From the NCBI RefSeq assembly GCF_002355735.1, contig NZ_AP014879.1:2170001-2234000 (forward strand): a DNA stretch of 64,000 bases. The letters run 5' to 3'. Both the position numbers and the translations under genes were made by a program. Positions 1 to 64,000 of this stretch are shown one piece after another (position 1 is the stretch's first letter; every line of letters begins with the position of its first letter). The stretch is from Sulfuricaulis limicola (GTDB lineage: Bacteria > Pseudomonadota > Gammaproteobacteria > Acidiferrobacterales > Sulfurifustaceae). Under the pieces are notes generated by a model. That model saw nothing but the letters and a program-made list of their open reading frames with translations, ran no database searches and had not been told where the DNA came from.

Positions 1-2
1 GA

Positions 3-167
3 ACGCCGCTCGTTACCGACGCCTTCCACCCCAACCGCTGGGATTATTACTACTATCTGCGTGGCAGCAAGGAAAAAACCGGCGAGACTCAGCGGTTGAC
101 GCTGATTTTCAGGAACGACACGCTGGTATCGGTGCAGGGCGACCAGCCCGGCAAAACCGGAGGCTAG
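3..167 (+). CDS. bamE: BamE (SmpA/OmlA), C-terminal part only
   Basis: Reading from base 3 gives 54 codons and a TAG stop; the start lies outside the window. BamE is a small outer-membrane lipoprotein of the BAM complex that inserts beta-barrel proteins. What is seen is the typical C-terminal half: a TPLVTD stretch, the FHPNRWDYYYYLR core that is the most recognisable BamE signature, then a strand ending in VSVQGD. The lipobox and first strand are missing because of the window edge. Its convergent neighbours ratB and ratA are the usual ones in Gammaproteobacteria, which supports the call. Confidence 0.93.
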   Translation, partial: TPLVTDAFHPNRWDYYYYLRGSKEKTGETQRLTLIFRNDTLVSVQGDQPGKTGG

Positions 168-180
168 TCGCGCCCCGGAG

Positions 181-498
181 CTAGTCGCGTTTACGGCCGG
201 TACCGGGTTTCGCGCGGCGTTCAGCGCGGCGGCGCCTGGCTTCTTTCGGATCCGCCAGCAACGGCCGGTAGACTTCCACCCTGTCACCGTCATGCACCGG
301 ATCCCGGAGGCTGGCGAGCTCGCCAAAAATTCCGACCCGGCTCCGCGCCAGATCGATTTCGGGAAAGCGTTCGAGCAGGCCGGATTCACGGATCACCTGC
401 CCGACCGTCGCGCCCGACCGCACCGTCAGCTCGATCACCTCCTGATGCGACGGCGCGGCATAGGCCACCTCGACGCGCCAGCCGGCTTCCCGCGTCAC
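181..498 (-). CDS. ratB: RnfH/RatB-family ubiquitin-fold protein
   Basis: Small protein (105 aa) of the RnfH family (UPF0125, RatB), a beta-grasp fold of unsettled function often coded beside ratA. Visible family marks are the start VEVAYA, the GATVGQVIRESG helix, the VGIFG strand and the DGDRVEVYRPL motif near residue 75, followed by the basic tail KEARRRRAERR. I chose the GTG at 498 because it overlaps the ratA stop as GTGA, a normal translational-coupling arrangement, and it gives the usual family length. An upstream extension in frame would only run through ratA sequence. Confidence 0.88.
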   Translation of the reverse strand: MTREAGWRVEVAYAAPSHQEVIELTVRSGATVGQVIRESGLLERFPEIDLARSRVGIFGELASLRDPVHDGDRVEVYRPLLADPKEARRRRAERRAKPGTGRKRD

Positions 499-935
499 GC
501 CTCGCTTCCGTGCAGCTCGACAGCGCGCCGGTGAAAGCGGTCGACCAGCTGGTTTGCGATATTGGAAAACACCGGCGTGAGCGCAAGACTCACGATCCGG
601 TTCGCGACCTCGAATTCCAGATCGAGGGAGATCTTGCTGGAATGCTCGTCCAGGGCCTTGAACTGCCAGAATCCCTGGAGAAAACTGAACGGGCCTTCGA
701 GCAGTCGGATCTCCATCATCTTGTCGCGTTGCAGCAGGTTGCGCGTGGAAAACGTCCGGTGCACGCCGCTGTAGGCGATGTCGATGGCGGCAACCACCTC
801 GTCCCCCTGCGCCGAAATGATGCGCGCGCCCCCGCACCACGGCAGAAATTTCGGATAGGACGGAATATCCGCCACCAGTTCGAACATCTCGTGTGCGCTG
901 TAAGGCACGATGGCCGAACGGTGGATGGCGGTCAT
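495..935 (-). CDS. ratA: RatA-type START-domain protein
   Basis: 146-aa member of the polyketide cyclase/START-like family (RatA, COQ10-like). E. coli RatA has been described as a ribosome-associated toxin that blocks 70S formation; related proteins bind ubiquinone. The sequence runs from VPYSAHEMFELVADIPSYPKFLPWC through the helix NRIVSLALTPVFSNIANQLVDRF, which is the characteristic C-terminal START helix. The ATG at 935 gives the family length; a further upstream in-frame start would add an unrelated basic stretch. It overlaps the transporter stop by 4 bp (ATGA) and the ratB start by 4 bp, so the three genes are probably one transcript. Confidence 0.9.
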   Translation of the reverse strand: MTAIHRSAIVPYSAHEMFELVADIPSYPKFLPWCGGARIISAQGDEVVAAIDIAYSGVHRTFSTRNLLQRDKMMEIRLLEGPFSFLQGFWQFKALDEHSSKISLDLEFEVANRIVSLALTPVFSNIANQLVDRFHRRAVELHGSEA

Positions 936-2350
936 GCGAACAGTTCGGGAAGATTGAACAGCACGATCAGCAGCAACGCCGGAATGACGATACGCAGCAG
1001 CCACAGCCAGGTGTGATAAAGCCAGGCCTGTCGCAAGGGCAGGGCCTCGCGCATCATCTCCGGCTTCAGCGCCCAGCCGGTGAAAAGCGCGATAAGGATG
1101 CCCGACACCGGCAGCAGCACGTGCGCGGTCAGCACCTGCATCACGTCGAAGAAGCCCAGCTTCTTGACCACGCCGAACAGCTGGAAGGAAAACGCCCAGT
1201 CATGGAACGACAGAATGGTGATCACGCCCAGGGACCAGGCGCTGATGCCGCACAAGATCGCCGAGCGCTGCAGGCTCATGCCGAATTGCTCGCTCAACCA
1301 CACCATGACCGGCTCGGCCAGCGAAATCGCCGAAGTCAGGGCCGCAACCAGCAGCAGCCCGAATAACACGACGATCAGGATGCGCCCGTAAGGTATGTGG
1401 TCGAAAGCCAGCGGCAGCGACTGGAACACCAGGCTGGGACCGGACGACAGCTCCACGTTGCCGGCGAACAGGATCGACAACACCACCAGGCTGACGGCCA
1501 CGCTGGTGAGCGTGTCCACGCCCACCACGTAGAATGAAAGCCGCGGGATGGGCGCATCGGCCCCGAGGTAGGCGCCGTACATCAACATCGCGCCCGCGCC
1601 CAGTCCCAGGCTGAAAAAGGCATGGCTCACGGCCGCGAGCACGCTCATGCCGGTGAGCTTGCTGAAATCCGGCAGGAAGAACACCGAGGCGGCATGCGCG
1701 AAGGCGTCGGTCGTGGCGACGTAGGCCGTCAGCGCCAGCAGCACCACGAGCAGCAGCGGCACGGCATAGCGCACCACCATCTCCAGTCCATGGCGCACGC
1801 CACGGGCGGCGATGAGCATGGTGATGGTCATGAACAGCGTGTGCCAGAAAAGCTGCCGCTCGGGATCCATCACCATCTGCGCGAACTGGGCGCTCATGCC
1901 ATCGGCCGTCAGGCCAACGTAAACGCCGAAGGCCGCGCGCAGCATGTAGGCGATGACCCAACCGGCGATGACGCTGAGATACGACAGGATCAGAAACACG
2001 CTGAGCACGCCCATCCACCCCACCACTTTCCACAACGGGTTGGCGCGGGCGCGCTGGGTCAGGAAGCGGAAGGCGCCGATCGGCGAGGCGCGTCCGCTGC
2101 GCCCCAGGGCGAACTCCGCCATCAGCAGCGGCAGGCCGATCAGGAGCACGCTCAGGAGATAGACAATCAGAAACGCACCGCCGCCATGCTCCACGGCCAG
2201 GTAAGGGAACTGCCAGAAGTTGTTGAAGCCGATGGCGGCGCCGCCCGCCGCCAGCACGAAAATTCCCCGCGAGGACCAGCGCTCGTGCACGTTCTTCCTG
2301 CCGGAACGCAGGGGGTTGCGGCGCGCGGGGTGTTTTTGCGTTGTGATCAT
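932..2350 (-). CDS. Sodium-dependent transporter, NSS (SNF) family
   Basis: 472-aa inner-membrane protein of the neurotransmitter:sodium symporter family, the family of LeuT. The first membrane segment carries the unwound-helix signature GFNNFWQFPYL followed by GGGAFL, which in LeuT builds the sodium and substrate sites. About eleven to twelve hydrophobic segments follow. Substrate is not predictable; bacterial relatives move amino acids or related amines. The ATG at 2350 starts just before the basic N-terminal tail (KHPARRNPLRSGRK). The end overlaps the ratA start by four bases. Its presence in a ratA-ratB transcript is not usual and may be local. Confidence 0.88.
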   Translation of the reverse strand: MITTQKHPARRNPLRSGRKNVHERWSSRGIFVLAAGGAAIGFNNFWQFPYLAVEHGGGAFLIVYLLSVLLIGLPLLMAEFALGRSGRASPIGAFRFLTQRARANPLWKVVGWMGVLSVFLILSYLSVIAGWVIAYMLRAAFGVYVGLTADGMSAQFAQMVMDPERQLFWHTLFMTITMLIAARGVRHGLEMVVRYAVPLLLVVLLALTAYVATTDAFAHAASVFFLPDFSKLTGMSVLAAVSHAFFSLGLGAGAMLMYGAYLGADAPIPRLSFYVVGVDTLTSVAVSLVVLSILFAGNVELSSGPSLVFQSLPLAFDHIPYGRILIVVLFGLLLVAALTSAISLAEPVMVWLSEQFGMSLQRSAILCGISAWSLGVITILSFHDWAFSFQLFGVVKKLGFFDVMQVLTAHVLLPVSGILIALFTGWALKPEMMREALPLRQAWLYHTWLWLLRIVIPALLLIVLFNLPELFA

Positions 2351-2531
2351 CGTGCTTCGGCGGTCACCGGTGTGAGGGCCCATTCCTCTCGGGCGGGCAA
2401 GAATGTGGCATACTCGGTGTGGGCCGTCCACCGGCAAACAGCGTCACGCATATCGGCATCATGTCCATTCCTTATATAAAGCATAAGCCAACATCGCCTG
2501 CGAAGCAGCGGGTGCGCCGCCGCGGTGGTCG

Positions 2532-3005
2532 ATGAGCAAAAAGAAAGACGATACGCCCAATCCCGTCATCGCCCAGAACCGCAAGGCCTGGCATGATTAT
2601 TTCATCGAGGACAAGTACGAGGCCGGGCTCGCGCTGCAGGGCTGGGAGGTCAAATGCCTGCGCGCCGGTCGCGCGCAGCTGAAAGAAGGCTACGTGGTCA
2701 TTGATAACGGCGAGGCCTTTCTGGTCGGCGCGCATTTCTCGCCGCTGACGTCCACCTCCACCCACATCAAGGCGAATCCCGTGCGTTCGCGCAAACTGCT
2801 GCTGCACCGCCTGGAGCTGAACAAGCTGATCGGCGCCACCGAACGCAAGGGCTACACCCTCATCCCGCTGCGGCTCTACTGGAAACGCGGCAATGCGAAA
2901 CTCGAAGTCGGTCTCGCCCGCGGCAAACAGGCGCACGACAAGCGCGCCGACATCAAGAAGCGCGAATCCGACCTGGAAATGCGGCGCGCGCTCAAAAACC
3001 GCTGA
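2532..3005 (+). CDS. smpB: SmpB, tmRNA-binding protein
   Basis: 157-aa SsrA-binding protein, the obligatory partner of tmRNA in rescuing ribosomes stalled on broken mRNAs. The family marks are all there: N-terminal [14 protein letters not shown], the [10 protein letters not shown] core, the AHFSPLT strand, and the basic C-terminal tail [10 protein letters not shown] that becomes helical in the ribosomal decoding centre. Length matches the family (about 155-160). It stands in the conserved smpB/ratA/ratB/bamE neighbourhood. The cognate tmRNA gene is in the same window at 10302-10965. Confidence 0.97.
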
Positions 3006-3013
3006 GGGCGCGT

Positions 3014-4126
3014 CTATGCCACGGTCTTGCGGAAGCGGCTGGCGGCAATTCCCAGCATCACCACGCCGAGCACCAGCAGGGCCAGGAACTGCTGCCACAG
3101 CGCGGAAATGTCCGAACCCTTGAGGAAAATGCTGCGCACGATCTCGAGGTAATGGCGCATGGGATTGACGAGCGTCAGCCACTGGAATATCTCCGGCATG
3201 CTGCTGACCGGAAACATGAACCCGGAGAGCAGGATCGCCGGCATGAAAATCAGGAACGTCGTCAGGAACGCATCCTGCTGGGTCCGGGAGGTGATGGAGA
3301 TGAGCAATCCGATGCCGAGGCTGGACAGGATGTACAGCAGGCTCGCCAGCAGCAACAGCGAGAAACTCCCCATGAACGGCACCTCGAACCAGAGCACCGC
3401 CGCGCCCGTCACCAGAAATACGTCGGCCAGGCCGATCAGGGCGAAGGGAATCGTCTTGCCGGCGATCAGCTCGTAGGCGGCCAGCGGGCTGACCATGAGC
3501 TGCTCGAGCGTGCCGATCTCGCGCTCGCGCACCACGGCCAGCGCCGTCAACAGCAGGCACATGAGAAAGACGATCGCGCCCGCGACCGCCGGAACATTGT
3601 AATCACGACTGACAAGATTGGGATTGAACCAGGCGCGCTCGCGCAACTCGATGGCCAGCCGGACGTCGCCGCTCAGGCGCGCGGCGTAATTCTGCACGAT
3701 GCGTTCCGCGTAACCCTGCGCCACCGTCGCGGTGTTGGAGTCGGTACCGTCGAACACGATCTGGACCACGGCGCCGGCACCATCATGCAGGCGCGCGGAG
3801 AAATCCGCCGGTATCTCGATGCCGACGCGCGCATCGCCGGCGTCGAGCATGCGCACCAGGTCGGCCGGGCGCCGCGAACCGCCCACGACACGGAAATAGC
3901 CGGAGGCGGTGAAGGCATCCACCAGCTCGCGTGATGCCCGGCTGTTGCTGTGATCCACGACGAAGGTCGAGGTATCGTGGACGTCCGTGGACACCGCATA
4001 ACCGAACACGATCAGCTGTATCAGCGGCGCGATGAACATGATGCGCCACAGGCGCGGATCGCGGAACAGCTGCAGGTACTCCTTGCGCACCATTTCGCGG
4101 ATCCGCTCGCGGCTGCCGGCCCACAT
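3014..4126 (-). CDS. ABC-2 type permease, YbhR-like
   Basis: 370-aa integral membrane subunit of an ABC-2 exporter. It has an N-terminal membrane segment (residues about 25-45), a large periplasmic domain, and five C-terminal segments from about residue 180, the standard layout of YbhS/YbhR. The motif REREIGTLEQLMVSP before the second segment is the usual ABC-2 coupling region. The ATG at 4126 shares its A with the stop of the preceding permease gene (TGATG), so the pair is translationally coupled. Last gene of the operon. The substrate is unknown; in E. coli YbhFSR has been tied to cefoperazone/chloramphenicol sensitivity and Na+/Li+ export. Confidence 0.88.
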   Translation of the reverse strand: MWAGSRERIREMVRKEYLQLFRDPRLWRIMFIAPLIQLIVFGYAVSTDVHDTSTFVVDHSNSRASRELVDAFTASGYFRVVGGSRRPADLVRMLDAGDARVGIEIPADFSARLHDGAGAVVQIVFDGTDSNTATVAQGYAERIVQNYAARLSGDVRLAIELRERAWFNPNLVSRDYNVPAVAGAIVFLMCLLLTALAVVREREIGTLEQLMVSPLAAYELIAGKTIPFALIGLADVFLVTGAAVLWFEVPFMGSFSLLLLASLLYILSSLGIGLLISITSRTQQDAFLTTFLIFMPAILLSGFMFPVSSMPEIFQWLTLVNPMRHYLEIVRSIFLKGSDISALWQQFLALLVLGVVMLGIAASRFRKTVA

Positions 4127-5244
4127 CAGACGAGCTCCTTTTTGAACACGCGCACGGCGAGGAACAGTCCGATCGCGGCGAACAGGACCATGAGCAGGCC
4201 CTGGACGTACAGCACTTCGACCCCCACCCCCTTCAGGAATATTCCGCGCGTCACCACCAGGAAATAGCGCGCCGGGACCAGGTAAGTGACGAGTTGCAAA
4301 GCCTTCGGCATCACCGTGATCGCATACATGAACCCGGACAGCAGCACGGCCGGCAGGAAGGTCGCCAGCATCGCCACCTGGGTGGCCAGCAACTGCGAGC
4401 GCCCCAGCACCGAGAACACGATGCCGAGCCCGAGTGCACCGACCAGGAAGAAAAACGACAGCACTATGAACAGCGCCGGATTGCCGCGAAACGGCACGCC
4501 GAACAGGAACATGCCAAGCAGCGATATCAGCACCATGTCGATCAGCCCGATGGCGACGTACGGCAGCATCTTGCCCAGAATCACCTCGACGCGCGACACC
4601 GGCGTCGCCGCCAGCTGTTCCATGGTGCCGCGCTCCCATTCACGCGCAATGGTCGTCGCCGTCAGCATCGCCGACACGATCATCATGATCATGGCCACCA
4701 GTCCGGGGACGATCATGTTGCGTGACACCAGTTCCTCGTTGAACCAGACACGGGTCTCGGCACGCAGCGGCAGCGTGACCTGTTTGCCCTGCAACTGAAC
4801 ATTGAGCGAATAGGTCTGCACGATGGCACGTGCATAATTGAGGATGATGGTCGCGGTATTGGCGTCGCTGCCGTCGACGATCGCCTGCAGTTCCGCGGAT
4901 TGCCCGGCGTTGAGATGCGAAGAAAAATCAGGCGGGATCACCAGCACCAGCTGCACCGAAACCCCGTCGAGCAGCGGCGCGATCTCGGAGGCGCTTCTGA
5001 GCTGCCGCTGGAACGTGAAATAACCTGAAGAACGGAAGGCCTCCAGTAATTCGCGGCTCTGCGCCGATTGATCCTGATCCAGCACCGCGGTCTTGATGTT
5101 CCTGACATCCCAGCTGATGGCGTAGCCGAAGATGATCAGCAGTATCACCGGCAGCAAAAATGCCAGAATCAGGCTGCGCGTGTCGCGTCGCAGCTGGATC
5201 GCCTCCTTGCGGGCCATGGCCATTAATCGTCCAGGATTGATCAT
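4126..5244 (-). CDS. ABC-2 type permease, YbhS-like
   Basis: 372-aa paralogue of the neighbouring permease with the same topology: one N-terminal membrane segment (about residues 24-44), a periplasmic domain containing the DGSDANTA motif, and a C-terminal block of five segments. The coupling motif reads REWERGTMEQLAATP. The two permeases should form the membrane heterodimer of the exporter. It is separated from the upstream ATPase gene by 110 bp that hold an inverted repeat (5279-5341), the only sizeable gap in the operon. Confidence 0.88.
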   Translation of the reverse strand: MINPGRLMAMARKEAIQLRRDTRSLILAFLLPVILLIIFGYAISWDVRNIKTAVLDQDQSAQSRELLEAFRSSGYFTFQRQLRSASEIAPLLDGVSVQLVLVIPPDFSSHLNAGQSAELQAIVDGSDANTATIILNYARAIVQTYSLNVQLQGKQVTLPLRAETRVWFNEELVSRNMIVPGLVAMIMMIVSAMLTATTIAREWERGTMEQLAATPVSRVEVILGKMLPYVAIGLIDMVLISLLGMFLFGVPFRGNPALFIVLSFFFLVGALGLGIVFSVLGRSQLLATQVAMLATFLPAVLLSGFMYAITVMPKALQLVTYLVPARYFLVVTRGIFLKGVGVEVLYVQGLLMVLFAAIGLFLAVRVFKKELV

Positions 5245-5278
5245 CGGGAGTTCCTTGGTTCCGAGTAATTCCTGATTT

Positions 5279-5341
5279 CTGATTTCTAATTTCTGATTGT
5301 TGTACCTGGGTTTTAATCAGGAATCAGAAATTAGAAATCAG
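5279..5341. repeat. 20-bp inverted repeat between ABC genes
   Basis: Bases 5279-5298 and 5322-5341 are perfect reverse complements around a 23-base loop, in an AT-rich island. A partial third copy of the same TGATTTCT unit lies just upstream (5272-5280). It is not followed by a T-run on either strand, so it is not a clean terminator, but the RNA hairpin could stabilise or attenuate the operon mRNA between the ATPase and permease genes. It could also simply be a member of a dispersed repeat family. Confidence 0.8.
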
Positions 5342-5354
5342 TAATTTTCCGTTG

Positions 5355-6298
5355 TTAATCCACCGGCGCGCCACCCGCCGCCCGCACCTGGAACACGAAA
5401 ACATCCTCCAGCGACGGCGTGATCCGCTCCATGCCCTGCAAGGCGATGCCCTCGGCCGCGAGCCGCGCCGGGATCTCGCGCTGCGCGCGTTCGGCGTCGG
5501 TCACGGCCACGTGCACCGCGCGCCCGTACATCGCCGCCTCGCGCACGCCTTCCATCCGTTGCAGCAGTTTCACGGCGCGCGGGCTGTCGCCGGTCTTCAG
5601 CTCGAACAGCGGTTCGGTGTCGGCGTTGCGCAACCGCACCGGCGTATCCAGCGCGATCAGCTTGCCGCGATTCATGAGCGCGAGGCGATGGCAGTACTCC
5701 GCCTCTTCCATGTAGTGCGTGCTGACGAAGACCGTGGTGCCGCGCTCGGTGAGCGCGTGGATCAGGTCCCAGAAACGCCGTCGTGAAAGCGGATCGACAC
5801 CCGAGGTCGGCTCGTCGAGGAACAGGATCGGCGGCTCGTGCAGCACCGCGCAACCCAGCGCCAGGCGCTGCTTGATGCCAAGCGGCAGCTCGCCGGTCAG
5901 GCGTTTGCGCTGATCGGTGAGGCCGGCCGTTTCCAGCACCCAGTCGCGACGTTGATCGCGCTTTGCACGCGGCACCTGATACAGGCCGGAGAAGAACGCG
6001 ATGTTCTCCTCCACCGTCAGGTCGGCGTATAGCGAGAACAGCTGCGACATGTAGCCGATGCGCCGCTTGATCTCCTCGGGCGCCGTGGCGACGTCGAATC
6101 CCGCCACCGTTCCCTGCCCCGATGACGGCGCCAGCAGCCCGGTCAGCATCTTGATGGTAGTAGTCTTGCCGGCGCCGTTGGGGCCGAGGAAGCCGAAGAT
6201 CTCGCCGGTACGCACATCAAACGAGACATGATCGACGGCGACGAATCGGTCGAACACGCGTGTCAGTTCGCTCGCGGTCACGGCGATGGAGTCTTTGC

Positions 6299-6302
<4 letters not shown>
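5355..6302 (-). CDS. ABC exporter ATPase, equivalent to YbhF C-terminal half
   Basis: 315-aa nucleotide-binding subunit. Walker A is GPNGAGKTT (residues about 40-48), Walker B is ILFLDEPTSGVD, and the switch histidine is in STHYMEEAEY. The signature loop is unusual, LPLGIKQR in place of LSGGQ, a form I associate with the second half of YbhF-type ATPases. In E. coli YbhF both halves are one chain of about 578 aa; here they are separate genes overlapping by four bases (ATGA at 6299-6302). The C-terminal 80 residues form the accessory domain that ends in SLEDVFVFQV. Confidence 0.9.
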
Positions 6303-7227
<925 letters not shown>

Positions 7228-7231
<4 letters not shown>

Positions 7232-8076
7232 GGCGCCGCCGTCTCCAGTGTCACGTCTGCCGGCATGCCGGGCTTGAGCTCGAAGCCGGGATCGTCGGTC
7301 ACGCGCACCTTCACGGCGTACACCAGCTTCACGCGCTCCTCGGCGGTCTGGACGTTCTTGGGCGTGAACTCGGCCTCGGAGGCGATGTAGATGACTTCGC
7401 CGCCATAACGCTTGTCGCGATACGTATCGGTCTGGATGGCGGCCTTCTGCCCGCGGTGCACCGCGCCGATGCGATACTCCGGAATGTAAATGCGCACCCA
7501 GCGATCATCCGGGTTCATGACGGTCAGCACCGGCACGCCCGGCGCCACGATCTCGCCCGGCTCGCGATGACGCACGGTCACGACACCGTCGAAACTGGCA
7601 TGGATGATCATGTTGGCGAGTACGGCCTCGATCGCCTGCGCGCTCGCGCGCGCCTGCGTGTTGTCGCTCTGCGCCACCCGGTACGCGAGCTGCGCCTTGT
7701 CGTAGGCCTCCTGCCCGATGGCGCCGCCCGCGAGCAGTTCGCGGCTCCTTCCGAGATCGCGCTGGGCATCATGCAGGCGCAATTCGGTGGCGGCGATCTG
7801 CGCCCTGGCCTGCGCCAGCCGCGCCCCGGTTTCGCGCGTGTCGAGCTGCGCCAGCACCTGACCCTGTTTGACTTTGTCGCCTTCCTGCACGCCGATGGAC
7901 TCGATGCGCCCGGATGCCTGGAATCCGAGCTGCGCCTCGGTCGCCTCGACCGTGCCGGAGGCCAGCATGCCGTTGTCGCGGTTGTTGAGCAGGCGCGGGA
8001 CGAAATAAACGGCGAGGCCGGTCGCCACCACCAGCCCTACGATCAGGATGCGAATGCGTATGCGAGGTTTCTTCAT
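7228..8076 (-). CDS. HlyD-type membrane fusion protein, YbhG-like
   Basis: 282-aa periplasmic adaptor that would join the inner-membrane ABC complex to the outer-membrane channel. A single N-terminal membrane anchor (residues about 9-27) is followed by the first lipoyl half-motif (GRIESIGVQEGDKVKQGQVLAQL), a coiled-coil hairpin rich in alanine and glutamine (about 90-155), and the second lipoyl half-motif ending in GVVTVRHREPGEIVAPG. Its place between an outer-membrane TolC-like gene and two ATPases matches the ybhG arrangement in E. coli. Four-base overlaps on both sides indicate tight coupling. Confidence 0.92.
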
Positions 8077-9467
8077 GGTTTTTCATGCTCCTCGACAGAA
8101 TTGGACTGCGGCTTCAGCAACGCCGCGACTCGTTCGGGATCGAGCGTGCCGGTGGCACGCAACAGACCCAGCCGCGCGACGATCAGGTCGAACTGCGCCT
8201 GCAAGCGGTCGGCCTGCGCCGTGAGCAGCGCGCTTTCGGCGTTGAGCAGGTCGGTGATCACGCCCACGCCCTGCTCGACCTTGAGTTTCTCGATGGCGAG
8301 CGCTTCGGTGGCCTCCTCGATGCTGGTGCCGGTCACTTGCAGGCGCGATTCGGCCTCGGCCTGCGCGTCCCACGCGTCCTGCACCTGTTTCGCCACCTCG
8401 AGCCGCGCCTGTTCCATACCCTGGCGCGCCTGTTCGCGCGCCAGCACCGCTTCGTCCACACGCGCGCGGCGCACGCCGCCATCCAGCAGCGGCACCGAGA
8501 ATTGCAGACCGACGGCCCAGTCCTCGTAGAACTGGCTGGTATCGCCGCCGCGGCGCTCGCCGTAACCGCCCACCAGCGACAGCGCCGGGTAGCGCTCGCC
8601 GCGCGCGATGGCCTCCTGCGCGGCGCCGGCATTGCTCTGCTGCTCGGCGATGCGCAGCTCGGGATGCTGCGCGAAAGCCTGCTGCTTCACCTCTTCGAGG
8701 TTCCGGGCCGGCGCCGGCGCGGCTTCGTAACGCGCGAGCGGGGTTTCCTGCGCCGGCCGCTCCCGGCCCATGAGCTGATACAGCAGGCTGCGCGCCTCCT
8801 GGCGGCGATTTTCGATCTGTAAACGATCGTGGCGTGCCTTGGTCAACTGGCCGTGGACCTTGAGGTAATCGAGCTTGGCGGCACGCCCGACGCGGCGCAA
8901 CAACGCGATGCGCTGTTCCTGCGAGTCGAGCGATTCGATGCGCGCGTCATAGGCCTGCCCGAGCGCCGCCAGCTGCTCGATCTTCAGGTACACGGTGCTG
9001 ACGTTGTAGCTCAGCTCCTGCACGCCCAGGCGCTCGCGTTCCAGCGAAATCTCTCGGGTGAGATCGGCCAGCACCACGCCCTGCGACAGCTTGCCGCCGG
9101 TGTACAGCGGCAGCTTGAGTGCCACGCCGTAGTCGTAGATGGTATCGTCGAGCGGCGGGAACGTGCCCAGCTCGCGGATGGAATGCACGAACGTGGGATA
9201 GCCGTAACGCGTGGCCGAGGCAGTCAGATCAACTGACGGCAGTTTCGCGCCGCGCGCGGCGCGCAGCTCGTTCTCCGATTTCGCTACCTCCAGACGCTGC
9301 GACACCTGTTGCGGATTGAAGTCGAGCGCCTGGCGGATGGCCCCGGGCAGGGTCAGTGTTGAGCTGGCTTCCTCTGCTCCTGCGCCCATGCTGGCCAGCA
9401 GCGCGGCCATGACGGCAGCAGCCATTGGGAATGAATTGCGACGAGATCCATGTTCATGGCCGAGCAT
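8073..9467 (-). CDS. TolC-family outer-membrane efflux protein
   Basis: 464-aa outer-membrane factor with a signal peptide (hydrophobic run about residues 15-31, ending GAGAEE). Two repeats of the TolC fold are visible, with long helical stretches rich in Q, A and E, and beta-strand segments such as TIYDYGVALKLPLYTGG and DWAVGLQFSVPLLDGG, which are the typical paired OEP motifs. It supplies the exit duct for the exporter coded downstream. E. coli ybhGFSR lacks its own TolC gene, so the operon here is self-contained. The stop overlaps the fusion-protein start by four bases. Confidence 0.93.
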   Translation of the reverse strand: MLGHEHGSRRNSFPMAAAVMAALLASMGAGAEEASSTLTLPGAIRQALDFNPQQVSQRLEVAKSENELRAARGAKLPSVDLTASATRYGYPTFVHSIRELGTFPPLDDTIYDYGVALKLPLYTGGKLSQGVVLADLTREISLERERLGVQELSYNVSTVYLKIEQLAALGQAYDARIESLDSQEQRIALLRRVGRAAKLDYLKVHGQLTKARHDRLQIENRRQEARSLLYQLMGRERPAQETPLARYEAAPAPARNLEEVKQQAFAQHPELRIAEQQSNAGAAQEAIARGERYPALSLVGGYGERRGGDTSQFYEDWAVGLQFSVPLLDGGVRRARVDEAVLAREQARQGMEQARLEVAKQVQDAWDAQAEAESRLQVTGTSIEEATEALAIEKLKVEQGVGVITDLLNAESALLTAQADRLQAQFDLIVARLGLLRATGTLDPERVAALLKPQSNSVEEHEKP

Positions 9468-9470
9468 GCT

Positions 9471-10178
9471 TCACCTCGCTTTCTTTTCCGCGCGACGCGG
9501 GCGCGCTCCGGCGCCCTCGTAGAACAGCCGCGTGCTGTGATCGATGAGACGTTGCGTGAAGGCATCCGTCATGCGGATGCCGAATACCTTCTCCATCACC
9601 GGCAGCGCGATGAACGGGAACAGCGCCATGCTCATGAACGACAGCGCACCCAGCGTGGGATCCAGATCCTTGCGTATCCGGCCGTGCGTCATTTCCCGCT
9701 CCAGCAACTGCGGCACGCGCCCGCCGCCCTTGGCGGCGAATTCGCGGATGAACAGCTCGCGGAACGGCCCCTCCTCGGCCAGCACCTCGCGCACGATCAG
9801 TCGCGCCACCCACGGTTCGTGCGCCAGCATGGTCATCACCGCCTCCAGCGCGTCGTGAATCGAACTCGCCGGGCGGCCGCTGGCGTGATTCATGAGTTCC
9901 TGCACCTTTTGCAGCACCGGGCCCATGGTTTCCTGCAGCATGGCCCGATAGAGCCCGTCCTTGTCGCCGAAATGATAATGGATCATGGCCGGGTTCACGC
10001 GCGCCGCGGCCGCGATCTCGCGCACCGAGGCGGCCTTGAAATCGCGTTGGGCAAAAAGCTCGCGCGCCGCCTTGATTAACGCGGCGCGAATCGATTCGGT
10101 ATGAGTCTCTCCGCGTGGGCGCCCGGGGCGCCGGCGTGGCGCTGTCCTGTTTTTCGGTTTTGCCGCGGTGCTGGCCAT
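9471..10178 (-). CDS. TetR-family repressor, CecR-like
   Basis: 235-aa regulator. The helix-turn-helix lies at residues about 30-75: IRAALIKAARELFAQRDFKAASVREIAAAARVNPAMIHYHF is the canonical TetR N-terminal domain (written here only by its limits, with the recognition helix ending in IHYHFGDKDGLY). The C-terminal part carries a DUF1956/CecR-type ligand domain (GPFRELFIREF). It is the first gene of the exporter operon, three bases from the tolC-like stop-to-start junction, and an 18-bp perfect palindrome lies nine bases before its start, so autorepression of the whole operon is very likely. The inducing ligand is unknown. Confidence 0.9.
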   Translation of the reverse strand: MASTAAKPKNRTAPRRRPGRPRGETHTESIRAALIKAARELFAQRDFKAASVREIAAAARVNPAMIHYHFGDKDGLYRAMLQETMGPVLQKVQELMNHASGRPASSIHDALEAVMTMLAHEPWVARLIVREVLAEEGPFRELFIREFAAKGGGRVPQLLEREMTHGRIRKDLDPTLGALSFMSMALFPFIALPVMEKVFGIRMTDAFTQRLIDHSTRLFYEGAGARPRRAEKKAR

Positions 10179-10186
10179 GAGACATA

Positions 10187-10204
10187 ATTAAACAATTGTT
10201 TAAT
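10187..10204. promoter_or_regulatory. Probable TetR operator
   Basis: A perfect 18-bp palindrome, ATTAAACAA / TTGTTTAAT, nine bases upstream of the repressor start. The position, between the start codon and the divergent ssrA promoter, is where a TetR-family autorepressor would bind. It is about 100 bp from the mature ssrA 5' end, so effects on tmRNA expression are less likely. Confidence 0.8.
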
Positions 10205-10283
10205 ATATGTCAAGCCGGGCGCGCAAGGCATTGAAATCGCCGGCCGGCGACCCCAGTATCAGGCCGTGCCGCCGGGAATGCGG

Positions 10284-10289
10284 TATACT
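10284..10289 (+). promoter_or_regulatory. Candidate -10 box of the ssrA promoter
   Basis: TATACT lies 12 bases before the mature tmRNA 5' end at 10302. I could not see a convincing -35 hexamer at the usual 17-bp spacing. An alternative pair, TTGAAA at 10231 and CAGTAT at 10254, would start transcription further upstream and leave a longer leader for RNase P to remove. Confidence 0.5.
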
Positions 10290-10392
10290 GTGAACGTTCT
10301 TGGGGGTGACCTGGTTTCGACGTGGGTCACGAAACCTCTGGGGCATGCCGAGGTGCCGATCTCCTCGTAAATCCAGCGGCAAACACATAGTT

Positions 10393-10425
10393 GCCAACAA
10401 CGACAACTACGCCTTAGCGGCTTAA
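10393..10425 (+). other. tmRNA tag reading frame
   Basis: Resume codon GCC at 10393, ten sense codons ANNDNYALAA and a TAA. With the alanine carried by the tmRNA the tag is AANNDNYALAA, differing from the E. coli tag (AANDENYALAA) at the fourth and fifth positions; the YALAA end is the ClpXP/ClpAP degradation signal. The upstream ATAGTT context also fits the usual resume-site neighbourhood. Confidence 0.95.
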
Positions 10426-10639
10426 TCCCCGCTAACCTTTCCGCCCGAGTTTCGCCCGTGGGCTGGGATGGAAAGGTCGATCACACGGGATCGCGCCGGC
10501 TCGTGCCTGTTGAGCAAGCGTTAAATCCAAGCAGGCTCAGCTCAGCAGTGGTCCTGTCTGCCGGAACACGCTGAGTCAAATCAAAGACAGACTACGCATG
10601 TAGAACCATGGATGTAGGGCTTGCGGACGCGGGTTCGAT

Positions 10640-10948
10640 TAGTAATTTGGTCGCCTCTGTTCGTAAGAGCAGAGTGAAAACGGGGCTCATTCGGCGAACC
10701 CTGACGCCATCGAAAGATGGCATGGCAACGCCGAGGGGTAGCGAAGGGCCAACCTTCCCTGCCCTGTAGAGACTCATAGACTTGCTGAAGAGTTATAGCT
10801 CTGGAGCAGGCACTAGGATTCGCAAACCTCTCATCCCCTCTCCCGCTTGCGGGAGAGGGTTAGGGAGAGGGGGAGCGAATAACACGCCCCGCATCCGGAA
10901 TCGGATGAAGGCATAGTCCAGGCCGCATCGAAAGATGTGGATCAACTG
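10640..10948 (+). ncRNA. Group I self-splicing intron in the tmRNA T-loop
   Basis: A complete catalytic core can be drawn. P1 pairs exon CGAU plus intron UAG with UUGGUCG (10647-10653), giving the U-G pair at the 5' splice site. P2 is CUCUG / CAGAG (10655-10674). P3 is CGGGGC (10681-10686) with GCCCCG (10886-10891). P4 is CGGCG (10692-10696) with CGCCG (10729-10733). P5 is GCCAUC-GAAA-GAUGGC (10706-10721). P7 is GACU-c-AU (10771-10777) with AUAGUC (10913-10918), including the usual bulge. P8 is CAUCCG / CGGAUG (10892-10906). P9 is GCAUC-GAAA-GAUGU (about 10925-10938). The last intron base is G (10948), as group I introns require. No homing endonuclease frame fits inside. Confidence 0.93.
10836..10859. 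repeat. Intergenic-type hairpin repeat inside the intron
   Basis: CCCTCTCCCGC at 10836-10846 pairs perfectly with 10849-10859, and a further GGGAGAGGG copy follows (to about 10873). This looks like the dispersed CCCTCTCCC...GGGAGAGGG repeat common between proteobacterial genes. It sits between P7 and P3' of the intron, a peripheral position where extra domains are tolerated. Confidence 0.75.
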
Positions 10949-10970
10949 TCCCGCCACCTCCACCAGCAAG

Positions 10971-11007
10971 AAACCCCTGACCGGCAACGGTCAGGGGTTT
11001 TTGTTTT
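10971..11007 (+). terminator. Rho-independent terminator of ssrA
   Basis: Perfect 13-bp stem (10971-10983 with 10988-11000) closed by a GCAA tetraloop, followed by TTTTTGTTTT. It starts five bases after the encoded CCA of the 3' exon, so the primary transcript contains both exons and the intron. Confidence 0.95.
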
Positions 11008-11011
11008 ATTG

Positions 11012-11075
11012 GTCTAACGACTGAGCTAAGCCGCGCGGCGCCGTATGCCGCGTCGGCTTGAGCGCGTTGTTAGGT
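11012..11075 (-). repeat. attC recombination site
   Basis: 64 bp with R'' ACCTAAC and R' GTTAGAC at the ends. The inner arms GCGCTCAAGCCG and CGGCTTAGCTC pair with one extra C, matching the extrahelical base integrases recognise, and the centre CGCGGC...GCCGCG closes the fold. Length and layout match classical 60-bp attC elements. Confidence 0.9.
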
Positions 11076-11331
11076 GTGATAGCCCCAACAATTACGCCTT
11101 CTTTTTGCGATACATTGAGTGGGGCGAGTTTTTGACCCACTCAATAACTTTGTCTGCTGCTTCCGGACCTAGATCGACTTTAGCTAATACTTCTCTGATT
11201 TTGGCTTCGTCATGGACAAAAGCGGCCTTATCGAATTCCTCCATTAATCCCGCCTCGAAAAGGCGCTCATTAACGGTCATTGCGGAATAGGGACTATTGG
11301 GCTTATTTTCGTTTTCCATAAGGACACCTAA
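11018..11331 (-). mobile_element. Single integron gene cassette
   Basis: Read on the minus strand, a GTTAGGT core site (11332-11326) stands six bases before a short gene, and an attC site (11075-11012) follows the gene. The attC begins with ACCTAAC, exactly complementary to the GTTAGGT at the other end, which is what a circularised cassette requires, and ends with the partner core GTTAGAC. The unit is 314 bp. No integrase gene and no second attC are next to it, so it is an isolated cassette. Its outer end abuts the ssrA terminator. Confidence 0.88.
11092..11319 (-). CDS. Cassette-borne small protein of unknown function
   Basis: 75-aa acidic/basic mixed soluble protein, no signal peptide or membrane segment. 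The middle (VNERLFEAGLMEEFDKAAFVHDEAKIREVLAKVDLG) is predicted mostly helical and the end is lysine-rich (YRKKK). I do not recognise the family with certainty; short cassette proteins of this kind are common in environmental integrons. A possible ribosome site, AAGGAC on the complementary reading, is only weakly visible (GTCCTT precedes the ATG). Base composition is lower in GC than the neighbours, consistent with transfer. Confidence 0.75.
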   Translation of the reverse strand: MENENKPNSPYSAMTVNERLFEAGLMEEFDKAAFVHDEAKIREVLAKVDLGPEAADKVIEWVKNSPHSMYRKKKA

Positions 11332-11495
11332 CTAAAAGTAGACGGCCTAAATGTCGCTTTATAAAGCGACAAAGTACTGTATATCCATGCCGTATATCAG
11401 TTTGGTTTCTGATAGATCAAAGACTTATCGAATTTTAGTACCGCCTAATAGAAAACAGCAAACACGACACTGGAGTTATGCCGCTCACTAACTCA

Positions 11496-11576
11496 CGTAG
11501 GGCGCAATAGGCGGAGCCGTATTGCGCCGAATGGAACCACATCCGGCGGAATACGCTATCGCTATTCCGCCCTACG
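11496..11576. repeat. GTAGGGCG...CGCCCTAC bounded repeat
   Basis: About 81 bp bounded by the inverted ends CGTAGGGCG and CGCCCTACG and containing GCGCAATA / TATTGCGC and GGCGGAATA / TATTCCGCC sub-repeats. It belongs to a widespread class of small intergenic repeats in Proteobacteria. Related elements in this window are at 32665-32744 and 56332-56415. It fills most of the gap between the cassette and the cytochrome-b gene. Confidence 0.75.
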
Positions 11577-11581
11577 AGTTA

Positions 11582-13507
11582 TCAATTTGACGTTTGTATG
11601 ACTTCGCCACCCTGTCCCTTGATATGCGGCGCAAAATTGAAGGCATCGGAGAAGCAGCGGTCCTCGGTCATGCCCTTTTGAAGGAACGCCGCGTGCGCCG
11701 ACTCGACCATGCCCACCGAGCCGCAGGCATAGACCTCGCAGCCGGTCATGACCGGGAAATCATGCAAAATAGCCGCGTGCACCGTGCCCGTGCGCCCGGT
11801 CCAGTTGTCCCCGGGTGCCGGTTCGGACAGCACCGGAATGAATTTGAAATTGGCGTGTTCGCGCGCCCAGCGCTCGGGCAGCTCCTTCATGTAGAAATCG
11901 CCTACCGATTTCACGCCCCAGTACAGATGCATCGGGCGCCGCAGGCCGGCGTGGAACGCATACTCGACCATGCTTTTCACCGGCGCGAAGCCGGTGGAAC
12001 CGGCAACAAAAATGATCGGCCGGTCCGAATCTTCGCGCAGATAGAACGATCCGAGCGGCCCCTCGCAGCGCAGGGTGTCGCCGGGCTTCATGGCGTTGAA
12101 CACGTACGTCGTGAAGGCGCCGCCGGGAACCAGCTTGACGTGCAGCTCGATCAATTCGGATTCGTGCGGCGCGGTGGCGAAGGAGAACGCGCGCCGCTCG
12201 CGGTCCTCGAGCACGATATTGATGTACTGCCCGGCGTGGAAACGGATGGGCTCCGGGTCGAGCGGCTTGAGCATTACGCGCATGACGTCAACCGTGAGCA
12301 ACTCCTGTTGCTCCACCCGCGCCATGAAAGTGCGGATCGGGATGTCGCGCACCACGCCGATGTTCTCGCATTCGAGATCGAGATCGGACAGCGGCGTGGC
12401 GCAGCACATCAGGGCCTTGCCGGCGCGCCGCTCTTCCTCCGTCAGCGCGCTTTCCTGGTAGGCGCCGTGATCCACGCTGCCCTGCAGGACGGTGCACTTG
12501 CATTCGCCGCAACCGCCGCTGCGGCACTCGAACGGCAGCGCGATGCCGGCGCGCAGGCCGGCTTCGAGGATCGACTCGCCCGGATGCGCCACGACAATGT
12601 CATCGCCGGGACGAAGCGTGAGCCGGAACCCTTTGGCGGCGCGGCGCACCGGTGGCAGCCACGGCAACAGTACCAGCAGGCCGGTGCCGCCCAGCACCAG
12701 CCACCATGTTTTCTCCGGCGACCAGGCATAAATCAGCGGGAAGACCGCCAGATAAAACCAGTCGAACTTCAGATCGGTAATCACCGTGTCCAGGTTCGCC
12801 GGGCCCTGGCTCAGCACCGGCCACACCAGGCTGAGAACGATCAGCGCCAGCAGCAACGGCAGCGCCAGCCGGCGCGGCGGGTTGGTCTCGGCCCTGGCCA
12901 CGCGCTGCGTGTGCACCCACAGCACCAGCAGCAGCATCAGCGAGATGCCGATGTGCATGAAGGCCAGCAGCGAGAACAGGCGGTCGTTGACGCTGCCCTC
13001 GTGCAGGAAATTGCGCGCCATCGGCTCGGAGAAAATCGGCAGCCAGTCGAGCCACTCCGCCGTCGCGATGGTGATGAATTGCGCCAGCCGGTCCCACGGC
13101 AGCATGAAGCCGTTGATGCCGGAGGCATACACCAGCCACAGCACGAACACCCCGGTCACCCAGGAGAACCAGCGAAAGCCGCGGTAGTGATCGAACGCGA
13201 AATGGCGCAGCAGGTGCAGCCCCATCGCCAGCACCATCCCGTCCGAGGCGTAACGGTGCAGGCCGCGCATGATCTGCCCGATATAAAAATGATAGTGCGT
13301 GATGCGCTCGACCGAGGTATAGGCCTCTTTCACGCCGGTATCGAGGAAAATATACAGATACACGCCGCTCACCACGGCGATCCAGGTCATCAGGTAGGCG
13401 ATGGCGCCCAGGTGGTAGAGCGGGTTGAGCCGGTCCCCGAATACGAGATTGAACAGCTTTTCGAGGCGCAGAAAAAACCACTGCGCCGTCCGCCGCACAT
13501 AATGCAT
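11582..13507 (-). CDS. Cytochrome b / 2Fe-2S ferredoxin / flavin reductase fusion
   Basis: 641-aa three-part redox protein. Residues about 1-220 are a cytochrome b6-like membrane domain: paired haem-ligand histidines lie in MRGLHRYASDGMVLAMGLHLL and FMHIGISLMLLLVLWVH. Two more membrane segments follow (about 220-300). Residues about 300-390 are a plant-type ferredoxin with the cluster motif CRSGGCGECKC and a distant C in LMCCAT. Residues about 395-630 are an FAD/NAD(P) reductase with RAFSFATAP (flavin) and VAGSTGFAPVKSM (nucleotide). The likely reaction is electron transfer between NAD(P)H and the quinone pool through all three centres. The ATG at 13507 has GGGAG nine bases upstream; a perfect FNR box is 66 bp before it. 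Confidence 0.87.
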   Translation of the reverse strand: MHYVRRTAQWFFLRLEKLFNLVFGDRLNPLYHLGAIAYLMTWIAVVSGVYLYIFLDTGVKEAYTSVERITHYHFYIGQIMRGLHRYASDGMVLAMGLHLLRHFAFDHYRGFRWFSWVTGVFVLWLVYASGINGFMLPWDRLAQFITIATAEWLDWLPIFSEPMARNFLHEGSVNDRLFSLLAFMHIGISLMLLLVLWVHTQRVARAETNPPRRLALPLLLALIVLSLVWPVLSQGPANLDTVITDLKFDWFYLAVFPLIYAWSPEKTWWLVLGGTGLLVLLPWLPPVRRAAKGFRLTLRPGDDIVVAHPGESILEAGLRAGIALPFECRSGGCGECKCTVLQGSVDHGAYQESALTEEERRAGKALMCCATPLSDLDLECENIGVVRDIPIRTFMARVEQQELLTVDVMRVMLKPLDPEPIRFHAGQYINIVLEDRERRAFSFATAPHESELIELHVKLVPGGAFTTYVFNAMKPGDTLRCEGPLGSFYLREDSDRPIIFVAGSTGFAPVKSMVEYAFHAGLRRPMHLYWGVKSVGDFYMKELPERWAREHANFKFIPVLSEPAPGDNWTGRTGTVHAAILHDFPVMTGCEVYACGSVGMVESAHAAFLQKGMTEDRCFSDAFNFAPHIKGQGGEVIQTSN

Positions 13508-13572
13508 GATCAAGATTCTCCCGAAACAGGCATATCCAAGCGCATTGGTAACAGGCGCATTGTCCGACAACC

Positions 13573-13586
13573 TTGATGCAAATCAA
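13573..13586. promoter_or_regulatory. Perfect FNR-type binding site
   Basis: TTGAT-GCAA-ATCAA, an exact match to the E. coli FNR consensus TTGAT-N4-ATCAA. It is 66 bp before the cytochrome-b fusion start on the minus strand and about 100 bp before xseB on the plus strand. The redox gene is the more likely target. Confidence 0.8.
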
Positions 13587-13685
13587 CAGGGTATGCAAAA
13601 CAAATGGTCTTTATGTGAGAAAATTGACGTGCTTGGCTGCGGTGCGCTAGCTTAACCTTTTATTGCATAGGTCTATTGGAGCCCC

Positions 13686-13928
13686 ATGGCGAAAAAATCC
13701 AGCACCTCTCCCAACTTTGAAACCGCGCTCGCGGAGCTGGAGAAGATCGTGGAAAAAATGGAATCCGGCGAGCAGTCGCTGGAGGAATCCCTGAAGTCGT
13801 TTCAGCGCGGCATCGAGCTGACGCGTGCCTGCCAGCAGGGACTGCGCGAGGCCGAGCAGCGCGTGGAAAAGCTGGTCCAGAAAAATGGCGAATTCGCCAC
13901 CGAACCTCTCGACAACCAGAACGAGTAG
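13686..13928 (+). CDS. xseB: Exodeoxyribonuclease VII small subunit
   Basis: 80-aa XseB. The whole family signature is visible: FETALAELEKIVEKMESGEQSLEESLKSFQRG covers most of the two-helix hairpin (residues 11-42), followed by the second helix with CQQGLREAEQRVEKL. It binds XseA to form the enzyme that degrades single-stranded DNA. It starts the xseB-ispA-dxs cluster, an order kept in many Gammaproteobacteria. The large subunit xseA is not in the window. Confidence 0.95.
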   Translation: MAKKSSTSPNFETALAELEKIVEKMESGEQSLEESLKSFQRGIELTRACQQGLREAEQRVEKLVQKNGEFATEPLDNQNE

Positions 13929-13935
13929 TCCGGCA

Positions 13936-14829
13936 TTGTCTGCTTTCCCCGAACAACTCCGGCGCTTCCAGCACCGCGTCGAACACGCGCTGGACGCGTG
14001 CCTGCCCGCCGCCGCACAGGCGCCGGCGCGCCTGCATGAAGCCATGCGCTACGTCACGCTGAACGGCGGCAAGCGCGTGCGCGCCAGCCTGGTTTACGCC
14101 GCCGGCCAGGCCGTCGGCGCGCCCGACGCGGCGCTCGATGTTCCGGCCTGCGCGGTGGAACTGATTCACGCCTACTCGCTGGTGCACGACGATCTGCCGT
14201 GCATGGATGATGACGACCTGCGCCGCGGCAAACCGACCTGTCACAAGGCCTACGACGAGGCCACCGCGCTGCTGGCGGGCGACGCCTTGCAATCGCTGGC
14301 CTTCGAAATTCTGGCGCGCGACCCGGCGCTGACGATCGGCCCCGCCCGGCGTCTGCATATGATCATGTTGCTGGCGGGAGCCGCCGGCTCGCACGGCATG
14401 GCCGGCGGCCAGGCGATCGACCTCGCCTCCGGCGGCAAGACGCTGACGCTGGCACAGCTCGAGGACATGCACCTGCGCAAGACCGGCGCGCTGATCCGCG
14501 CGTCAGTCCTGCTCGGCGCCCATGCCCGCGAAGACGTAGCGGCGGAAAAACTGGCGGCGCTCGAAAACTACAGCCATGCCATCGGCCTGGCGTTCCAGAT
14601 CACCGACGACATCCTGGATGTCGAGGGCAAGGCGGAAATGCTCGGGAAAAACCCCGGCATGGACCGTGCGCGCGGCAAATCCACCTATCCGCAGGTACTC
14701 GGGCTCGCGGAAGCCAAGGCCCGCGCTCAGGTACTCCAGACGCAGGCTCTCGAAAGCCTCGCGCCTTTGGAGGATAATGGCCGCGTATTGGCCAGGTTGG
14801 CCGGATTCATTATCGAACGCCGCCAATGA
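13936..14829 (+). CDS. ispA: Farnesyl diphosphate synthase
   Basis: 297-aa trans-prenyltransferase making C15 farnesyl diphosphate from DMAPP and IPP. Both aspartate-rich motifs are present: [10 protein letters not shown] (first, about residues 83-92) and QITDDILD (second, about 225-232), plus GGKRVRASL near residue 43. I selected the TTG at 13936 because it lies eight bases after the xseB stop and gives the E. coli length (299); an ATG further up would overlap xseB by 50 bases and add a nonsense stretch. The gene ends overlapping the dxs start by four bases. Confidence 0.92.
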
Positions 14830-16718
14830 CCAGAAAAACCACGCAAGACAGCCCCCTTCTCGAGACGATCAACAGCCCCGACGATCTGCGGCGCCTGAAG
14901 GAAGACGATCTCCCCGGCCTGGCCGGCGAGATCCGCGAGTTCCTGATCGCCTCGGTGTCGCGCACCGGCGGCCACCTGTCGGCGGGCCTGGGGACGGTGG
15001 AACTCACGCTCGCCCTTCATTATGTATTCAACACACCCGAGGACCGGCTGGTGTGGGACGTGGGCCATCAGACCTATCCGCACAAGATCCTGACCGGACG
15101 CCGCGACCACATGCACACGCTGCGCCAGACCGACGGGATTTCCGGTTTTCCGCGCCGCGAGGAAAGCGAGTACGACACCTTCGGCGTCGGGCATTCGAGC
15201 ACCTCGATCAGCGCCGCGCTCGGCATGGCCGTGGCCGCGGCGCGCACCGGCGCCGAACGCCAGGTGGTCGCCGTCATTGGCGACGGCGCGCTCTCCGGGG
15301 GACAGGCATTCGAGGCGCTCAACAACGCCGGCAACATGGACGCCGACCTGCTGGTGGTGCTGAACGACAACGACATGTCCATCTCGCCCAACGTCGGGGC
15401 CATGTCGAGCTACCTCACGCGCATCCTGTCGGGCAAGGTCTACAGCCACATGCGCGAAGGCTCCAAGACCGTGCTCTCGACCATCCCGCCGATGTGGCAA
15501 CTGGCCAAGCGCGTGGAAGAACACATGAAAGGCATGGTGATGCCGAGCACGCTGTTCGAGGAGCTGGGCTTCAACTATTTCGGGCCCGTGGACGGACACA
15601 ACCTGAACGCCCTGATCCGCACGCTGCGCAACCTGCGTGGCCTCAAGGGGCCGCGTTTCCTGCACGTGGTCACGCGCAAGGGCAAGGGCTACGAACCGGC
15701 CGAGGGCGACCCCATCGTGTACCACGGCGTGACGCCCTTCGATCCCGCCACCGGCAAGATGGAAAAAAAACCCGCGGGCAAGACCTACACCCAGGTGTTC
15801 GGCGAGTGGCTGTGCGACATGGCCGCGCGCGACGTGCGCCTCGTCGGCATCACCCCGGCGATGCGCGAAGGCTCCGGCCTGGTGCAGTTCTCCGAACGTT
15901 ACCCGAACCGCTACTTTGACGTCGGCATTGCCGAACAACACGCGTTGACGTTCGCCGGAGGACTCGCCTGCGACGGCATGAAACCGGTGGTGGCGATCTA
16001 CTCCACCTTCCTGCAACGCGGTTACGACCAGTTGATTCACGATATCTGCCTGCAGAACCTGCCAGTATTGCTGGCCATCGACCGCGCCGGGCTGGTGGGC
16101 GCTGACGGCGCCACGCACGCGGGCAGTTTCGATTTTTCCTATCTGCGCTGCCTGCCGAACATGACGGTCATGGCGCCGGCGGACGAGAACGAATGCCGCC
16201 GCATGCTCAGCACCGGCTTCCTGCTGAACGGCCCCGCGGCGGTGCGTTACCCGCGCGGCACCGGCCCCGGCGTTGCGGTCGATCCGGCACTGGAACCGCT
16301 GCCCGTCGGCAAGGCCGAAGTCCGGCGCATGGGCAAGCGCGTGGCGCTGCTCGCCTTCGGCAGCATGTTGGCCCCGGCGCTCGAGGCCGGCGAGGCCTTC
16401 GGCGCCACCGTGGCGAACATGCGTTTCGTGAAGCCGCTGGATGAAGACCTGATCCGGGAGCTGGCGCGCACGCACGAGCTGCTGATCACGGTCGAGGAAA
16501 ACGTGGTGGCCGGCGGCGCCGGCAGCGCGGTCAATGAATTCCTGGTCGCGGCCGGGCTGACGGCGCGCATCGTCAACCTCGGCCTGCCGGACCGCTTCAT
16601 CGAGCACGGCGACCATCGCGCGCAGCTGGCGCGCTGCGGGCTGGACGCCGCCGGCATCCGGCGTGCGATCCTGCGCCATGTTGCCGCCGACGCCCCGGCG
16701 GAACGTGAAACCGCCTAA
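14826..16718 (+). CDS. dxs: 1-deoxy-D-xylulose-5-phosphate synthase
   Basis: 630-aa thiamine-diphosphate enzyme, first step of the MEP isoprenoid pathway (pyruvate plus glyceraldehyde 3-phosphate). Seen in order: [13 protein letters not shown], the GVGHSSTS loop, the TPP motif [18 protein letters not shown] (about residues 153-170), the transketolase centre DVGIAEQHA, and the C-terminal domain with [14 protein letters not shown]. Length matches the family. Coupled to ispA by a four-base overlap, so the same transcript makes precursors and the C15 product. Confidence 0.97.
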
Positions 16719-16781
16719 ACTTGACTGTATCACTCAACTACTACATCATTGGCGGCCCGCGAGTGGTAAAGAGACCCGGTT

Positions 16782-17603
16782 ATGAAACTGAAAAGCAAAA
16801 CCCGTCCCGTTGAAGAAGAGATCGCCGACGTGCAGAGCACGCCGGACCTGCGCCACCTGCCGATCGACAAGGTCGGTATCAAGGAAATCCGGCATCCGGT
16901 GGTGGTCCGGGACCGCTCCCAGGGCGTGCAGCACACCATCGCCAGCTTCAACATGTACGTGGAGCTGCCGCACAACTTCAAGGGCACCCACATGTCGCGC
17001 TTCGTGGAGATCCTGAACAGCCACGACATGGAGCTGTCGGTCGAATCCTTCCGGGACATGCTGGCGGAGATGCGGCGGCGCCTCGAGGCCAACACCGGCC
17101 ACATCGAGATGAGCTTCCCCTACTTTATCAACAAGGCGGCTCCGGTATCCGGGGTCAAGAGCCTGATGGATTACCAGGTCGTCTTCATCGGTGAAATCAC
17201 CGGCAACCAGGACGTCATGACCATCAAGGTGGTGGTGCCGGTCACCAGCCTGTGCCCCTGCTCCAAGGAAATCTCGCAATACGGCGCCCACAACCAGCGC
17301 TCGCACGTGACACTCACGGTGCGCACCAACACCTTCGTGTGGGTCGAGGACCTGATCGACCTGGTGGAGAACCAGGCCAGCTGCCAGCTTTACGGCCTGC
17401 TGAAGCGCCCGGACGAGAAATACGTCACCGAAAAGGCCTATGAGAATCCCAAGTTCGTGGAAGACATGGTGCGCGACGTCGCGGCCAAACTGAACGCCGA
17501 TGACCGCATCGACGCCTACGTGGTGGAATCGGAGAACTTCGAGTCCATCCACAACCACTCGGCGTACGCCATGATCAAAAAGGACAAGACGCTGGACAGC
17601 TGA
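16782..17603 (+). CDS. folE2: GTP cyclohydrolase FolE2
   Basis: 273-aa FolE2 (GTP cyclohydrolase IB, COG1469), which converts GTP to dihydroneopterin triphosphate for folate. Family marks are [20 protein letters not shown] at the start, the metal-ligand cysteine region [10 protein letters not shown] (about residues 155-164), and [13 protein letters not shown] near the end. FolE2 can use several metals and in some bacteria is induced under zinc limitation; no Zur-like site is obvious here. The 63-bp gap after dxs has no visible terminator, so it may be the last gene of that operon. Confidence 0.95.
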
Positions 17604-17675
17604 TCGTCCACGCCCCGGCCGCTGGCGTTAAAGCGGCTGTCCCTCGCAAGACCGCAACCGCTGATACCCGCCGCG

Positions 17676-17704
17676 TTCCTCTTCCGTGACGAGGAATCTT
17701 TTTT
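17676..17704 (+). terminator. Weak terminator after folE2
   Basis: TTCCTC (17676-17681) and GAGGAA (17691-17696) form a six-bp stem with a nine-base loop followed by TCTTTTTT. It lies in the 144-bp space between convergent folE2 and the diguanylate-cyclase gene. Confidence 0.5.
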
Positions 17705-17747
17705 GACCTGCCGTGCGCGCCCTGCACCGTTGCGTCCCGGTCAGCCT

Positions 17748-19946
17748 TCAGCTGGCGTTCTTGTTGGTCTTGGGCACCACCCGCAGATTCACCGGCAGCT
17801 TCTCGGACGGGGCGCCAATGTAAAATCCCTGAAGATGGTCCACGCCGGAGGCCTTTAGCATGGCGATGGTTTTCTCGTCCGGCACGAACTCGGCGACCGT
17901 CTCCTTGCCGAGCGAGCGCGCGATCTGGATGATGGAGAGGACCATGGTTTCATCCATGGAGTTCTGAGCCATGTTCTTGACAAAGGATCCGTCGATCTTG
18001 ATGAAATCCACCGGGAGCTGCTTCAGGTAACTGAAGGAGCTGAAGCCGGTGCCGAAATCATCCAGCGCGAAGCGGCAGCCGATGTCCACCAGACCCTGGA
18101 TCAGGTTCCGTGCCTTGTCGAGATAGCGCATGGCCGATTGTTCGGTGATCTCGAAGATCACCCGGTTGGGCGGCACGCGATTCTGCGTCAGGTGGTCCTT
18201 GATCAGCTGCAGGATGGACGCATCCTCCAGCGACTGACCCGAAAGATTGATCGAGAAGATGACATCGCGCCCCGAGGCGCGGAAATCCGCCAGCGCCTTC
18301 AGTGCGTGCACGATCACCCAGCGATCGATGTCCGTCATCAGGCCGAAGCGCTGCGCCACCGGGAGAAAAATGGAGGGCAGCACGATTTCGCCGTTGGGTC
18401 CCGGCATGCGCAGCAACACCTCGTAACTTTCCTTGTCGGGATGAATGACGTCGGCGATGGGCTGATACATCAGCCGGAAGCGATCCTGCTCGATGATCTG
18501 CTTGATGTGCTGGAACCAGCCGATGTCCATGGCCATTTCCTTCCTGCCTTCGCCTCCCTCTTCATACAGATGCATGCGGTTGCGGCCATGCGACTTGGCC
18601 TCGAAACACGCCATGTCGGCATGCGCCAGGATTTCCTCGGCGCCGTGGCGCCCGGGTTCGATCATGGCGATGCCGATGCTGCAGTTGACGCTGAGAATCT
18701 TGTCCCCTTCCACCAGGCGCATGTCGCGCATGATCTGGTTGAACGAACGCGCCAGCTCCATGGCGCCCTCGCGCGACACGTTGCGCGCCAATACCGTGAA
18801 TTCATCGCCGCCGAAACGTGACACCACATCCTTGTCGCGCACGCGCGATTTGAGCAGCTCGGCCACGCGGATCAGCAGCTTGTCGCCGGCGGCGTGTCCG
18901 AGCGTGTCGTTGACGTACTTGAACTGGTCAAGATCGATGAAAAACACCGCACTCGGCACCGCATCGTGCGAAGCGTGTTCGATCTCCGCTTCCAGCTCGC
19001 GCCGGAACAGGCTGCGGTTCACCAGGCCGGTCAGCGGATCGCTTTCGGCCATTTTGCGCAGGGTTTCATCGCGGTCCCGCAGGGCGCGAATGGTGGTGTT
19101 GAGCGCATCGCTGATTACCGCGATTTCCGCGTCTTTGGCGCGCTCCACGTGGACGTCGGTCTCGCCCTGCGCCAGCCGCGCCAGCGGCACTTGCAGCGCC
19201 GTCAGCGGCGCCAGCGCCTTGCGGATGATGCGGCTACCGAAGAACAATCCGACCGCCATCAGGGCGGCAATGATCAGGCTGCCGGAGGCGATGCTGCGCA
19301 CCAGCTGTTCCTTGTAGTAGCCGGAATCGATGCTGAGATCGATGTAGCCGATGACCTTCACGTTCTCCGGCTTTTCGTTTTCCAGGCTGAAGCCAAGCAG
19401 CCCGTCCGAACGTATGGAACGGACACGAATCGGCGCAATGAAGCGCAGATAGGCTCCGCTCAGAATGGAACGGTCGACGAGATAGTCCCGCTCCGTACCG
19501 CCGGTGCCGGAAAGCTCCCTGATCTGATCGGGCTTGAGCAGCGGGATTTCCACGCCGCGGCGATCACCGTATTCACCGAGGATTTTCCTGCCCGAGGCGT
19601 CGTAGTAACGAATGAAGGCGATTTCAGGGAAATGTTTGATGCGCTTGTCGATATTCGACACATGCCGGCCGCCCTGCGAGGCATACAGCGGCGTACCCAG
19701 TTCATCCAGTTCGCTCAGCCAGCGAACCGCCTGTTTCTCCAGGTTGTCGTCGATAAGGTTGCTGGCGGTCCACCACAAGCCGATGTTGACGATCAGATAC
19801 ACCGCCACGGCGCCGAGCATGAGCAGCGCCAGCAGGCGGCTCACGAGACTGCGTTCCCCTATCCGGCGGACCGATTGCAGAAATTTTTCCAGGCCGGCCG
19901 GAAGCGGAAAACGAAAGCGGCCGATGGCGTTCCGTTCAAGGGGCAT
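17748..19946 (-). CDS. GGDEF-EAL membrane protein
   Basis: 732-aa c-di-GMP enzyme. Two membrane segments (about residues 35-57 and 228-248) enclose a periplasmic sensor domain, followed by HAMP (about 250-305), GGDEF (about 310-470, active motif RFGGDEF intact) and EAL (about 485-725). The EAL signature reads EVLLRM in place of EALLR, while EITE, DDFGTGFSS and KIDGSFV are kept; the glutamate is retained, so phosphodiesterase activity is possible but uncertain. The start overlaps the upstream lipoprotein gene by 11 bp, and the two are probably a sensor pair. Confidence 0.92.
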   Translation of the reverse strand: MPLERNAIGRFRFPLPAGLEKFLQSVRRIGERSLVSRLLALLMLGAVAVYLIVNIGLWWTASNLIDDNLEKQAVRWLSELDELGTPLYASQGGRHVSNIDKRIKHFPEIAFIRYYDASGRKILGEYGDRRGVEIPLLKPDQIRELSGTGGTERDYLVDRSILSGAYLRFIAPIRVRSIRSDGLLGFSLENEKPENVKVIGYIDLSIDSGYYKEQLVRSIASGSLIIAALMAVGLFFGSRIIRKALAPLTALQVPLARLAQGETDVHVERAKDAEIAVISDALNTTIRALRDRDETLRKMAESDPLTGLVNRSLFRRELEAEIEHASHDAVPSAVFFIDLDQFKYVNDTLGHAAGDKLLIRVAELLKSRVRDKDVVSRFGGDEFTVLARNVSREGAMELARSFNQIMRDMRLVEGDKILSVNCSIGIAMIEPGRHGAEEILAHADMACFEAKSHGRNRMHLYEEGGEGRKEMAMDIGWFQHIKQIIEQDRFRLMYQPIADVIHPDKESYEVLLRMPGPNGEIVLPSIFLPVAQRFGLMTDIDRWVIVHALKALADFRASGRDVIFSINLSGQSLEDASILQLIKDHLTQNRVPPNRVIFEITEQSAMRYLDKARNLIQGLVDIGCRFALDDFGTGFSSFSYLKQLPVDFIKIDGSFVKNMAQNSMDETMVLSIIQIARSLGKETVAEFVPDEKTIAMLKASGVDHLQGFYIGAPSEKLPVNLRVVPKTNKNAS

Positions 19947-20874
19947 GGGCCAGTCCTTGCAGCGGCCGGGGCAGCGTCAGATTCAAACGCCTGGCCATGA
20001 CGCTATTGATCCTGATCGTGGCCCTGGTAAGCGGAGCGATCGGCGCGTCGGTATCCCGGTATGTCTGCTTCAGGCGCTCCAGCACCTGTTCCGCGATGTC
20101 CGCATAGCCGCTCTCCGCGCTCACCAGACCGCCCAGGGCCAGCAACTGGTGACTGAAGACCGCCACCTGTTTTCCCTCCCTGACGCTGTGTGCCATCACG
20201 TCGCGGATAACCTCGCGGCTCAGCACGCGATTGTCCGGCACCAGCCATAGTCCCTGGATCTTCGGGACCAGCTGTTTGTAGGCATAAAGTGTCTCTTTGT
20301 CCGATCGGACCTCGACGTGGACCAGCTCCAGGCCGTTCTCGTGGGCTGCCGCCCGCGCTTCTTCCATCAGGCCATGCAGGTTTTTGCCGGTAATGACGCC
20401 AACCTTTTTGAGCCGGGGTGACAGCTGTTTCCAGACACGAAACTGTTCATCCACCGGCGTCGTGGCGGCAACGCCTTTCATCCAGGCAGTCACCAGGTCG
20501 GTGTCTTCGTAGTTGAACACCTGGCAGAAGACCACACGCTTGCCTGAAAGGCCGCGTGCTGCCCGGGCGGCGGGCAACCCGATCGCGACGACCTGGGATA
20601 TTTCCGAAGACTGGATTTTTTTCTGCGCGGCGGAATTTGACGCTTCGCTGCCGCCAAGATAATAGTTCTCGATCCGTTGCGAAACCCTTTTCTCGATTTC
20701 GCGCTGTACCCCGACGAAAGCCGGTGACCGGTCACTGAGGAGAATGGCAACACCCGGGGCCGATTCCGGCCGCACCGTCGAACAACCCGTCATCAAGGCC
20801 GCCAGCCAAAACAGCAGGCATGCCGTCCAGACAGGGCGTGGCATGCAAAAACAGGATTGCGGCATCGTGTACAT
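19936..20874 (-). CDS. Lipoprotein, ABC substrate-binding-like, partner of the GGDEF-EAL protein
   Basis: 312-aa exported protein with a lipobox (LAALMTGC, cysteine about residue 31). The body resembles the COG2984 periplasmic-binding fold: two alpha/beta lobes with GVAILLSDRSPAF, SQVVAIGLPAAR, KVGVITGKN and GLWLVPDNRVLS. Proteins like this next to GGDEF or sensor-kinase genes usually act as periplasmic ligand detectors and not as transport components, and no permease gene is present. The ligand is unknown. Overlap of 11 bp with the downstream gene supports a functional pair. Confidence 0.75.
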   Translation of the reverse strand: MYTMPQSCFCMPRPVWTACLLFWLAALMTGCSTVRPESAPGVAILLSDRSPAFVGVQREIEKRVSQRIENYYLGGSEASNSAAQKKIQSSEISQVVAIGLPAARAARGLSGKRVVFCQVFNYEDTDLVTAWMKGVAATTPVDEQFRVWKQLSPRLKKVGVITGKNLHGLMEEARAAAHENGLELVHVEVRSDKETLYAYKQLVPKIQGLWLVPDNRVLSREVIRDVMAHSVREGKQVAVFSHQLLALGGLVSAESGYADIAEQVLERLKQTYRDTDAPIAPLTRATIRINSVMARRLNLTLPRPLQGLAHAP

Positions 20875-21093
20875 CTTCTGGCGACTCCTTTTCTATACAC
20901 ATGGAATGCAGCATTCATGCCATAGCCTGGGGATTTTCAGGCCGGAAACAGCCGGATGACCTGGTGAGGCGGTCATACAACCATCTGAAACAGCGGGATT
21001 TTTATTGGATAAGAGATCGTGGCCCGGATCATGTCCGAGCCAACCTCATGGCAAGCTGACTGACAAGGGAATTCTCTGCCGAAAAAGGTCTTT

Positions 21094-21597
21094 TCAGGTG
21101 CTGTTTACGGCGGCGGATGCATGAAAACCCGGGAGCGAAAGCGCCTCTTCGGCGATATCCCGGACGAAAGCAGGCAATGTGGCAGCCACCCCGGGACTCA
21201 GGCCAGAACCCGACCAGCCAGGATCTGCCTCGACGCCACGCAACAACAGCCGCGACGGCATGTTCCCGAGAGCACGGGCCAGGCCGATCGCGGAAGCGAT
21301 GCCGAAGCCATGCGATGAACACGACCCGCCGGCGCCGGGAAGATCGCACGCATCGAGGCGATGTCGCGTTCCCGGCGTGGCGCCGGAACGAACGGCATCC
21401 AGCAGGATCACGATATCGGCTCCTTGCCAATGCAGTGGAAGCAACGCGCCGGGGCGATCCAGGATTGTTATCTCGATCCATCCGGACGAGTCATCATCCA
21501 AAACCGGGGAATGACGCAGGGCTTGCGCCGCCTCCCAACCGAAACGGTCGTCGCCAAAGGGAGAACCGATTCCGATAATTTTTACCTGGTGGTTCAT
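21094..21597 (-). CDS. Hydrogenase maturation protease for the soluble hydrogenase
   Basis: 167-aa endopeptidase of the HycI/HoxW/HybD family that removes the C-terminal extension of a [NiFe] large subunit after nickel insertion. The start IIGIGSPFGDDRFGWEAA holds the first nickel-binding acidic residue, and DIVILLDAV holds the second; SSHGFG carries the histidine. It is the last gene of the group 3b operon, overlapping the large-subunit stop by four bases, so this large subunit (ending CATH plus 11 residues) is its expected substrate. Confidence 0.88.
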   Translation of the reverse strand: MNHQVKIIGIGSPFGDDRFGWEAAQALRHSPVLDDDSSGWIEITILDRPGALLPLHWQGADIVILLDAVRSGATPGTRHRLDACDLPGAGGSCSSHGFGIASAIGLARALGNMPSRLLLRGVEADPGWSGSGLSPGVAATLPAFVRDIAEEALSLPGFHASAAVNST

Positions 21598-22898
21598 GTT
21601 TCCTGCCGGCTGATTCGCAAATCGAGAAAATGTGTGGCGCAGGAAATACAGGGATCGTAATTACGGATCACCATTTCACCGCGGCGACGCAACGCCTCCT
21701 CGGGCCGGTCCGGGCCGAAACTCTGGAGCGACTGGCGCAGATCCTCTTCAATGCGCGACTGGTTCTGGCTGGTGGGCGGCACGATGCGCGCGCGCACGAC
21801 CTTCCCTTGCGCGTCGAGCTCATAGCGATGCCACAAAAGCCCGCGCGGTGCTTCGGTGCAGCCGGCACCGCTGCCGGCGTGCGGCGTGACGGCGACACGG
21901 GATTCCCGCGGTACCTGATACGATTCCAGAAAACGGATCGCTTCCCGCATGGCAATCACGATTTCGATCGCGCGCGCCACGATGCTGTGATGCATGTTGC
22001 GGCTGGGGAACCTGATGTCCAGACCATCGGCCAGCTTGCGCACCGGCTCCGGCAGACGATCCAGGTTGAGATTCAGGCGCGCCAGCGGGCCTACCAGATA
22101 CGGCTTGCCATCGAGCCGGCAATGCAGCGCGGTCGAGTGCGGCTCCTGTTGTTCGGCAAAACGCGCCTCGAACTGACCGGCCGGAATATCCAGACCCTGG
22201 CTCGAAATCAGGCGGCCTTCGTTCATGGGATATTCCCGCGGATGGCGCAGGGCGACACAGATGAAATCCTGTTCCTGTTCCGGCAGATCGAGCGAAGCCG
22301 TCCAGCGCACCAGCGCCTCGGCCTCCGGCAGGGCGTCCTGCAGTTTTTCCAGCAGCGCGCCCACCTGTTCCGGCGGCGGGGCATGATGGAAGCCGCCGAC
22401 GCACGCGCCCACGGGATGCACCGAGCGCGCGCCGAGCAGGCGGATGATGTCGTTGCCGAGCGCCTGCAGTTTCAGGCCGCGTCGCACTTCCGGCGCATGC
22501 TTCCCGGCCATTTCCACCACGCCCGGATAGCCCAGGAAATCGGGCGCTGCCAGCATGTGAATGTGCAGGCTGTGGCTCTGGATCCACTCGCCGCAGTAGA
22601 ACACGCGGCGCATGGCGCGCACCCAGGGACCGGGGTCCGCGCCGAACAGGTGTTCGATGGCATGCACCGCGCTCATCTGGTACGCCACCGGGCAGATGCC
22701 GCAGATGCGCGCCACCATGTCCGGTATTTCATCATAGCCCCGGCCCTCCAGCAGTTTTTCGAACATCCGCGGCGGCTCGAAAATGCGCAAGCGGACATCC
22801 TCGATCACCCCGTCCTTCACGCGCAACTCGAGCGTGCCCTCGCCCTCGACGCGCGCCAGCACCGGCACCTGGACCGGAATGTGGCGTGATTCAGTCAT
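21594..22898 (-). CDS. hydA: [NiFe] hydrogenase large subunit, group 3b type
   Basis: 434-aa catalytic subunit. The four nickel cysteines are in RICGIC (about residues 65-70) and DPCISC near the end; the C-terminal extension after CATH (FLDLRISRQET) is the cleavage substrate. Gene order with the B, G and D subunits and overall length fit the NAD(P)-linked 3b enzymes (sulfhydrogenases) of archaea and bacteria, which are cytoplasmic and reversible and may also reduce sulfur. ATG at 22898 overlaps the small-subunit stop by eight bases; upstream in-frame codons lie inside that gene. Confidence 0.92.
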   Translation of the reverse strand: MTESRHIPVQVPVLARVEGEGTLELRVKDGVIEDVRLRIFEPPRMFEKLLEGRGYDEIPDMVARICGICPVAYQMSAVHAIEHLFGADPGPWVRAMRRVFYCGEWIQSHSLHIHMLAAPDFLGYPGVVEMAGKHAPEVRRGLKLQALGNDIIRLLGARSVHPVGACVGGFHHAPPPEQVGALLEKLQDALPEAEALVRWTASLDLPEQEQDFICVALRHPREYPMNEGRLISSQGLDIPAGQFEARFAEQQEPHSTALHCRLDGKPYLVGPLARLNLNLDRLPEPVRKLADGLDIRFPSRNMHHSIVARAIEIVIAMREAIRFLESYQVPRESRVAVTPHAGSGAGCTEAPRGLLWHRYELDAQGKVVRARIVPPTSQNQSRIEEDLRQSLQSFGPDRPEEALRRRGEMVIRNYDPCISCATHFLDLRISRQET

Positions 22899-23676
22899 GT
22901 GTGGTTTTATCCGTGCGCAAGCCGGCTTGGGCGAAGGCCGGCGCCGCCGCATTGATAAAATGAAAGCGCCGCGCCACCGCCGCCGGCACCAGGCCGAGTC
23001 CCTCCAGGCGTCGCGCCAGCGATTCGGTATTGGGGTTTTCCGCCGGACCGTAACAGGCATAACAATCGCGCCCGAAGGCCGGGCAGATGGCGCCACAACC
23101 GGTACGCGTCACCGGCCCCATGCAGGGAAGCCCCTTGGCCACCATCACGCACACCGTATGCCGGCGCTTGCACTCCAGGCAGACCTTGTCCTTTTCCAGC
23201 CACGGCGGCACGCCCGACAACAGCGCGCGCACGGCCGCCAGCACCTGGCGCCCGCTCACCGGGCAGCCCCAGATTTCGAGATCGACTTTCACATGCTGCG
23301 CGATGGGCGTGGAGGTCGCCAGGCTTTGAATATATTCCGGTTTGGCGTAAATCGAGGCGATCCATTCCGGGGCATTCGCAAAGTTGCGCAAGGCCTGCAC
23401 GCCACCGGCGGTGGCGCAGGCGCCGAGGGTGACGAGTTGGCGGGAGTTGGCGCGGACACGCCGGATGCGCTCACTGTCTTCGGGCGTCGATATGCTGCCC
23501 TCGATGAAGGCGATGTCCACCGCCGCCTCCGGGTTCACCGGCCCGGCCTCGGCGAAATGCACGATGTCCGTCATCCGCGCCAGCGTCAGCAGATCCTCGC
23601 CCAGGTTCAGGAACGCGAGCTGGCAACCGTCGCAGGAGGCGAATTTGTGAATCGCGATTTTCGGCTTGTCCGCCAT
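22891..23676 (-). CDS. hydD: [NiFe] hydrogenase small subunit, group 3b type
   Basis: 261-aa electron-transfer subunit. The proximal-cluster motif SCDGCQLAF is at residues about 13-21, with further cysteines in LGACATAGG and EIWGCPVSG; a second set (VCLECKRRHTVC, GLPCMGPVTRTGCGAICPAFGRDC) should hold the medial and distal clusters. There is no Tat signal, so the enzyme stays in the cytoplasm, unlike the Hyb enzyme further along. The ATG at 23676 shares a base with the stop of the reductase gene (TGATG). Confidence 0.92.
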   Translation of the reverse strand: MADKPKIAIHKFASCDGCQLAFLNLGEDLLTLARMTDIVHFAEAGPVNPEAAVDIAFIEGSISTPEDSERIRRVRANSRQLVTLGACATAGGVQALRNFANAPEWIASIYAKPEYIQSLATSTPIAQHVKVDLEIWGCPVSGRQVLAAVRALLSGVPPWLEKDKVCLECKRRHTVCVMVAKGLPCMGPVTRTGCGAICPAFGRDCYACYGPAENPNTESLARRLEGLGLVPAAVARRFHFINAAAPAFAQAGLRTDKTTHD

Positions 23677-24509
23677 CAGAACCCCTGAATGCCGAAAAGC
23701 GGCCTGGCTTCGGCATAGGAAAACACCGGGCCATCCTGGCAGACGAATTTGCCGCCGTACTGGCAATGGCCGCAGTGTCCCACGGCGCAATGCATGTTGC
23801 GCTCCATGCTGAGATGGATATGGTCTTCAGTCACACCGCGCCGCAGCAGATGATCCACGGCCACGCGCATCATGCCCTGGGGGCCGCACATCATGATCAT
23901 CGCCTGGGAAGGATCAAACTCCACCTGGTCGAACAGCTCCGTGACCCGGCCTATGTGCCACGGCCACAGCGCCACGCCGACATCGGCCGCCACGAGCACC
24001 TGCGTGTCGCGCAGTTTGCTCCACTGTGAATACTGGCTGCGCCAGATCAGATCGTCGGAATGCTTGACCCCCTGCATGATGATCAGGCGGCGGAACCTGT
24101 CGCGCCGGCGGATCACGTAGTTGATCACCGACACTACCGGCGCGCATCCGAGCCCGCCGGTGATGATCATCACGTCATGACCCTCGGCCTGTTTCAGCGG
24201 CCAGCCGCGCCCGTAAGGCCCGCGCATGCCCAGCCGGTCGCGCGCCTTCAGCTGCCCCAGCCCGCGCGTCACGCGCCCGACCACGCGGATGGTATGGTCG
24301 AACAGCTTTTCATCTTCCGGATCAGAGACGATGGAGATCGGCACTTCGCCGACGCCATAGAGGTACAGCATGTTGAACTGACCCGGCTCGAAACGGAAAG
24401 CCGCGTGTTGCACCGGATCCGTGAAGCGCAAGCGCAGCGTAAAGATGGTCGGCGATTCCTGGATGCGCTCGACCACCTCGATTTCATGCGGGAGCGCGGC
24501 GTTAACCAT
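23676..24509 (-). CDS. hydG: Hydrogenase FAD/NAD(P)-binding subunit
   Basis: 277-aa diaphorase subunit related to dihydroorotate dehydrogenase electron-transfer proteins. FAD binding is by [22 protein letters not shown], nucleotide binding by [16 protein letters not shown], and a C-terminal 2Fe-2S cluster by [25 protein letters not shown]. It passes electrons between NAD(P)H and the iron-sulfur chain of the small subunit. Eight-base overlap with the hydB stop and one-base overlap with hydD show a tightly packed operon. Confidence 0.92.
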
Positions 24510-25608
24510 GCCCGCCTCCCCCGCCTATTGCGCGCGCCTCTTCCGTGATATCGATCCCGACCGGGCACCAGGCGATGCAGCGCCCGCAACCCACGCAACC
24601 GCTGCGTCCGTACTGGTCATGCCAGCTGCCGAGCTTGTGCGTGAGCCACTGGCGATAACGCATGCGCGTGTCGGCGCGGATGGTCATGCCGTGGATGTAG
24701 CTGTGGCCCTGGGTGAAACAGGAATCCCACTGGCGCGCATGCTCGCTGTGACTGTTGTCGAGCGCCGTCACATCTCTTTCGCCGTGGCAGAAACAGGTAG
24801 GGCAGACCGCAGTGCAGTTCCCGCAGGAAAGGCAACGCTCCGCCACGTTCTCCCAGCGCGGATGCTCGAGATTCGCAAACAGCACATCGCGCAGGTTGCG
24901 CGACGGCAGGCCGCGGGTTTGCCGCCGGGCGGCCTCCTGCGCCTCCTGTTCGGCGATACCTCGCTGCGCGTCCGTGGTCGGCGCCAGTGGAAGCTGCGCG
25001 GTGATCATGCTTCCCTGGTCACTCCCGGCCTGCACCAGATAACCGTCGTCCAGCTCGTCCAGGGCGATATCGAAATCCTGCGTGGCGCGTGGCCCATCGC
25101 CGGTGGAGGCACAGAAACAGGTGTCGGCCGGATGGGTACAGTGAACGGCGACGAGAAAGAGGTTTTTCCGCCGCGCGGCGTAATAAGGATCGGCGAATTT
25201 GCCCTGCAGAAAGTGCCGGTCCTGCAGGCGCAAGGCCGCCAGGTCGCAGGCGCGCGCACCGATGACGGCCAGCATTTCGGCGGCCGGCATGATTTCCGAA
25301 AAACGGATAGCGCCACGGGCGTCGCGCTCCGCGCGCCACATGACTTCATGGGGGGCAAACAGGAACGGCTTCAGCGCCTGCGGGCCGTTGGCCCAGCTGA
25401 AATACCGCGGGCTTGCCGTCGTTTCAAGCCGGTACTGGCCCGGACCCTGGCGGTCGCGGACTCCCTGCGGCAGTGCGCCGGCCCGGTCGAGCGTGTCGTA
25501 AACGATCGCGCCGTCCCGGACCTGCGGGCCGACGCAACGGTAACCGGCCCGATGCAGCGCATCCAGCAGTGCCTGAATCCAGGCGCGCGGAAGAAAGCCC
25601 GCCTCCAT
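24502..25608 (-). CDS. hydB: Hydrogenase 4Fe-4S subunit (HydB type)
   Basis: 368-aa iron-sulfur subunit related to anaerobic sulfite reductase subunit A. Two 4Fe-4S motifs stand near the C-terminus: [16 protein letters not shown] and [14 protein letters not shown]. Extra conserved histidine and cysteine residues ([12 protein letters not shown]) occur in the middle. In the Pyrococcus enzyme this subunit is needed for the sulfur-reductase side activity. First of the four structural genes; 50 bp downstream of a lipoprotein gene and 630 bp from the cytochrome c gene start. Confidence 0.9.
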
Positions 25609-25658
25609 GCTCGCCTCGTCGGTTTACCGTGGTTGACGACATCACATCATACGCCGTC

Positions 25659-26144
25659 TCAGAGAAAATCCGCGAACTCCGCGCGGCGCCATTCGGCGCG
25701 GATCACCTTCCATTCGCCGTTTTCTCGTGCCAGCGTAATCTCGAAGCGGTGCAGATCGGCGCGCAGCCGTTCGAGTTCTTCGGCGCCTGAAATCGGCTGC
25801 CCGGCCATGGCCACCATCACGTCGGCCTGGGCCACGCCCGGTTGGGGGAAATTGATTAGCCGGATGCGCGTGAACAGATGAATCGACTGGTTGCGCAGGA
25901 AGTAATAGCGCAGGATCGCATCAATGGCCTTCTTGTCCTGGCCCTGGCTGTCGGCGTATTTCTCCGACACCATCTGCCGCAAAACGCCCGATTCCTTTTT
26001 CTCAGCGGCGGCCTCACCCTGCGCCAGCAGCGCCCGCACCTGCGCCTCGGGACTGTCCCGTTCAGACGAACAGGCGCCGTTAAAAATACTGATGCTCAAC
26101 ACGAGGATCAGGACCGGCCATAGCTGAAAACGGAATCGGCCCAT
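25659..26144 (-). CDS. Lipoprotein of unknown function
   Basis: 161-aa exported protein. Hydrophobic signal (residues about 8-24) ends in a lipobox-like FNGAC, so the mature protein should be lipid-anchored. The mature part has a helical region (residues 30-75, ALLAQGEAAAEKKES) and then beta-strands that alternate as in NTF2/SnoaL-like folds (TRIRLINFPQPGVAQADVMVAM, RFEITLARENGEWKVIRAEW). ATG at 26144 chosen over an in-frame GTG three codons earlier. It lies 42 bp from the upstream cytochrome gene and 50 bp before hydB, so it may be part of the hydrogenase transcript, although its role there is unclear. Confidence 0.7.
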   Translation of the reverse strand: MGRFRFQLWPVLILVLSISIFNGACSSERDSPEAQVRALLAQGEAAAEKKESGVLRQMVSEKYADSQGQDKKAIDAILRYYFLRNQSIHLFTRIRLINFPQPGVAQADVMVAMAGQPISGAEELERLRADLHRFEITLARENGEWKVIRAEWRRAEFADFL

Positions 26145-26186
26145 GTCAGCCACGCCGTGGCCTGGTCGGGAGCTGTCCCGGTCAGC

Positions 26187-26558
26187 TCAGTTGTTCTTGG
26201 CGCCCTGATCGATCCACTGCCGGATGGTCTTGATCTGACCGGCCGCGATCGGCGGCTTGTCCTTGGGCATGTTGATGCTGGGATGCGCCTGGCGCTCGAT
26301 CAACAGAACCAGGGTGCTGCTGACGGATGAACCGGGAGTGACGATCGGGCCCAGCTTGGTACCCTTCATCAGGCCCTCGTAAGTCTCCATATTGAGTCCG
26401 CTCTTGGCGAGGCCCGCGCCGCCGACTTTATGGCAGGACAGGCAATTCTCGCTGAGTATCGGAAATACATCCTGCTTGAAGCTGACCTCGCGGGTACAAC
26501 CCGCGCCCAGCATTGACACCGCCATCAAACCCGCCAGTACCGCCAAACTGCGTGACAT
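26187..26558 (-). CDS. Lipid-anchored monohaem cytochrome c
   Basis: 123-aa protein with a signal peptide and lipobox (MLGAGC, cysteine about residue 21). One haem site CLSCHKVGG (about residues 39-47) is followed by the likely methionine ligand in SINMPKDK near residue 97. The pattern with KQDVFPILSENC is that of the small outer-membrane or periplasmic cytochromes of the PSCyt1/c551-like type. It may start the transcript that continues into the soluble hydrogenase genes, though a soluble NAD(P)-linked enzyme does not need it. Confidence 0.85.
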   Translation of the reverse strand: MSRSLAVLAGLMAVSMLGAGCTREVSFKQDVFPILSENCLSCHKVGGAGLAKSGLNMETYEGLMKGTKLGPIVTPGSSVSSTLVLLIERQAHPSINMPKDKPPIAAGQIKTIRQWIDQGAKNN

Positions 26559-26988
26559 GTTCTTCCTCCCGAAGTAATTCGTGGAATTAGTTTACATTAT
26601 TTGCAAATTCGCGCCAGAGCGAAACGGAAAATGGCGTCCGTCAAAGTGACATATGCCGCGCGGTCAGCGAATCGCCGGCGCAACGGGCTTGCGCATCGGC
26701 CGCAACCGGCTATGCCGCATCTGTTCGCGCAAGCGCACTCCGGCAATCCCCGGCTCAACGCTGCTGGCTTTCAGAATTTTTACCCGACAGCGGCGGATAG
26801 CGCCGGCGTGATTGCAGGCAACATATATAGGTATCGTCGCGTGGAGATTTTGCTTGCGGGACCCGCGACCAGCACTGCCGTCGTGCCCAAGGAAAAACCG
26901 GCTTGCCCGGCCCTGGCCTGAGTTAACGATGTCGTTTTCCGGCTCAATGGACGCCTGCGATTCCGGGGATCGAGGACGCCATGCCGGT

Positions 26989-27002
26989 TTGACAAATATC
27001 AA
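26989..27002. promoter_or_regulatory. FNR-family half-site palindrome, distal
   Basis: TTGAC-AAAT-ATCAA, one base from the FNR consensus. It is about 170 bp before the predicted start of transcription of the octahaem operon and 430 bp before the divergent lipoprotein gene. Confidence 0.6.
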
Positions 27003-27114
27003 GAATCAATCCGGGATGAAGACTGAAAATTTAACGACAAATCTGTCTTTTCTTGACTGCGGGAGTATGGCAATAATCGCTTTGTTACAGCTATTAAACA
27101 GTATTTTTCACGTA

Positions 27115-27157
27115 TTGACGCACGTCAATATACTGGAATATTAGCATTTAATAGAAT
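27115..27157 (+). promoter_or_regulatory. Class II FNR-type promoter of the octahaem operon
   Basis: TTGAC-GCAC-GTCAA at 27115-27128 and a -10 hexamer TAGAAT at 27152-27157. A start at about 27164 would put the palindrome centre near -42, the position used by FNR and CRP at class II promoters. This spacing was not imposed; it follows from the best -10 match in the region. Confidence 0.65.
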
Positions 27158-27258
27158 GCTTACATATTATCAGGACATGGCACGCTCAGTAACGAACGCC
27201 TGGTTTCAAATGTTCAGACACATGACTCTGTCTTAACAGCATGCGCAAAGGACTCTTC

Positions 27259-28869
27259 ATGAAAACGCAACGCACACCTTGGCACACCGCGACACTCGTC
27301 GTTGGCTGGCTCGTTTCTTTTGGCGCCCTCGCCATCAGCGGTATGGCGGCAGCGGCCAACACCAGTACCGCCGACCACAGCAAGTTCAAGGAATTACAAA
27401 AACACTTCGCGTCCGGCCCCGAGGTCACCAAGGCCTGCCTCACCTGTCACACCGAGGCCGCCAAGCAGGTGCACCGCACCAAGCACTGGACCTGGGAGTA
27501 TCTCAATCCGGTCACGCAGCAGAAGGTCGGCAAGAAGACCATGGTGAACAACTTCTGCATCTCGGCCGGTCCGAACCTGCCGGCCTGTGCCAGCTGCCAC
27601 GTCGGTTACGGCTGGAAGGATGCCAGCTTCGATTTCAAATCCGAGGTGAACGTCGACTGCCTGGTGTGCCACGACACCACCGGCATCTACCGCAAGCCCG
27701 CCGGCCTGGCCGGCAACCCGGTAACCAAGCGCATGGAGCTGCCACCCGGCTCCGGCAAGTTCGTTGATCCGATCGATCTCACCAAGATCGCGCAAAAAGT
27801 CAGCAAGAGCAGCCGCGATACCTGCGGCGTCTGCCACTTCTACGGCGGCGGCGGCGATGCCGTGAAGCACGGTGACCTCGACAGCTCGATGTCCGCTCCG
27901 GACCGTGAAGTCGACGTGCATATGGACGCCACCGGCCTCGACTTCACCTGCGGCACCTGTCATGCGACTTCCGCGCACGACGTGCCCGGCAGCCGTTTCG
28001 CGCCGACCGTCAAGGACGAAGGCATGAAACGCATCCGCGGGAAAAAGGACGACTCCAACCCGGCGAACTGCGTCGCCTGCCACGGCAAACGCCCGCATCC
28101 GATCCAGCAGGCCAAGCTCAACGACCACACCAGCAAGATCGCCTGCGAAACCTGCCACATCCCCGCGTTCGCCCGCGGCGGACCGGCCACCAAGATGTTC
28201 TGGGACTGGTCGACCGCCGGCAAGATGAACGAGAAGGGCAAGCCGTTCCAGAAAAAGGACGAGGACGGCCACGTCATCTACGACTCGAAGAAAGGTGACT
28301 TCATCCTGGCCAAGAACGTCATACCGGAGTACATGTGGTTCAATGGCACGGTGTACTACACGCTGGTCAGCGACAAGATCGATCCGACCAAGGTGGTGCA
28401 GATCAGCCGCTTCGAGGGCAGTCCCACCGACGGCAAGTCGCTGATCTTCCCGGTCAAGGTGTTCCGCGGCAAACAGCCGTACGACGCCGGCAACAACACC
28501 CTGGTCACGCCGCATACCGCCGGCACCGACGACGCCGCCTACTGGAACACCTTCAGCTGGCCGAAGGCGATCGCCGCCGGCATGGCCGTCACCGGCGCGC
28601 CGTTCTCGGGCAAGATCGGTTTCGTCGAGACCGAGATGCGATGGCCGATCAACCACATGGTCGCGCCCAAGGAAAACGCCCTCGCCTGCCAGCAGTGCCA
28701 CAGCGATAACGGACGGCTGAAGGGCATCCAGGGCATCTACATGCCCGGCCGCGACTCCAGCAGGTATCTCGACATACTCGGCGGCGGGGCGGCGTTCTTC
28801 GCGCTGCTCGGGGTCCTCGGCCACGGCGCTCTGCGCATCTTCAGCAAACGCAAGAAGGGAGGGAATTGA
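27259..28869 (+). CDS. Octahaem cytochrome c, tetrathionate reductase family
   Basis: 536-aa periplasmic protein with eight CxxCH motifs: CLTCH, CASCH, CLVCH, CGVCH, CGTCH, CVACH, CETCH and CQQCH. The start CLTCHTEAAKQVHRTKHWTWEY strongly resembles octahaem tetrathionate reductase (Otr) of Shewanella, which reduces tetrathionate, nitrite and hydroxylamine in vitro. Signal peptide at residues 1-35. Unlike a purely soluble enzyme it has a C-terminal membrane helix (about 512-530, ending SKRKK), so it is tethered facing the periplasm. I chose the ATG at 27259 because AAAGGA lies seven bases before it. It starts a five-gene operon; the cytochrome b gene follows after one base. Confidence 0.9.
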   Translation: MKTQRTPWHTATLVVGWLVSFGALAISGMAAAANTSTADHSKFKELQKHFASGPEVTKACLTCHTEAAKQVHRTKHWTWEYLNPVTQQKVGKKTMVNNFCISAGPNLPACASCHVGYGWKDASFDFKSEVNVDCLVCHDTTGIYRKPAGLAGNPVTKRMELPPGSGKFVDPIDLTKIAQKVSKSSRDTCGVCHFYGGGGDAVKHGDLDSSMSAPDREVDVHMDATGLDFTCGTCHATSAHDVPGSRFAPTVKDEGMKRIRGKKDDSNPANCVACHGKRPHPIQQAKLNDHTSKIACETCHIPAFARGGPATKMFWDWSTAGKMNEKGKPFQKKDEDGHVIYDSKKGDFILAKNVIPEYMWFNGTVYYTLVSDKIDPTKVVQISRFEGSPTDGKSLIFPVKVFRGKQPYDAGNNTLVTPHTAGTDDAAYWNTFSWPKAIAAGMAVTGAPFSGKIGFVETEMRWPINHMVAPKENALACQQCHSDNGRLKGIQGIYMPGRDSSRYLDILGGGAAFFALLGVLGHGALRIFSKRKKGGN

Positions 28870-28870
28870 C

Positions 28871-29470
28871 ATGACCGAAAAAGTCTACATCTTCAAACGC
28901 TTCGAGCGGTTCTGGCACTGGACGCAGGCGGCCACCATCCTGTTCCTGCTGCTGACCGGCTTTGAGGTGCACGGGGCCTACAAACTTTTCGGTTTCGGCC
29001 GCGCAGTGGACCTGCATACCATCGCCGCCTGGACGCTGATCACGCTGTGGGTGTTCGCCGTGTTCTGGCACTTCACCACCGGCGAATGGCGCCAGTACAT
29101 CCCGACGCTCGACAAGGTCGGCGCCATGATCAAGTACTATCTCACCGGCATCTTCACCGACGCGCCGCACCCGTTCCGGGCAACCACGCTGACCAAGCAC
29201 AACCCGCTGCAGCGCCTGGCCTATCTGTTCCTGTGGCTGGGGATCACGCCGATCATCTGGTTCTCCGGCTGGTTCTACCTGTTCTATGGCCAGTGGCGCG
29301 ACTGGGGCGTGGACAGATTCCTGTCGCTCGAGTGGGTGGCGTTCTTCCACGTGCTGGGCGCGTACATGATCCTGGTGTTCGTCATCGCCCACACCTATCT
29401 CATCACCGCCGGTCATACGCCGACCTCGCACCTCAAGGCCATGATCACCGGGTGGGAGGACACGCATTGA
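28871..29470 (+). CDS. Cytochrome b561-type quinol-oxidising subunit
   Basis: 199-aa four-helix di-haem cytochrome b of the type found in thiosulfate reductase (PhsC) and formate dehydrogenase. Candidate haem histidines are in RFWHWTQA, DLHTIAAW, FFHVLGAY and IAHTYLI. It would take electrons from quinol and pass them to the octahaem cytochrome coded just before it (or the reverse). AGGGAGGG precedes the ATG. The one-base gap to the upstream gene argues for a stable complex. Confidence 0.9.
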   Translation: MTEKVYIFKRFERFWHWTQAATILFLLLTGFEVHGAYKLFGFGRAVDLHTIAAWTLITLWVFAVFWHFTTGEWRQYIPTLDKVGAMIKYYLTGIFTDAPHPFRATTLTKHNPLQRLAYLFLWLGITPIIWFSGWFYLFYGQWRDWGVDRFLSLEWVAFFHVLGAYMILVFVIAHTYLITAGHTPTSHLKAMITGWEDTH

Positions 29471-29580
29471 AACGCCGCGTAAATTCTTCCGGTAAATTGA
29501 AATCAACCGCCGTCGCCGGCCGTCGGAGCGGTTCGCGGCGCACGGTTTCCATTGTTTATTAAATTTCAAGGAGTCACACC

Positions 29581-29979
29581 ATGAAACTGCACAAACCCCT
29601 CGTCTCCGCCGTCATGCTCTGCGTGCTCGGAGCCCCGTTCGCCGCCAACGCCGCCGATGGCGACTGGAAACGCGGCCGTGTCTATTACCGCATGGTCTGC
29701 ACCGTCTGCCACACGACGCCGGCCGGCGGTGGCAAGGCCATCGCGCCAACCTCCAAGACCAAGGCGGAATGGGCCGCTTACCTCCAGGCCGACAAGCACA
29801 ACAAGGGCAAGGATTCGGTCAAGTACTACATCAGCAAGGAATACCGCGCCAAGGTCAAGGCCACCAACAAGGCCGCCGAGAAATATGCCGACGTGCCTGA
29901 CGATGAACTCATGAACGACATCAAGGCCTTTGTCATCAAGGGCGCGAAAGACGGAGACAGTCCGGCGGGCTGCAGCTGA
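29581..29979 (+). CDS. Periplasmic monohaem cytochrome c
   Basis: 132-aa protein with a cleavable signal (residues about 1-24, FAANAAD) and one haem motif CTVCHTTPAGG (about 40-50). The rest is lysine-rich and helical (KYYISKEYRAKVKATNKAAEKYADVPDDEL), with a possible Met ligand in ELMNDIK. It ends in an odd cysteine (AGCS). A strong ribosome site (AAGGAG) precedes it. It may carry electrons between the octahaem cytochrome and another periplasmic partner. A 110-bp gap separates it from the cytochrome b gene. Confidence 0.88.
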   Translation: MKLHKPLVSAVMLCVLGAPFAANAADGDWKRGRVYYRMVCTVCHTTPAGGGKAIAPTSKTKAEWAAYLQADKHNKGKDSVKYYISKEYRAKVKATNKAAEKYADVPDDELMNDIKAFVIKGAKDGDSPAGCS

Positions 29980-30028
29980 TACGGTGTGAACAACCGATAG
30001 CTGTTGCAGGCAGTCCACGGAGGCGACC

Positions 30029-31276
30029 ATGGCATTGAGCAGCGATAGCCGCCGGAGCTGGTTGGCGGGCTTCAAGACCGATTACGAAAGCATTTTCGTC
30101 GAGGACTGGTCCCCCTATTTCGGCGCTGTCCTGCTGGTGTTGGTGATCATCGGCCTGATGATCAGCGGTCTGTTCTGGGGCGTGTTCGGCGGTCTCAAGC
30201 TGTGGGGCGACTGGTTCAACACCGCCATCGGCCTGGGACCGCTCGTGGGCGTGCCGGAACACCTGGAAACTCCGCTGCTGCACCGGTTGTCGCTGATGAA
30301 TATCACGCTGGTCATCGGCGCGTTTTGTTCTGCGCTGTTGTCACGCAAATTCCTCATCAGCCGTCCCCCCAAGCTGGAATACATCTGGGCCGCGCTTGGC
30401 GGCAGCTTCATGGGTCTGGGTGCCACGCTTGCCGGCGGCTGCACCACCGGTGGTTTCTTCACGCCGGTGATGCACTCCTCGCCGGCCGGCTGGGCCATGT
30501 GGGCCGGCCTGCTGCTGGGCGCCGTCGTCGGCCTGAAATTGCTGCTGTGGACCCTCGACCACATCACCTGGGGCATGACGCCACCGGCGGTGCTGAAACC
30601 ATCGCCCGGGATGCTTTCGGTTTATCCGCTGCTCGGCCTGGCGGTGTTCGTGGGCATACTGGTGTGGAGCGCCCAATGGTACACCTCGGGCAATGAAAAA
30701 CTGACGGTGCGGGCCATCATCATTCTCGCCGGCTTCGCCATGGGCTTCATCATGCACCGCGCGCGGCTGTGCTTCGCGCGCGCCTTCCGCGAGCCGTTCA
30801 TGACGGCCGAGGGCGAGATGACCAAAGCGGTCATCCTCGGTCTCGCCATCGGCGTGCCGCTGGCCGCGCTGCTGTTCCAGGCCAAGGTGATCGACCCCTA
30901 TATCGCCATCCCGGCGGTGTTCTGGATCGGCTCGTTGAGCGGCGGCGTGCTGTTCGGCATCGGCATGATTTTCGCCGGCGGTTGCGCCTCGGGCTCGCTG
31001 TGGCGCATGGGCGAGGGCCATCTCAAGCTGTGGGTGGCGGGCTTCTTCTTCGCCTGGATGGGCTCGACGGCCAACGGGCTGCTGAACAAGACCGGCCTGC
31101 TCACCAAGGAGGTCACCCTGGAGGAGTACGAAGCCACCAAGCTCGGTTATCAGGCCTACCTGCCGGCGATGCTCGACGGCTGGGGCTGGTCGCTGCTGAT
31201 CGCCGCAATATTCCTCGTCGTGTGGTACGCGCTGGTGCGCTACAACGAGTCCACCGAGAAATTCACAGTGCTCTGA
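30029..31276 (+). CDS. YeeE/YedE-family sulfur-compound permease
   Basis: 415-aa inner-membrane protein with two YeeE (DUF395) repeats, about ten membrane segments. Conserved cysteine motifs seen in the family are AGGCTTGGF (about residues 135-143), HRARLCFARAFRE (about 245) and AGGCASGSLWRMGEGH (about 320). The structurally known relative TsuA imports thiosulfate through cysteine relays. Here it stands between cytochromes and a rhodanese, so import or export of thiosulfate or another sulfane-sulfur compound is the best guess. GGAGG lies seven bases before the ATG. Confidence 0.9.
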   Translation: MALSSDSRRSWLAGFKTDYESIFVEDWSPYFGAVLLVLVIIGLMISGLFWGVFGGLKLWGDWFNTAIGLGPLVGVPEHLETPLLHRLSLMNITLVIGAFCSALLSRKFLISRPPKLEYIWAALGGSFMGLGATLAGGCTTGGFFTPVMHSSPAGWAMWAGLLLGAVVGLKLLLWTLDHITWGMTPPAVLKPSPGMLSVYPLLGLAVFVGILVWSAQWYTSGNEKLTVRAIIILAGFAMGFIMHRARLCFARAFREPFMTAEGEMTKAVILGLAIGVPLAALLFQAKVIDPYIAIPAVFWIGSLSGGVLFGIGMIFAGGCASGSLWRMGEGHLKLWVAGFFFAWMGSTANGLLNKTGLLTKEVTLEEYEATKLGYQAYLPAMLDGWGWSLLIAAIFLVVWYALVRYNESTEKFTVL

Positions 31277-31301
31277 TCGCATCCTTCCTACTGGAGGTAC
31301 C

Positions 31302-32468
31302 ATGAAACTCAAGCACGGAATTCTGTCTGTCATCATGCTCGCGGCCTGCGCGGCCGCCCCACTTGCCTGTTCCGCTGCCCCCGCGACGGAACCGGCCCCC
31401 GCCGCGGAAGCGGCAAAAACGCAGTATTACAAGAAGCTGGTCGATCTCGATTACGTCAAGCAATACGCCGTGATACCGGCGCGCGACGATGTCATGATCA
31501 TTGACTCGCGCCCGGCGGCGCGCAAATACGATGTCGGCCACATTCCCGGCGCCGTCAATATTCCGGATACCCAGTTCGACGCACTGGCGCCCAAGATGCT
31601 GCCGGCGGACAAGTCGAAGCTGCTGATTTTCTACTGCGAGGGACCGGAATGCAGCCTCAGCCACAAGGGCGCCTTCAAGGCCGAGAAGCTCGGTTACACC
31701 AACATCGTGGTGTACACGAATGGCTACCCGGAGTGGGCGAAGAAGGGCAACCTGGGCGCCGTCAGCCCGGCCTTCGTCAAGAAACAGCTCGATGAAAAAG
31801 CGCCGATCACGCTCATCGACTCGCGGCCCAAGGCGCGCAAATACGACAAGGGGCATATTCCCGGCGCCATCAGCATCCCGGACAGCGAGTTTGACAAATC
31901 AACCGACAAGCTCCCCACCGACAAGGCGGCGTCGCTGATTTTTTACTGCGAGGACGTCAGCTGCGTGCTGAGCCCGAAATCGGCGGCCAAGGCGGTCGCG
32001 CTCGGCTACACCAACGTCATGACCATGCCGGTAGGCTATGTGGGCTGGGTAAAGGCCTATGGCCCCGGCGCCATGGCGGACGGTGCGGCCCCAACCGCAG
32101 CGGCGGCCCCGGCGGCAGCGCCGGGAATCGAGCCAGGGAAGGAAAAAGGATCGATCACGGTCGCGTCGTTCGAGAAGATTCTGAAGGAAGCGCCTGACAG
32201 CGTCGTCATCGCCGACGTGCGTGATCCTGCGGAATTCGCCACCGGCAGCTTCAAGAACGCGGTGAATATTCCGGTCAACACGCTGGACAAGAAAATCGGC
32301 ACACTGCCGACGGACAAGCCGATCATCTTTTTCTGCACGACCGGTGCCCGCGGCGGTGAGGCTTACGACATGGTCAAGTTGCTCCGGCCCGAACTGAAGG
32401 TCTACTTCCTCAATGCCGCGGTGAAATTCGCCAAGGACGGCAGCTATACCATCGTCGAAGTAAAGTAA
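31302..32468 (+). CDS. Exported protein with three rhodanese domains
   Basis: 388-aa protein with a signal peptide (a possible lipobox LACS at about residue 23). Three rhodanese-like domains: about 40-140, about 150-260 and about 285-388. Each has the GHIPGA or related turn, and an active-site cysteine loop: YCEGPECS, YCEDVSC and FCTTGARGG. The first two loops carry two cysteines each, which is unusual and could allow persulfide or disulfide chemistry. A proline/alanine linker (about 245-275) separates domain three. It would transfer sulfane sulfur in the periplasm for the octahaem operon; it is the last gene before a clear terminator. Confidence 0.9.
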   Translation: MKLKHGILSVIMLAACAAAPLACSAAPATEPAPAAEAAKTQYYKKLVDLDYVKQYAVIPARDDVMIIDSRPAARKYDVGHIPGAVNIPDTQFDALAPKMLPADKSKLLIFYCEGPECSLSHKGAFKAEKLGYTNIVVYTNGYPEWAKKGNLGAVSPAFVKKQLDEKAPITLIDSRPKARKYDKGHIPGAISIPDSEFDKSTDKLPTDKAASLIFYCEDVSCVLSPKSAAKAVALGYTNVMTMPVGYVGWVKAYGPGAMADGAAPTAAAAPAAAPGIEPGKEKGSITVASFEKILKEAPDSVVIADVRDPAEFATGSFKNAVNIPVNTLDKKIGTLPTDKPIIFFCTTGARGGEAYDMVKLLRPELKVYFLNAAVKFAKDGSYTIVEVK

Positions 32469-32492
32469 CGAACCGTCAGTGGATGAAACGAA

Positions 32493-32521
32493 ACGGGCGG
32501 CCTTGGCCGCCCGTTTTTTTT
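32493..32521 (+). terminator. Terminator of the octahaem operon
   Basis: ACGGGCGGCC (32493-32502) and GGCCGCCCGT (32505-32514) form a perfect stem followed by eight T residues. It starts 25 bases after the rhodanese stop. Confidence 0.93.
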
Positions 32522-32664
32522 GCCTGGTCACCGGAAGACTCGCGCGTTGACTGGAACTTATCTCAAAATATTTTCATCCGCAGATTAACGCGGATTTATT
32601 ATGAGGATGAACGCAGACAAGGCAGGGATCCCATAGGCTATCTACATGAAACTCACGGCCTCTA

Positions 32665-32744
32665 TGTAGGGTGCGCAAAAACGCAGCGTTGCGCACCGTT
32701 CGGCTTCTGCCGGTGCGCTTCGCTGACGCTCAGCACACCCTACA
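32665..32744. repeat. GTAGGGTG...CACCCTAC bounded repeat
   Basis: About 80 bp with inverted ends TGTAGGGTG and CACCCTACA and inner GCGCA / TGCGC repeats. Same general class as 11496-11576 and 56332-56415. It occupies the gap between the terminator and the convergent hybE gene; the remaining bases of that 300-bp space show nothing else. Confidence 0.75.
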
Positions 32745-32763
32745 GACTCATCTTCATTGATGC

Positions 32764-33258
32764 TCAGCCCTCGCCGGGCAACATGCGCCTCAGAAAGGCG
32801 CGACGCTCTCCATCGGCTTCGTTCGTAGCTGGCTCCGCCGGCTCCGGCACAGCCAGCCAGGCAGCGAGACTGCGCTGCGCCTCGGCACGCGCGGCGGCCT
32901 GGTCGGCGAAACGGGACATTGGGGAGTGCACCGACGACGCATGAAACTCGCCGATCACGGGTTCGTAACAGCCGTAAAAACCACAGTCTCCCGCCGGCAG
33001 CCGGCGCACGATGCGCTCGCCTTCGGCGGCGTGCGGCCATTCGCCCTGCGCGCCGGGCACGAGCACGAGATTCAGGAACCACGGCGTGATCAGCGCGCCC
33101 AGCCAGTGGCCCTGCCACGGGGTAAACCCGATCGCCTCCACCGTCAGCGCGGTGTTGAGTATCGGCAAGCCGGCCATGCGGGTACGCTCGATGTCGCGGA
33201 ATACTGCTTCCAGATGCTGCGAGGGATCCGTGGGATAGCGTTTCAGGACGCTGCTCAT
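32764..33258 (-). CDS. hybE: Hydrogenase assembly chaperone HybE
   Basis: 164-aa HybE/HupJ-like protein thought to bind the Tat signal or immature small subunit of uptake hydrogenases so that export waits for maturation. Recognised by LPILNTALTVEAIGF, the tryptophan-rich LGALITPWFLNLVLVP motif (about residues 52-68), GDCGFYGCYEP, and the C-terminal RRAFLRRMLPG. It is the last gene of the hyb operon, 16 bp after hybD. Length agrees with E. coli HybE (162). Confidence 0.92.
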   Translation of the reverse strand: MSSVLKRYPTDPSQHLEAVFRDIERTRMAGLPILNTALTVEAIGFTPWQGHWLGALITPWFLNLVLVPGAQGEWPHAAEGERIVRRLPAGDCGFYGCYEPVIGEFHASSVHSPMSRFADQAAARAEAQRSLAAWLAVPEPAEPATNEADGERRAFLRRMLPGEG

Positions 33259-33274
33259 GCATCACTCCCGACAG

Positions 33275-33775
33275 TCAGGCCAGATTAGCTGCCGGCACAG
33301 CGCGCGGATCCAGGCGGATACCGTGCGCGTCGAGTTCCTGCACCGCCGCATTCACCAGATCTGGCACGCGCGCCGCCACCGGCCCCGAGAGCATCATGCC
33401 GGTTTCAAACGTGAGCGGCTGGACGCCGAGGACCACGACTTCGTGCGGCGCGCGTCCGAGCAGATCGAGGCTGGCCAGCACTTCCGACAACCCGACCTGG
33501 TGCGGCGACAACATGCGACGGAAGAATACCGGCACCTCGTCGCCGGAGAGACGGATGAAGCTTCCGGGGGCGCGGTTGGCGAAGACGGCGTCGAGCACGA
33601 TCAGCAGGTCCACGCCTTCGAGGTCTTCCAGCAATTCCATGCCCGAGGTGCCGCCGTCGATGAGGGTCACCTCCGGTGGCACATCATGGCTGTCGCGCAG
33701 CGCCTCGAGCGCGCGCACCCCCACGCTCTCGTCCGAGAGCAGCAGGTTGCCGATACCCAGAATGACCACGCGCAT
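33275..33775 (-). CDS. hybD: Hydrogenase maturation protease HybD
   Basis: 166-aa endopeptidase that trims the Hyb large subunit. Family marks: VVILGIGNLLLSDESVGVRALEAL (nickel-site glutamate in DESVG), IDGGTSGMELL, and LLIVLDAV with the second acidic ligand; the histidine is in SPHQVGLSEVL. ATG at 33775 lies 19 bp after the hybC stop. Distinct from the protease at 21094-21597, which belongs to the soluble enzyme. Confidence 0.95.
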   Translation of the reverse strand: MRVVILGIGNLLLSDESVGVRALEALRDSHDVPPEVTLIDGGTSGMELLEDLEGVDLLIVLDAVFANRAPGSFIRLSGDEVPVFFRRMLSPHQVGLSEVLASLDLLGRAPHEVVVLGVQPLTFETGMMLSGPVAARVPDLVNAAVQELDAHGIRLDPRAVPAANLA

Positions 33776-33794
33776 CAGGTTTGCCTCGTCAGTT

Positions 33795-35498
33795 CTACAG
33801 CCGCGTCTGAACCTTGACGGTTTCGGTGTTCTCCTTGTCCACCACGTGCACCGCGCACGCCAGGCAGGGATCGAAGGAATGCACCGTCCGCAACACCTCG
33901 AGCGGCTTCTCCGGGTCCGCCACCGGCGTGCCGACCAGCGACGCCTCGTACGGACCGGCGACATCGTTGGCGTTGCGCGGCGCCGCGTTCCAGGTGGTCG
34001 GCACCACCGCCTGGTAGTTCTTGATGATGCCGTTCTTGATCACCACCCAGTGCGACAACACCCCGCGCGGCGCCTGGTGGAAACCGACACCGCTGACCTC
34101 GCCCTTGGGGAACTCCGGCCGGTTGAAGGTCTTGGTGTCGCCACTGCCGATGTTGTCGACCAGCAGCTGCCACTGCTGCTGCAGGTTATCGACCATGGTG
34201 GCGCACACCACGCTGCGCGCCGCGTGCCGCCCGATGGTCGAATGCAGCGCGGCCAGCGGGATCTTGGTCTTGGCCACCGATTCGACGATACCGATGAGGC
34301 GATTGAGGTGACGCATGCCCGGTTCGTACTTCGCCGCCGCCCACGCCAGCACCCAGGAAAGCGGCCCGACCTGCGCCGGCTCGCCATAGAAGGTCGGCGA
34401 CTTGACCCAGGAATACTTGCCGTCGTCCTGGAAGTCGGTGTATTCCGGAACCGTCTCGCCCTTGTACGGGTGCAGCGGCTTCTTGCCCTCGTACCAGGAA
34501 TGCTTGGCGCTCTCGTGCACGCCCTGGTGGAAGTAGGCGTCGTCGAAGGATTTGATCGGCTTGTAGCCGGCGAGATCGCCGTTCGGGATATAGCCGCCGG
34601 GCATGGCGAACTTCGTGCCCTTGGTGTCGAGCGGCAGGTCCGGCACCGACAGATAATTGGTGACGCCCTTGCCGATCGCGGTCCAGTCGGCGTAAAACGC
34701 GCCGATCGCGCCGACGTCGACGAGATAGACGTTGTTGACGAAATCGGACAGCTCGTCGATGTAGCCCTTGATCGCCAGCAGCTTTTCGACCCCGAGCACC
34801 GACTGGCTGTCGGTGGCGATCGGGTTGGCGACGCCGCCGACGGCGACGTTCTGGATGTGCGGCGTCTTGGAACCGAGAATGGCGACGATCTTGTTGGCCC
34901 GGCGCTGCACGTCGAGCGCCTGCAGGTAGTGCGCCACCGCCAGCAGGTTCACCTCCGGCGACAGCTTCATGGCCGGGTGGCCCCAGTAGCCGTTGGTGAA
35001 AATGCCGAGCTGGCCGGTCTGGATGTAATTCTTCAGCCGGTCCTGTACCGCCTTCATTTCATGCGGGCCGTTGAGCTTCCACGTCGACAGGCTCTCCGCC
35101 AGCGCCGCGGTCTTCTTCGGGTCGGCCTTGAGCGCCGAGACCACGTCCACCCAGTCGAGCGCCGAGAGATGGTAGAAATGCACGATGTGATCGTGGATCG
35201 CGTGGGCCGAGATGATGATGTTCCGGATCAACTGGGCGTTGAGCGGTATCTCCATCTTCAGCGCGTTCTCCACCGCCCGCACCGAGACGATGGCGTGCAC
35301 CGTGGTACACACGCCGCAGATGCGCTGGGTGATGGCCCAGGCGTCGCGCGGGTCGCGCCCCAGGAGAATCTGCTCGACGCCGCGCCACATCTGGCCTGAA
35401 GCCCAGGCCTTGGTCACTTTTCCACCGTCCACTTCGCAATCGATGCGCAGATGGCCCTCGATGCGGGTGATCGGGTCAATCGTGATTCGGTTTGCCAT
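33795..35498 (-). CDS. hybC: Uptake [NiFe] hydrogenase large subunit
   Basis: 567-aa catalytic subunit of a membrane-bound, group 1 enzyme. Nickel ligands are in RICGVCTTVH (about residues 60-69) and DPCLACAVH close to the end; the 16 residues after the final H are the peptide removed by HybD. MANRITIDPITRIEGHL is the standard start. ATG at 35498 chosen because GAGGAG lies six bases upstream; a TTG two codons earlier is possible. Codon use and the hybOABCDE order match E. coli hydrogenase 2. Confidence 0.96.
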   Translation of the reverse strand: MANRITIDPITRIEGHLRIDCEVDGGKVTKAWASGQMWRGVEQILLGRDPRDAWAITQRICGVCTTVHAIVSVRAVENALKMEIPLNAQLIRNIIISAHAIHDHIVHFYHLSALDWVDVVSALKADPKKTAALAESLSTWKLNGPHEMKAVQDRLKNYIQTGQLGIFTNGYWGHPAMKLSPEVNLLAVAHYLQALDVQRRANKIVAILGSKTPHIQNVAVGGVANPIATDSQSVLGVEKLLAIKGYIDELSDFVNNVYLVDVGAIGAFYADWTAIGKGVTNYLSVPDLPLDTKGTKFAMPGGYIPNGDLAGYKPIKSFDDAYFHQGVHESAKHSWYEGKKPLHPYKGETVPEYTDFQDDGKYSWVKSPTFYGEPAQVGPLSWVLAWAAAKYEPGMRHLNRLIGIVESVAKTKIPLAALHSTIGRHAARSVVCATMVDNLQQQWQLLVDNIGSGDTKTFNRPEFPKGEVSGVGFHQAPRGVLSHWVVIKNGIIKNYQAVVPTTWNAAPRNANDVAGPYEASLVGTPVADPEKPLEVLRTVHSFDPCLACAVHVVDKENTETVKVQTRL

Positions 35499-35516
35499 GG
35501 TCAACTCCTCAGGTTC

Positions 35517-36665
35517 TCAATGCGTTGCGTGTTTCGGCAGCACCGGAAGCATGCGCACGAACACGATGTAAGCCAGGATTTCGAAGGCGATCAGGCCGAT
35601 CGTCACCATCAGCTCCGGGACCGCCGGGAAATAATGCCAGCCGGGGCCGGTCTCGTAGCCGATCAGAAAGCCGTTGATGCGCAGCATGAAGCCGCCCAGC
35701 ATCAGCAGCACCGCCGAGACGAACAGCCGGTCGCGGCGCTGGCGCGACTCGGCCGAGGCCAGCAGCCACAGCGGCGCGGCGAACGCCAGCATTTCGACCC
35801 AGAATCCGGCCGCCTCGAAGCCCGGCACGAACATCGCCCCGAGCGCGCCGCGCCAAGCCAGATCCCCGACCCGCACTACCAGATACACCGCCAGCAACCA
35901 GTACATGATCCGCGAAAGCGACGCCAGGATCGGCGTCTCGCCCGGGCGCTTGAACCCGACCGACACGATGCTGGCCTCGAAGATCACCACCGCGAAACCG
36001 AGCAGGATCGCGGTCAGCAGGAACAGCAGCGGCAGCAGCACCGTCTGCCACAGCGGATGCACCTGGTAGCCGAACACCACCAGCAGCGATCCCAGCGACG
36101 ACTGGTGCATGGACGGAAGCAGCACGCCGAGCGCGATGAAGAAGAACAGCACCTTGTTGAGCTTGCGCTTGACGTCCTTGAGGCCGAGCTTTTCGAGGAA
36201 CACCGGCGAGAACTCGATCCACATGACGAAGATGTAGGCCGTGATGCACACGCCGACCTCGAACATCACCGAGTTGATCTGCGCGTAGCCCGGCCAGAAC
36301 AGGTGCCACACGTTCCAGTAGCGGCCGAGGTCGAAGATCACCGAGGCGCCGGCCAGGGTGTAGCCGAACAGGCTCGCCAGCAGCGCCGGCCGCACCAGCG
36401 GGTGGTACTCGCCGCGGTTAAAGATGTACACCAGCAGCGCCATCGCGTAGCCGCCGCAGGCGAGCGCCGAGCCGACCATCACGTCGTAGGCGATCCAGAT
36501 GCCCCAGGGGAAGCCGTCACTGATGTTGGTGACCGCGCCCAATCCGAAAAAGAAACGGATCAGCAGGATCACGCCCGCGATCGCCGTCAGCCCGGCCAGC
36601 ACGACGGTGACCGGGGTCACCAGCCGGCCGCCGAGCGGCGCTACTGCATGTTGTGCATTCGCCAT
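35517..36665 (-). CDS. hybB: Hydrogenase membrane subunit HybB (NrfD family)
   Basis: 382-aa integral membrane quinone-reactive subunit with about ten hydrophobic segments and no haem ligands of the cytochrome b type. Typical NrfD/HybB features are GFPWGIWIAYDVM after the first segment, FDLGRYWNVWHLF, and LPSMHQSSLGSLL. It connects the HybA iron-sulfur protein to the quinone pool. Lies 18 bp before hybC and 9 bp after hybA. Confidence 0.95.
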   Translation of the reverse strand: MANAQHAVAPLGGRLVTPVTVVLAGLTAIAGVILLIRFFFGLGAVTNISDGFPWGIWIAYDVMVGSALACGGYAMALLVYIFNRGEYHPLVRPALLASLFGYTLAGASVIFDLGRYWNVWHLFWPGYAQINSVMFEVGVCITAYIFVMWIEFSPVFLEKLGLKDVKRKLNKVLFFFIALGVLLPSMHQSSLGSLLVVFGYQVHPLWQTVLLPLLFLLTAILLGFAVVIFEASIVSVGFKRPGETPILASLSRIMYWLLAVYLVVRVGDLAWRGALGAMFVPGFEAAGFWVEMLAFAAPLWLLASAESRQRRDRLFVSAVLLMLGGFMLRINGFLIGYETGPGWHYFPAVPELMVTIGLIAFEILAYIVFVRMLPVLPKHATH

Positions 36666-36674
36666 GAACGCCTC

Positions 36675-37664
36675 CTATTTCCTGCCACGACCGGAACTGT
36701 CGTCGTCATCGTCTTCATGCTTCGTGTTGCGCTTCGCGACTACGCTCAACACGCCGAGCACCACCGCCGGCAGCGCCAGGTATTTGTACAGCGTGTGCTG
36801 CACGCCCTCGGAGATGCTGGCGTACGAGCGTTCCGGCAACGGGCGGTGACCGAGCTTGTCGAACGGCACCGCGGCGAGCTTGATCATCTGCGTTCCGCCG
36901 AGCTCCTTCTCGCCGTAGACCTGCTGCACGTACTTCCCGGCCACGCCCTGGTAACTCCAGTCGGGCCCGCCGAGCCGGCCACGCGGAAAGCTGGTCTTCT
37001 CGCCCGGCTTGAGCGCCAGCCGGCGGTGCGCCTCGACGCCGAGATCGGTGACCTTGCCATAGAGCGTGGCGCCGGTCGGACACACTTCGGCGCAGGCCGC
37101 GTAATGGCCGTCGGGAATGCGGTGCCGGCACAATTCGCACTTGGCGATCTTCGGCAGCGCCTTGTCGTACTGGAAGCGCGGCACCCCGAACGGGCAGGCG
37201 GCGACGCAGTAGCGGCAGCCGATGCAGGCGTCCGGGTCGTAGGCCACGATGCCGTTCACCGGGTCCTTGATCATCGCCGACACCGGACAGGCCGAGACGC
37301 AGGAGGGATCGACGCAGTGCAGGCACGACTGCTTCATGAAGGCATAGCCGTCAACCTCCTCGTCCTTGCGGTTGGCCTTGCCCGAGTTGTAAACCTTGAT
37401 GATGTTGAAAGTGGAACCCGAGATGTCGAGCGGCGCGTCCCACATCGGAAACTCCTCGCTGATCGGATCGGGCGGGAGGTTGTTGACGCGCTTGCACGCG
37501 GCCACGCAGGCCTTGCAGCCGATGCACAGCGTGCTGTCGAACAGCAGGCCGAGCGCTTCCGGCGGCATGGTCTTGTTCGGCCGCGCCTCCGCCGCGGTGC
37601 CCGCCGTCAGCAGCGCACCGCCGGCGACGGTCCCTTTCAGGAAATTCCGCCGCGAGAGGTTCAT
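36675..37664 (-). CDS. hybA: Hydrogenase iron-sulfur subunit HybA
   Basis: 329-aa periplasmic four-cluster ferredoxin. Tat signal SRRNFLKG at residues 4-11. Four cysteine groups: CIGCKACVAAC, CLHCVDPSCVSACP, CIGCRYCVAACPFG, and CELCRHR with CAEVCP. A C-terminal membrane helix (about residues 292-312) precedes an acidic tail (HEDDDDDSS). It carries electrons from the small subunit to HybB. Four-base overlap with the hybO stop. Confidence 0.95.
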   Translation of the reverse strand: MNLSRRNFLKGTVAGGALLTAGTAAEARPNKTMPPEALGLLFDSTLCIGCKACVAACKRVNNLPPDPISEEFPMWDAPLDISGSTFNIIKVYNSGKANRKDEEVDGYAFMKQSCLHCVDPSCVSACPVSAMIKDPVNGIVAYDPDACIGCRYCVAACPFGVPRFQYDKALPKIAKCELCRHRIPDGHYAACAEVCPTGATLYGKVTDLGVEAHRRLALKPGEKTSFPRGRLGGPDWSYQGVAGKYVQQVYGEKELGGTQMIKLAAVPFDKLGHRPLPERSYASISEGVQHTLYKYLALPAVVLGVLSVVAKRNTKHEDDDDDSSGRGRK

Positions 37665-38821
37665 GGCTCATCCCTCGACTTGCCGCTCTTACCGCCCTTG
37701 CCCTGATCGTCGTTGTCCTTGCCGAGCTTCTTGGACATCACGACCACGGCACCGGCGGCGGCGCCGGCGATGCCGGCCAGCAGCGCCGCGCCGCCGAGGC
37801 TGATCGCACCCTGGCCTTCGACGATGCGCGGATAGAACAGCGGCGGCTCGACGCTCTTGAGCGTCGCCAGCTGGTGGATCGGTTTGGTGAAACCGACGCC
37901 CTTCTCGGTGCAGCCGATGCAGGGATGCCCGCAACCCACCGGCCACGACACTTCACCGAGATCGTTGAAGCCGATGGTCGGACAGTTGGCGTAGGTCTCC
38001 GGGCCCTTGCAACCGAGCTTGTACAGGCAGAAGCCCTTGCGATGGCCCTCATCGCCGAACTCGATGGCGAAACGGCCGGCGTCGAAATGCGCGCGCCGCT
38101 CGCAGCTTTCATGAATCAGGCGCGAATAGGCGAACAGCGGCCGGCCGAGCTGATCGACTGCCGGCAGCGATTTGAAGGTGAGGAAGTGCACCACCGTCGC
38201 CAGGAAATTGTACGGATTCGGCGGGCAACCGGGGATCGTGACCACGGTCTTGCCAAGAATTTCGGCGACACTGCTGGCGCCGGTCGGGTTCGGATCGGTC
38301 GCCGGCATGCCGCCCCAGGACGCGCAGCTGCCGATCGCGATTACCGCGGCGGCATCGGCCGCGCATTCCTTGAGCATGTCGACCGCTGTCTGGCCGCCGA
38401 TCTTGCAGTAGATACCCTTTTCCTTGACCGGGATCGCGCCTTCGACCACCAGCACGTACTTGCCCTTGTGCGCCTTCATCGCCGCCTTGCGCGCCGCCTC
38501 CGCCTGGTGGCCGGCGGCCGCGAACAGGGTCTCGTGGTAGTCGAGCGAAATGACATCGAGAATCAGTTTATCGATGGTCGGGTGCTCGGCACGCAGCAGC
38601 GATTCGCTGCAGCCGGTGCATTCCTGGAATTGCAGCCAGATCACCGACGGTCGCTGGGCGCTTTCCATCGCCTTGGCGATCGCGGCCTCGGCCGAGGCCG
38701 GCAGACCGAGCGTGGCCGCCGTGGCGGTGCAGAATTTCAGAAATTCGCGTCGCGAAATACCGAGACGTCCGGCGACTCCGGTATCCGTCGCGGTTTCGAG
38801 ATCGAAAATGGTTTCGTTCAT
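37661..38821 (-). CDS. hybO: Uptake [NiFe] hydrogenase small subunit
   Basis: 386-aa small subunit. Tat motif SRREFLKF (about residues 24-31) leads export of the large/small dimer. Proximal cluster motif ECTGCSESLL (about 67-76), further cysteines in IGSCASWGG and IPGCPPNP, and the medial/distal set HESCERR, CLYKLGCKG, CPTIGF, GCGHPCIGC. A C-terminal membrane helix (about 343-363) is followed by a charged tail (GKGGKSGKSRDEP). First structural gene after hupE; 25 bp separate them. Confidence 0.96.
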   Translation of the reverse strand: MNETIFDLETATDTGVAGRLGISRREFLKFCTATAATLGLPASAEAAIAKAMESAQRPSVIWLQFQECTGCSESLLRAEHPTIDKLILDVISLDYHETLFAAAGHQAEAARKAAMKAHKGKYVLVVEGAIPVKEKGIYCKIGGQTAVDMLKECAADAAAVIAIGSCASWGGMPATDPNPTGASSVAEILGKTVVTIPGCPPNPYNFLATVVHFLTFKSLPAVDQLGRPLFAYSRLIHESCERRAHFDAGRFAIEFGDEGHRKGFCLYKLGCKGPETYANCPTIGFNDLGEVSWPVGCGHPCIGCTEKGVGFTKPIHQLATLKSVEPPLFYPRIVEGQGAISLGGAALLAGIAGAAAGAVVVMSKKLGKDNDDQGKGGKSGKSRDEP

Positions 38822-38846
38822 GGCGTTGTCCCCAAGTCGATAGAAC

Positions 38847-39431
38847 TCATGTCAACAGTATCCATGCGCCACCGGCGCCGAGTGCCAAACCTGTCACGCG
38901 CGCCAGCCACGGTCGCCGCGCTGCCCAGTAACGGCCGGCGACGATGCCGGCGGCATGCAGCAGGCCGGTGGCCAGCAGGAAGCCGGTGACATAGAGCCAC
39001 GGCGCCAGCGCCTGCGGTATTTCGGTTCCGTGGGCGTGGCCGTGAAACACGGCGAACAGGGCCGCCACCGCCACTCCCGCGAACAACGGCAGGCGAACCG
39101 CCGCCGCGACCAGCAACCCGAGCACCAGCAGCGAGGCAGCAATGCCGGCCTCGACGCCTGGGAGTGCGACGCCGGCAAACGCCAGCACGGCACCGAACGC
39201 CATCACCGACATGAATACCAGCGGCACGCTCCACACCGGGCGCCAGCCCGACTGCGCCGCCCACACACCGACCGCGACCATGGCCGCGAGGTGATCGAGC
39301 CCGAGAAACGGATGACTGAAACCGGCGCCGAAGCCGGCGCCGGCCGCACCGTGGGTATGGGCGAGCGCGCTCGGCGCCGCGATCGCCAACACCAGACCAG
39401 TTGCTGCCATCAAAACGCGTTCACATCGCAT
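38847..39431 (-). CDS. hupE: HupE/UreJ-family membrane protein
   Basis: 194-aa protein with a cleavable signal (ending SALAHTHG) and about six membrane helices. The HupE signature HPFLGLDHLAAMVAVGVWA (about residues 37-56) and FHGHAHGTE (about 130-138) are histidine-rich, as expected for a nickel permease or nickel-binding protein used in hydrogenase or urease maturation. ATG at 39431 gives the expected length. First gene of the hyb operon, facing the divergent hypA. Confidence 0.92.
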   Translation of the reverse strand: MRCERVLMAATGLVLAIAAPSALAHTHGAAGAGFGAGFSHPFLGLDHLAAMVAVGVWAAQSGWRPVWSVPLVFMSVMAFGAVLAFAGVALPGVEAGIAASLLVLGLLVAAAVRLPLFAGVAVAALFAVFHGHAHGTEIPQALAPWLYVTGFLLATGLLHAAGIVAGRYWAARRPWLARVTGLALGAGGAWILLT

Positions 39432-39607
39432 GGTTATCTCCTGCGTGAAGACGTGGAAAAGGGGTTCACTGAAACGAAAGCGTAATCGCGCCCACAAGGT
39501 ATCGGCGCGGGATTCCGGGCACTGCCTGCAACTCTCACCATGGGCATCGGACCCTGATCAGATGTTTATCGACGCGTGCATTGTTTAGAATATTCGGATG
39601 TAATACT

Positions 39608-39658
39608 TTGACATTCGTCAACGGTTCAGGCCCTCTGCCATTCTTTGACATTCGTCAA
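39608..39658. promoter_or_regulatory. Pair of identical FNR-family sites between hupE and hypA
   Basis: TTGAC-ATTC-GTCAA occurs twice (39608-39621 and 39645-39658), centres 37 bp apart. The 424-bp divergent space between the hyb structural operon and the hyp operon holds nothing else I recognise. A TTCTAAACAA stretch read leftwards from 39590 and TATTCT at 39694 are possible -10 elements for the two directions. Confidence 0.65.
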
Positions 39659-39855
39659 TATTTGCATGACCTGCTTCGTTACGATGTGCGATGTATTCTT
39701 AAGATAAGAATCAGGAAATCGACGATTTCGCTGTCCATCGCGAAGGGAGAAGTAAATGATCTGTCGTGGCCCGGTTTCTCTCGTCGCACGCAGTAAGCAT
39801 CACGCCAGACCATGTGTCGGCAAGATTTTCTGTTATGTACCGGGAGTAATCGGCC

Positions 39856-40239
39856 ATGCATGAACTGTCGGTTTGCCAAGCCATGCTGACACAGGTCACC
39901 AACCTCGCGCGCGAGCAGCGCGCGAACACGGTTCACAAGATCGTGCTCCGGGTTGGACCGCTCGCGGGCGTTGAACCCGGACTGCTCTTACAGGCCTTTC
40001 CGCTCGCCAGCGCCGGAACACTGGCGGAAACGGCCGAGCTGGTGATCGAGGAACTGCCGCTGCGCGTGCGTTGCGAGACTTGCGGCGCCGAGTCCGTGGC
40101 ACTGCCGAACCGGCTCGTGTGCGGCGCCTGCGGCGACTGGCACACACGCCTGGTGAGCGGCGATGAGATGCTGCTCGCTTCCGTCGAACTCTCCCGAGAG
40201 GAGGAGGATGCATGTGTGAAACCTGCGGCTGCAATGTAA
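39856..40239 (+). CDS. hypA: Hydrogenase nickel incorporation protein HypA
   Basis: 127-aa nickel metallochaperone. The N-terminal MHE (nickel site with His2) and the zinc motif CETCG ... CGACG (about residues 73-94) are intact. GAGTAATCGGCC precedes the ATG with only a weak ribosome site. It overlaps the hypB start by 28 bp. HypA and HypB together deliver nickel to both hydrogenase large subunits. Confidence 0.95.
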   Translation: MHELSVCQAMLTQVTNLAREQRANTVHKIVLRVGPLAGVEPGLLLQAFPLASAGTLAETAELVIEELPLRVRCETCGAESVALPNRLVCGACGDWHTRLVSGDEMLLASVELSREEEDACVKPAAAM

Positions 40240-41057
40240 CGCCGGGCAATGCGCACCTCGCGCAGACACCTGACGCGCACGGGCGCACCGCGGTGACGGT
40301 ACTGAAAGATCTGTTGTCAGCAAACGACCGCGAAGCCGCCCACAACCGCGCGCACTTCGATGCCCACAGGGTGCTGGCGCTCAATCTCATGTCCTCGCCG
40401 GGTTCCGGCAAAACTCTGCTGCTGGAAGCCACCATCGAGGCGCTCAAGGACGAATTCCGCATCGGCGTCATCGAAGGCGACCTCGAAACCGAAAATGACG
40501 CCGAGCGCATCCGCGCCAAGGGCGTGCCGGCGGTGCAGATCACCACCGGTTCCGCCTGCCACCTGGACGCGCACATGGTGCATGGCGCGCTGCATCACAT
40601 GGATCTCGCGGACCTCGACATTCTTTTCATCGAGAACGTCGGCAACCTGGTCTGCCCCGCCAGCTTCGACCTCGGTCAGCATCGCAATATCACCCTGCTC
40701 TCGGTCACCGAGGGCGACGACAAGCCGGCGAAATATCCCGTGATGTTCCGCGCCGCCGACCTGGTCCTGCTCACCAAGACCGATCTGCTGCCGGTCATGG
40801 ACGACTTCGATCCCGCGCGCGCCGAGCATTGCCTGCGTCAACTCGCCAACCCGGCCCCGGCCCTGCACCTGTCGGCGAAGAAAAAACTTGGTCTCGGAGC
40901 CTGGTTCGACTGGTTGCGGCAGGAAGTCGCGCAGCAACGCGAGCGCGCGAGCCAGGGGGAAACCTCGCGCCCGGCGATTCAACCCGACGGCGCCCGCCTG
41001 CACACGGAAATGGGGCACGCGCCCGCTCCCGGCCGCTACCTGTACCGGAGCAGCTGA
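40212..41057 (+). CDS. hypB: Hydrogenase nickel incorporation GTPase HypB
   Basis: 281-aa GTPase. It starts with the high-affinity nickel motif CETCGC (residues 2-7), has the P-loop SSPGSGKT (about 61-68), the metal-site cysteine/histidine pair in SACHLDAHMVH, and the guanine motif TKTD. There is no histidine-rich stretch of the rhizobial type. The C-terminal 40 residues are not conserved. GAGGAGGAT lies upstream of the ATG. Confidence 0.96.
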   Translation: MCETCGCNVTPGNAHLAQTPDAHGRTAVTVLKDLLSANDREAAHNRAHFDAHRVLALNLMSSPGSGKTLLLEATIEALKDEFRIGVIEGDLETENDAERIRAKGVPAVQITTGSACHLDAHMVHGALHHMDLADLDILFIENVGNLVCPASFDLGQHRNITLLSVTEGDDKPAKYPVMFRAADLVLLTKTDLLPVMDDFDPARAEHCLRQLANPAPALHLSAKKKLGLGAWFDWLRQEVAQQRERASQGETSRPAIQPDGARLHTEMGHAPAPGRYLYRSS

Positions 41058-41101
41058 CGCGCGCCCCGCTTGTTCCAGTTGTCATCCATGAGGAGGATAA
41101 T

Positions 41102-41620
41102 ATGATCACCATGTCCTCTCGCCTGTCCCCCCATCGCGCCTCCCTGGTTTCTGCCGGCCTGATCTGGATCATGCTGAACGGCCTCGGCAGCGCCTTGGCG
41201 CTCGAATCCGGTCCGGTCGCCCCGCGACTGACGCCGAAACTCCAGAAACTCTTTGCGGAGGAAATGATCGCGGTGCAGGCGGCGAGCCAGCAGATTCTCG
41301 CCGGTCTGGCGGCGGGCGATCACGCCTCGGTGGCGAAACAGGCCCAGGCGATCCATGACAGCTTCATCCTGGATAAAAAACTCACGGCGCAGGACCGCCG
41401 GGATCTGGAGACCGCCCTGCCGCCGGCGTTTCTCGAGCTTGATGGCACATTCCATCGGCTGGCGGCGAAGCTGGCTGACGCGGCGCGCCACAAAGACAGG
41501 GATCTGCAGACTTATTACTTTGGCCGAATGGTGGAGTCCTGCCAGACCTGCCACAGCCAATATGCGACGGACAAATTTCCTGCCTACGGCGGAAAGGCGC
41601 CCGCCGCGCATATGCATTGA
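41102..41620 (+). CDS. Cytochrome c'-like exported protein
   Basis: 172-aa protein with a signal peptide (about residues 8-33, ending SALALES). A single haem motif CQTCH lies near the C-terminus (about residues 148-152), the position typical of class II cytochromes c', after a four-helix body rich in alanine and leucine (EEMIAVQAASQQILAG, FHRLAAKLADAARHK). Its presence between hypB and hypF is unusual; the strong GGAGGAT ribosome site and short gaps (44 and 12 bp) show it is co-transcribed with the hyp genes. It could be a gas- or redox-sensing protein or a minor electron carrier. Confidence 0.82.
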   Translation: MITMSSRLSPHRASLVSAGLIWIMLNGLGSALALESGPVAPRLTPKLQKLFAEEMIAVQAASQQILAGLAAGDHASVAKQAQAIHDSFILDKKLTAQDRRDLETALPPAFLELDGTFHRLAAKLADAARHKDRDLQTYYFGRMVESCQTCHSQYATDKFPAYGGKAPAAHMH

Positions 41621-41632
41621 ACAACACAGTCC

Positions 41633-43927
41633 ATGACCGAGCGTAATTATTCCCGCACCGATCCCGATTCAGGAGCAGCGCGGCAGGCCCTGCGCCTGAC
41701 GGTCAGCGGGCGCGTGCAGGGCGTGGGCTTCCGTCCCTTTGTCTATCGCCTCGCGCATCAGTTCGGTCTGCACGGCTGGGTGCGCAACGAGGCCGGCACG
41801 GTCGAGATATGGGTGGAGGGCGAGGCATCGGCGCTCGAGGCGTTCGAACAGGCCTTGCTGGAACAGGCGCCGCCGCTGGCGCGGCCGAAATTGGCGACAC
41901 GCTCTCCCGCGGAACCGCAAGCCTTCGCGACCTTCGAAATTCTTCCCAGCCGCGCCGATGCCCCGGCGCGCATCCACGTGCCGCCGGATTATTTCGCCTG
42001 CGACGACTGCCTGCGCGAACTGCGCGACCCGGACAATCGCCGTTACCGTCACCCCTTCATCAACTGTACCCAGTGCGGTCCGCGCTACACGCTCATCGCC
42101 AAGCTGCCCTACGACCGGCCCAACACCGGCATGGCGGCGTTCGCCATGTGCCCGGAATGCCGGCGCGAATACGAAAACCCGCTCGACCGCCGGTTTCACG
42201 CCGAACCGGTCGCCTGTCCGGCCTGCGGCCCGCGCCTGCAGTTCGTCGCGCCCGGCATTGCCACGGATCGCGACAACGCCGCCGCGCTGACGCAGGCGGT
42301 CGCGGCGTTGCGCGCCGGCAAGATCGTCGCGGTCAAGGGTATCGGTGGCTACCACCTGATATGCGACGCGCGCAACGACATCGCCATCGCGCGCCTGCGC
42401 GCGAAAAAACCGCGCCCGCACAAACCGCTGGCCGTGATGGTTCCGGCGCGCGGCGCGGACGGGCTGGAGGCGGTACGAGAGCTGGCGGAACTGACGCCGG
42501 AGCACGAACAATGGCTGCGCGATCCCGTGCGTCCCATCGTGCTGGTGCCCAAAAAGCCGCATGCCCCGCTGTCGCCGCGCATCGCGCCGGGGCTGCACGA
42601 GGTCGGCGTCATGCTGCCCTACAGCCCGCTGCATCACCTGTTGCTGGACGACTTCGGCGGGCCGCTGGTCGCGACCTCGGGCAACGTCAGCGGCGAACCG
42701 GTGCTGACGGATAATGATGACGTCACTCAGCGCTTGGCGCATGTCGCCGAGGCCTTCCTGCATCACGACCGCCCGATCCAGCGTCCGGCGGACGACCCGG
42801 TGTATCGCGTCATTGCCGGCTTCGCCCGCCCGCTGCGTCACGGGCGCGGCAGCGCGCCGCTGGAACTGACACTGCCGTTCAAGCTCAGCAAGCCGGTGCT
42901 GGCCGTCGGCGGGCACATGAAGAACACCGTGGCGCTCGCCTGGGACGATCGCATCGTGGTTTCGCCGCACATCGGCGATCTCGACGCGCCGCGCAGCCTG
43001 ACTGTGTTCGAACAGGTCATCACCGATCTGCAAAAGCTATACGGCGTGCGCGCCGAGTCCATCGTGAGCGACGCGCATCCGGTGTACGTCAGCTCGCGCT
43101 GGGCGCGTCGCGCCGGCCTGCCGGTCACGCCGGTGTTGCATCATTACGCGCACGCCGCGGCGCTGGCCGGCGAGCATCCGGACGTGGCGAACTGGCTGGT
43201 GTTCGCGTGGGACGGCGTCGGCTACGGCGCCGACGGCACGCTCTGGGGCGGCGAGACACTGCTGGGCGCGCCCGGCCGCTGGCAGCGCGCCGGCAGCCTG
43301 CGGCCGTTCTACCTGCCCGGCGGCGAGAAGGCCGGACGCGAGCCATGGCGCTCGGCGCTGTCGCTGTGCTGGGAGGCCGGCGTGGAATGGAAACAGTGTC
43401 CCGAGGACCCGATGCTGGCGCATCATGCCTGGCGGCGACGCCTGAATTGCCCGCAAACCACCTCGGCCGGCCGGTTGTTCGACGCCGCGGCGGCGCTGAC
43501 CGGGCTGCATTACCGCTCGAGTTATGAAGGTCAGGGGCCGATGCTGCTGGAGGCCGCCTGCACCGAGGACAGCGCGCACGCCATCCCGTTGCCGCTGGCG
43601 CGCAACCGCCAGGGCCTGTGGGAAACCGACTGGGCGCCGCTGCTGCCATTCCTGATGAACCAGAAACTCACCGTCACCGAGCGCGCCGACGGCTTCCACG
43701 CCAGCCTGGTGCGGGCAATGGTGGCGCAGGCCAACGCATTGCGCGAGGAACACGGCGAACTGGCGGTGGGCCTCGGCGGCGGCGTGTTCCAGAACCGTGT
43801 GCTGACGGAACGCGCCTTCGCGGCATTGCGCGAGAACGGTTTTGACGTGCGCCTCATGCACCAGGTGCCGTGCAACGACGCCGGCATCAGTTACGGCCAG
43901 ATCGTCGAATACCAGTCTCGGGTTTAG
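41633..43927 (+). CDS. hypF: Carbamoyltransferase HypF
   Basis: 764-aa maturation enzyme that makes the cyanide ligands of the nickel-iron site from carbamoyl phosphate. Domains in order: acylphosphatase (about residues 20-105, GRVQGVGFRPFVYRLA), two zinc fingers (CDDCLRELRDP, CTQCGPRYT, CPECRREYENP, CPACGPR), YrdC-like nucleotide-binding domain (VKGIGGYHLICDA), and the Kae1-like carbamoyl-transfer domain (HHYAHAAALAGEH). Full family length. Twelve bp after the cytochrome gene. hypC and hypD, usually next, are absent here. Confidence 0.96.
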   Translation: MTERNYSRTDPDSGAARQALRLTVSGRVQGVGFRPFVYRLAHQFGLHGWVRNEAGTVEIWVEGEASALEAFEQALLEQAPPLARPKLATRSPAEPQAFATFEILPSRADAPARIHVPPDYFACDDCLRELRDPDNRRYRHPFINCTQCGPRYTLIAKLPYDRPNTGMAAFAMCPECRREYENPLDRRFHAEPVACPACGPRLQFVAPGIATDRDNAAALTQAVAALRAGKIVAVKGIGGYHLICDARNDIAIARLRAKKPRPHKPLAVMVPARGADGLEAVRELAELTPEHEQWLRDPVRPIVLVPKKPHAPLSPRIAPGLHEVGVMLPYSPLHHLLLDDFGGPLVATSGNVSGEPVLTDNDDVTQRLAHVAEAFLHHDRPIQRPADDPVYRVIAGFARPLRHGRGSAPLELTLPFKLSKPVLAVGGHMKNTVALAWDDRIVVSPHIGDLDAPRSLTVFEQVITDLQKLYGVRAESIVSDAHPVYVSSRWARRAGLPVTPVLHHYAHAAALAGEHPDVANWLVFAWDGVGYGADGTLWGGETLLGAPGRWQRAGSLRPFYLPGGEKAGREPWRSALSLCWEAGVEWKQCPEDPMLAHHAWRRRLNCPQTTSAGRLFDAAAALTGLHYRSSYEGQGPMLLEAACTEDSAHAIPLPLARNRQGLWETDWAPLLPFLMNQKLTVTERADGFHASLVRAMVAQANALREEHGELAVGLGGGVFQNRVLTERAFAALRENGFDVRLMHQVPCNDAGISYGQIVEYQSRV

Positions 43928-43995
43928 GGTTTAAAGTACTGAGTTCAGGGCACAGAGTTGCCGGTCTCTGACTTTGTACCTTGCACTCTGCACTT

Positions 43996-46128
43996 TCATC
44001 CCTGTGACTGCCCTCGTGGGTTCGGCGGCGTGCCACCGTCGGCCAGCGCGAGCAGGGTGATACGCTCCTCGTGCGTGATCTGCAGCAATGCCGCCGTGGC
44101 ATCCGCGGTGAGCGGACGGCTGAGATAAAATCCCTGCACTCCCACCGGCCCGGCCTTGCGCAAAAACTCCAGTTGCGCCATGTTCTCCACGCCTTCCGCG
44201 ATCACGTACAGCTTGAGACTCTGACACATGGCGATGATGGCCATGACGATGGCCACGTTATCCCTGTCAGCCGGGACCTCACGCATGAAACCTTGATCAA
44301 TCTTGAGCGTGGAGATGGGGAAACGCTTGAGATAGCCCATGGAAGAATAACCGGTCCCGAAATCGTCGATGGACAATTTCACGCCGGCGGCCTCGAGCCG
44401 TTCCAGCGTCGTGGAGGCCGTTCCGGAACTTTCCATCAGGACGCCCTCGGTCAGTTCGAGAGTCAACAGTTCGGGCGCCAGCCCGGTTTGACGCAGTATC
44501 TCCAGTATGCGATCTACCAGTTGGCTGTCATGGAACTGCCGGCTTGAGATATTGACCGAAACCGTGAGCCCGGGAACGAGCGCCTGCCAGGCCTGCGCCT
44601 GGGCGCAGGCCTGGCGCAACACCCACTCGCCGATCGACACAATCTGCCCGGACTCTTCCGCCACCGGGATGAATTCCGTGGGGTTGACGATGCCGACGTC
44701 GGGTCGGTGCCAGCGCAGCAGGGCCTCGACGCCGAACAGGCGTTTGCTGGCCAGATCGAATTGCGGTTGGTAGTAAACCTCGAATTCCTCCCGCTCCAGG
44801 GCATGTCGCAGACTGGTTTCGAGCGTCAGGCGATTGAGCGCCCGGCCGTTCATTTCCGGCAGGAAGAACTGGTAGGTGTTCTTGCCCCGTTCCTTGGCGA
44901 AATACATGGCGGTATCGGCGTTGCGCAACAATGCATGCATCTCCGTGGCATCCTCCGGGAACAGGCTGATGCCGATACTCGCGCTGATATAGATTTCGTG
45001 GCCCTCCAGCCGCAGGCTGTGCGCGAAGGCGCCGATGATCTTCTCGGCCACAATGGCCGCCTGTTCGCGATCGGTCATATCCTCGACGATCACGGCAAAT
45101 TCATCGCCGCCGATGCGGCAGATGATATCGCCGGTGCGCAGATGCTCGCGCAGGCGTTTCGCCACGCCCTGCAACAGGACATCCCCGATATCGTGCCCCA
45201 GCGTGTCATTGATGATCTTGAAATTGTCGAGATCGAGGAACATCAGCCCGGCGCGCTGACCGGTTCTTTGCGCACGCGCGAGCACCAGCTTCAGCTGTTC
45301 GTTGAAGAAATGGCGATTCGGCAGCTGCGTAATGGTGTCGTAGTAGGCCAGCTGGTCGAGCCGCTGTTCGGCGCGTTTGCGCTCGCCCAGTTCCTGCATC
45401 AGGTCCGCCTGATGGCGCTCGATCTGGCCGAGCATGGCGTTGAATCCTTCGGCCAGTGCACCGACTTCGTCACGCGTTTCCACCCGTGCCCGGGAAGAGT
45501 AATCCTTCCGCTCCGAGATCTGGCGCATGAGGTCAACCAGCCGGGCGAGCGGACCGCTGATGCCACGGTGCAACAGCGAGATCAGGAGGAATGCCGCCAG
45601 CATCGCGCCGGCCGCCGTCAGCACGATGGCACCGACATACCACATGATACGCACGTAAAGTCTTTCGAGATCCGAGCGCAAATAGACGGTGCCCACAATT
45701 TCGCCATTCAGCTCGATCTCGTGAGCGAGCTCGAGATGTTGCGAGCTGAAGCGATGACCCGTTACCGGGCGATCCGGCACTTCGGTCCGCGCCTGGTCCT
45801 TGCGCCGGTAAAGGGCAAGCGTTTTGCCGTCAGCCGTATAAAGTGCCGCTTGTTCAATGGAGGGCGAGGCCGCCAGGGCGCCCAGGATCTCCTGGGCCCC
45901 GGAACGGTCCCGAAACACCAGCGCGGCGGTGCTGTTTTCCGCGATCATGGCCGTCTGCACGCGCACGTCATCGAGCAGCGCGCGCTGATAGGAATAATAC
46001 TCGTTGACGAGGAGCAGGATCGTCACCAGCAGCAACGCCACACCGGTCGATGACATGCTGATCAGCACCAGCTTGCGCTTGATGGGCATATCGCGGAAAA
46101 GTTGTCGCCAGTATTTCATCCCGTGCAT
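43996..46128 (-). CDS. CHASE/HAMP GGDEF-EAL protein
   Basis: 710-aa c-di-GMP enzyme. Membrane segments about residues 19-41 and 165-188 flank a periplasmic domain with EYYSYQRALLDDVRVQTAMIAENSTAALVFRD, typical of CHASE8-type sensors; HAMP follows. GGDEF (about 265-425) has IGGDEF, and EAL (about 440-690) has EALLRW, ELTEGVLM, DDFGTGYSS and KIDQGFM, so both activities look possible. It lies four bases after the YfiR-like gene: a YfiR/YfiN-like pair in which the periplasmic protein restrains the membrane cyclase. Confidence 0.92.
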   Translation of the reverse strand: MHGMKYWRQLFRDMPIKRKLVLISMSSTGVALLLVTILLLVNEYYSYQRALLDDVRVQTAMIAENSTAALVFRDRSGAQEILGALAASPSIEQAALYTADGKTLALYRRKDQARTEVPDRPVTGHRFSSQHLELAHEIELNGEIVGTVYLRSDLERLYVRIMWYVGAIVLTAAGAMLAAFLLISLLHRGISGPLARLVDLMRQISERKDYSSRARVETRDEVGALAEGFNAMLGQIERHQADLMQELGERKRAEQRLDQLAYYDTITQLPNRHFFNEQLKLVLARAQRTGQRAGLMFLDLDNFKIINDTLGHDIGDVLLQGVAKRLREHLRTGDIICRIGGDEFAVIVEDMTDREQAAIVAEKIIGAFAHSLRLEGHEIYISASIGISLFPEDATEMHALLRNADTAMYFAKERGKNTYQFFLPEMNGRALNRLTLETSLRHALEREEFEVYYQPQFDLASKRLFGVEALLRWHRPDVGIVNPTEFIPVAEESGQIVSIGEWVLRQACAQAQAWQALVPGLTVSVNISSRQFHDSQLVDRILEILRQTGLAPELLTLELTEGVLMESSGTASTTLERLEAAGVKLSIDDFGTGYSSMGYLKRFPISTLKIDQGFMREVPADRDNVAIVMAIIAMCQSLKLYVIAEGVENMAQLEFLRKAGPVGVQGFYLSRPLTADATAALLQITHEERITLLALADGGTPPNPRGQSQG

Positions 46129-46131
46129 CCG

Positions 46132-46662
46132 TCAGTACAGGGCGTGCGCCAATCGCAGCAGCTTGGAACTGATGCCCAGCCCGGCGCCCTCAACCGCCGA
46201 GGTGTTGATCTCAAACGTGACTCGTTGCTCGACCAGCATGAGATTGATCATGGCCCCGGCGCGGCCCGCGCCCTCGGAATCGGTGACGGTGAGCACGGGG
46301 GCGCCCCTTACCGCCTCGAGAATTTTTCCAAGCTGGTGCATTTCGGAATCGGCAATGAAAAGCATGTGACAGCCACGCAACTCCGACAGGGAAGCCGGAC
46401 GGTGGATTCTGATGGAGGCGTTCTTCACCGGCTTGCCCTCGATATGGTGCACAGCCTCACCGAACCGGTCCTTGCCGAGCAGGCACAGTGTCAGCGCTCC
46501 CTCCGGCTTTCCCGGCCATTCGGTGAAAAGCGCGAAGTTGTAGAGAAACGCCGCCTTGAGCTCGAACTCCGGCACCGACTCCACGGCCAGCGCCACCGCT
46601 GAACTCGCGAGAAACAGGATTCCTGCAATCAGGTTCCGCCACGATGTCACCTTCACCGGCAT
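46132..46662 (-). CDS. YfiR-family periplasmic protein
   Basis: 176-aa exported protein of the YfiR/DUF4154 family. Signal peptide about residues 1-26. Family signature ELKAAFLYNFALFTEWP (about 33-50), LTLCLLGKDRFG, and the late motif GAMINLMLVEQRVTFEIN. In Pseudomonas, YfiR represses the diguanylate cyclase YfiN until released by envelope stress. Here it sits between a TonB-dependent receptor and a GGDEF-EAL gene, the common three-gene arrangement of this family, with gaps of only four bases. Confidence 0.88.
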   Translation of the reverse strand: MPVKVTSWRNLIAGILFLASSAVALAVESVPEFELKAAFLYNFALFTEWPGKPEGALTLCLLGKDRFGEAVHHIEGKPVKNASIRIHRPASLSELRGCHMLFIADSEMHQLGKILEAVRGAPVLTVTDSEGAGRAGAMINLMLVEQRVTFEINTSAVEGAGLGISSKLLRLAHALY

Positions 46663-46666
46663 GGGA

Positions 46667-48694
46667 TCAGTACCGGTAATTGAGTTTCATGCGCCAGCCG
46701 CGTCCGTCCTGCGGGATAACATCCTGTAAATGTTCCTCGCCACCCGGATCGGCGCAGGTCCTGTCCAGCAGGTTGTACAGCGAGGCCGATATTTCGAGCC
46801 CCTTGGCCAATTGTCCGCTGGTGAGTGTCAGGTTCGTCAGCGCATAGGGCGAGGTTTCGCCTCCAGACAGCGTCCGGCGCCGATCCGTGTATTGCCACTC
46901 GAGTCCGCCACGCCAGGCGGTGGCGGGCAGCGGCGCCGTCAGGTTGAGTTTGGCCAGGTGGCGCGGTGAGTTCGTCAGCACCATGCCGGAGATGGCGTCC
47001 TCGGCGCGTTGCAGGGCATAACTCGCGCGCCAGCGCAATCCACTGCCCCGCGCCTGCTCTGCTTCCAGTTCGATGCCCCGGGCCTCGACCTTGTCGAGGT
47101 TCTGGTAAACGAGCGTGCCATCGGAGGGGTCCGTGGTCAGCGTGATCAGGTCGTCGATCCTGTAGTCGTACGCCGACAGCGTGAGGCGCGAGTTCGAATC
47201 GAGATGGTGTTCGAGCACGAGCTCATACGTAGCGATCTCCTCCGGACGAAGATCCGGATTCAGCTTGTACTGGCCGGGGTTGGCCAGGTAGTAACGCTCG
47301 AAAGTATTCGGCGCGCGAAAGGCGGTGCCGTAGATGGCCTTGAGCGTGGTCGGCTCGGTCATGCGGTAAACCAGCGCCAGGCGCGGATTGTTCTGTCCGG
47401 AAACGCCGGTTTGCCTGTCATGCCGCAGGCCGGCGTTCAGCAGCAGGTTTTCGCGCAAGCTGATCTCATCCTCGACATACACGCCGGCGCGACTGCCGTG
47501 GCGGCGGTCGTCGAGATAGGCGGCCGCGGGATCAACGTCGAAATTGGACTGTTCCTGGCGGGTGTCGCGCTGGTACTCCGCTCCCAGCACCAGCTTGTGA
47601 CCGCTCCAGGCGTGGCTCATGAATTTGAATTCCGTTCCCCACCACTGACCGACGGTTTCGTCGCGGTTCAGCGTCACCGGCGGATAGTCATAGACGTAGT
47701 CGCCGCGGTATTCGTAGCGACCGTAAAACAGGCGCGCCAGCAGGTTTAGTCCGGAGACAAGGTCATCCTCGAACTGGAGATTCGCAAAGGTTTGCATGTC
47801 CACGGTGTGGCTGCGTGGATCGTTGAATACCTGATCATACGATGCCGTGGGAATGCCCTTGGTGCGTTCGGCATGGCCTCCCGTGAACAGAAATGCACCC
47901 GAGGAAATTTTGGTGAACAGGCTTTGATGACGGTCGTGGTCCAGATTCACCGCCACACCATTATTTTGCGCCGGCGTGTCAAACTCCGGATAAAACAGGT
48001 TCTCGCCGTCGCTGTCGAAATTGGTCGCCGACAACAGGTAAGACAAACCGTCGGGGTTGCTGCGTCCGTAAGTAACGCGCCCCTTGCGCGTGCCCGCGTT
48101 ACCGGTTTCCGCGGACAGTTCCAGGCCTTGTACATCCTTGCCGCCACGGGTGATCACGTTGATCACACCAAAGAAGGCGTTATTGCCGTAGATGGCCGAG
48201 CCCGGACCGGGCACGAATTCGACACGTTCGATCAGATCCACGTCCACCGGAAATCCGGTGTCGACGAGCGCGCCGTCATAAACGTTGTCGTTGATGCGGT
48301 AACCATCCACCAGCATCAGGATGCGCGAGTTGTAGTCACCCGGGCGTCCGAAGCCGCGCGCGCCGAGATACATGTAATTGCGATCGTTGGTCACGTACAG
48401 CCCGCGAATGCTGCGCAGGATGTCCGCCAGCGTGCGATAACCGTAGGCCTTGATGTCCGCCGCGGTGATGATCGTCACCGCCGATGGCGCCTCGCTGATT
48501 TTCTGCGGGAATTTGGAGGCGCTGTAGACCTCGAGCGTCAGCAGCTGTTCGATCGGCAGCGTCGTCAGGTCGCGCGTGGCAGCGATGGCACTTCCCATGA
48601 CGAGACCCATGGCCGTTGCCACGATACACCGTGCGTAACGCCGGGGGCTGATACCGCGCGGCTTCAAAGCAGAGGTGAACGGATTGGCACACAT
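46667..48694 (-). CDS. TonB-dependent outer-membrane receptor
   Basis: 675-aa 22-strand receptor. Signal at residues about 20-40. Plug domain (about 50-180) with APSAVTIITAADIKAYGYRTLADILR and the RVEFVPGPGSAIYGNNAFFGVINVIT motif; barrel with DNYNSRILMLVDGYR-like and SGVRHDRQ-type strands, ending in an aromatic residue (NYRY). The TonB box could be TLPIEQLL after the signal. Ligand unknown. GGGGGTG lies seven bases before the ATG at 48694. It begins the YfiR / GGDEF-EAL operon, so the receptor may pass an outer-membrane signal to c-di-GMP control. Confidence 0.92.
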   Translation of the reverse strand: MCANPFTSALKPRGISPRRYARCIVATAMGLVMGSAIAATRDLTTLPIEQLLTLEVYSASKFPQKISEAPSAVTIITAADIKAYGYRTLADILRSIRGLYVTNDRNYMYLGARGFGRPGDYNSRILMLVDGYRINDNVYDGALVDTGFPVDVDLIERVEFVPGPGSAIYGNNAFFGVINVITRGGKDVQGLELSAETGNAGTRKGRVTYGRSNPDGLSYLLSATNFDSDGENLFYPEFDTPAQNNGVAVNLDHDRHQSLFTKISSGAFLFTGGHAERTKGIPTASYDQVFNDPRSHTVDMQTFANLQFEDDLVSGLNLLARLFYGRYEYRGDYVYDYPPVTLNRDETVGQWWGTEFKFMSHAWSGHKLVLGAEYQRDTRQEQSNFDVDPAAAYLDDRRHGSRAGVYVEDEISLRENLLLNAGLRHDRQTGVSGQNNPRLALVYRMTEPTTLKAIYGTAFRAPNTFERYYLANPGQYKLNPDLRPEEIATYELVLEHHLDSNSRLTLSAYDYRIDDLITLTTDPSDGTLVYQNLDKVEARGIELEAEQARGSGLRWRASYALQRAEDAISGMVLTNSPRHLAKLNLTAPLPATAWRGGLEWQYTDRRRTLSGGETSPYALTNLTLTSGQLAKGLEISASLYNLLDRTCADPGGEEHLQDVIPQDGRGWRMKLNYRY

Positions 48695-48805
48695 AAAACA
48701 CACCCCCAATACTTCTTCAGGCGATTTCCCCGTATACCATGGGCCAGCGCCTGATCTCTTGAGTAAGAGCAAAAGCAAGATACATGCCTGAAAATCAGCA
48801 TAATT

Positions 48806-48819
48806 TTGACGCTCATCAA
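48806..48819. promoter_or_regulatory. FNR-family site between the TonB receptor and hypE
   Basis: TTGAC-GCTC-ATCAA. Reading leftward, TATCTT at 48782-48777 would be a -10 element that places the palindrome near -41 of the TonB-receptor transcript. Reading rightward, TACAAT at 48846 could serve hypE with slightly longer spacing. Confidence 0.55.
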
Positions 48820-48972
48820 AAAGATACTCATCCCATTCAGCGGGTTACAATGGGCAAGACCCGGTAAATGCGTCAACATTGCCTGCCTGCCACGGCCTCG
48901 CTCCAAAAACCGTCATTCGCCGTCGGCGTTGCGCGCATGCCGCACGGCGATTAGAGTCCAAAATCATCCGCC

Positions 48973-49998
48973 ATGAACACAGAATCCAACAAACCCCGGT
49001 TTCCGCACATTTCACTGGCGCACGGCAACGGCGGGCGCCTGATGCGCGAGTTGATCGAACAGGTCTTTGCGCGCCATCTGTCCAACCCGTTGCTGGACGT
49101 GCAGGCCGACGCCGTGCCGCTGCCCACGCCGGACGGTGAGATCATGTTCACCACCGACGGTTTCACGGTGCAGCCGCTGGAATTTCCCGGCGGCGATATC
49201 GGCTCGCTGGCGGTGCACGGCACGGTCAACGATCTCGCGGTCGCGGGCGCGACGCCGCTGTATCTCTCACTCAATGCCTTCATCGAGGAAGGCCTGGAAA
49301 CGGCGCTGCTCGATCGCGTCATCGAAAGCCTCGGGCGCGCCGCCGTGGCGGCCGGCGTGCGCGTCGCCGCCGGCGACACCAAGGTGCTGCCGCGCGGCGA
49401 AGGCGGCGGGCTTTATCTCGCCACCACCGGCGTCGGCGTGCGTCGCAAGGGTCTGCGTCTCGATATGCAGCAGATACGCGACGGCGACGCCATTCTCGTC
49501 AGCGGGCCGGTGGGCGACCACGGCATCGCAGTGATGCTGGCGCGCGAGCAATTCGGCATGCGCGGCGACCTGCAATCCGACTCGGCCTGTGTGCTGCCCC
49601 TGACGCAGGCGCTGCTGCCCCTCGAAGGGCTGCGCTTCATGCGCGATCCCACGCGTGGCGGGCTGGCCATGATCGCGCACGAAATCCGCCGCGCCACCGG
49701 CATGGGCATCTACATGGATGAGGGGGCGATCCCGGTGCGCGAGGCGGTGGAATCGGTGTGCGAATTGCTCGGCTACGACCCGCTGTATCTCGCCTGCGAA
49801 GGCCGGGTGGTGGCGGTGGTCGCGCCCGATCAGGCCCCGGCGGCGCTGGCCGCCTGGCGCGCCCTGCCGCAGGGACAGGACGCCGCCGTGATCGGCCGGA
49901 TCGATAAAAGCAGGCGTTTTGTGGTGATGCAGACCGCGCTCGGCGGCGAGCGCATGCTGGACGAACTGGAGGATGATCCGCTGCCGCGGATCTGCTGA
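48973..49998 (+). CDS. hypE: Hydrogenase maturation protein HypE
   Basis: 341-aa ATP-dependent dehydratase that converts the carbamoyl group on its own C-terminal cysteine to thiocyanate. The terminal PRIC is intact. N-terminal LAHGNGGRLMRELIEQVF, the ATP-binding region TTDGFTVQPLEFPGGDIGSLAVHGTVND (about residues 55-82) and MRDPTRGGLAMIAHEI (about 225-240) identify it. It is separated from hypABF by the TonB/YfiR/GGDEF-EAL operon that runs the other way. Confidence 0.96.
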   Translation: MNTESNKPRFPHISLAHGNGGRLMRELIEQVFARHLSNPLLDVQADAVPLPTPDGEIMFTTDGFTVQPLEFPGGDIGSLAVHGTVNDLAVAGATPLYLSLNAFIEEGLETALLDRVIESLGRAAVAAGVRVAAGDTKVLPRGEGGGLYLATTGVGVRRKGLRLDMQQIRDGDAILVSGPVGDHGIAVMLAREQFGMRGDLQSDSACVLPLTQALLPLEGLRFMRDPTRGGLAMIAHEIRRATGMGIYMDEGAIPVREAVESVCELLGYDPLYLACEGRVVAVVAPDQAPAALAAWRALPQGQDAAVIGRIDKSRRFVVMQTALGGERMLDELEDDPLPRIC

Positions 49999-50022
49999 CG
50001 CGCCGACGTGGCGGCGCGTCAG
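49995..50022. terminator. Stem-loop between convergent hypE and barrel gene
   Basis: CTGACGCGCC (49995-50004) and GGCGCGTCAG (50013-50022) form a perfect 10-bp stem that includes the hypE stop codon. It has no T-run, so intrinsic termination is uncertain; it lies exactly between two converging genes. Confidence 0.4.
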
Positions 50023-50030
50023 GGAACTGG

Positions 50031-50561
50031 CTAGAAATTGCCGAGCGTGATCTTGAGCTGGAAGAACAGGATCGGCACCATCTTGGGGTCGACCTTGGGA
50101 ATGAAGGTCATGTTGAGCGCGACCCGCGACGTGCCCAGCGACACCGCCGGCAGTACACCCGGGAACAGATCGCCATCCTTGAAACCCTTGCGCTTCATGA
50201 GGAAGACGATGCCGCCGGCATCGAAATGCATCGGCGTATTGCCCCACTCGAAGCTGGTGCGGTGCAAAAACCCGCCACCGAAATAATATGACGTGTTTTT
50301 ATTCGAATCCTTGAATTCCGAAGCCGTGAGGAAGGGCACCCACTTTTCGTCGCCCGCGGGCATGTCGTACTGGAAACCCACGCCCCAGTTGCTCTCGTTG
50401 TAGTGAACGCCGGGCTGGGTATCGAGGTGAATCGCCTTGCCGTTCAGCAACGCGCTGAACTCACCGGCGTTCGCGGAAATCCCGAAGCACCCGAAACCCA
50501 TCATGAACATCGCGATGATCGTGGTCCGTACACAGCGTCCAGCAGTCAGTCTGTTTTCCAT
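50031..50561 (-). CDS. Outer-membrane beta-barrel protein, PagP-like
   Basis: 176-aa exported protein: signal residues about 8-33 (ending ISANAGE), then short alternating strands (HYNESNWGVGFQYDM, KNTSYYFGGGFLHRTSF, LPAVSLGTSRVALNMTFIP) and a C-terminal aromatic (TLGNF) as in barrels. The LPAVSLG ... LNMTFIP ... FFQLKI end resembles the LPTASLG ... FQMTYIP ... FAWMRFQF end of the lipid A palmitoyltransferase PagP, but I cannot place the PagP catalytic histidine with certainty. ATG at 50561 sits eight bases after GGGGG. It is preceded by a c-di-GMP riboswitch. Confidence 0.6.
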   Translation of the reverse strand: MENRLTAGRCVRTTIIAMFMMGFGCFGISANAGEFSALLNGKAIHLDTQPGVHYNESNWGVGFQYDMPAGDEKWVPFLTASEFKDSNKNTSYYFGGGFLHRTSFEWGNTPMHFDAGGIVFLMKRKGFKDGDLFPGVLPAVSLGTSRVALNMTFIPKVDPKMVPILFFQLKITLGNF

Positions 50562-50713
50562 TGCCATTACCCCCCAATCTTGGCCGGGCAAGGATTCCGG
50601 AACGGGTGGGCGACGACACGGATGGGCGTGAGGCGGGGTTACGGAAGACGGCAGCCGCGTGGGCGGAACAGCGCTGTGGCTCTGCCTGCTTCCTTGCCTG
50701 GAATGTTGAGTTC

Positions 50714-50793
50714 CGGCAAACCCGCTGTCATAGGGCCCATGCCCCTTAGACCGGTATCTTTGCGTCCACGGCCTTTCGGCCGGGGTAGCCATT
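50714..50793 (-). ncRNA. Cyclic di-GMP-I (GEMM) riboswitch
   Basis: Read on the minus strand: ATGGCTACC, the P1b hairpin CGGCC-GAAA-GGCCG with GNRA tetraloop, then the strongly conserved TGGACGCAAAGATACCGG and TCTAAGG, a second hairpin GGGGCATGGGCCC, and the closing CAGCGGGTTTGCC. These are the c-di-GMP-I aptamer elements in order, with GGC/GCC and ACC/GGT pairing the ends. About 150 bases separate it from the barrel gene start at 50561. The neighbouring PAS-GGDEF gene upstream on the same strand would make the ligand. I cannot decide from reading alone between c-di-GMP and cGAMP specificity. Confidence 0.9.
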
Positions 50794-51025
50794 TACAGAA
50801 CTTGCAACCCATGACAGCGTCCTTCCCTGTCATGCCCTAGATATAAAGCAACTAGCGTGCCAGCCGGGCGCGGGTGGAAACCCCGTGTATTTCCGGGAGG
50901 TTTTGCAATATTGCAGGCGGGACGAACAACCTGGATGTTGTCGAAGTGACGTTTCAGGGGAACTGGCCCGCGGGACGAAGGGGCGGTTGAAGGCGTTTCG
51001 GCAAGGCTCGCCGACAGACTGGAAT

Positions 51026-52696
51026 TCAGTGCTTGGAGGCAAGCCTCGGATCCGTTACCGGGGATGTCACCGTTTCCGGCAAACCCGCCGGCGTGGAATA
51101 GAAACTGACGCCGTTGCGCCCGCCCTGCTTGACCCGGTACATGGCGGCGTCGGCCAGCCGCAGCAGGGCCCGGGGGTCGTGGCCGTCGTCGGGATAAGTG
51201 CTGACACCGATGCTGGCCCCGACATGATGCGCGCCGCGTCGGGTCATGACCGGCTGCGACAACAGGTGCAGCAGCTTGCGCGCCACGATATGCCCGGTCT
51301 CGAGGCCGTCGAGATCGGCCAGCAGCACGCTGAATTCGTCGCCGCCGATGCGGGCCACGGTATCGGTCTCGCGTACCGCCTGCTTCATGCGCGCGGCGAT
51401 GGTCTTCAGCAGTTCGTCGCCGATGGCGTGACCGTAGGTGTCGTTGACGGGTTTGAAGTTGTCGAGGTCGATATACAGCACCGCCAGCCGCAGGCCGCGG
51501 CGGCGCGCACGCGCTATCGCATCATGACAGGACCGCTCGAACTCGGTGCGGTTCGGCAGGCCCGTCAGCGGATCGTGGGTAGCGAGGAATTTGAGACGCT
51601 CCTCGTTTTCCTTGTGCGTCGAGATGTCGTTGAAAACCCCGACATAGTGATCGATCTCGCCGCCGCGCTGGTCGTACACCGCGCTCAGGCTCAGGCGCAT
51701 CGGATACACCTCGCCGTTTTTGCGCACGTTCCAGACTTCGCCCTCCCAGCGGCCTGCGGAGCGCACGTCCTCCCACACGGCGTAAATCGTCGGGCCGGGA
51801 ATTTTCACCGACTGCGGCCGCGCAAACAGCCGGCCGACCACCTCCCCGGCCTCGTAACCCGTGATGGCGGCGAAGGCGTGATTGACCGTCACGATGCGCC
51901 GCTTGTTGTCCAGGATCATGATGCCGTCCGCGGTGTGCGCGAACGCGTCGGCCAGCAGGCGGTAGTTGTCCTCGGTCCGGCGCGCCTGCGCCAGGAGGCG
52001 CGAGGACAGGTAAACGCCGAGCACGATCAGGAGCGAGATGGTCGCGGACACGGTCCACGCCAGCGTGGACTTGAGCCAGCGCACCGCCTCGCCGAGCGTG
52101 GTGGTAAAGGCATCTTCCAGCGGCTTCACACCGGCATCGACGGCACGCACCTGATCGAAGATTGCCCCAATCCGCTTCGGGGAATTTCTGCCGGACAAAA
52201 CTTCAGCGCGCAAATCGCGGCCCAGATGCTGGAGCTGGGCGATATAGCTGTCGCCCTCCTCCCATATCGACACCGCGCGCCGGAACCAGGAATACTCCGC
52301 GCAGCAGCGATACAGGCGGATCATGCCGGGGATGTCATCGGGGTGGTTGTCCCCTCCCAGCAACCCGGAATAGGCCTTGGTGTAATCGAAGTCCGGCTTG
52401 TCCATCTCGAGCCGCGCACGCTGGTCGCTCAGCGGGATCGCCAGCGCCTGCAGGTAACGTTCGTGATGCCTGGGATCGCGTGTCTGGGCGTACAGCGTAA
52501 GCGAGTACACCGCGTCGCGCTGCGCCTTCGACCATAAGCCTTCACCGGCCACATAGGCACGCGCAGCCGACAGTACCTCCATCGCGCCCAGTGCCAGCAG
52601 CAGCGAGATAATAATGATGCCCAGAGAGAGGCTGAAGACGGGCACGAAGCGTCGCACGAAACTGGCACGCCCGGAAATGTTCAATACATCCTGCAT
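51026..52696 (-). CDS. PAS-GGDEF diguanylate cyclase
   Basis: 556-aa membrane protein. Membrane segments about residues 16-38 and 222-245 enclose a periplasmic helical domain; PAS (about 255-375, DAFAHTADGIMILDNKRRIVTVN) and GGDEF (about 385-545, IGGDEF intact) follow. No EAL domain. DGLETGHIVARKLL precedes an unusual start to the last third, but the I-site RxxD is not evident before GGDEF except RETD five residues upstream, which fits (RxxD), so product inhibition is likely. GAGGGAT precedes the ATG at 52696. Adjacent to the c-di-GMP riboswitch. Confidence 0.9.
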   Translation of the reverse strand: MQDVLNISGRASFVRRFVPVFSLSLGIIIISLLLALGAMEVLSAARAYVAGEGLWSKAQRDAVYSLTLYAQTRDPRHHERYLQALAIPLSDQRARLEMDKPDFDYTKAYSGLLGGDNHPDDIPGMIRLYRCCAEYSWFRRAVSIWEEGDSYIAQLQHLGRDLRAEVLSGRNSPKRIGAIFDQVRAVDAGVKPLEDAFTTTLGEAVRWLKSTLAWTVSATISLLIVLGVYLSSRLLAQARRTEDNYRLLADAFAHTADGIMILDNKRRIVTVNHAFAAITGYEAGEVVGRLFARPQSVKIPGPTIYAVWEDVRSAGRWEGEVWNVRKNGEVYPMRLSLSAVYDQRGGEIDHYVGVFNDISTHKENEERLKFLATHDPLTGLPNRTEFERSCHDAIARARRRGLRLAVLYIDLDNFKPVNDTYGHAIGDELLKTIAARMKQAVRETDTVARIGGDEFSVLLADLDGLETGHIVARKLLHLLSQPVMTRRGAHHVGASIGVSTYPDDGHDPRALLRLADAAMYRVKQGGRNGVSFYSTPAGLPETVTSPVTDPRLASKH

Positions 52697-52936
52697 TACG
52701 ATCCCTCGCCTGACTGATCCAGTCACCGGCACAAACCCCGCCTGATCCATCAGGCGCCGGTGATTTTCAGACTTCTGAATTAATTTTAGGTCGGGAATTC
52801 GGGACCGACAGGAATAAACTGACACACGGTTATTGGGGAATTATCAGCGGCAGGAATTGCGCAAAATTTATGCAACAAAATAGTGGCTATGCCAGAACTC
52901 TTGTCGTTTTTGGCAACAACCATTTGCCAAAACGCA

Positions 52937-53320
52937 TCAGGACGACTTCGCGATCGCGATTACAAACACAATCCATGCGGCTATAAACGCCAAACCACCG
53001 AAGGGCGTGACCATCCCCAGCCAGCGCCACCCGCTCACGCTCAGCACGTACAGACTGCCGGAAAAAAGAATAATGCCGGCCAGCATCAGCCACCCGGACC
53101 ACTTGAGCCAGACCGAATCCGCGATCTGCGACGCCACCAGCCCGACGGCCAATAACCCGAGCGCGTGAAACAGGTGGTAATGCACCGCGGTCTGGTACAC
53201 CGCCAGCATGTCCGCCGTAAGTTTCGCCTTCAACCCATGCGCCCCGAACGCACCGAGCATGACCACCAGCGCGGCATTGATGCCGCCGAGGATGAGGAAG
53301 AGTCTTGGGGTTGGGGGCAA
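52937..53320 (-). CDS. DUF423 membrane protein
   Basis: 127-aa protein with four membrane helices. The DUF423 (YgdD-like) pattern is clear: GGINAALVVMLGAFGAHGLK (residues about 12-31), VYQTAVHYHLFHALGLLAVGL, FSGSLYVLSVSG, and TPFGGLAFIAAW. Function unknown across the family. Isolated between the diguanylate cyclase and the AT-rich genes; the gaps on both sides are 240 and 134 bp with nothing recognised except the cassette-like motif near 53419. Confidence 0.9.
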   Translation of the reverse strand: MPPTPRLFLILGGINAALVVMLGAFGAHGLKAKLTADMLAVYQTAVHYHLFHALGLLAVGLVASQIADSVWLKWSGWLMLAGIILFSGSLYVLSVSGWRWLGMVTPFGGLAFIAAWIVFVIAIAKSS

Positions 53321-53453
53321 TTGGAGTCTCGATTTAGATTAATCTGTTGTTGTGTCGCGCCGGTCACAGAACTTTCAGGAAACGTTGTGGCACTTCACGA
53401 CGTCGGTTGGAGAAACTTGTTATGCCTTTCAGTTGAAAGTTCACAAAAAATAG

Positions 53454-53924
53454 TTAATGTTTTAACTTTAAATATTTTATGAATCTTGGCTCAATTGTTT
53501 TTAGTGTGTTCTCAAGCCAATCATGTAATTCACGCTGTTTTTGAATATTAACTTTCCTCTCTTCTTCTGTGATATTACTACTCTGGAGTTCTCTAGAATA
53601 ACTCCTCAATTCGTTTGTTTTTAATCTGATTTCTTCTGCAAGAGTTTTAATATCTTCGTCGAATAAGAAATAAGCGTCCTTTGTCGCTCTTAAGAATCTA
53701 GTGCGTTCCTCTTCCTCGTGCGCTGGGTCACCAACTAACATTTCGGATATAAATCGAGTAATTGATTGGTAGATTTCTATTCGTCTGTCAAATAGTTGGT
53801 TTTTCAGCTGATTGCGGTTTGTAAACCATTGTTGACTAGCAATGATGACTGCGATAAGCGCAATTATTGATGGCGCAATGGCTGAAAAGTAGTCTATGAA
53901 CGGTGTTGAGGTTTCAGTACACAT
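53454..53924 (-). CDS. Hypothetical membrane-anchored coiled-coil protein, AT-rich
   Basis: 156-aa protein: one N-terminal membrane helix (about residues 10-30, SAIAPSIIALIAVIIASQQW), then a long charged helical region (RNQLKNQLFDRRIEIYQSI..., residues 35-150) likely to form a coiled coil. Family not recognised; small proteins of this shape occur in mobile regions. Much lower GC than the surroundings. Its start is preceded by GTTATGT, the kind of core sequence found at the front of integron cassettes, and GCATAAC lies behind it at 53425-53419. Confidence 0.65.
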   Translation of the reverse strand: MCTETSTPFIDYFSAIAPSIIALIAVIIASQQWFTNRNQLKNQLFDRRIEIYQSITRFISEMLVGDPAHEEEERTRFLRATKDAYFLFDEDIKTLAEEIRLKTNELRSYSRELQSSNITEEERKVNIQKQRELHDWLENTLKTIEPRFIKYLKLKH

Positions 53925-53933
53925 AATATTTAG

Positions 53934-53999
53934 ACATAACGTTTTGCTGTGCCGAGTCGGCCACGGAAACAACAGAAAACGTGGCGCGTTATCCCCAAC
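53934..53999 (-). repeat. Possible degenerate attC site
   Basis: ATAACG / CGTTAT ends, inner arms GTTTTCTGT and ACAGCAAAAC with one extra base, and a GCCGA/TCGGC tip. The layout resembles an attC between two genes transcribed the same way, but R'' (GGATAAC) does not match R' (GTTATGT) well and a six-base bulge is present. Confidence 0.35.
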
Positions 54000-54033
54000 G
54001 TCTGCTTGAGAAAATTATTAGCCGGTAATCTCA

Positions 54034-54336
54034 TTATTTTCTCTTGAGCCAAATGTACTGATTTCGAAGAAGTGTGATGTACAAAAGCGACAATAAAAGC
54101 TTGAATCCTCGCAAGTTACTTCCGCATTCAAATTCAATGGTATTCCCTGCCATCTCAAATTCGACAATGTTGCTGCGACACCAATCAATTTTTAAATTGA
54201 GCCTGTGCTTGCCTGGGGCGACGTCGAATTCGATTTTTTGACCATTCTTTATTTCCGCAATAACCTCGCCATCAAGGACAACCTTATATGCACGAATTCT
54301 GTCTGCATATCCTGAGTCCCTTTTGATTCTGATCAT
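54034..54336 (-). CDS. Hypothetical small protein, AT-rich
   Basis: 100-aa protein with beta-strand-like first half (IRAYKVVLDGEVIAEIKNGQKIEFDVAPGKHRLNLKI), reminiscent of PEGA-type or DUF2846-like domains that present a DGxxxAxI turn, and a C-terminal hydrophobic helix (about residues 78-94, LLLSLLYITLLRNQYIWL). Function unknown. Low GC and cassette-like surroundings suggest recent acquisition together with the 53454-53924 gene. GGAGAGAAAGAGAAA precedes the ATG. Confidence 0.6.
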   Translation of the reverse strand: MIRIKRDSGYADRIRAYKVVLDGEVIAEIKNGQKIEFDVAPGKHRLNLKIDWCRSNIVEFEMAGNTIEFECGSNLRGFKLLLSLLYITLLRNQYIWLKRK

Positions 54337-54578
54337 TTTCTCTTTCTCTCCAGCTAAGAGGAATATTGGGCTCAGTCCACATTTTACTCACTTTTTGGCA
54401 CGATTTTGCTAACCACCCCGTATGGCGCGCCCGAGCATCGCAGCCGGCATCGGGGTAGTCGCGCGCCTCGTGTTTGAGCCCAAGCCGCGTTGTGGGCGGC
54501 TGGCGAGTTGGGGCGCGCGCCGATGCCGGCGAGAAGCGCAAGGGGGTATTCGCGCCATCCGGGGGCGTGCTTTCTTTG

Positions 54579-54610
54579 GTTACTTTCTTTGCACGAGCAA
54601 AGAAAGTAAC
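54579..54610. repeat. GTTACTTTCTTTG inverted repeat
   Basis: Perfect 13-bp arms (54579-54591 and 54598-54610) with a CACGAG loop. This sequence, within a longer stretch 54400-54650 that is often mis-annotated as coding, is a repeat seen in many gammaproteobacterial genomes. The 388-bp space 54337-54724 contains only this and the next repeat. Confidence 0.8.
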
Positions 54611-54682
54611 CTGCCGTGGGTCAGCCACCCACAAGTAGCTTTTGCGTCGCGCGCGGAGCGCGCGATACCATTAATACTTGGA

Positions 54683-54700
54683 CCCCGGCTTTCGCCGGGG
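54683..54700. repeat. CCCCGGC-TTTC-GCCGGGG palindromic repeat
   Basis: Seven-bp perfect hairpin followed by TGACG, one of the short dispersed palindromes typical of proteobacterial intergenic DNA. A related unit is at 59609-59638. Confidence 0.8.
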
Positions 54701-54724
54701 TGACGACAATTTTGGAATGACAGC

Positions 54725-55987
54725 TTAAAAATAATACCCCCCTCTCACATAAACCGACTTCCCGGTAGAAGCAAACGCCGAACTCCCCGCCACCGGAACA
54801 CCCCCATACTCCGTCCCACGATCGCCGGAAGGCAGATTCAACCCCGCCATCAGTTGCACATCCTGCTGCCAGTCATATACCCCGCGCAGCTGGAAATACT
54901 TGCTGCCGTCGTTCAGGTTCGCAATGAGGTTGGTATACAGATTGAACAACGGCGTCAGCTCGACTTGCAGGCCGAGCGCAGCATAGTCGCGCGCCAAGGT
55001 GAACAGTTCGCCACGCGCGATGCGGGCGCTGAGCTCGGCACTGGGCGCCGGATAATTGGCGCGGTCGGTTTCGCCGACGCCGTTGCGGAAATACTCGATA
55101 TAACCGTAAACGTTCTTGCCGCCCCATATCCACGAATAATCCAGGTTGGTGACGAGCGAGGTGGCGCGGCCGCCGCTATCCAGATCGGTAACGCTCGCAT
55201 CCAGCCGCCACACCGCCCCGCCGATGCTTTTCACCACACCGGCGCCGGCCAGGTTCTCGCTGAAATGGCGCGCGGCGAGCATATCAACATCGACACCCGC
55301 GAAACGCATGCGAAATTTGACGGCGTAGGTACTTTGATCGCTTTCCACATGGCGCGTAGCGGGGTCGCGTCGCGGCAGCAGGATCGCCTGCACATCGTCC
55401 CTTTCGCGCACCAGCCATTGACCGTAGAGCATGTCGTCACCGGTCTTGTAATCCTTGTCGATGGCCAGCGGCGGAAACGGATTGACGAAATCGAACGGCT
55501 GGAACACCAGCCCATTGCCCCAGCTCACGGCCTGGCGCCCGAAGCGCAGCGTCTGCCCTGTGCTGCCGTGGCCGACGGAAAGCCGGTCGAGCCGGTGCAC
55601 CACGGCGCGGCGGTCGCGGTCCGTGACCGTATGCGTCAGGTCGAACAGCCGGCGGCGATCATCCGGCAGGCCGCTCAATGTGCCGGTAAAGGGAAATCCC
55701 GCCGCGGCGATGGCGCGGCGCGCGGCCAGAGTGTCGCCCTGAAGTGCGAGCAATTCGTAATGTGCCGCGAAATCCCAGGGACCACGGCGGTCCTCGGCCT
55801 TGAGGCGCAAATCCAGGGCATGATCGCGCGCCGGGTCGTCGCCGAACACGGCGGAAATGTCATCAGCGCGGTAGTCGGTATGGGTGTACTGATACTTGAT
55901 ATGGCCGCCGAATATTTCATCGTCAGCCAATACCGGCGCGGCGGCGAGCGCGACAAGGCACAACAGCGCCCGCGCGCGAGGAATCAT
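54725..55987 (-). CDS. Outer-membrane porin-like protein
   Basis: 420-aa exported beta-barrel: signal about residues 1-22 (ending PVLADDE), many strands with alternating aromatic residues (HIKYQYTHTDYRADD, TLRFGRQAVSWGNGLVFQPFDFVNPF, SLVTNLDYSWIWGGKNVYGYIEYF), and a C-terminal YVRGGYYF that fits BAM recognition. The RQAVSWGNGLVFQP region is reminiscent of DUF1302-type barrels. It is the last gene of the Lol-like ABC cluster and overlaps the receiver-like gene by four bases. Substrate unknown. Confidence 0.78.
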   Translation of the reverse strand: MIPRARALLCLVALAAAPVLADDEIFGGHIKYQYTHTDYRADDISAVFGDDPARDHALDLRLKAEDRRGPWDFAAHYELLALQGDTLAARRAIAAAGFPFTGTLSGLPDDRRRLFDLTHTVTDRDRRAVVHRLDRLSVGHGSTGQTLRFGRQAVSWGNGLVFQPFDFVNPFPPLAIDKDYKTGDDMLYGQWLVRERDDVQAILLPRRDPATRHVESDQSTYAVKFRMRFAGVDVDMLAARHFSENLAGAGVVKSIGGAVWRLDASVTDLDSGGRATSLVTNLDYSWIWGGKNVYGYIEYFRNGVGETDRANYPAPSAELSARIARGELFTLARDYAALGLQVELTPLFNLYTNLIANLNDGSKYFQLRGVYDWQQDVQLMAGLNLPSGDRGTEYGGVPVAGSSAFASTGKSVYVRGGYYF

Positions 55988-56301
55988 CCGCTTTTGCCGA
56001 GGCGCCCGAGCACGCGCTCGACCGCCGAGCCGCGCGCCACGCATTCGCTCGCGCCCGCGGCCTTGGCAGCGCGGAATCCCTCGGCGTCCACATGCGGCCC
56101 GAAGGCCAGGATGTCGGTGGCCGGGAACTGCGCGCGCAATATGCGGATATGCCCGGCGGCGTCACGCGCCGTCAGGTCGACGACTATGAGATCGGGCGTC
56201 TCGGTGCTGTCACGCTTCAGCAGCTGCGCGCCGGCGGCCTTCCAGCGCGACTCGATGCGCACGCGGCTCATGAGATCGTCCGACCAGAGAAGAATTTTCA
56301 T
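55984..56301 (-). CDS. Receiver-like domain protein
   Basis: 105-aa single domain with response-regulator fold: SDD acidic pocket (residues about 7-9), VVDLTARD carrying the likely phospho-acceptor aspartate (about 44), ILAFGP and ECVARG. The conserved lysine of true receivers is missing at the ECVARGS position, so it may be a pseudo-receiver that does not switch by phosphorylation. No histidine kinase gene is near. It is co-transcribed with the outer-membrane protein gene; a small repeat (56332-56415) separates both from the ABC ATPase. Confidence 0.6.
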   Translation of the reverse strand: MKILLWSDDLMSRVRIESRWKAAGAQLLKRDSTETPDLIVVDLTARDAAGHIRILRAQFPATDILAFGPHVDAEGFRAAKAAGASECVARGSAVERVLGRLGKSG

Positions 56302-56331
56302 GCTAATACCTCGTCGTGCTGCGAAAGATAC

Positions 56332-56415
56332 GTAGCCCGGATGGAGCGCAGCGCAATCCGGGAATCGACAAGCATTTTCCCGGGTTCCGGCCCTTCGGGC
56401 CTGCACCCGGGCTAC
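56332..56415. repeat. GTAGCCCGG...CCGGGCTAC bounded repeat
   Basis: 84 bp with nine-base inverted ends, plus inner CCGGG copies. The third member in this window of the small GTAG...CTAC repeat class. It lies inside the operon, between the receiver-like gene and the ABC ATPase. Confidence 0.8.
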
Positions 56416-56434
56416 ATGATAAACCGGTCATGAT

Positions 56435-57124
<690 letters not shown>

Positions 57125-57129
57125 GATTC

Positions 57130-58365
57130 TCAGGTCCTCGTTATCGCTTCCACCGGCACGTAACGCGACGCGCGCCACGCCGGATAAAGACTGGCCAATA
57201 CCCCGAGCACGATTACTATTATGTTGGCGGCGGCGACGTCGCCCGCGGCCAACGCCGGGTACATGACCGGGCTCATGCCCACCAGTTCGAGACCTTGCGC
57301 GAACATCGAGAGATCGATGCCGCCCTTGAGTCCCGTTACGCTGATCCACGATGTCAGGTTGCCGAGGGCGAGCGCGATCCCCAGCAGGATCAGCGATTCC
57401 ACCAGCACCTGACCGAGAATGAAGCGCGGCGGCATGCCGAGCGCCTGGAACAGGCCGAACTCGCGCATACGCTCGAACACCGCCATGAGCAGCGTGTTGA
57501 CCAGCCCGAACGCCATGGCCGTGAACACCACCGCGAACCAGATGAGCAGCACGACGTTATGCAGCCTTTCCATCAGTACCAGCAGCGGCTGCAACTCGGT
57601 CCAGGGGGCCACGTCCTCGCCGGGCGCGGCCGCGCGCAGCGACGCCACGATTCCCTCCAGCCCTTTGCGGTCCGGCGTCATCACCGCGACCTCGGAAACA
57701 TCCTGGCCGATCTTGAGCATCTGCTGCGCGACGCCGAGACCGATGAACACGTAACCGGTCTCCATGGCCTGCGGCTCGGCGTCAAAGATGCCGACCACCC
57801 GGAAACCGCGATCGGCGATCTGGTTGCCGGCGTCCTGGCTCATCAGCACCACGCGCCGGCCGAGTCCGGTTTCGAGCTGTTCGGCCAGCTTGCGGCCGAG
57901 CAGCAGGCCCGGGTCGTCCGGCGTGGACAGGTACGCGCCGTCGGTGACGGCCTTGCTGATGAACGACAGGCCGCGCTCGCCCGGCGGATCGATCCCCACC
58001 AGCACCACCCCGGCCGATTCGCGCTCGCTCGAAATCACCGCCGGCACGCGCACGCGCGCGCTGGCGGCGACTGCCGCCTTCGTGCGCAGGGCCTCGGCGA
58101 GTGCCGGGGTCACGGCGAAGCGATGTTCCACCGCCGGATCGTCGCGATAACCGGGCGCATGGATCTGCACATGTCCGGTGAGGTTGAGGATCTCCTTCCG
58201 GATCTGCTCCTCCATGGAACCGCGGATCAGCGCCGCCATCACGATCATCGACCAGATGCCGAGCACCAGCGCGAACAGCATCACCAGCGTGCGGCGCGGG
58301 TGCCGCCACAGGTTGCGCCAGGCAAGCGTCAGCAGCAGCGGCGGGCGTGCCGTGTCAGGCGGCAT
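57130..58365 (-). CDS. ABC permease, FtsX/LolE-like (second)
   Basis: 411-aa permease with an N-terminal membrane helix (about residues 25-45), a large periplasmic MacB-PCD-type domain (about 50-260), and three C-terminal helices containing NTLLMAVFERMREFGLFQALG, the coupling motif of the FtsX family. The TLAWRNLWRHPRRT start is typical of LolE-like proteins. Overlaps the upstream permease by 11 bp. Confidence 0.9.
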   Translation of the reverse strand: MPPDTARPPLLLTLAWRNLWRHPRRTLVMLFALVLGIWSMIVMAALIRGSMEEQIRKEILNLTGHVQIHAPGYRDDPAVEHRFAVTPALAEALRTKAAVAASARVRVPAVISSERESAGVVLVGIDPPGERGLSFISKAVTDGAYLSTPDDPGLLLGRKLAEQLETGLGRRVVLMSQDAGNQIADRGFRVVGIFDAEPQAMETGYVFIGLGVAQQMLKIGQDVSEVAVMTPDRKGLEGIVASLRAAAPGEDVAPWTELQPLLVLMERLHNVVLLIWFAVVFTAMAFGLVNTLLMAVFERMREFGLFQALGMPPRFILGQVLVESLILLGIALALGNLTSWISVTGLKGGIDLSMFAQGLELVGMSPVMYPALAAGDVAAANIIVIVLGVLASLYPAWRASRYVPVEAITRT

Positions 58366-59590
58366 GGATGGCCTCCACCGGTTGCAGCTTGCGAATCCGC
58401 AGAGCCGGGTACAGGGCCGCGACCAGAATGAAGCCGAGGATCACCGCCGGCCCGATCAGGATCGCCTTGGGCGAGAGCTTGGGATAAATCAGCGCCGGCA
58501 GGCCATATTGACCCATGAACTCCTTGAGGCCGGGATAGGTAAACCCGTGCACCGACAACCAGGCGGCGATCCCGGACCCGATGGCAATGCCGATACCCAG
58601 ACCGATCAGCGCCAGCAGCGCCGTTTCGGCGAACACCAGCGTGCCGATGCGCAGCGGAGTGGCACCGAGCGCCAGCATGATGCCGAGCTCGCGCGTGCGT
58701 TCCAGCACCGACATGATGAACGTGTTGAGAATGCTGAGCGTCACCACCAGGATCAGCGCCACGTAGATGAACCAGTCGATGGTCCAGTCCGCCTCAATGA
58801 CCTGCCTGAGGCCGGGAACCAGCCGGTCCCAGTCGAGCACCGCCAGCGCCGGCGCCGCCGGTAGCAGGCGCGCGACGTCGCGGTGCATCGGCGGCAGGCG
58901 CGCCAGGTCGGGCGCGAGCAGCGCAATCGCGTGCGCGCCCTGCCCCAGCCCGAACAGCTCCTGAAAGCTGGCGAGCGGCATCTCCACCAGCACCCGGTCG
59001 AGATCGCGCATGCCGCTTTCGAAAATGCCCACCACCGGCACGATGGTGGCGGCCACCGAGCCGTCCATGGCCGAGCCGAGCAGCGTCAGCTCGTCACCGA
59101 CCCGGACGTTGAGATTCTTCGCGAGCGGCGCGCCGAGCACGGCCTCCTGCGCGGCGCGCCCGGACAGGAAGCGCCCGGACTTCATGAGGCGCGGCACGGT
59201 GGATACGTCCGGCTCATGTTCCGGCTCGACCCCCACGACCTGGACGCCGTAGCTGCGCGTGCCGCTGGAGGCGAGCGCGAACGCCTGGGCGCGCGTCGCG
59301 ATCGCCACGCCGCGCAACGCCGGCTCCGCGCGCAAACGCTCCGCCAGCGCGGCCGCATCCGGGATGATCTTGCGAATCTGCGGCTTGTCGAGGTAGCCCT
59401 CGCGTTGCACCTGCATCTGGGCGGTAAAAATGCGCAGGCTGCTGTCCACCATCAGGTCGTACGAACCGAGCTGCAGGGTGATGAGGAACACCATCAACGC
59501 CGTGACGAAGGCGATCGCCGAGGCCGTGAGCCAAGTCCGGCGCTTGTGCCGCCACAGGTTGCGCCAGGCAAGACGGAGGATGATGGTCAT
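58355..59590 (-). CDS. ABC permease, FtsX/LolC-like (first)
   Basis: 411-aa permease of the same layout: LAWRNLWRHKRRT start, membrane helix at about 20-40, periplasmic domain, and C-terminal helices with NTFIMSVLERTRELGIMLALGA. The two permeases should form the heterodimer with two copies of the ATPase coded downstream. It is 54 bp after the LolA-like gene, a gap that contains a 30-bp palindromic repeat. Confidence 0.9.
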   Translation of the reverse strand: MTIILRLAWRNLWRHKRRTWLTASAIAFVTALMVFLITLQLGSYDLMVDSSLRIFTAQMQVQREGYLDKPQIRKIIPDAAALAERLRAEPALRGVAIATRAQAFALASSGTRSYGVQVVGVEPEHEPDVSTVPRLMKSGRFLSGRAAQEAVLGAPLAKNLNVRVGDELTLLGSAMDGSVAATIVPVVGIFESGMRDLDRVLVEMPLASFQELFGLGQGAHAIALLAPDLARLPPMHRDVARLLPAAPALAVLDWDRLVPGLRQVIEADWTIDWFIYVALILVVTLSILNTFIMSVLERTRELGIMLALGATPLRIGTLVFAETALLALIGLGIGIAIGSGIAAWLSVHGFTYPGLKEFMGQYGLPALIYPKLSPKAILIGPAVILGFILVAALYPALRIRKLQPVEAIHAA

Positions 59591-59608
59591 TCGTACTCCG
59601 TTACTTGG

Positions 59609-59638
59609 CCGTCATTCCGGCAAAAGCCGGAATGACGG
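59609..59638. repeat. CCGTCATTCCGGC palindromic repeat
   Basis: Perfect 13-bp inverted repeat with an AAAA loop, the well-known dispersed proteobacterial type. Inside the operon between the LolA-like gene and the first permease. Confidence 0.85.
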
Positions 59639-59644
59639 CATAAA

Positions 59645-60430
59645 TTACTCCCGCGGATTCCGCAGGTTGGACAGGGTGAAGGTGCCGGCGGCGATGGGAA
59701 TGCCGAAACGGACTTCCCGCGTCACCACCTCGGTCCATTCGCCGGGTTTGTCCACCCGCTGCATGCGCTCGCGCGCCGCCACCCGCTTGCCGCCCATGGA
59801 GCGGATCTCGGACACGGCCAGTTTTTTCACCAGCGCGCCCTGCTGGTCGTAAAACGCGTGCTCCAGCATGATCCAGTCGTCGCGGATTTTCACGACTTCA
59901 CGGCCCCACACTACCGGCGCCGTCTCCTTCGGGATCGATTCGATGACGTAAACCGTGTGGCCCTCGTGCGTCTCCTTGCCCAGCAGCTTGTGCGTGTACT
60001 GCTCGATCAGCTCGTCGGCCTTGGCCAGATCATTGTTGGAAAAGTCCGACCCCATCCAGCTCTGGCTCATCATGCTCGAAGGAATCTTGATCACGCGGTT
60101 GATCTTCGGCGTGAAACTCCACATCTCGTTGTCCAGCAACAGCGTGGCGTTGCCGGCGTCCTTGGGCGGCGCCGTGACACGCACTAGTGATTCCTTCTGT
60201 CCGCGGGTCCAGACGCGGATGGTCATGGTCCGCTCCCAGTCGGGGCGGCGGATGGTCATGTCGGTGACGGAATAGGACGAAGTATCGCGCCAGTAGTCGA
60301 TGGCGCGCTGCACCAGCGTCGCCGCGTCCTCGGTCGGCGCGGCGGCCAGGGCGCCATGGAAAAACAATGCGGCCAGAAAGCATTGCCATCGTGCCGCCAG
60401 GAGAAATGAGCGCTGCGCTTTCACGGCCAT
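59645..60430 (-). CDS. LolA-like outer-membrane lipoprotein-sorting protein
   Basis: 261-aa periplasmic protein: signal about residues 5-31 (ending HGALAAAPTE), then a LolA/DUF4292-type fold with TSSYSVTDMTIRRPDWERTMTIRVWTRG and SLVRVTAPPKDAGNATLLLDNEMWSFTPKINRVIKIP. These proteins accompany FtsX-type ABC systems and carry lipidated cargo across the periplasm. It starts the operon. An in-frame GTG at 60460 is an alternative start; ATG at 60430 was preferred. No terminator or clear promoter was seen upstream. Confidence 0.85.
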   Translation of the reverse strand: MAVKAQRSFLLAARWQCFLAALFFHGALAAAPTEDAATLVQRAIDYWRDTSSYSVTDMTIRRPDWERTMTIRVWTRGQKESLVRVTAPPKDAGNATLLLDNEMWSFTPKINRVIKIPSSMMSQSWMGSDFSNNDLAKADELIEQYTHKLLGKETHEGHTVYVIESIPKETAPVVWGREVVKIRDDWIMLEHAFYDQQGALVKKLAVSEIRSMGGKRVAARERMQRVDKPGEWTEVVTREVRFGIPIAAGTFTLSNLRNPRE

Positions 60431-60508
60431 GGCATTATTGCCTGCCACCGGATAATTCACAACGAAGGGTTTGGCGGTAAACAGGAAATAGATTACGGTT
60501 TTCCCCGG

Positions 60509-61000
60509 TTATTTTTTATTCCGCCGGCGAAACCGTGGCCTGTTCTCCGGTTTCGCTGATTTCGAATATTCCGGCTCGCGTCGTCCTGACGCAAGCTTGT
60601 TGCCTGGCGCGCCAATGGCTCCGGAGGCAGCACCGCGCAACAAACGGCGAAACGTCGGGCATTCCATGTGGCTCGGCGCGGGGCAGACGGCCGCATGTTG
60701 CAAGCCGTCACGCACGGCGCTCAGCTTCTGAATCGTCCGGTCCAGTTCCTCCGCCTTGGACGCGAGCGCACGCCGGTCGATGCGTGGGCGCCCGTCAGGG
60801 GCGAACATGCGGGCGATTTCATCGAGTGAGAAACCGGCAGTGCGCCCCAGCGCGATCAGCGCCAGCCGTTCCAGCACCCGCGGATCGAACAGGCGGCGCA
60901 GGCCGCGCCGACCGACGGAGACGATCAGGCCCTTCTCTTCATAGAACCGCAGCGTCGAGGCGGGAACCCCGGAACGCTTCGCCACCTCGGTGATGTCCAA
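60509..61000 (-). CDS. MerR-family regulator
   Basis: 163-aa regulator. The N-terminal MerR helix-turn-helix is plain: DITEVAKRSGVPASTLRFYEEKGLI, then RRLFDPRVLERLALI. The dimerisation helix (residues about 80-100) is followed by cysteines in AAVCPAPSHMECPTF, a possible metal or redox site but without the CxxC/cluster layout of SoxR. The C-terminal tail is very basic (RPRFRRRNKK). Divergent from DUF2938 with an operator between them. Confidence 0.9.
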   Translation of the reverse strand: MDITEVAKRSGVPASTLRFYEEKGLIVSVGRRGLRRLFDPRVLERLALIALGRTAGFSLDEIARMFAPDGRPRIDRRALASKAEELDRTIQKLSAVRDGLQHAAVCPAPSHMECPTFRRLLRGAASGAIGAPGNKLASGRREPEYSKSAKPENRPRFRRRNKK

Positions 61001-61012
61001 CTCCCGTCCCCC

Positions 61013-61043
61013 TTGACCTCAAGTTGACTTGAAGTGGCACTAT
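61013..61043 (+). promoter_or_regulatory. MerR-type promoter with 19-bp spacer
   Basis: TTGACC (61013-61018) and CACTAT (61038-61043) are 19 bp apart, the long spacing MerR regulators act on. The spacer starts with CCTCAAGTTGACTTGAAG (61017-61034), two mismatches from the SoxR-box CCTCAAGTTAACTTGAGG. It should control the divergent DUF2938 gene (ATG at 61082). Confidence 0.75.
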
Positions 61044-61081
61044 GCCGCCTGTGCCAACTGATAGCAAGCAAGGAGACAGAC

Positions 61082-61573
61082 ATGAACTTTGTGGCAAGCA
61101 GTTTTCTCGTGGGCGCGGGCGCGACCGCGGTGATCGACCTCTGGGCGATCGCGCGCCGGCGCCTGCTTGGAATTCCTCCGCCGGACTACGGCCTGGTGGG
61201 CCGCTGGCTGGCGCACATGCCGCGCGGGCGCTTTCGCCATGACTCCATCGCGGCGGTGTCACCCATACCCGGCGAGCGCCTGATCGGTTGGACCGCCCAT
61301 TACCTGATCGGAATCTCGTTCGCGGCCATCCTGCTCGGCGTCTGGGGACCCGCGTGGATTCACCGCCCGACGTTCGGGCCGGCCCTGGTCGTCGGCATCG
61401 GCTCCGTGGCGGCACCCTTCCTGGTGATGCAGCCGGGCATGGGTGCGGGTATCGCCGCCAGCCGCACGCCGCGCCCGGCCGCCGCCAGGATACAGAGCCT
61501 CGTCACGCACGCGATTTTCGGCCTCGGGCTCTATGCCGCCGGATGGGCGACGAATTTCCTGTACACGCCGTGA
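61082..61573 (+). CDS. DUF2938 membrane protein
   Basis: 163-aa protein with four membrane helices; the DUF2938 pattern PDYGLVGRWLAHMPRGRFRH (about residues 38-57) and GWTAHYLIGISFAAILLG is clear, and FLVMQPGMGAGIAASRTP near the end is typical. Family function unknown, often MerR-controlled. AAGGAG precedes the ATG at 61082. The neighbouring DUF2798 gene follows after 59 bp. Confidence 0.9.
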   Translation: MNFVASSFLVGAGATAVIDLWAIARRRLLGIPPPDYGLVGRWLAHMPRGRFRHDSIAAVSPIPGERLIGWTAHYLIGISFAAILLGVWGPAWIHRPTFGPALVVGIGSVAAPFLVMQPGMGAGIAASRTPRPAAARIQSLVTHAIFGLGLYAAGWATNFLYTP

Positions 61574-61632
61574 TGGCGAACTTTTGCAACGAATCTTGTA
61601 ACTAGTCAGATACTTTTACAAAGGAGAATGAA

Positions 61633-61857
61633 ATGCGTATACCTTCCCGATTCGCACCGGTCCTCTTCGGTGCCCTGCTCTCGGTCATCATGGTCGGCAT
61701 CGTGTCGGCCTTCGTCCTGGCAACCAGCCGGGGAATAGACGCGGAGTTCCCGGCGCAATGGTTCCGGAGCTGCCTGACGACATGGCCGGTGGCTTTTCCC
61801 ACAGTGCTGCTCGTCGCGCCGTGGGTGCGCCGGGTCGTCGGCCGCGTGACCGCCTGA
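61633..61857 (+). CDS. DUF2798 membrane protein
   Basis: 74-aa protein with two membrane helices; the DUF2798 signature FGALLSVIMVGIVSAFVLATSRG and WFRSCLTTWPVAFPTVLLVAPWVRRVV covers nearly the whole length. AAAGGAGAATG gives a good ribosome site. Probably co-transcribed with the DUF2938 gene; both commonly occur as small inner-membrane stress genes. Function unknown. Confidence 0.88.
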   Translation: MRIPSRFAPVLFGALLSVIMVGIVSAFVLATSRGIDAEFPAQWFRSCLTTWPVAFPTVLLVAPWVRRVVGRVTA

Positions 61858-61918
61858 CGTATCCCCCGCAGCCGTCCGGCTGGGCCAACAGGGGCCGGAC
61901 CTGAAATTTTATCTGCGA

Positions 61919-62005
61919 TCACTGATTTGCCAGAAAATTGAGCCTGATCCCTTTTGCCCACTCGAACTGATAATTGCGGAACGTGTGCTTCTCTTTCTGC
62001 TTCAT
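61919..62005 (-). pseudogene. Possible remnant of a mobile element gene
   Basis: A 28-codon frame (starting MKQKEKHTFRNYQFEW) preceded by a GGAGGTGTC that pairs with GACACCTCC 17 bases later (62009-62043). The compact hairpin plus a truncated basic reading frame looks like the end of an insertion element, but I do not recognise the family and no terminal inverted repeat pair was found. Confidence 0.25.
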
Positions 62006-62107
62006 CGGACACCTCCGGTTAACTGCCTTAGGGGGAGGTGTCTACTTTTTCAGGGTAACTTCACCGAGGGTCGCGCAGCGACCCGAAGGTCGCTCTCGAA
62101 GGTGTAG

Positions 62108-62605
62108 TCAGAAGCCAGCTTTTCGTTCATGTTTCAGGCTCCTTACGATGAGGACAATAGCACCAACCGTTATTGCTACATCAGCAATATTGAAAATACC
62201 GGTTCGAAGGTTACCAATCCCAATGTTCAGGAAATCGACTACATAGCCACGGTACGCCATTCGGTCGAAGAGGTTGCTGAGGCCACCGCCAACAATGAGT
62301 GAAAGCGAAAATATTGTGGTTTGTTGCAACGCTGGCGCGAACAGAAGGTAGCTGAGAATTCCGAACAAGATTGTGGCAATACCGACCGTAAACAACAGCC
62401 CTCGTGCTTTCTCAGGCAATGATGCCCCGATGCTTAAAAACGCTCCAGGGTTCTCCACATACTGCAACCGGAATGTGTCGTGTGCGAATGACAATACTTC
62501 GTTTCGAGGCAGATATTCTTTTGCCACGGCTTTTGTTGCCTGGTCGCAGCCAACGCACGAGAGAAGCGTGATGGCGACAACTACTATTCGTATAAATCTC
62601 GCCAT
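62108..62605 (-). CDS. lspA: Signal peptidase II homologue in a cassette context
   Basis: 165-aa four-helix membrane protease that cleaves lipoprotein signal peptides. The catalytic aspartate motifs are VVDFLNIGIGNLRTGIFNIADV (family pattern, residues about 120-141), with NPGAFLSIG before it. A lipobox-like GCDQATK stands early (residues 18-24). AAGGAGAT lies six bases before the ATG at 62605, and GTTAGAAG stands at the front of that leader. A second, probably chromosomal lspA is expected elsewhere; having it beside an attC suggests a cassette-carried copy. Confidence 0.85.
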   Translation of the reverse strand: MARFIRIVVVAITLLSCVGCDQATKAVAKEYLPRNEVLSFAHDTFRLQYVENPGAFLSIGASLPEKARGLLFTVGIATILFGILSYLLFAPALQQTTIFSLSLIVGGGLSNLFDRMAYRGYVVDFLNIGIGNLRTGIFNIADVAITVGAIVLIVRSLKHERKAGF

Positions 62606-62619
62606 GCAATCTCCTTCGC

Positions 62620-62709
62620 TTCTAACGCTGGGTTGAGCGGCGCGTGGCGCCAATGTGGCAGGAAACGGTGCGCCGTATCACCGCGTCCGCCTCGAACCCA
62701 AAGTTAGAA
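62620..62709 (-). repeat. attC recombination site
   Basis: 90 bp with TTCTAAC / GTTAGAA ends (eight-base perfect inverted repeat including flanks) and inner arms GGGTTCGAG / CTCAACCC carrying one extra base. It starts inside the stop codon of the upstream cassette gene (62704-62934), the usual integron arrangement. Confidence 0.85.
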
Positions 62710-62943
62710 GTCAACGTGCTCAATTTGTGATTGCCGAATACGAGTATCGAATCCGGTTTCTAACTCAAGCACAAAGAGAGGATCTTCTCCTAGCTCTTCA
62801 ACACTTACCAATGATCCATTCTTGCCTTTGTGCTTGCCCGCAACTATTCGAACATAATCGTTATGCTCGAAGCGCACTCCCTCGATCGGTTTGTGCGCTA
62901 GGAAATCATTGTGTTGGTCCATGGTTGGTTTCATGACTTCTAA
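62626..62943 (-). mobile_element. Integron gene cassette with a KOW-type gene
   Basis: On the minus strand a GTTAGAA core (62944-62938) lies three bases before the gene; the gene ends within the TTCTAAC at the start of the attC (62709-62620). The two cores are complementary, as in an excised circular cassette. The lspA gene follows after the attC, so at least one cassette junction and possibly two cassettes are present. No integrase is in view. Confidence 0.82.
62704..62934 (-). CDS. Small KOW-motif protein, cassette-borne
   Basis: 76-aa soluble protein. The stretch YVRIVAGKHKGKNGSLVSVEELG matches a KOW/SH3-like nucleic-acid-binding motif (residues about 27-49). No signal or membrane segment. 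Function unknown; proteins like this are recurrent in environmental integron cassettes. ATG at 62934 is close to the cassette core, and the TAA stop is part of the attC. Lower GC than the neighbouring chromosomal genes. Confidence 0.78.
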   Translation of the reverse strand: MKPTMDQHNDFLAHKPIEGVRFEHNDYVRIVAGKHKGKNGSLVSVEELGEDPLFVLELETGFDTRIRQSQIEHVDF

Positions 62944-63189
62944 CGATGATTAGAGGACATATTGACGGTTATTAACATTAACACCGCGCCCGGCATTTTT
63001 ATTTTCAATGACTTACGGCTGATGGGCCCGGAGATAGGTTGCAAGATTGCGGTATAACATGCAAGAAATCGTCAAACCGTCCTATAACATGCAGAAAACA
63101 GGCATGACACGGATGCGAATTATTCTTCTCCCGCAAAGCTTTTCCGTGACTTACGGCGGCGCCCAATAATAAGGCCGCGACAGAACTTA

Positions 63190-63678
<489 letters not shown>

Positions 63679-63694
63679 CGGACCCCGGGTCCGC

Positions 63695-63997
63695 TCAGGG
63701 ATTCACGGGAACCTTGACCCCGGGCGGCGGGTCCATGAGCGCCGGCACGTTCTGCAGAGGCGACTCGGCGCGCGGCGGCGCCACGCGCTTCATCTGGTCG
63801 CTCTCGTCCGGGCGCGGCGCCGATTCGCGTGCGTGCGGCGACAGCTTGACGGCCTCGCGCTGCGGGCGTTCGGCACGCCTTGGCTGATCTTGTTTCTTTT
63901 GGGCTTCGGTATTTTCCGGTGCTGTCTTGTCGGCGGCACGCATCGGCAAAGCAAAAACCAACATGGAAAAAACCAGGAGGATCATTAATACGCGCAT
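63695..63997 (-). CDS. Small exported proline-rich protein
   Basis: 100-aa protein with a signal peptide (residues about 1-21, ending PMRAADK) and a mature part that is mostly charged and proline-rich ([40 protein letters not shown]), likely disordered in the periplasm. No family recognised. It may be complete, as the start lies three bases inside the window end. Co-transcription with the macrodomain gene is likely. Confidence 0.6.
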
Positions 63998-64000
63998 GAG

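Follow-up and report, generated by a model that had tools for sequence, protein, structure and literature searches.

The ssrA locus

A single ssrA (tmRNA) gene lies at 10302-10965 on the + strand of the window, the whole 64-kb stretch of DNA analysed here, and it is split by a 309-nt insert. The parts of the gene and the features associated with it are as follows.

2532..3005, + strand: smpB, the protein partner of tmRNA (PF01668, E 3.5e-57)
10302..10639, + strand: ssrA 5' exon, ending in GCGGG TTCGAT (RF00023, 186.4 bits; ARAGORN after in-silico splicing)
10640..10948, + strand: group I intron of 309 nt, with a terminal G at 10948 (RF00028, 37.8 bits; model R2, 127 bits; covariation)
10949..10965, + strand: ssrA 3' exon, TCCCGCCACCTCCACCA, comprising loop nucleotide 7, T-stem, acceptor strand and CCA (from the sequence; completes the tmRNA for ARAGORN)
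10966..11004, + strand: terminator-like hairpin and T run of ssrA (from the sequence; the endonuclease gene of relatives begins past the hairpin)

The Rfam tmRNA model aligns with 10310-10641, and its alignment stops in the T-loop. ARAGORN reports no tmRNA in the unspliced DNA of the window; when 10640-10948 is removed, it reports a standard tmRNA with the tag ANNDNYALAA, as well as a second, overlapping permuted call with the same tag. The insert lies between nucleotides 6 and 7 of the T-loop; a U precedes it (TTCGAT^T), and its last nucleotide is G. This site is 'position 7' as the numbering is read from the figure legend of PMC11915505, and in the available part of that paper it is the commonest site. 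An insert at T-loop position 7 and exons that rebuild a tmRNA identify intron-form tmRNAs, and the window ssrA has both. The acceptor stem of the spliced molecule, which the first-pass annotation had called perfect, is indeed re-formed by the exons over 7 bp, but its third pair is a G.U. We take this to be the usual alanine identity pair and not a defect.

When the whole ssrA gene is used as a query against the genome, it gives one match, and 14 other rows are short matches to a REP-like repeat; no second ssrA was found by this whole-gene query. The gene for the protein partner smpB lies nearby, as the first-pass annotation had said. Elsewhere in the window, a c-di-GMP-I riboswitch is found at 50712-50800 on the - strand (68.6 bits).

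Structure of the intron

What kind of element is the insert? The helices assigned to it are listed below, with the support that they receive from an alignment of 79 introns: percentages are alignment cells that are paired, and fractions are base pairs with changes on both sides unless otherwise stated.

10636..10653, + strand: P1, exon CGAU (10636-10639) with IGS GUCG (10650-10653), U.G at the splice site (four pairs in 79/79 introns)
10655..10674, + strand: P2, 8 bp, GUAA loop (7/8; 94.1%)
10681..10686, + strand: P3 5' strand, partner 10886-10891 (4/6)
10691..10765, + strand: P4-P5-P6 domain, with P4 at 10691-10696/10729-10734 (99.2%) and P6 at 10735-10741/10759-10765 (87.7%)
10771..10777, + strand: P7 5' strand GACU[C]AU with a bulged C, partner 10913-10918 (99.8%; 5/6 pairs invariant)
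10781..10810, + strand: P7.1/P7.1a (9/10)
10818..10880, + strand: P7.2 stem, 10818-10823/10875-10880 (6/6)
10824..10874, + strand: REP-like palindrome in the P7.2 loop (found at 19 other genomic sites, E <= 2.8e-4; absent from L009, L010 and L015)
10892..10907, + strand: P8 (3/6; 73.2%)
10923..10940, + strand: P9, GAAA loop (6/7)

In the alignment of 79 introns, 86.6% of cells are paired in the named structure; in shuffles, which do not keep relatedness, the figure is 69.2%, and on none of five measures does any of 500 such shuffles come up to the observed value. Both sides change in 50 of the 79 pairs of the named structure, and sliding the partners by one column lowers pairing from 86.6% to at most 47.1%. 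Changes on both sides are found in most pairs of P2, P3, P7.1, P7.2 and P9. P1 and P7 are nearly invariant and therefore uninformative by covariation; for P1, the pattern used to fetch the introns also fixed its letters. P5, P5a and P6a are badly aligned, with 43.7%, 61.8% and 48.4% of their cells paired, respectively.

Two covariance models place the insert among group I introns. RF00028 (Intron_gpI) matches 10630-10940 with an E-value of 2.5e-8 for the stretch, but its 37.8 bits fall short of the gathering score of 50; a default Rfam run over the whole window therefore misses the intron, and an E-value search of a short stretch is needed. Model R2 was built from the first 150 positions of 34 introns, leaving out the window copy and five others known from its order, and it finds the window intron from P1 to the P7 5' strand with 127 bits (E 1.4e-36); it has no other match in the 64-kb window up to an E-value of 10. 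The covariance-model search that the first-pass annotation had proposed was thus positive for both parts of the gene, with 186.4 bits for the tmRNA and 127 bits for the intron with R2, the 37.8 bits of RF00028 being below gathering.

The window ssrA is therefore interrupted in its T-loop by a group I intron, which its fold predicts to be autocatalytic. The conserved P3-P4-P6-P7-P8 core is present according to R2 and covariation (RF00028 giving only 37.8 of 50 bits), the U at position -1 pairs with G in P1, and the intron ends in G. This core and the exon-intron structure agree with the first reading of the locus, in which a T-loop group I intron of 309 nt had been drawn with the same boundaries, a U.G pair at the 5' splice site, a bulged P7 and a terminal G; RF00023, RF00028, R2, ARAGORN and covariation all bear it out. 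GNRA loops had also been noted, and they are present, but there are three (P2 GUAA, P5a GAAA and P9 GAAA) and not two. P7.1 and P7.2 both covary here, and their presence is what we assume to define the subgroup label IA.

Distribution of tmRNA introns

The first-pass annotation mentioned that tmRNA T-loop introns had been reported in other bacteria, and considered them rare. The reports exist: the available part of PMC11915505 describes 883 unique intron-form tmRNAs in 21 phyla, mostly at T-loop position 7, and attributes the first description of an intron-form tmRNA to its ref. 11. The rarity does not hold. With model R1, 20 of the 369 gammaproteobacterial genomes drawn evenly from the class reach 100 bits or more, and three others (G151, G172 and G228) match weakly. 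Nine of the 57 order genomes have intron-form ssrA, eight of them at 133 bits or more and one (G026) at 59 bits, confirmed by reading. Given the 883 published cases and the 20 matches in the class, the intron is of a known kind and is not exceptional in Gammaproteobacteria.

R1 reports 19 genomes in the order, ten of which have weak matches only (26-34 bits); G003 has an extra weak match as well. Of these 11 weak matches, the four that were read (L177, L181, L186 and L187) are group I introns as well, but located in the anticodon loop of tRNAs and not in tmRNA. L186 and L187 interrupt, by eye, tRNA-Leu with anticodon UAA. Since L187 comes from G003, this genome has two kinds of intron-bearing RNA genes.

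The window intron is an additional member of the known kind of tmRNA intron. It shares with the introns of PMC11915505, as far as the available part describes them, the gene, the loop, the main subsite and the boundary rules (U at -1 and a terminal G). The REP-like palindrome in P7.2 is a difference from those introns and a feature of the window copy. According to the same source, LAGLIDADG genes lie inside some tmRNA introns; an endonuclease gene is present in 36 of the 883 (4.1%), compared with 54% of archaeal rRNA introns. The available text makes no mention of an endonuclease gene outside the interrupted gene, whereas here such a gene is found beside ssrA in 46 of 77 loci.

The loci were collected by a pattern scan of a named genome collection, which gave 103 stretches; 15 without a recognised 3' exon were dropped, although five of these (L061, L080, L088, L104 and L119) look real. 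Eight introns from relatives were added, giving 96 loci with both ends, and the removal of six duplicates left 90 unique introns. Two metagenome bins in the collection, L108 (titled Nitrospira sp., with the same intron as order genome G034) and L090 (titled Klebsiella pneumoniae), carry intron-form ssrA of gammaproteobacterial type; judging by sequence, these titles may be wrong.

An endonuclease gene behind ssrA in relatives

In G002, an open reading frame of 155 aa (L009, 791-1255, - strand) lies behind the terminator of the intron-bearing ssrA. It contains the motif YIAGLIDGEG and matches the Pfam families LAGLIDADG_3 and LAGLIDADG_1. When 1400 nt downstream of each intron-bearing ssrA were searched by tblastn, with the G002 protein and two intron-internal relatives as queries, a same-strand, single-motif LAGLIDADG gene was found in 46 of the 77 unique intron loci whose downstream sequence extends to 700 nt or more; the other 31 have none. 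Among loci with shorter flanks it was found in 4 of 13, the remaining nine being too short to judge, which brings the total to 50 of 90. In 49 of these 50 loci the match starts 46-185 nt past the CCA; the exception is L014, in which a broken frame puts the start of the best piece further downstream. L077, from Bacillota, has a downstream copy in antisense orientation.

Is the endonuclease a functional protein? Its frame is open over nearly the full length in 32 of the 50 loci, and D23, G24, E25 and G26 of the LAGLIDADG motif are invariant in all 25 aligned members. In 10 of the 14 closest pairs dN/dS is 0.06-0.15, a rough estimate, as dS is mostly about 1 or above; it was not computable for the other four. 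The gene is open in most copies and looks selected. The AlphaFold2 model (pLDDT 91.4) finds its best solved folds with Foldseek in I-CreI (E 2.6e-8, TM 0.7), I-MsoI and I-CvuI, and I-MsoI is also found by profile. The predicted protein thus resembles these enzymes in fold, in size and in having one LAGLIDADG motif with its acidic residue, as expected of a single-motif LAGLIDADG endonuclease. It differs from them in sequence (19-28% identity in the Foldseek alignments) and in that its gene is outside the intron and its target is putative. NCBIfam gave no match to the four endonuclease proteins submitted. Broken frames occur: the gene of G003 has an in-frame stop and that of G011 is split between frames, as expected of a decaying homing gene.

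The endonuclease gene and the intron occur together. In the order, the gene is present in 6 of 57 genomes, all of them intron-bearing; the 48 genomes without a detected intron-form ssrA all lack it. A search of the 369 class genomes by protein alone finds it in 18. Of these, 16 carry the intron, 15 are among the 20 genomes with a strong intron match, and 17 have the gene beside ssrA. In 14 genomes it lies on the same contig and strand as the R1 match, 190-318 nt from its end. In G249 the contig ends within an intron, and the gene lies next to the remaining 3' end of it; in G091 the gene and the intron are on separate contigs. Only 2 of 348 class genomes without the intron have the gene (G136 and G070), in both cases broken and beside an intron-free ssrA. 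Fisher's test gives p 7e-20 for strong R1 matches alone and 7e-22 when G249 is counted, both uncorrected for kinship. As the protein-only search of 369 genomes gives this association, the selection of intron loci is not what produces it. No endonuclease was matched by a profile search of 398 phylum genomes, but with no positive-control genome among them this empty result does not speak for absence.

Not every intron has such a neighbour. The endonuclease is absent from the window genome, G013 and G034 in the order, and from the intron-bearing class genomes G000, G088, G146, G215 and G358. A profile search of 10901-12500 found no endonuclease remnant downstream of ssrA in the window. At 11012-11075, directly after the ssrA terminator and at the place taken by the endonuclease gene in relatives, the window has a sequence of the form GTCTAAC ... 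GTTAGGT, which to our eye resembles an integron attC site; a small open reading frame follows at 11092-11319 on the - strand.

As far as the open-licence literature shows, a free-standing LAGLIDADG gene just behind an intron-form ssrA is new. The available parts of PMC11915505, PMC3984707, PMC10448857, PMC11835236 and PMC13153191 make no mention of an ssrA-adjacent endonuclease, in a search whose scope was open-licence papers and took in few subscription ones.

Intron turnover and changes in the T-arm

The intron comes and goes among close relatives. On a DXS tree of 28 genomes, the supported branches force at least six changes of intron state among the 25 scorable genomes, and the intron label is no more clustered than shuffled labels. 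Within the genus, the intron-bearing G000, G002 and G003 are interleaved with five intron-free members. The same oxidoreductase-dxs genes lie behind ssrA in G000, G001, G002 and G006, which indicates that this is one locus; G004, G005 and G007 have a different neighbourhood there. The insert behind ssrA in G007 (L260, 11970-19565) encodes an Abi-like protein, DUF3375, DUF4194, an SMC-like ATPase and JetD, which make up a Wadjet-type defence system. In G070 (L285), there is a second ssrA 3' end with a terminator and an endonuclease fragment, as would be left by an integrated island.

The T-arm could be read in 45 of the 57 genomes of the order. In family f1, all six intron-bearing ssrA genes have the sequence GCGGG TTCGAT^T CCCGC and none is altered, while nine of the ten intron-free genes have an altered T-arm (GCGAG/CTCGC, GGCGG/CCGCC, GCGGG/CTCGC, or the loop TTCAAT). 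In other families, the T-arm is altered in 2 of 26 intron-free genes and in none of three intron-bearing ones; the second family in which the pattern was looked for has only two genomes. The Fisher p is 9e-4 within family f1 and 5e-6 between families for intron-free genes, where related genomes are not independent. In matched pairs, an altered T-arm goes with absence of the intron in four or five of six pairs (whole tree) or of five pairs (family), and never the reverse; with these few independent contrasts, the median p of a sign test is 0.125 for the whole tree and 0.0625, the lowest reachable, for the family. Because of the kinship among the genomes, the association is treated as a lead. 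An unaltered T-arm without the intron is found in G012, and likewise in G136 and G070, where endonuclease remnants are still present. Natural variants of the T-arm are carried by, among others, G001, G005, G006 and G016. In stems altered to GGCGG/CCGCC, P1 would not be weakened.

Intron-internal genes and viral contigs

Where might the endonuclease have come from? In L070, L116 and L133, a related gene lies inside the tmRNA intron in antisense orientation, and L075 has a remnant. Among the best 80 loci of a scan of viral contigs are L315 and L320, from two IMG/VR contigs of about 64 kb. Both encode a tmRNA with a group I intron in its T-loop, and inside each intron an antisense LAGLIDADG gene shares about 33% identity with the endonuclease. 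For L315 the Rfam tmRNA model scores below gathering, and the 3' ends of both were read by eye. Phage records contain only distant relatives of the endonuclease, at most 36.8% identical among the 20 of 27 matches listed, and no relative was found in a plasmid collection. Intron-form tmRNAs with an internal gene on viral contigs make phages possible carriers. L320 also contains a Pistol ribozyme at 4342-4409.

A proposed homing cycle at ssrA

In relatives of the window copy, the intron is linked to a LAGLIDADG gene and co-occurs with it, and it turns over among close relatives. The most probable explanation, to which we give about three chances in four, is a lineage of gammaproteobacterial tmRNA introns that are gained and lost among close relatives, with the endonuclease gene, in most members examined, outside the intron and a short way downstream of ssrA, in a cycle like that of collaborative homing. 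The intron would have to excise itself from the transcript to yield a working tmRNA, as its fold suggests, and its activity might then limit ribosome rescue, as the first-pass annotation proposed. A homodimeric, I-CreI-like endonuclease would cut the T-arm of intron-free genes; the stem of this arm is an inverted repeat. An intron-bearing copy, serving as the template for repair, would then supply the intron, and with it the endonuclease gene because it lies close by. Later the endonuclease would decay, and the intron would stay or be lost. The window copy may represent a late stage of such a cycle, with an intact intron, no endonuclease and a REP-like palindrome filling the P7.2 loop. Altered T-arms might act as resistance, and phages might carry the intron.

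In collaborative homing, as described in the available parts of PMC3984707 and PMC10448857, a free-standing endonuclease likewise adjoins a gene whose intron lacks an ORF. Such an arrangement is found in relatives, though not in the window itself, and intron and endonuclease are absent together from other relatives (the gene being present in 0 of 48 intron-free genomes in the order and in 2 of 348 in the class, both broken). These papers describe the process from phages; here it would involve bacterial chromosomes, an RNA gene, a LAGLIDADG enzyme and many families. The ssrA system is likened to collaborative homing and not classed as a member of it, as the defining cleavage at the insertion site is putative here. 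A fuller version of the homing explanation has, in our view, somewhat less than an even chance: a chromosomal two-part system in which an I-CreI-like endonuclease outside the T-loop intron reads the inverted repeat of the T-arm and sweeps through species, compensated T-stem changes alter both half-sites at once and give resistance to the drive, and phages with an intron-form tmRNA and an internal endonuclease ferry the system between hosts.

A neighbouring endonuclease gene would explain the continued mobility of tmRNA introns without an internal one. As the available descriptions of collaborative homing are from phages only, its origin and its cycle of gain, decay and loss could be tested across many genera if chromosomes provide a recurrent case. 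Possible resistance alleles of the T-arm would offer a natural test of a selfish element reshaping a conserved RNA.

Alternative explanations

Could the patchiness and the altered T-arms have another cause? Genomic islands that integrate in the 3' end of ssrA might swap the T-arm, the acceptor end and the terminator and delete the intron. Behind ssrA, G007, the sister of the intron-bearing G002, exceeds the window by about 9.5 kb of DNA, including the Wadjet genes, and it has two extra ssrA-like 3' ends with terminators in tandem beside ssrA (by eye) and a terminator unrelated to that of G002; the second ssrA 3' end of G070 is 8.4 kb away. However, G001 and G006 have altered T-arms without such an insertion behind ssrA, no phage integrase was found on the ssrA contig at distances of up to 75 kb from the gene in 16 genomes (several of the contigs being shorter than 20 kb), and islands leave the link between intron and endonuclease unexplained. 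We regard islands as a somewhat unlikely account of the pattern, and one that is compatible with homing. Intronless homing, in which the endonuclease parasitises the 3' flank of ssrA on its own and shares the locus without moving the intron, would fit the broken copies beside intron-free ssrA in G136 and G070 and the 31 of 77 introns that have no endonuclease. It sits poorly with the presence of the intron in 16 of 18 class genomes with the endonuclease against 5 of 351 without it, and with the fact that no intact endonuclease was seen beside an intron-free ssrA in the class sample. Relatives of the endonuclease also lie antisense inside the tmRNA introns of L070, L116 and L133 (with a remnant in L075), and distant ones (33% identical) in the introns of the two viral contigs. 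Independent parasitism is unlikely, and somewhat less likely than islands.

The palindrome of the window copy raises two further possibilities. The P7.2 loop holds 51 nt of REP-like palindrome, in place of the 4-nt loop of close relatives, and the stem with its insert folds at -38.8 kcal/mol. With such an insert in P7.2, the intron might no longer splice and ssrA might be dead; since the core helices, the splice-site U.G, the terminal G, the tag frame and smpB are all intact, and the whole-gene query found no second ssrA in the genome, this seems very improbable. It is more improbable still that the palindrome, rather than the intron, is the mobile part, as in an IStron-like unit. The palindrome has 19 other places in the genome, which also contains three Y1 transposase-like genes, and IStrons, according to the available parts of PMC4227781 and PMC3984707, resemble the window in combining a group I intron with IS200/IS605-type (Y1) genes. 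In IStrons, however, the transposase is fused to the intron, whereas the 309-nt window intron is too small for one and carries just a short palindrome; the three Y1 genes are at other genomic locations, and no repeat of the pattern tried was seen around them. As close relatives have the same intron without the repeat, IStron or REP-driven mobility was rejected.

Palindromes are also found in other tmRNA introns. Similar ones lie, by eye, within P7.2 in L069 and, in degenerate form, in L094, and a different long palindrome lies within P8 in L009, L015, L033 and L089. The peripheral stems P7.2 and P8 thus seem tolerant of such insertions.
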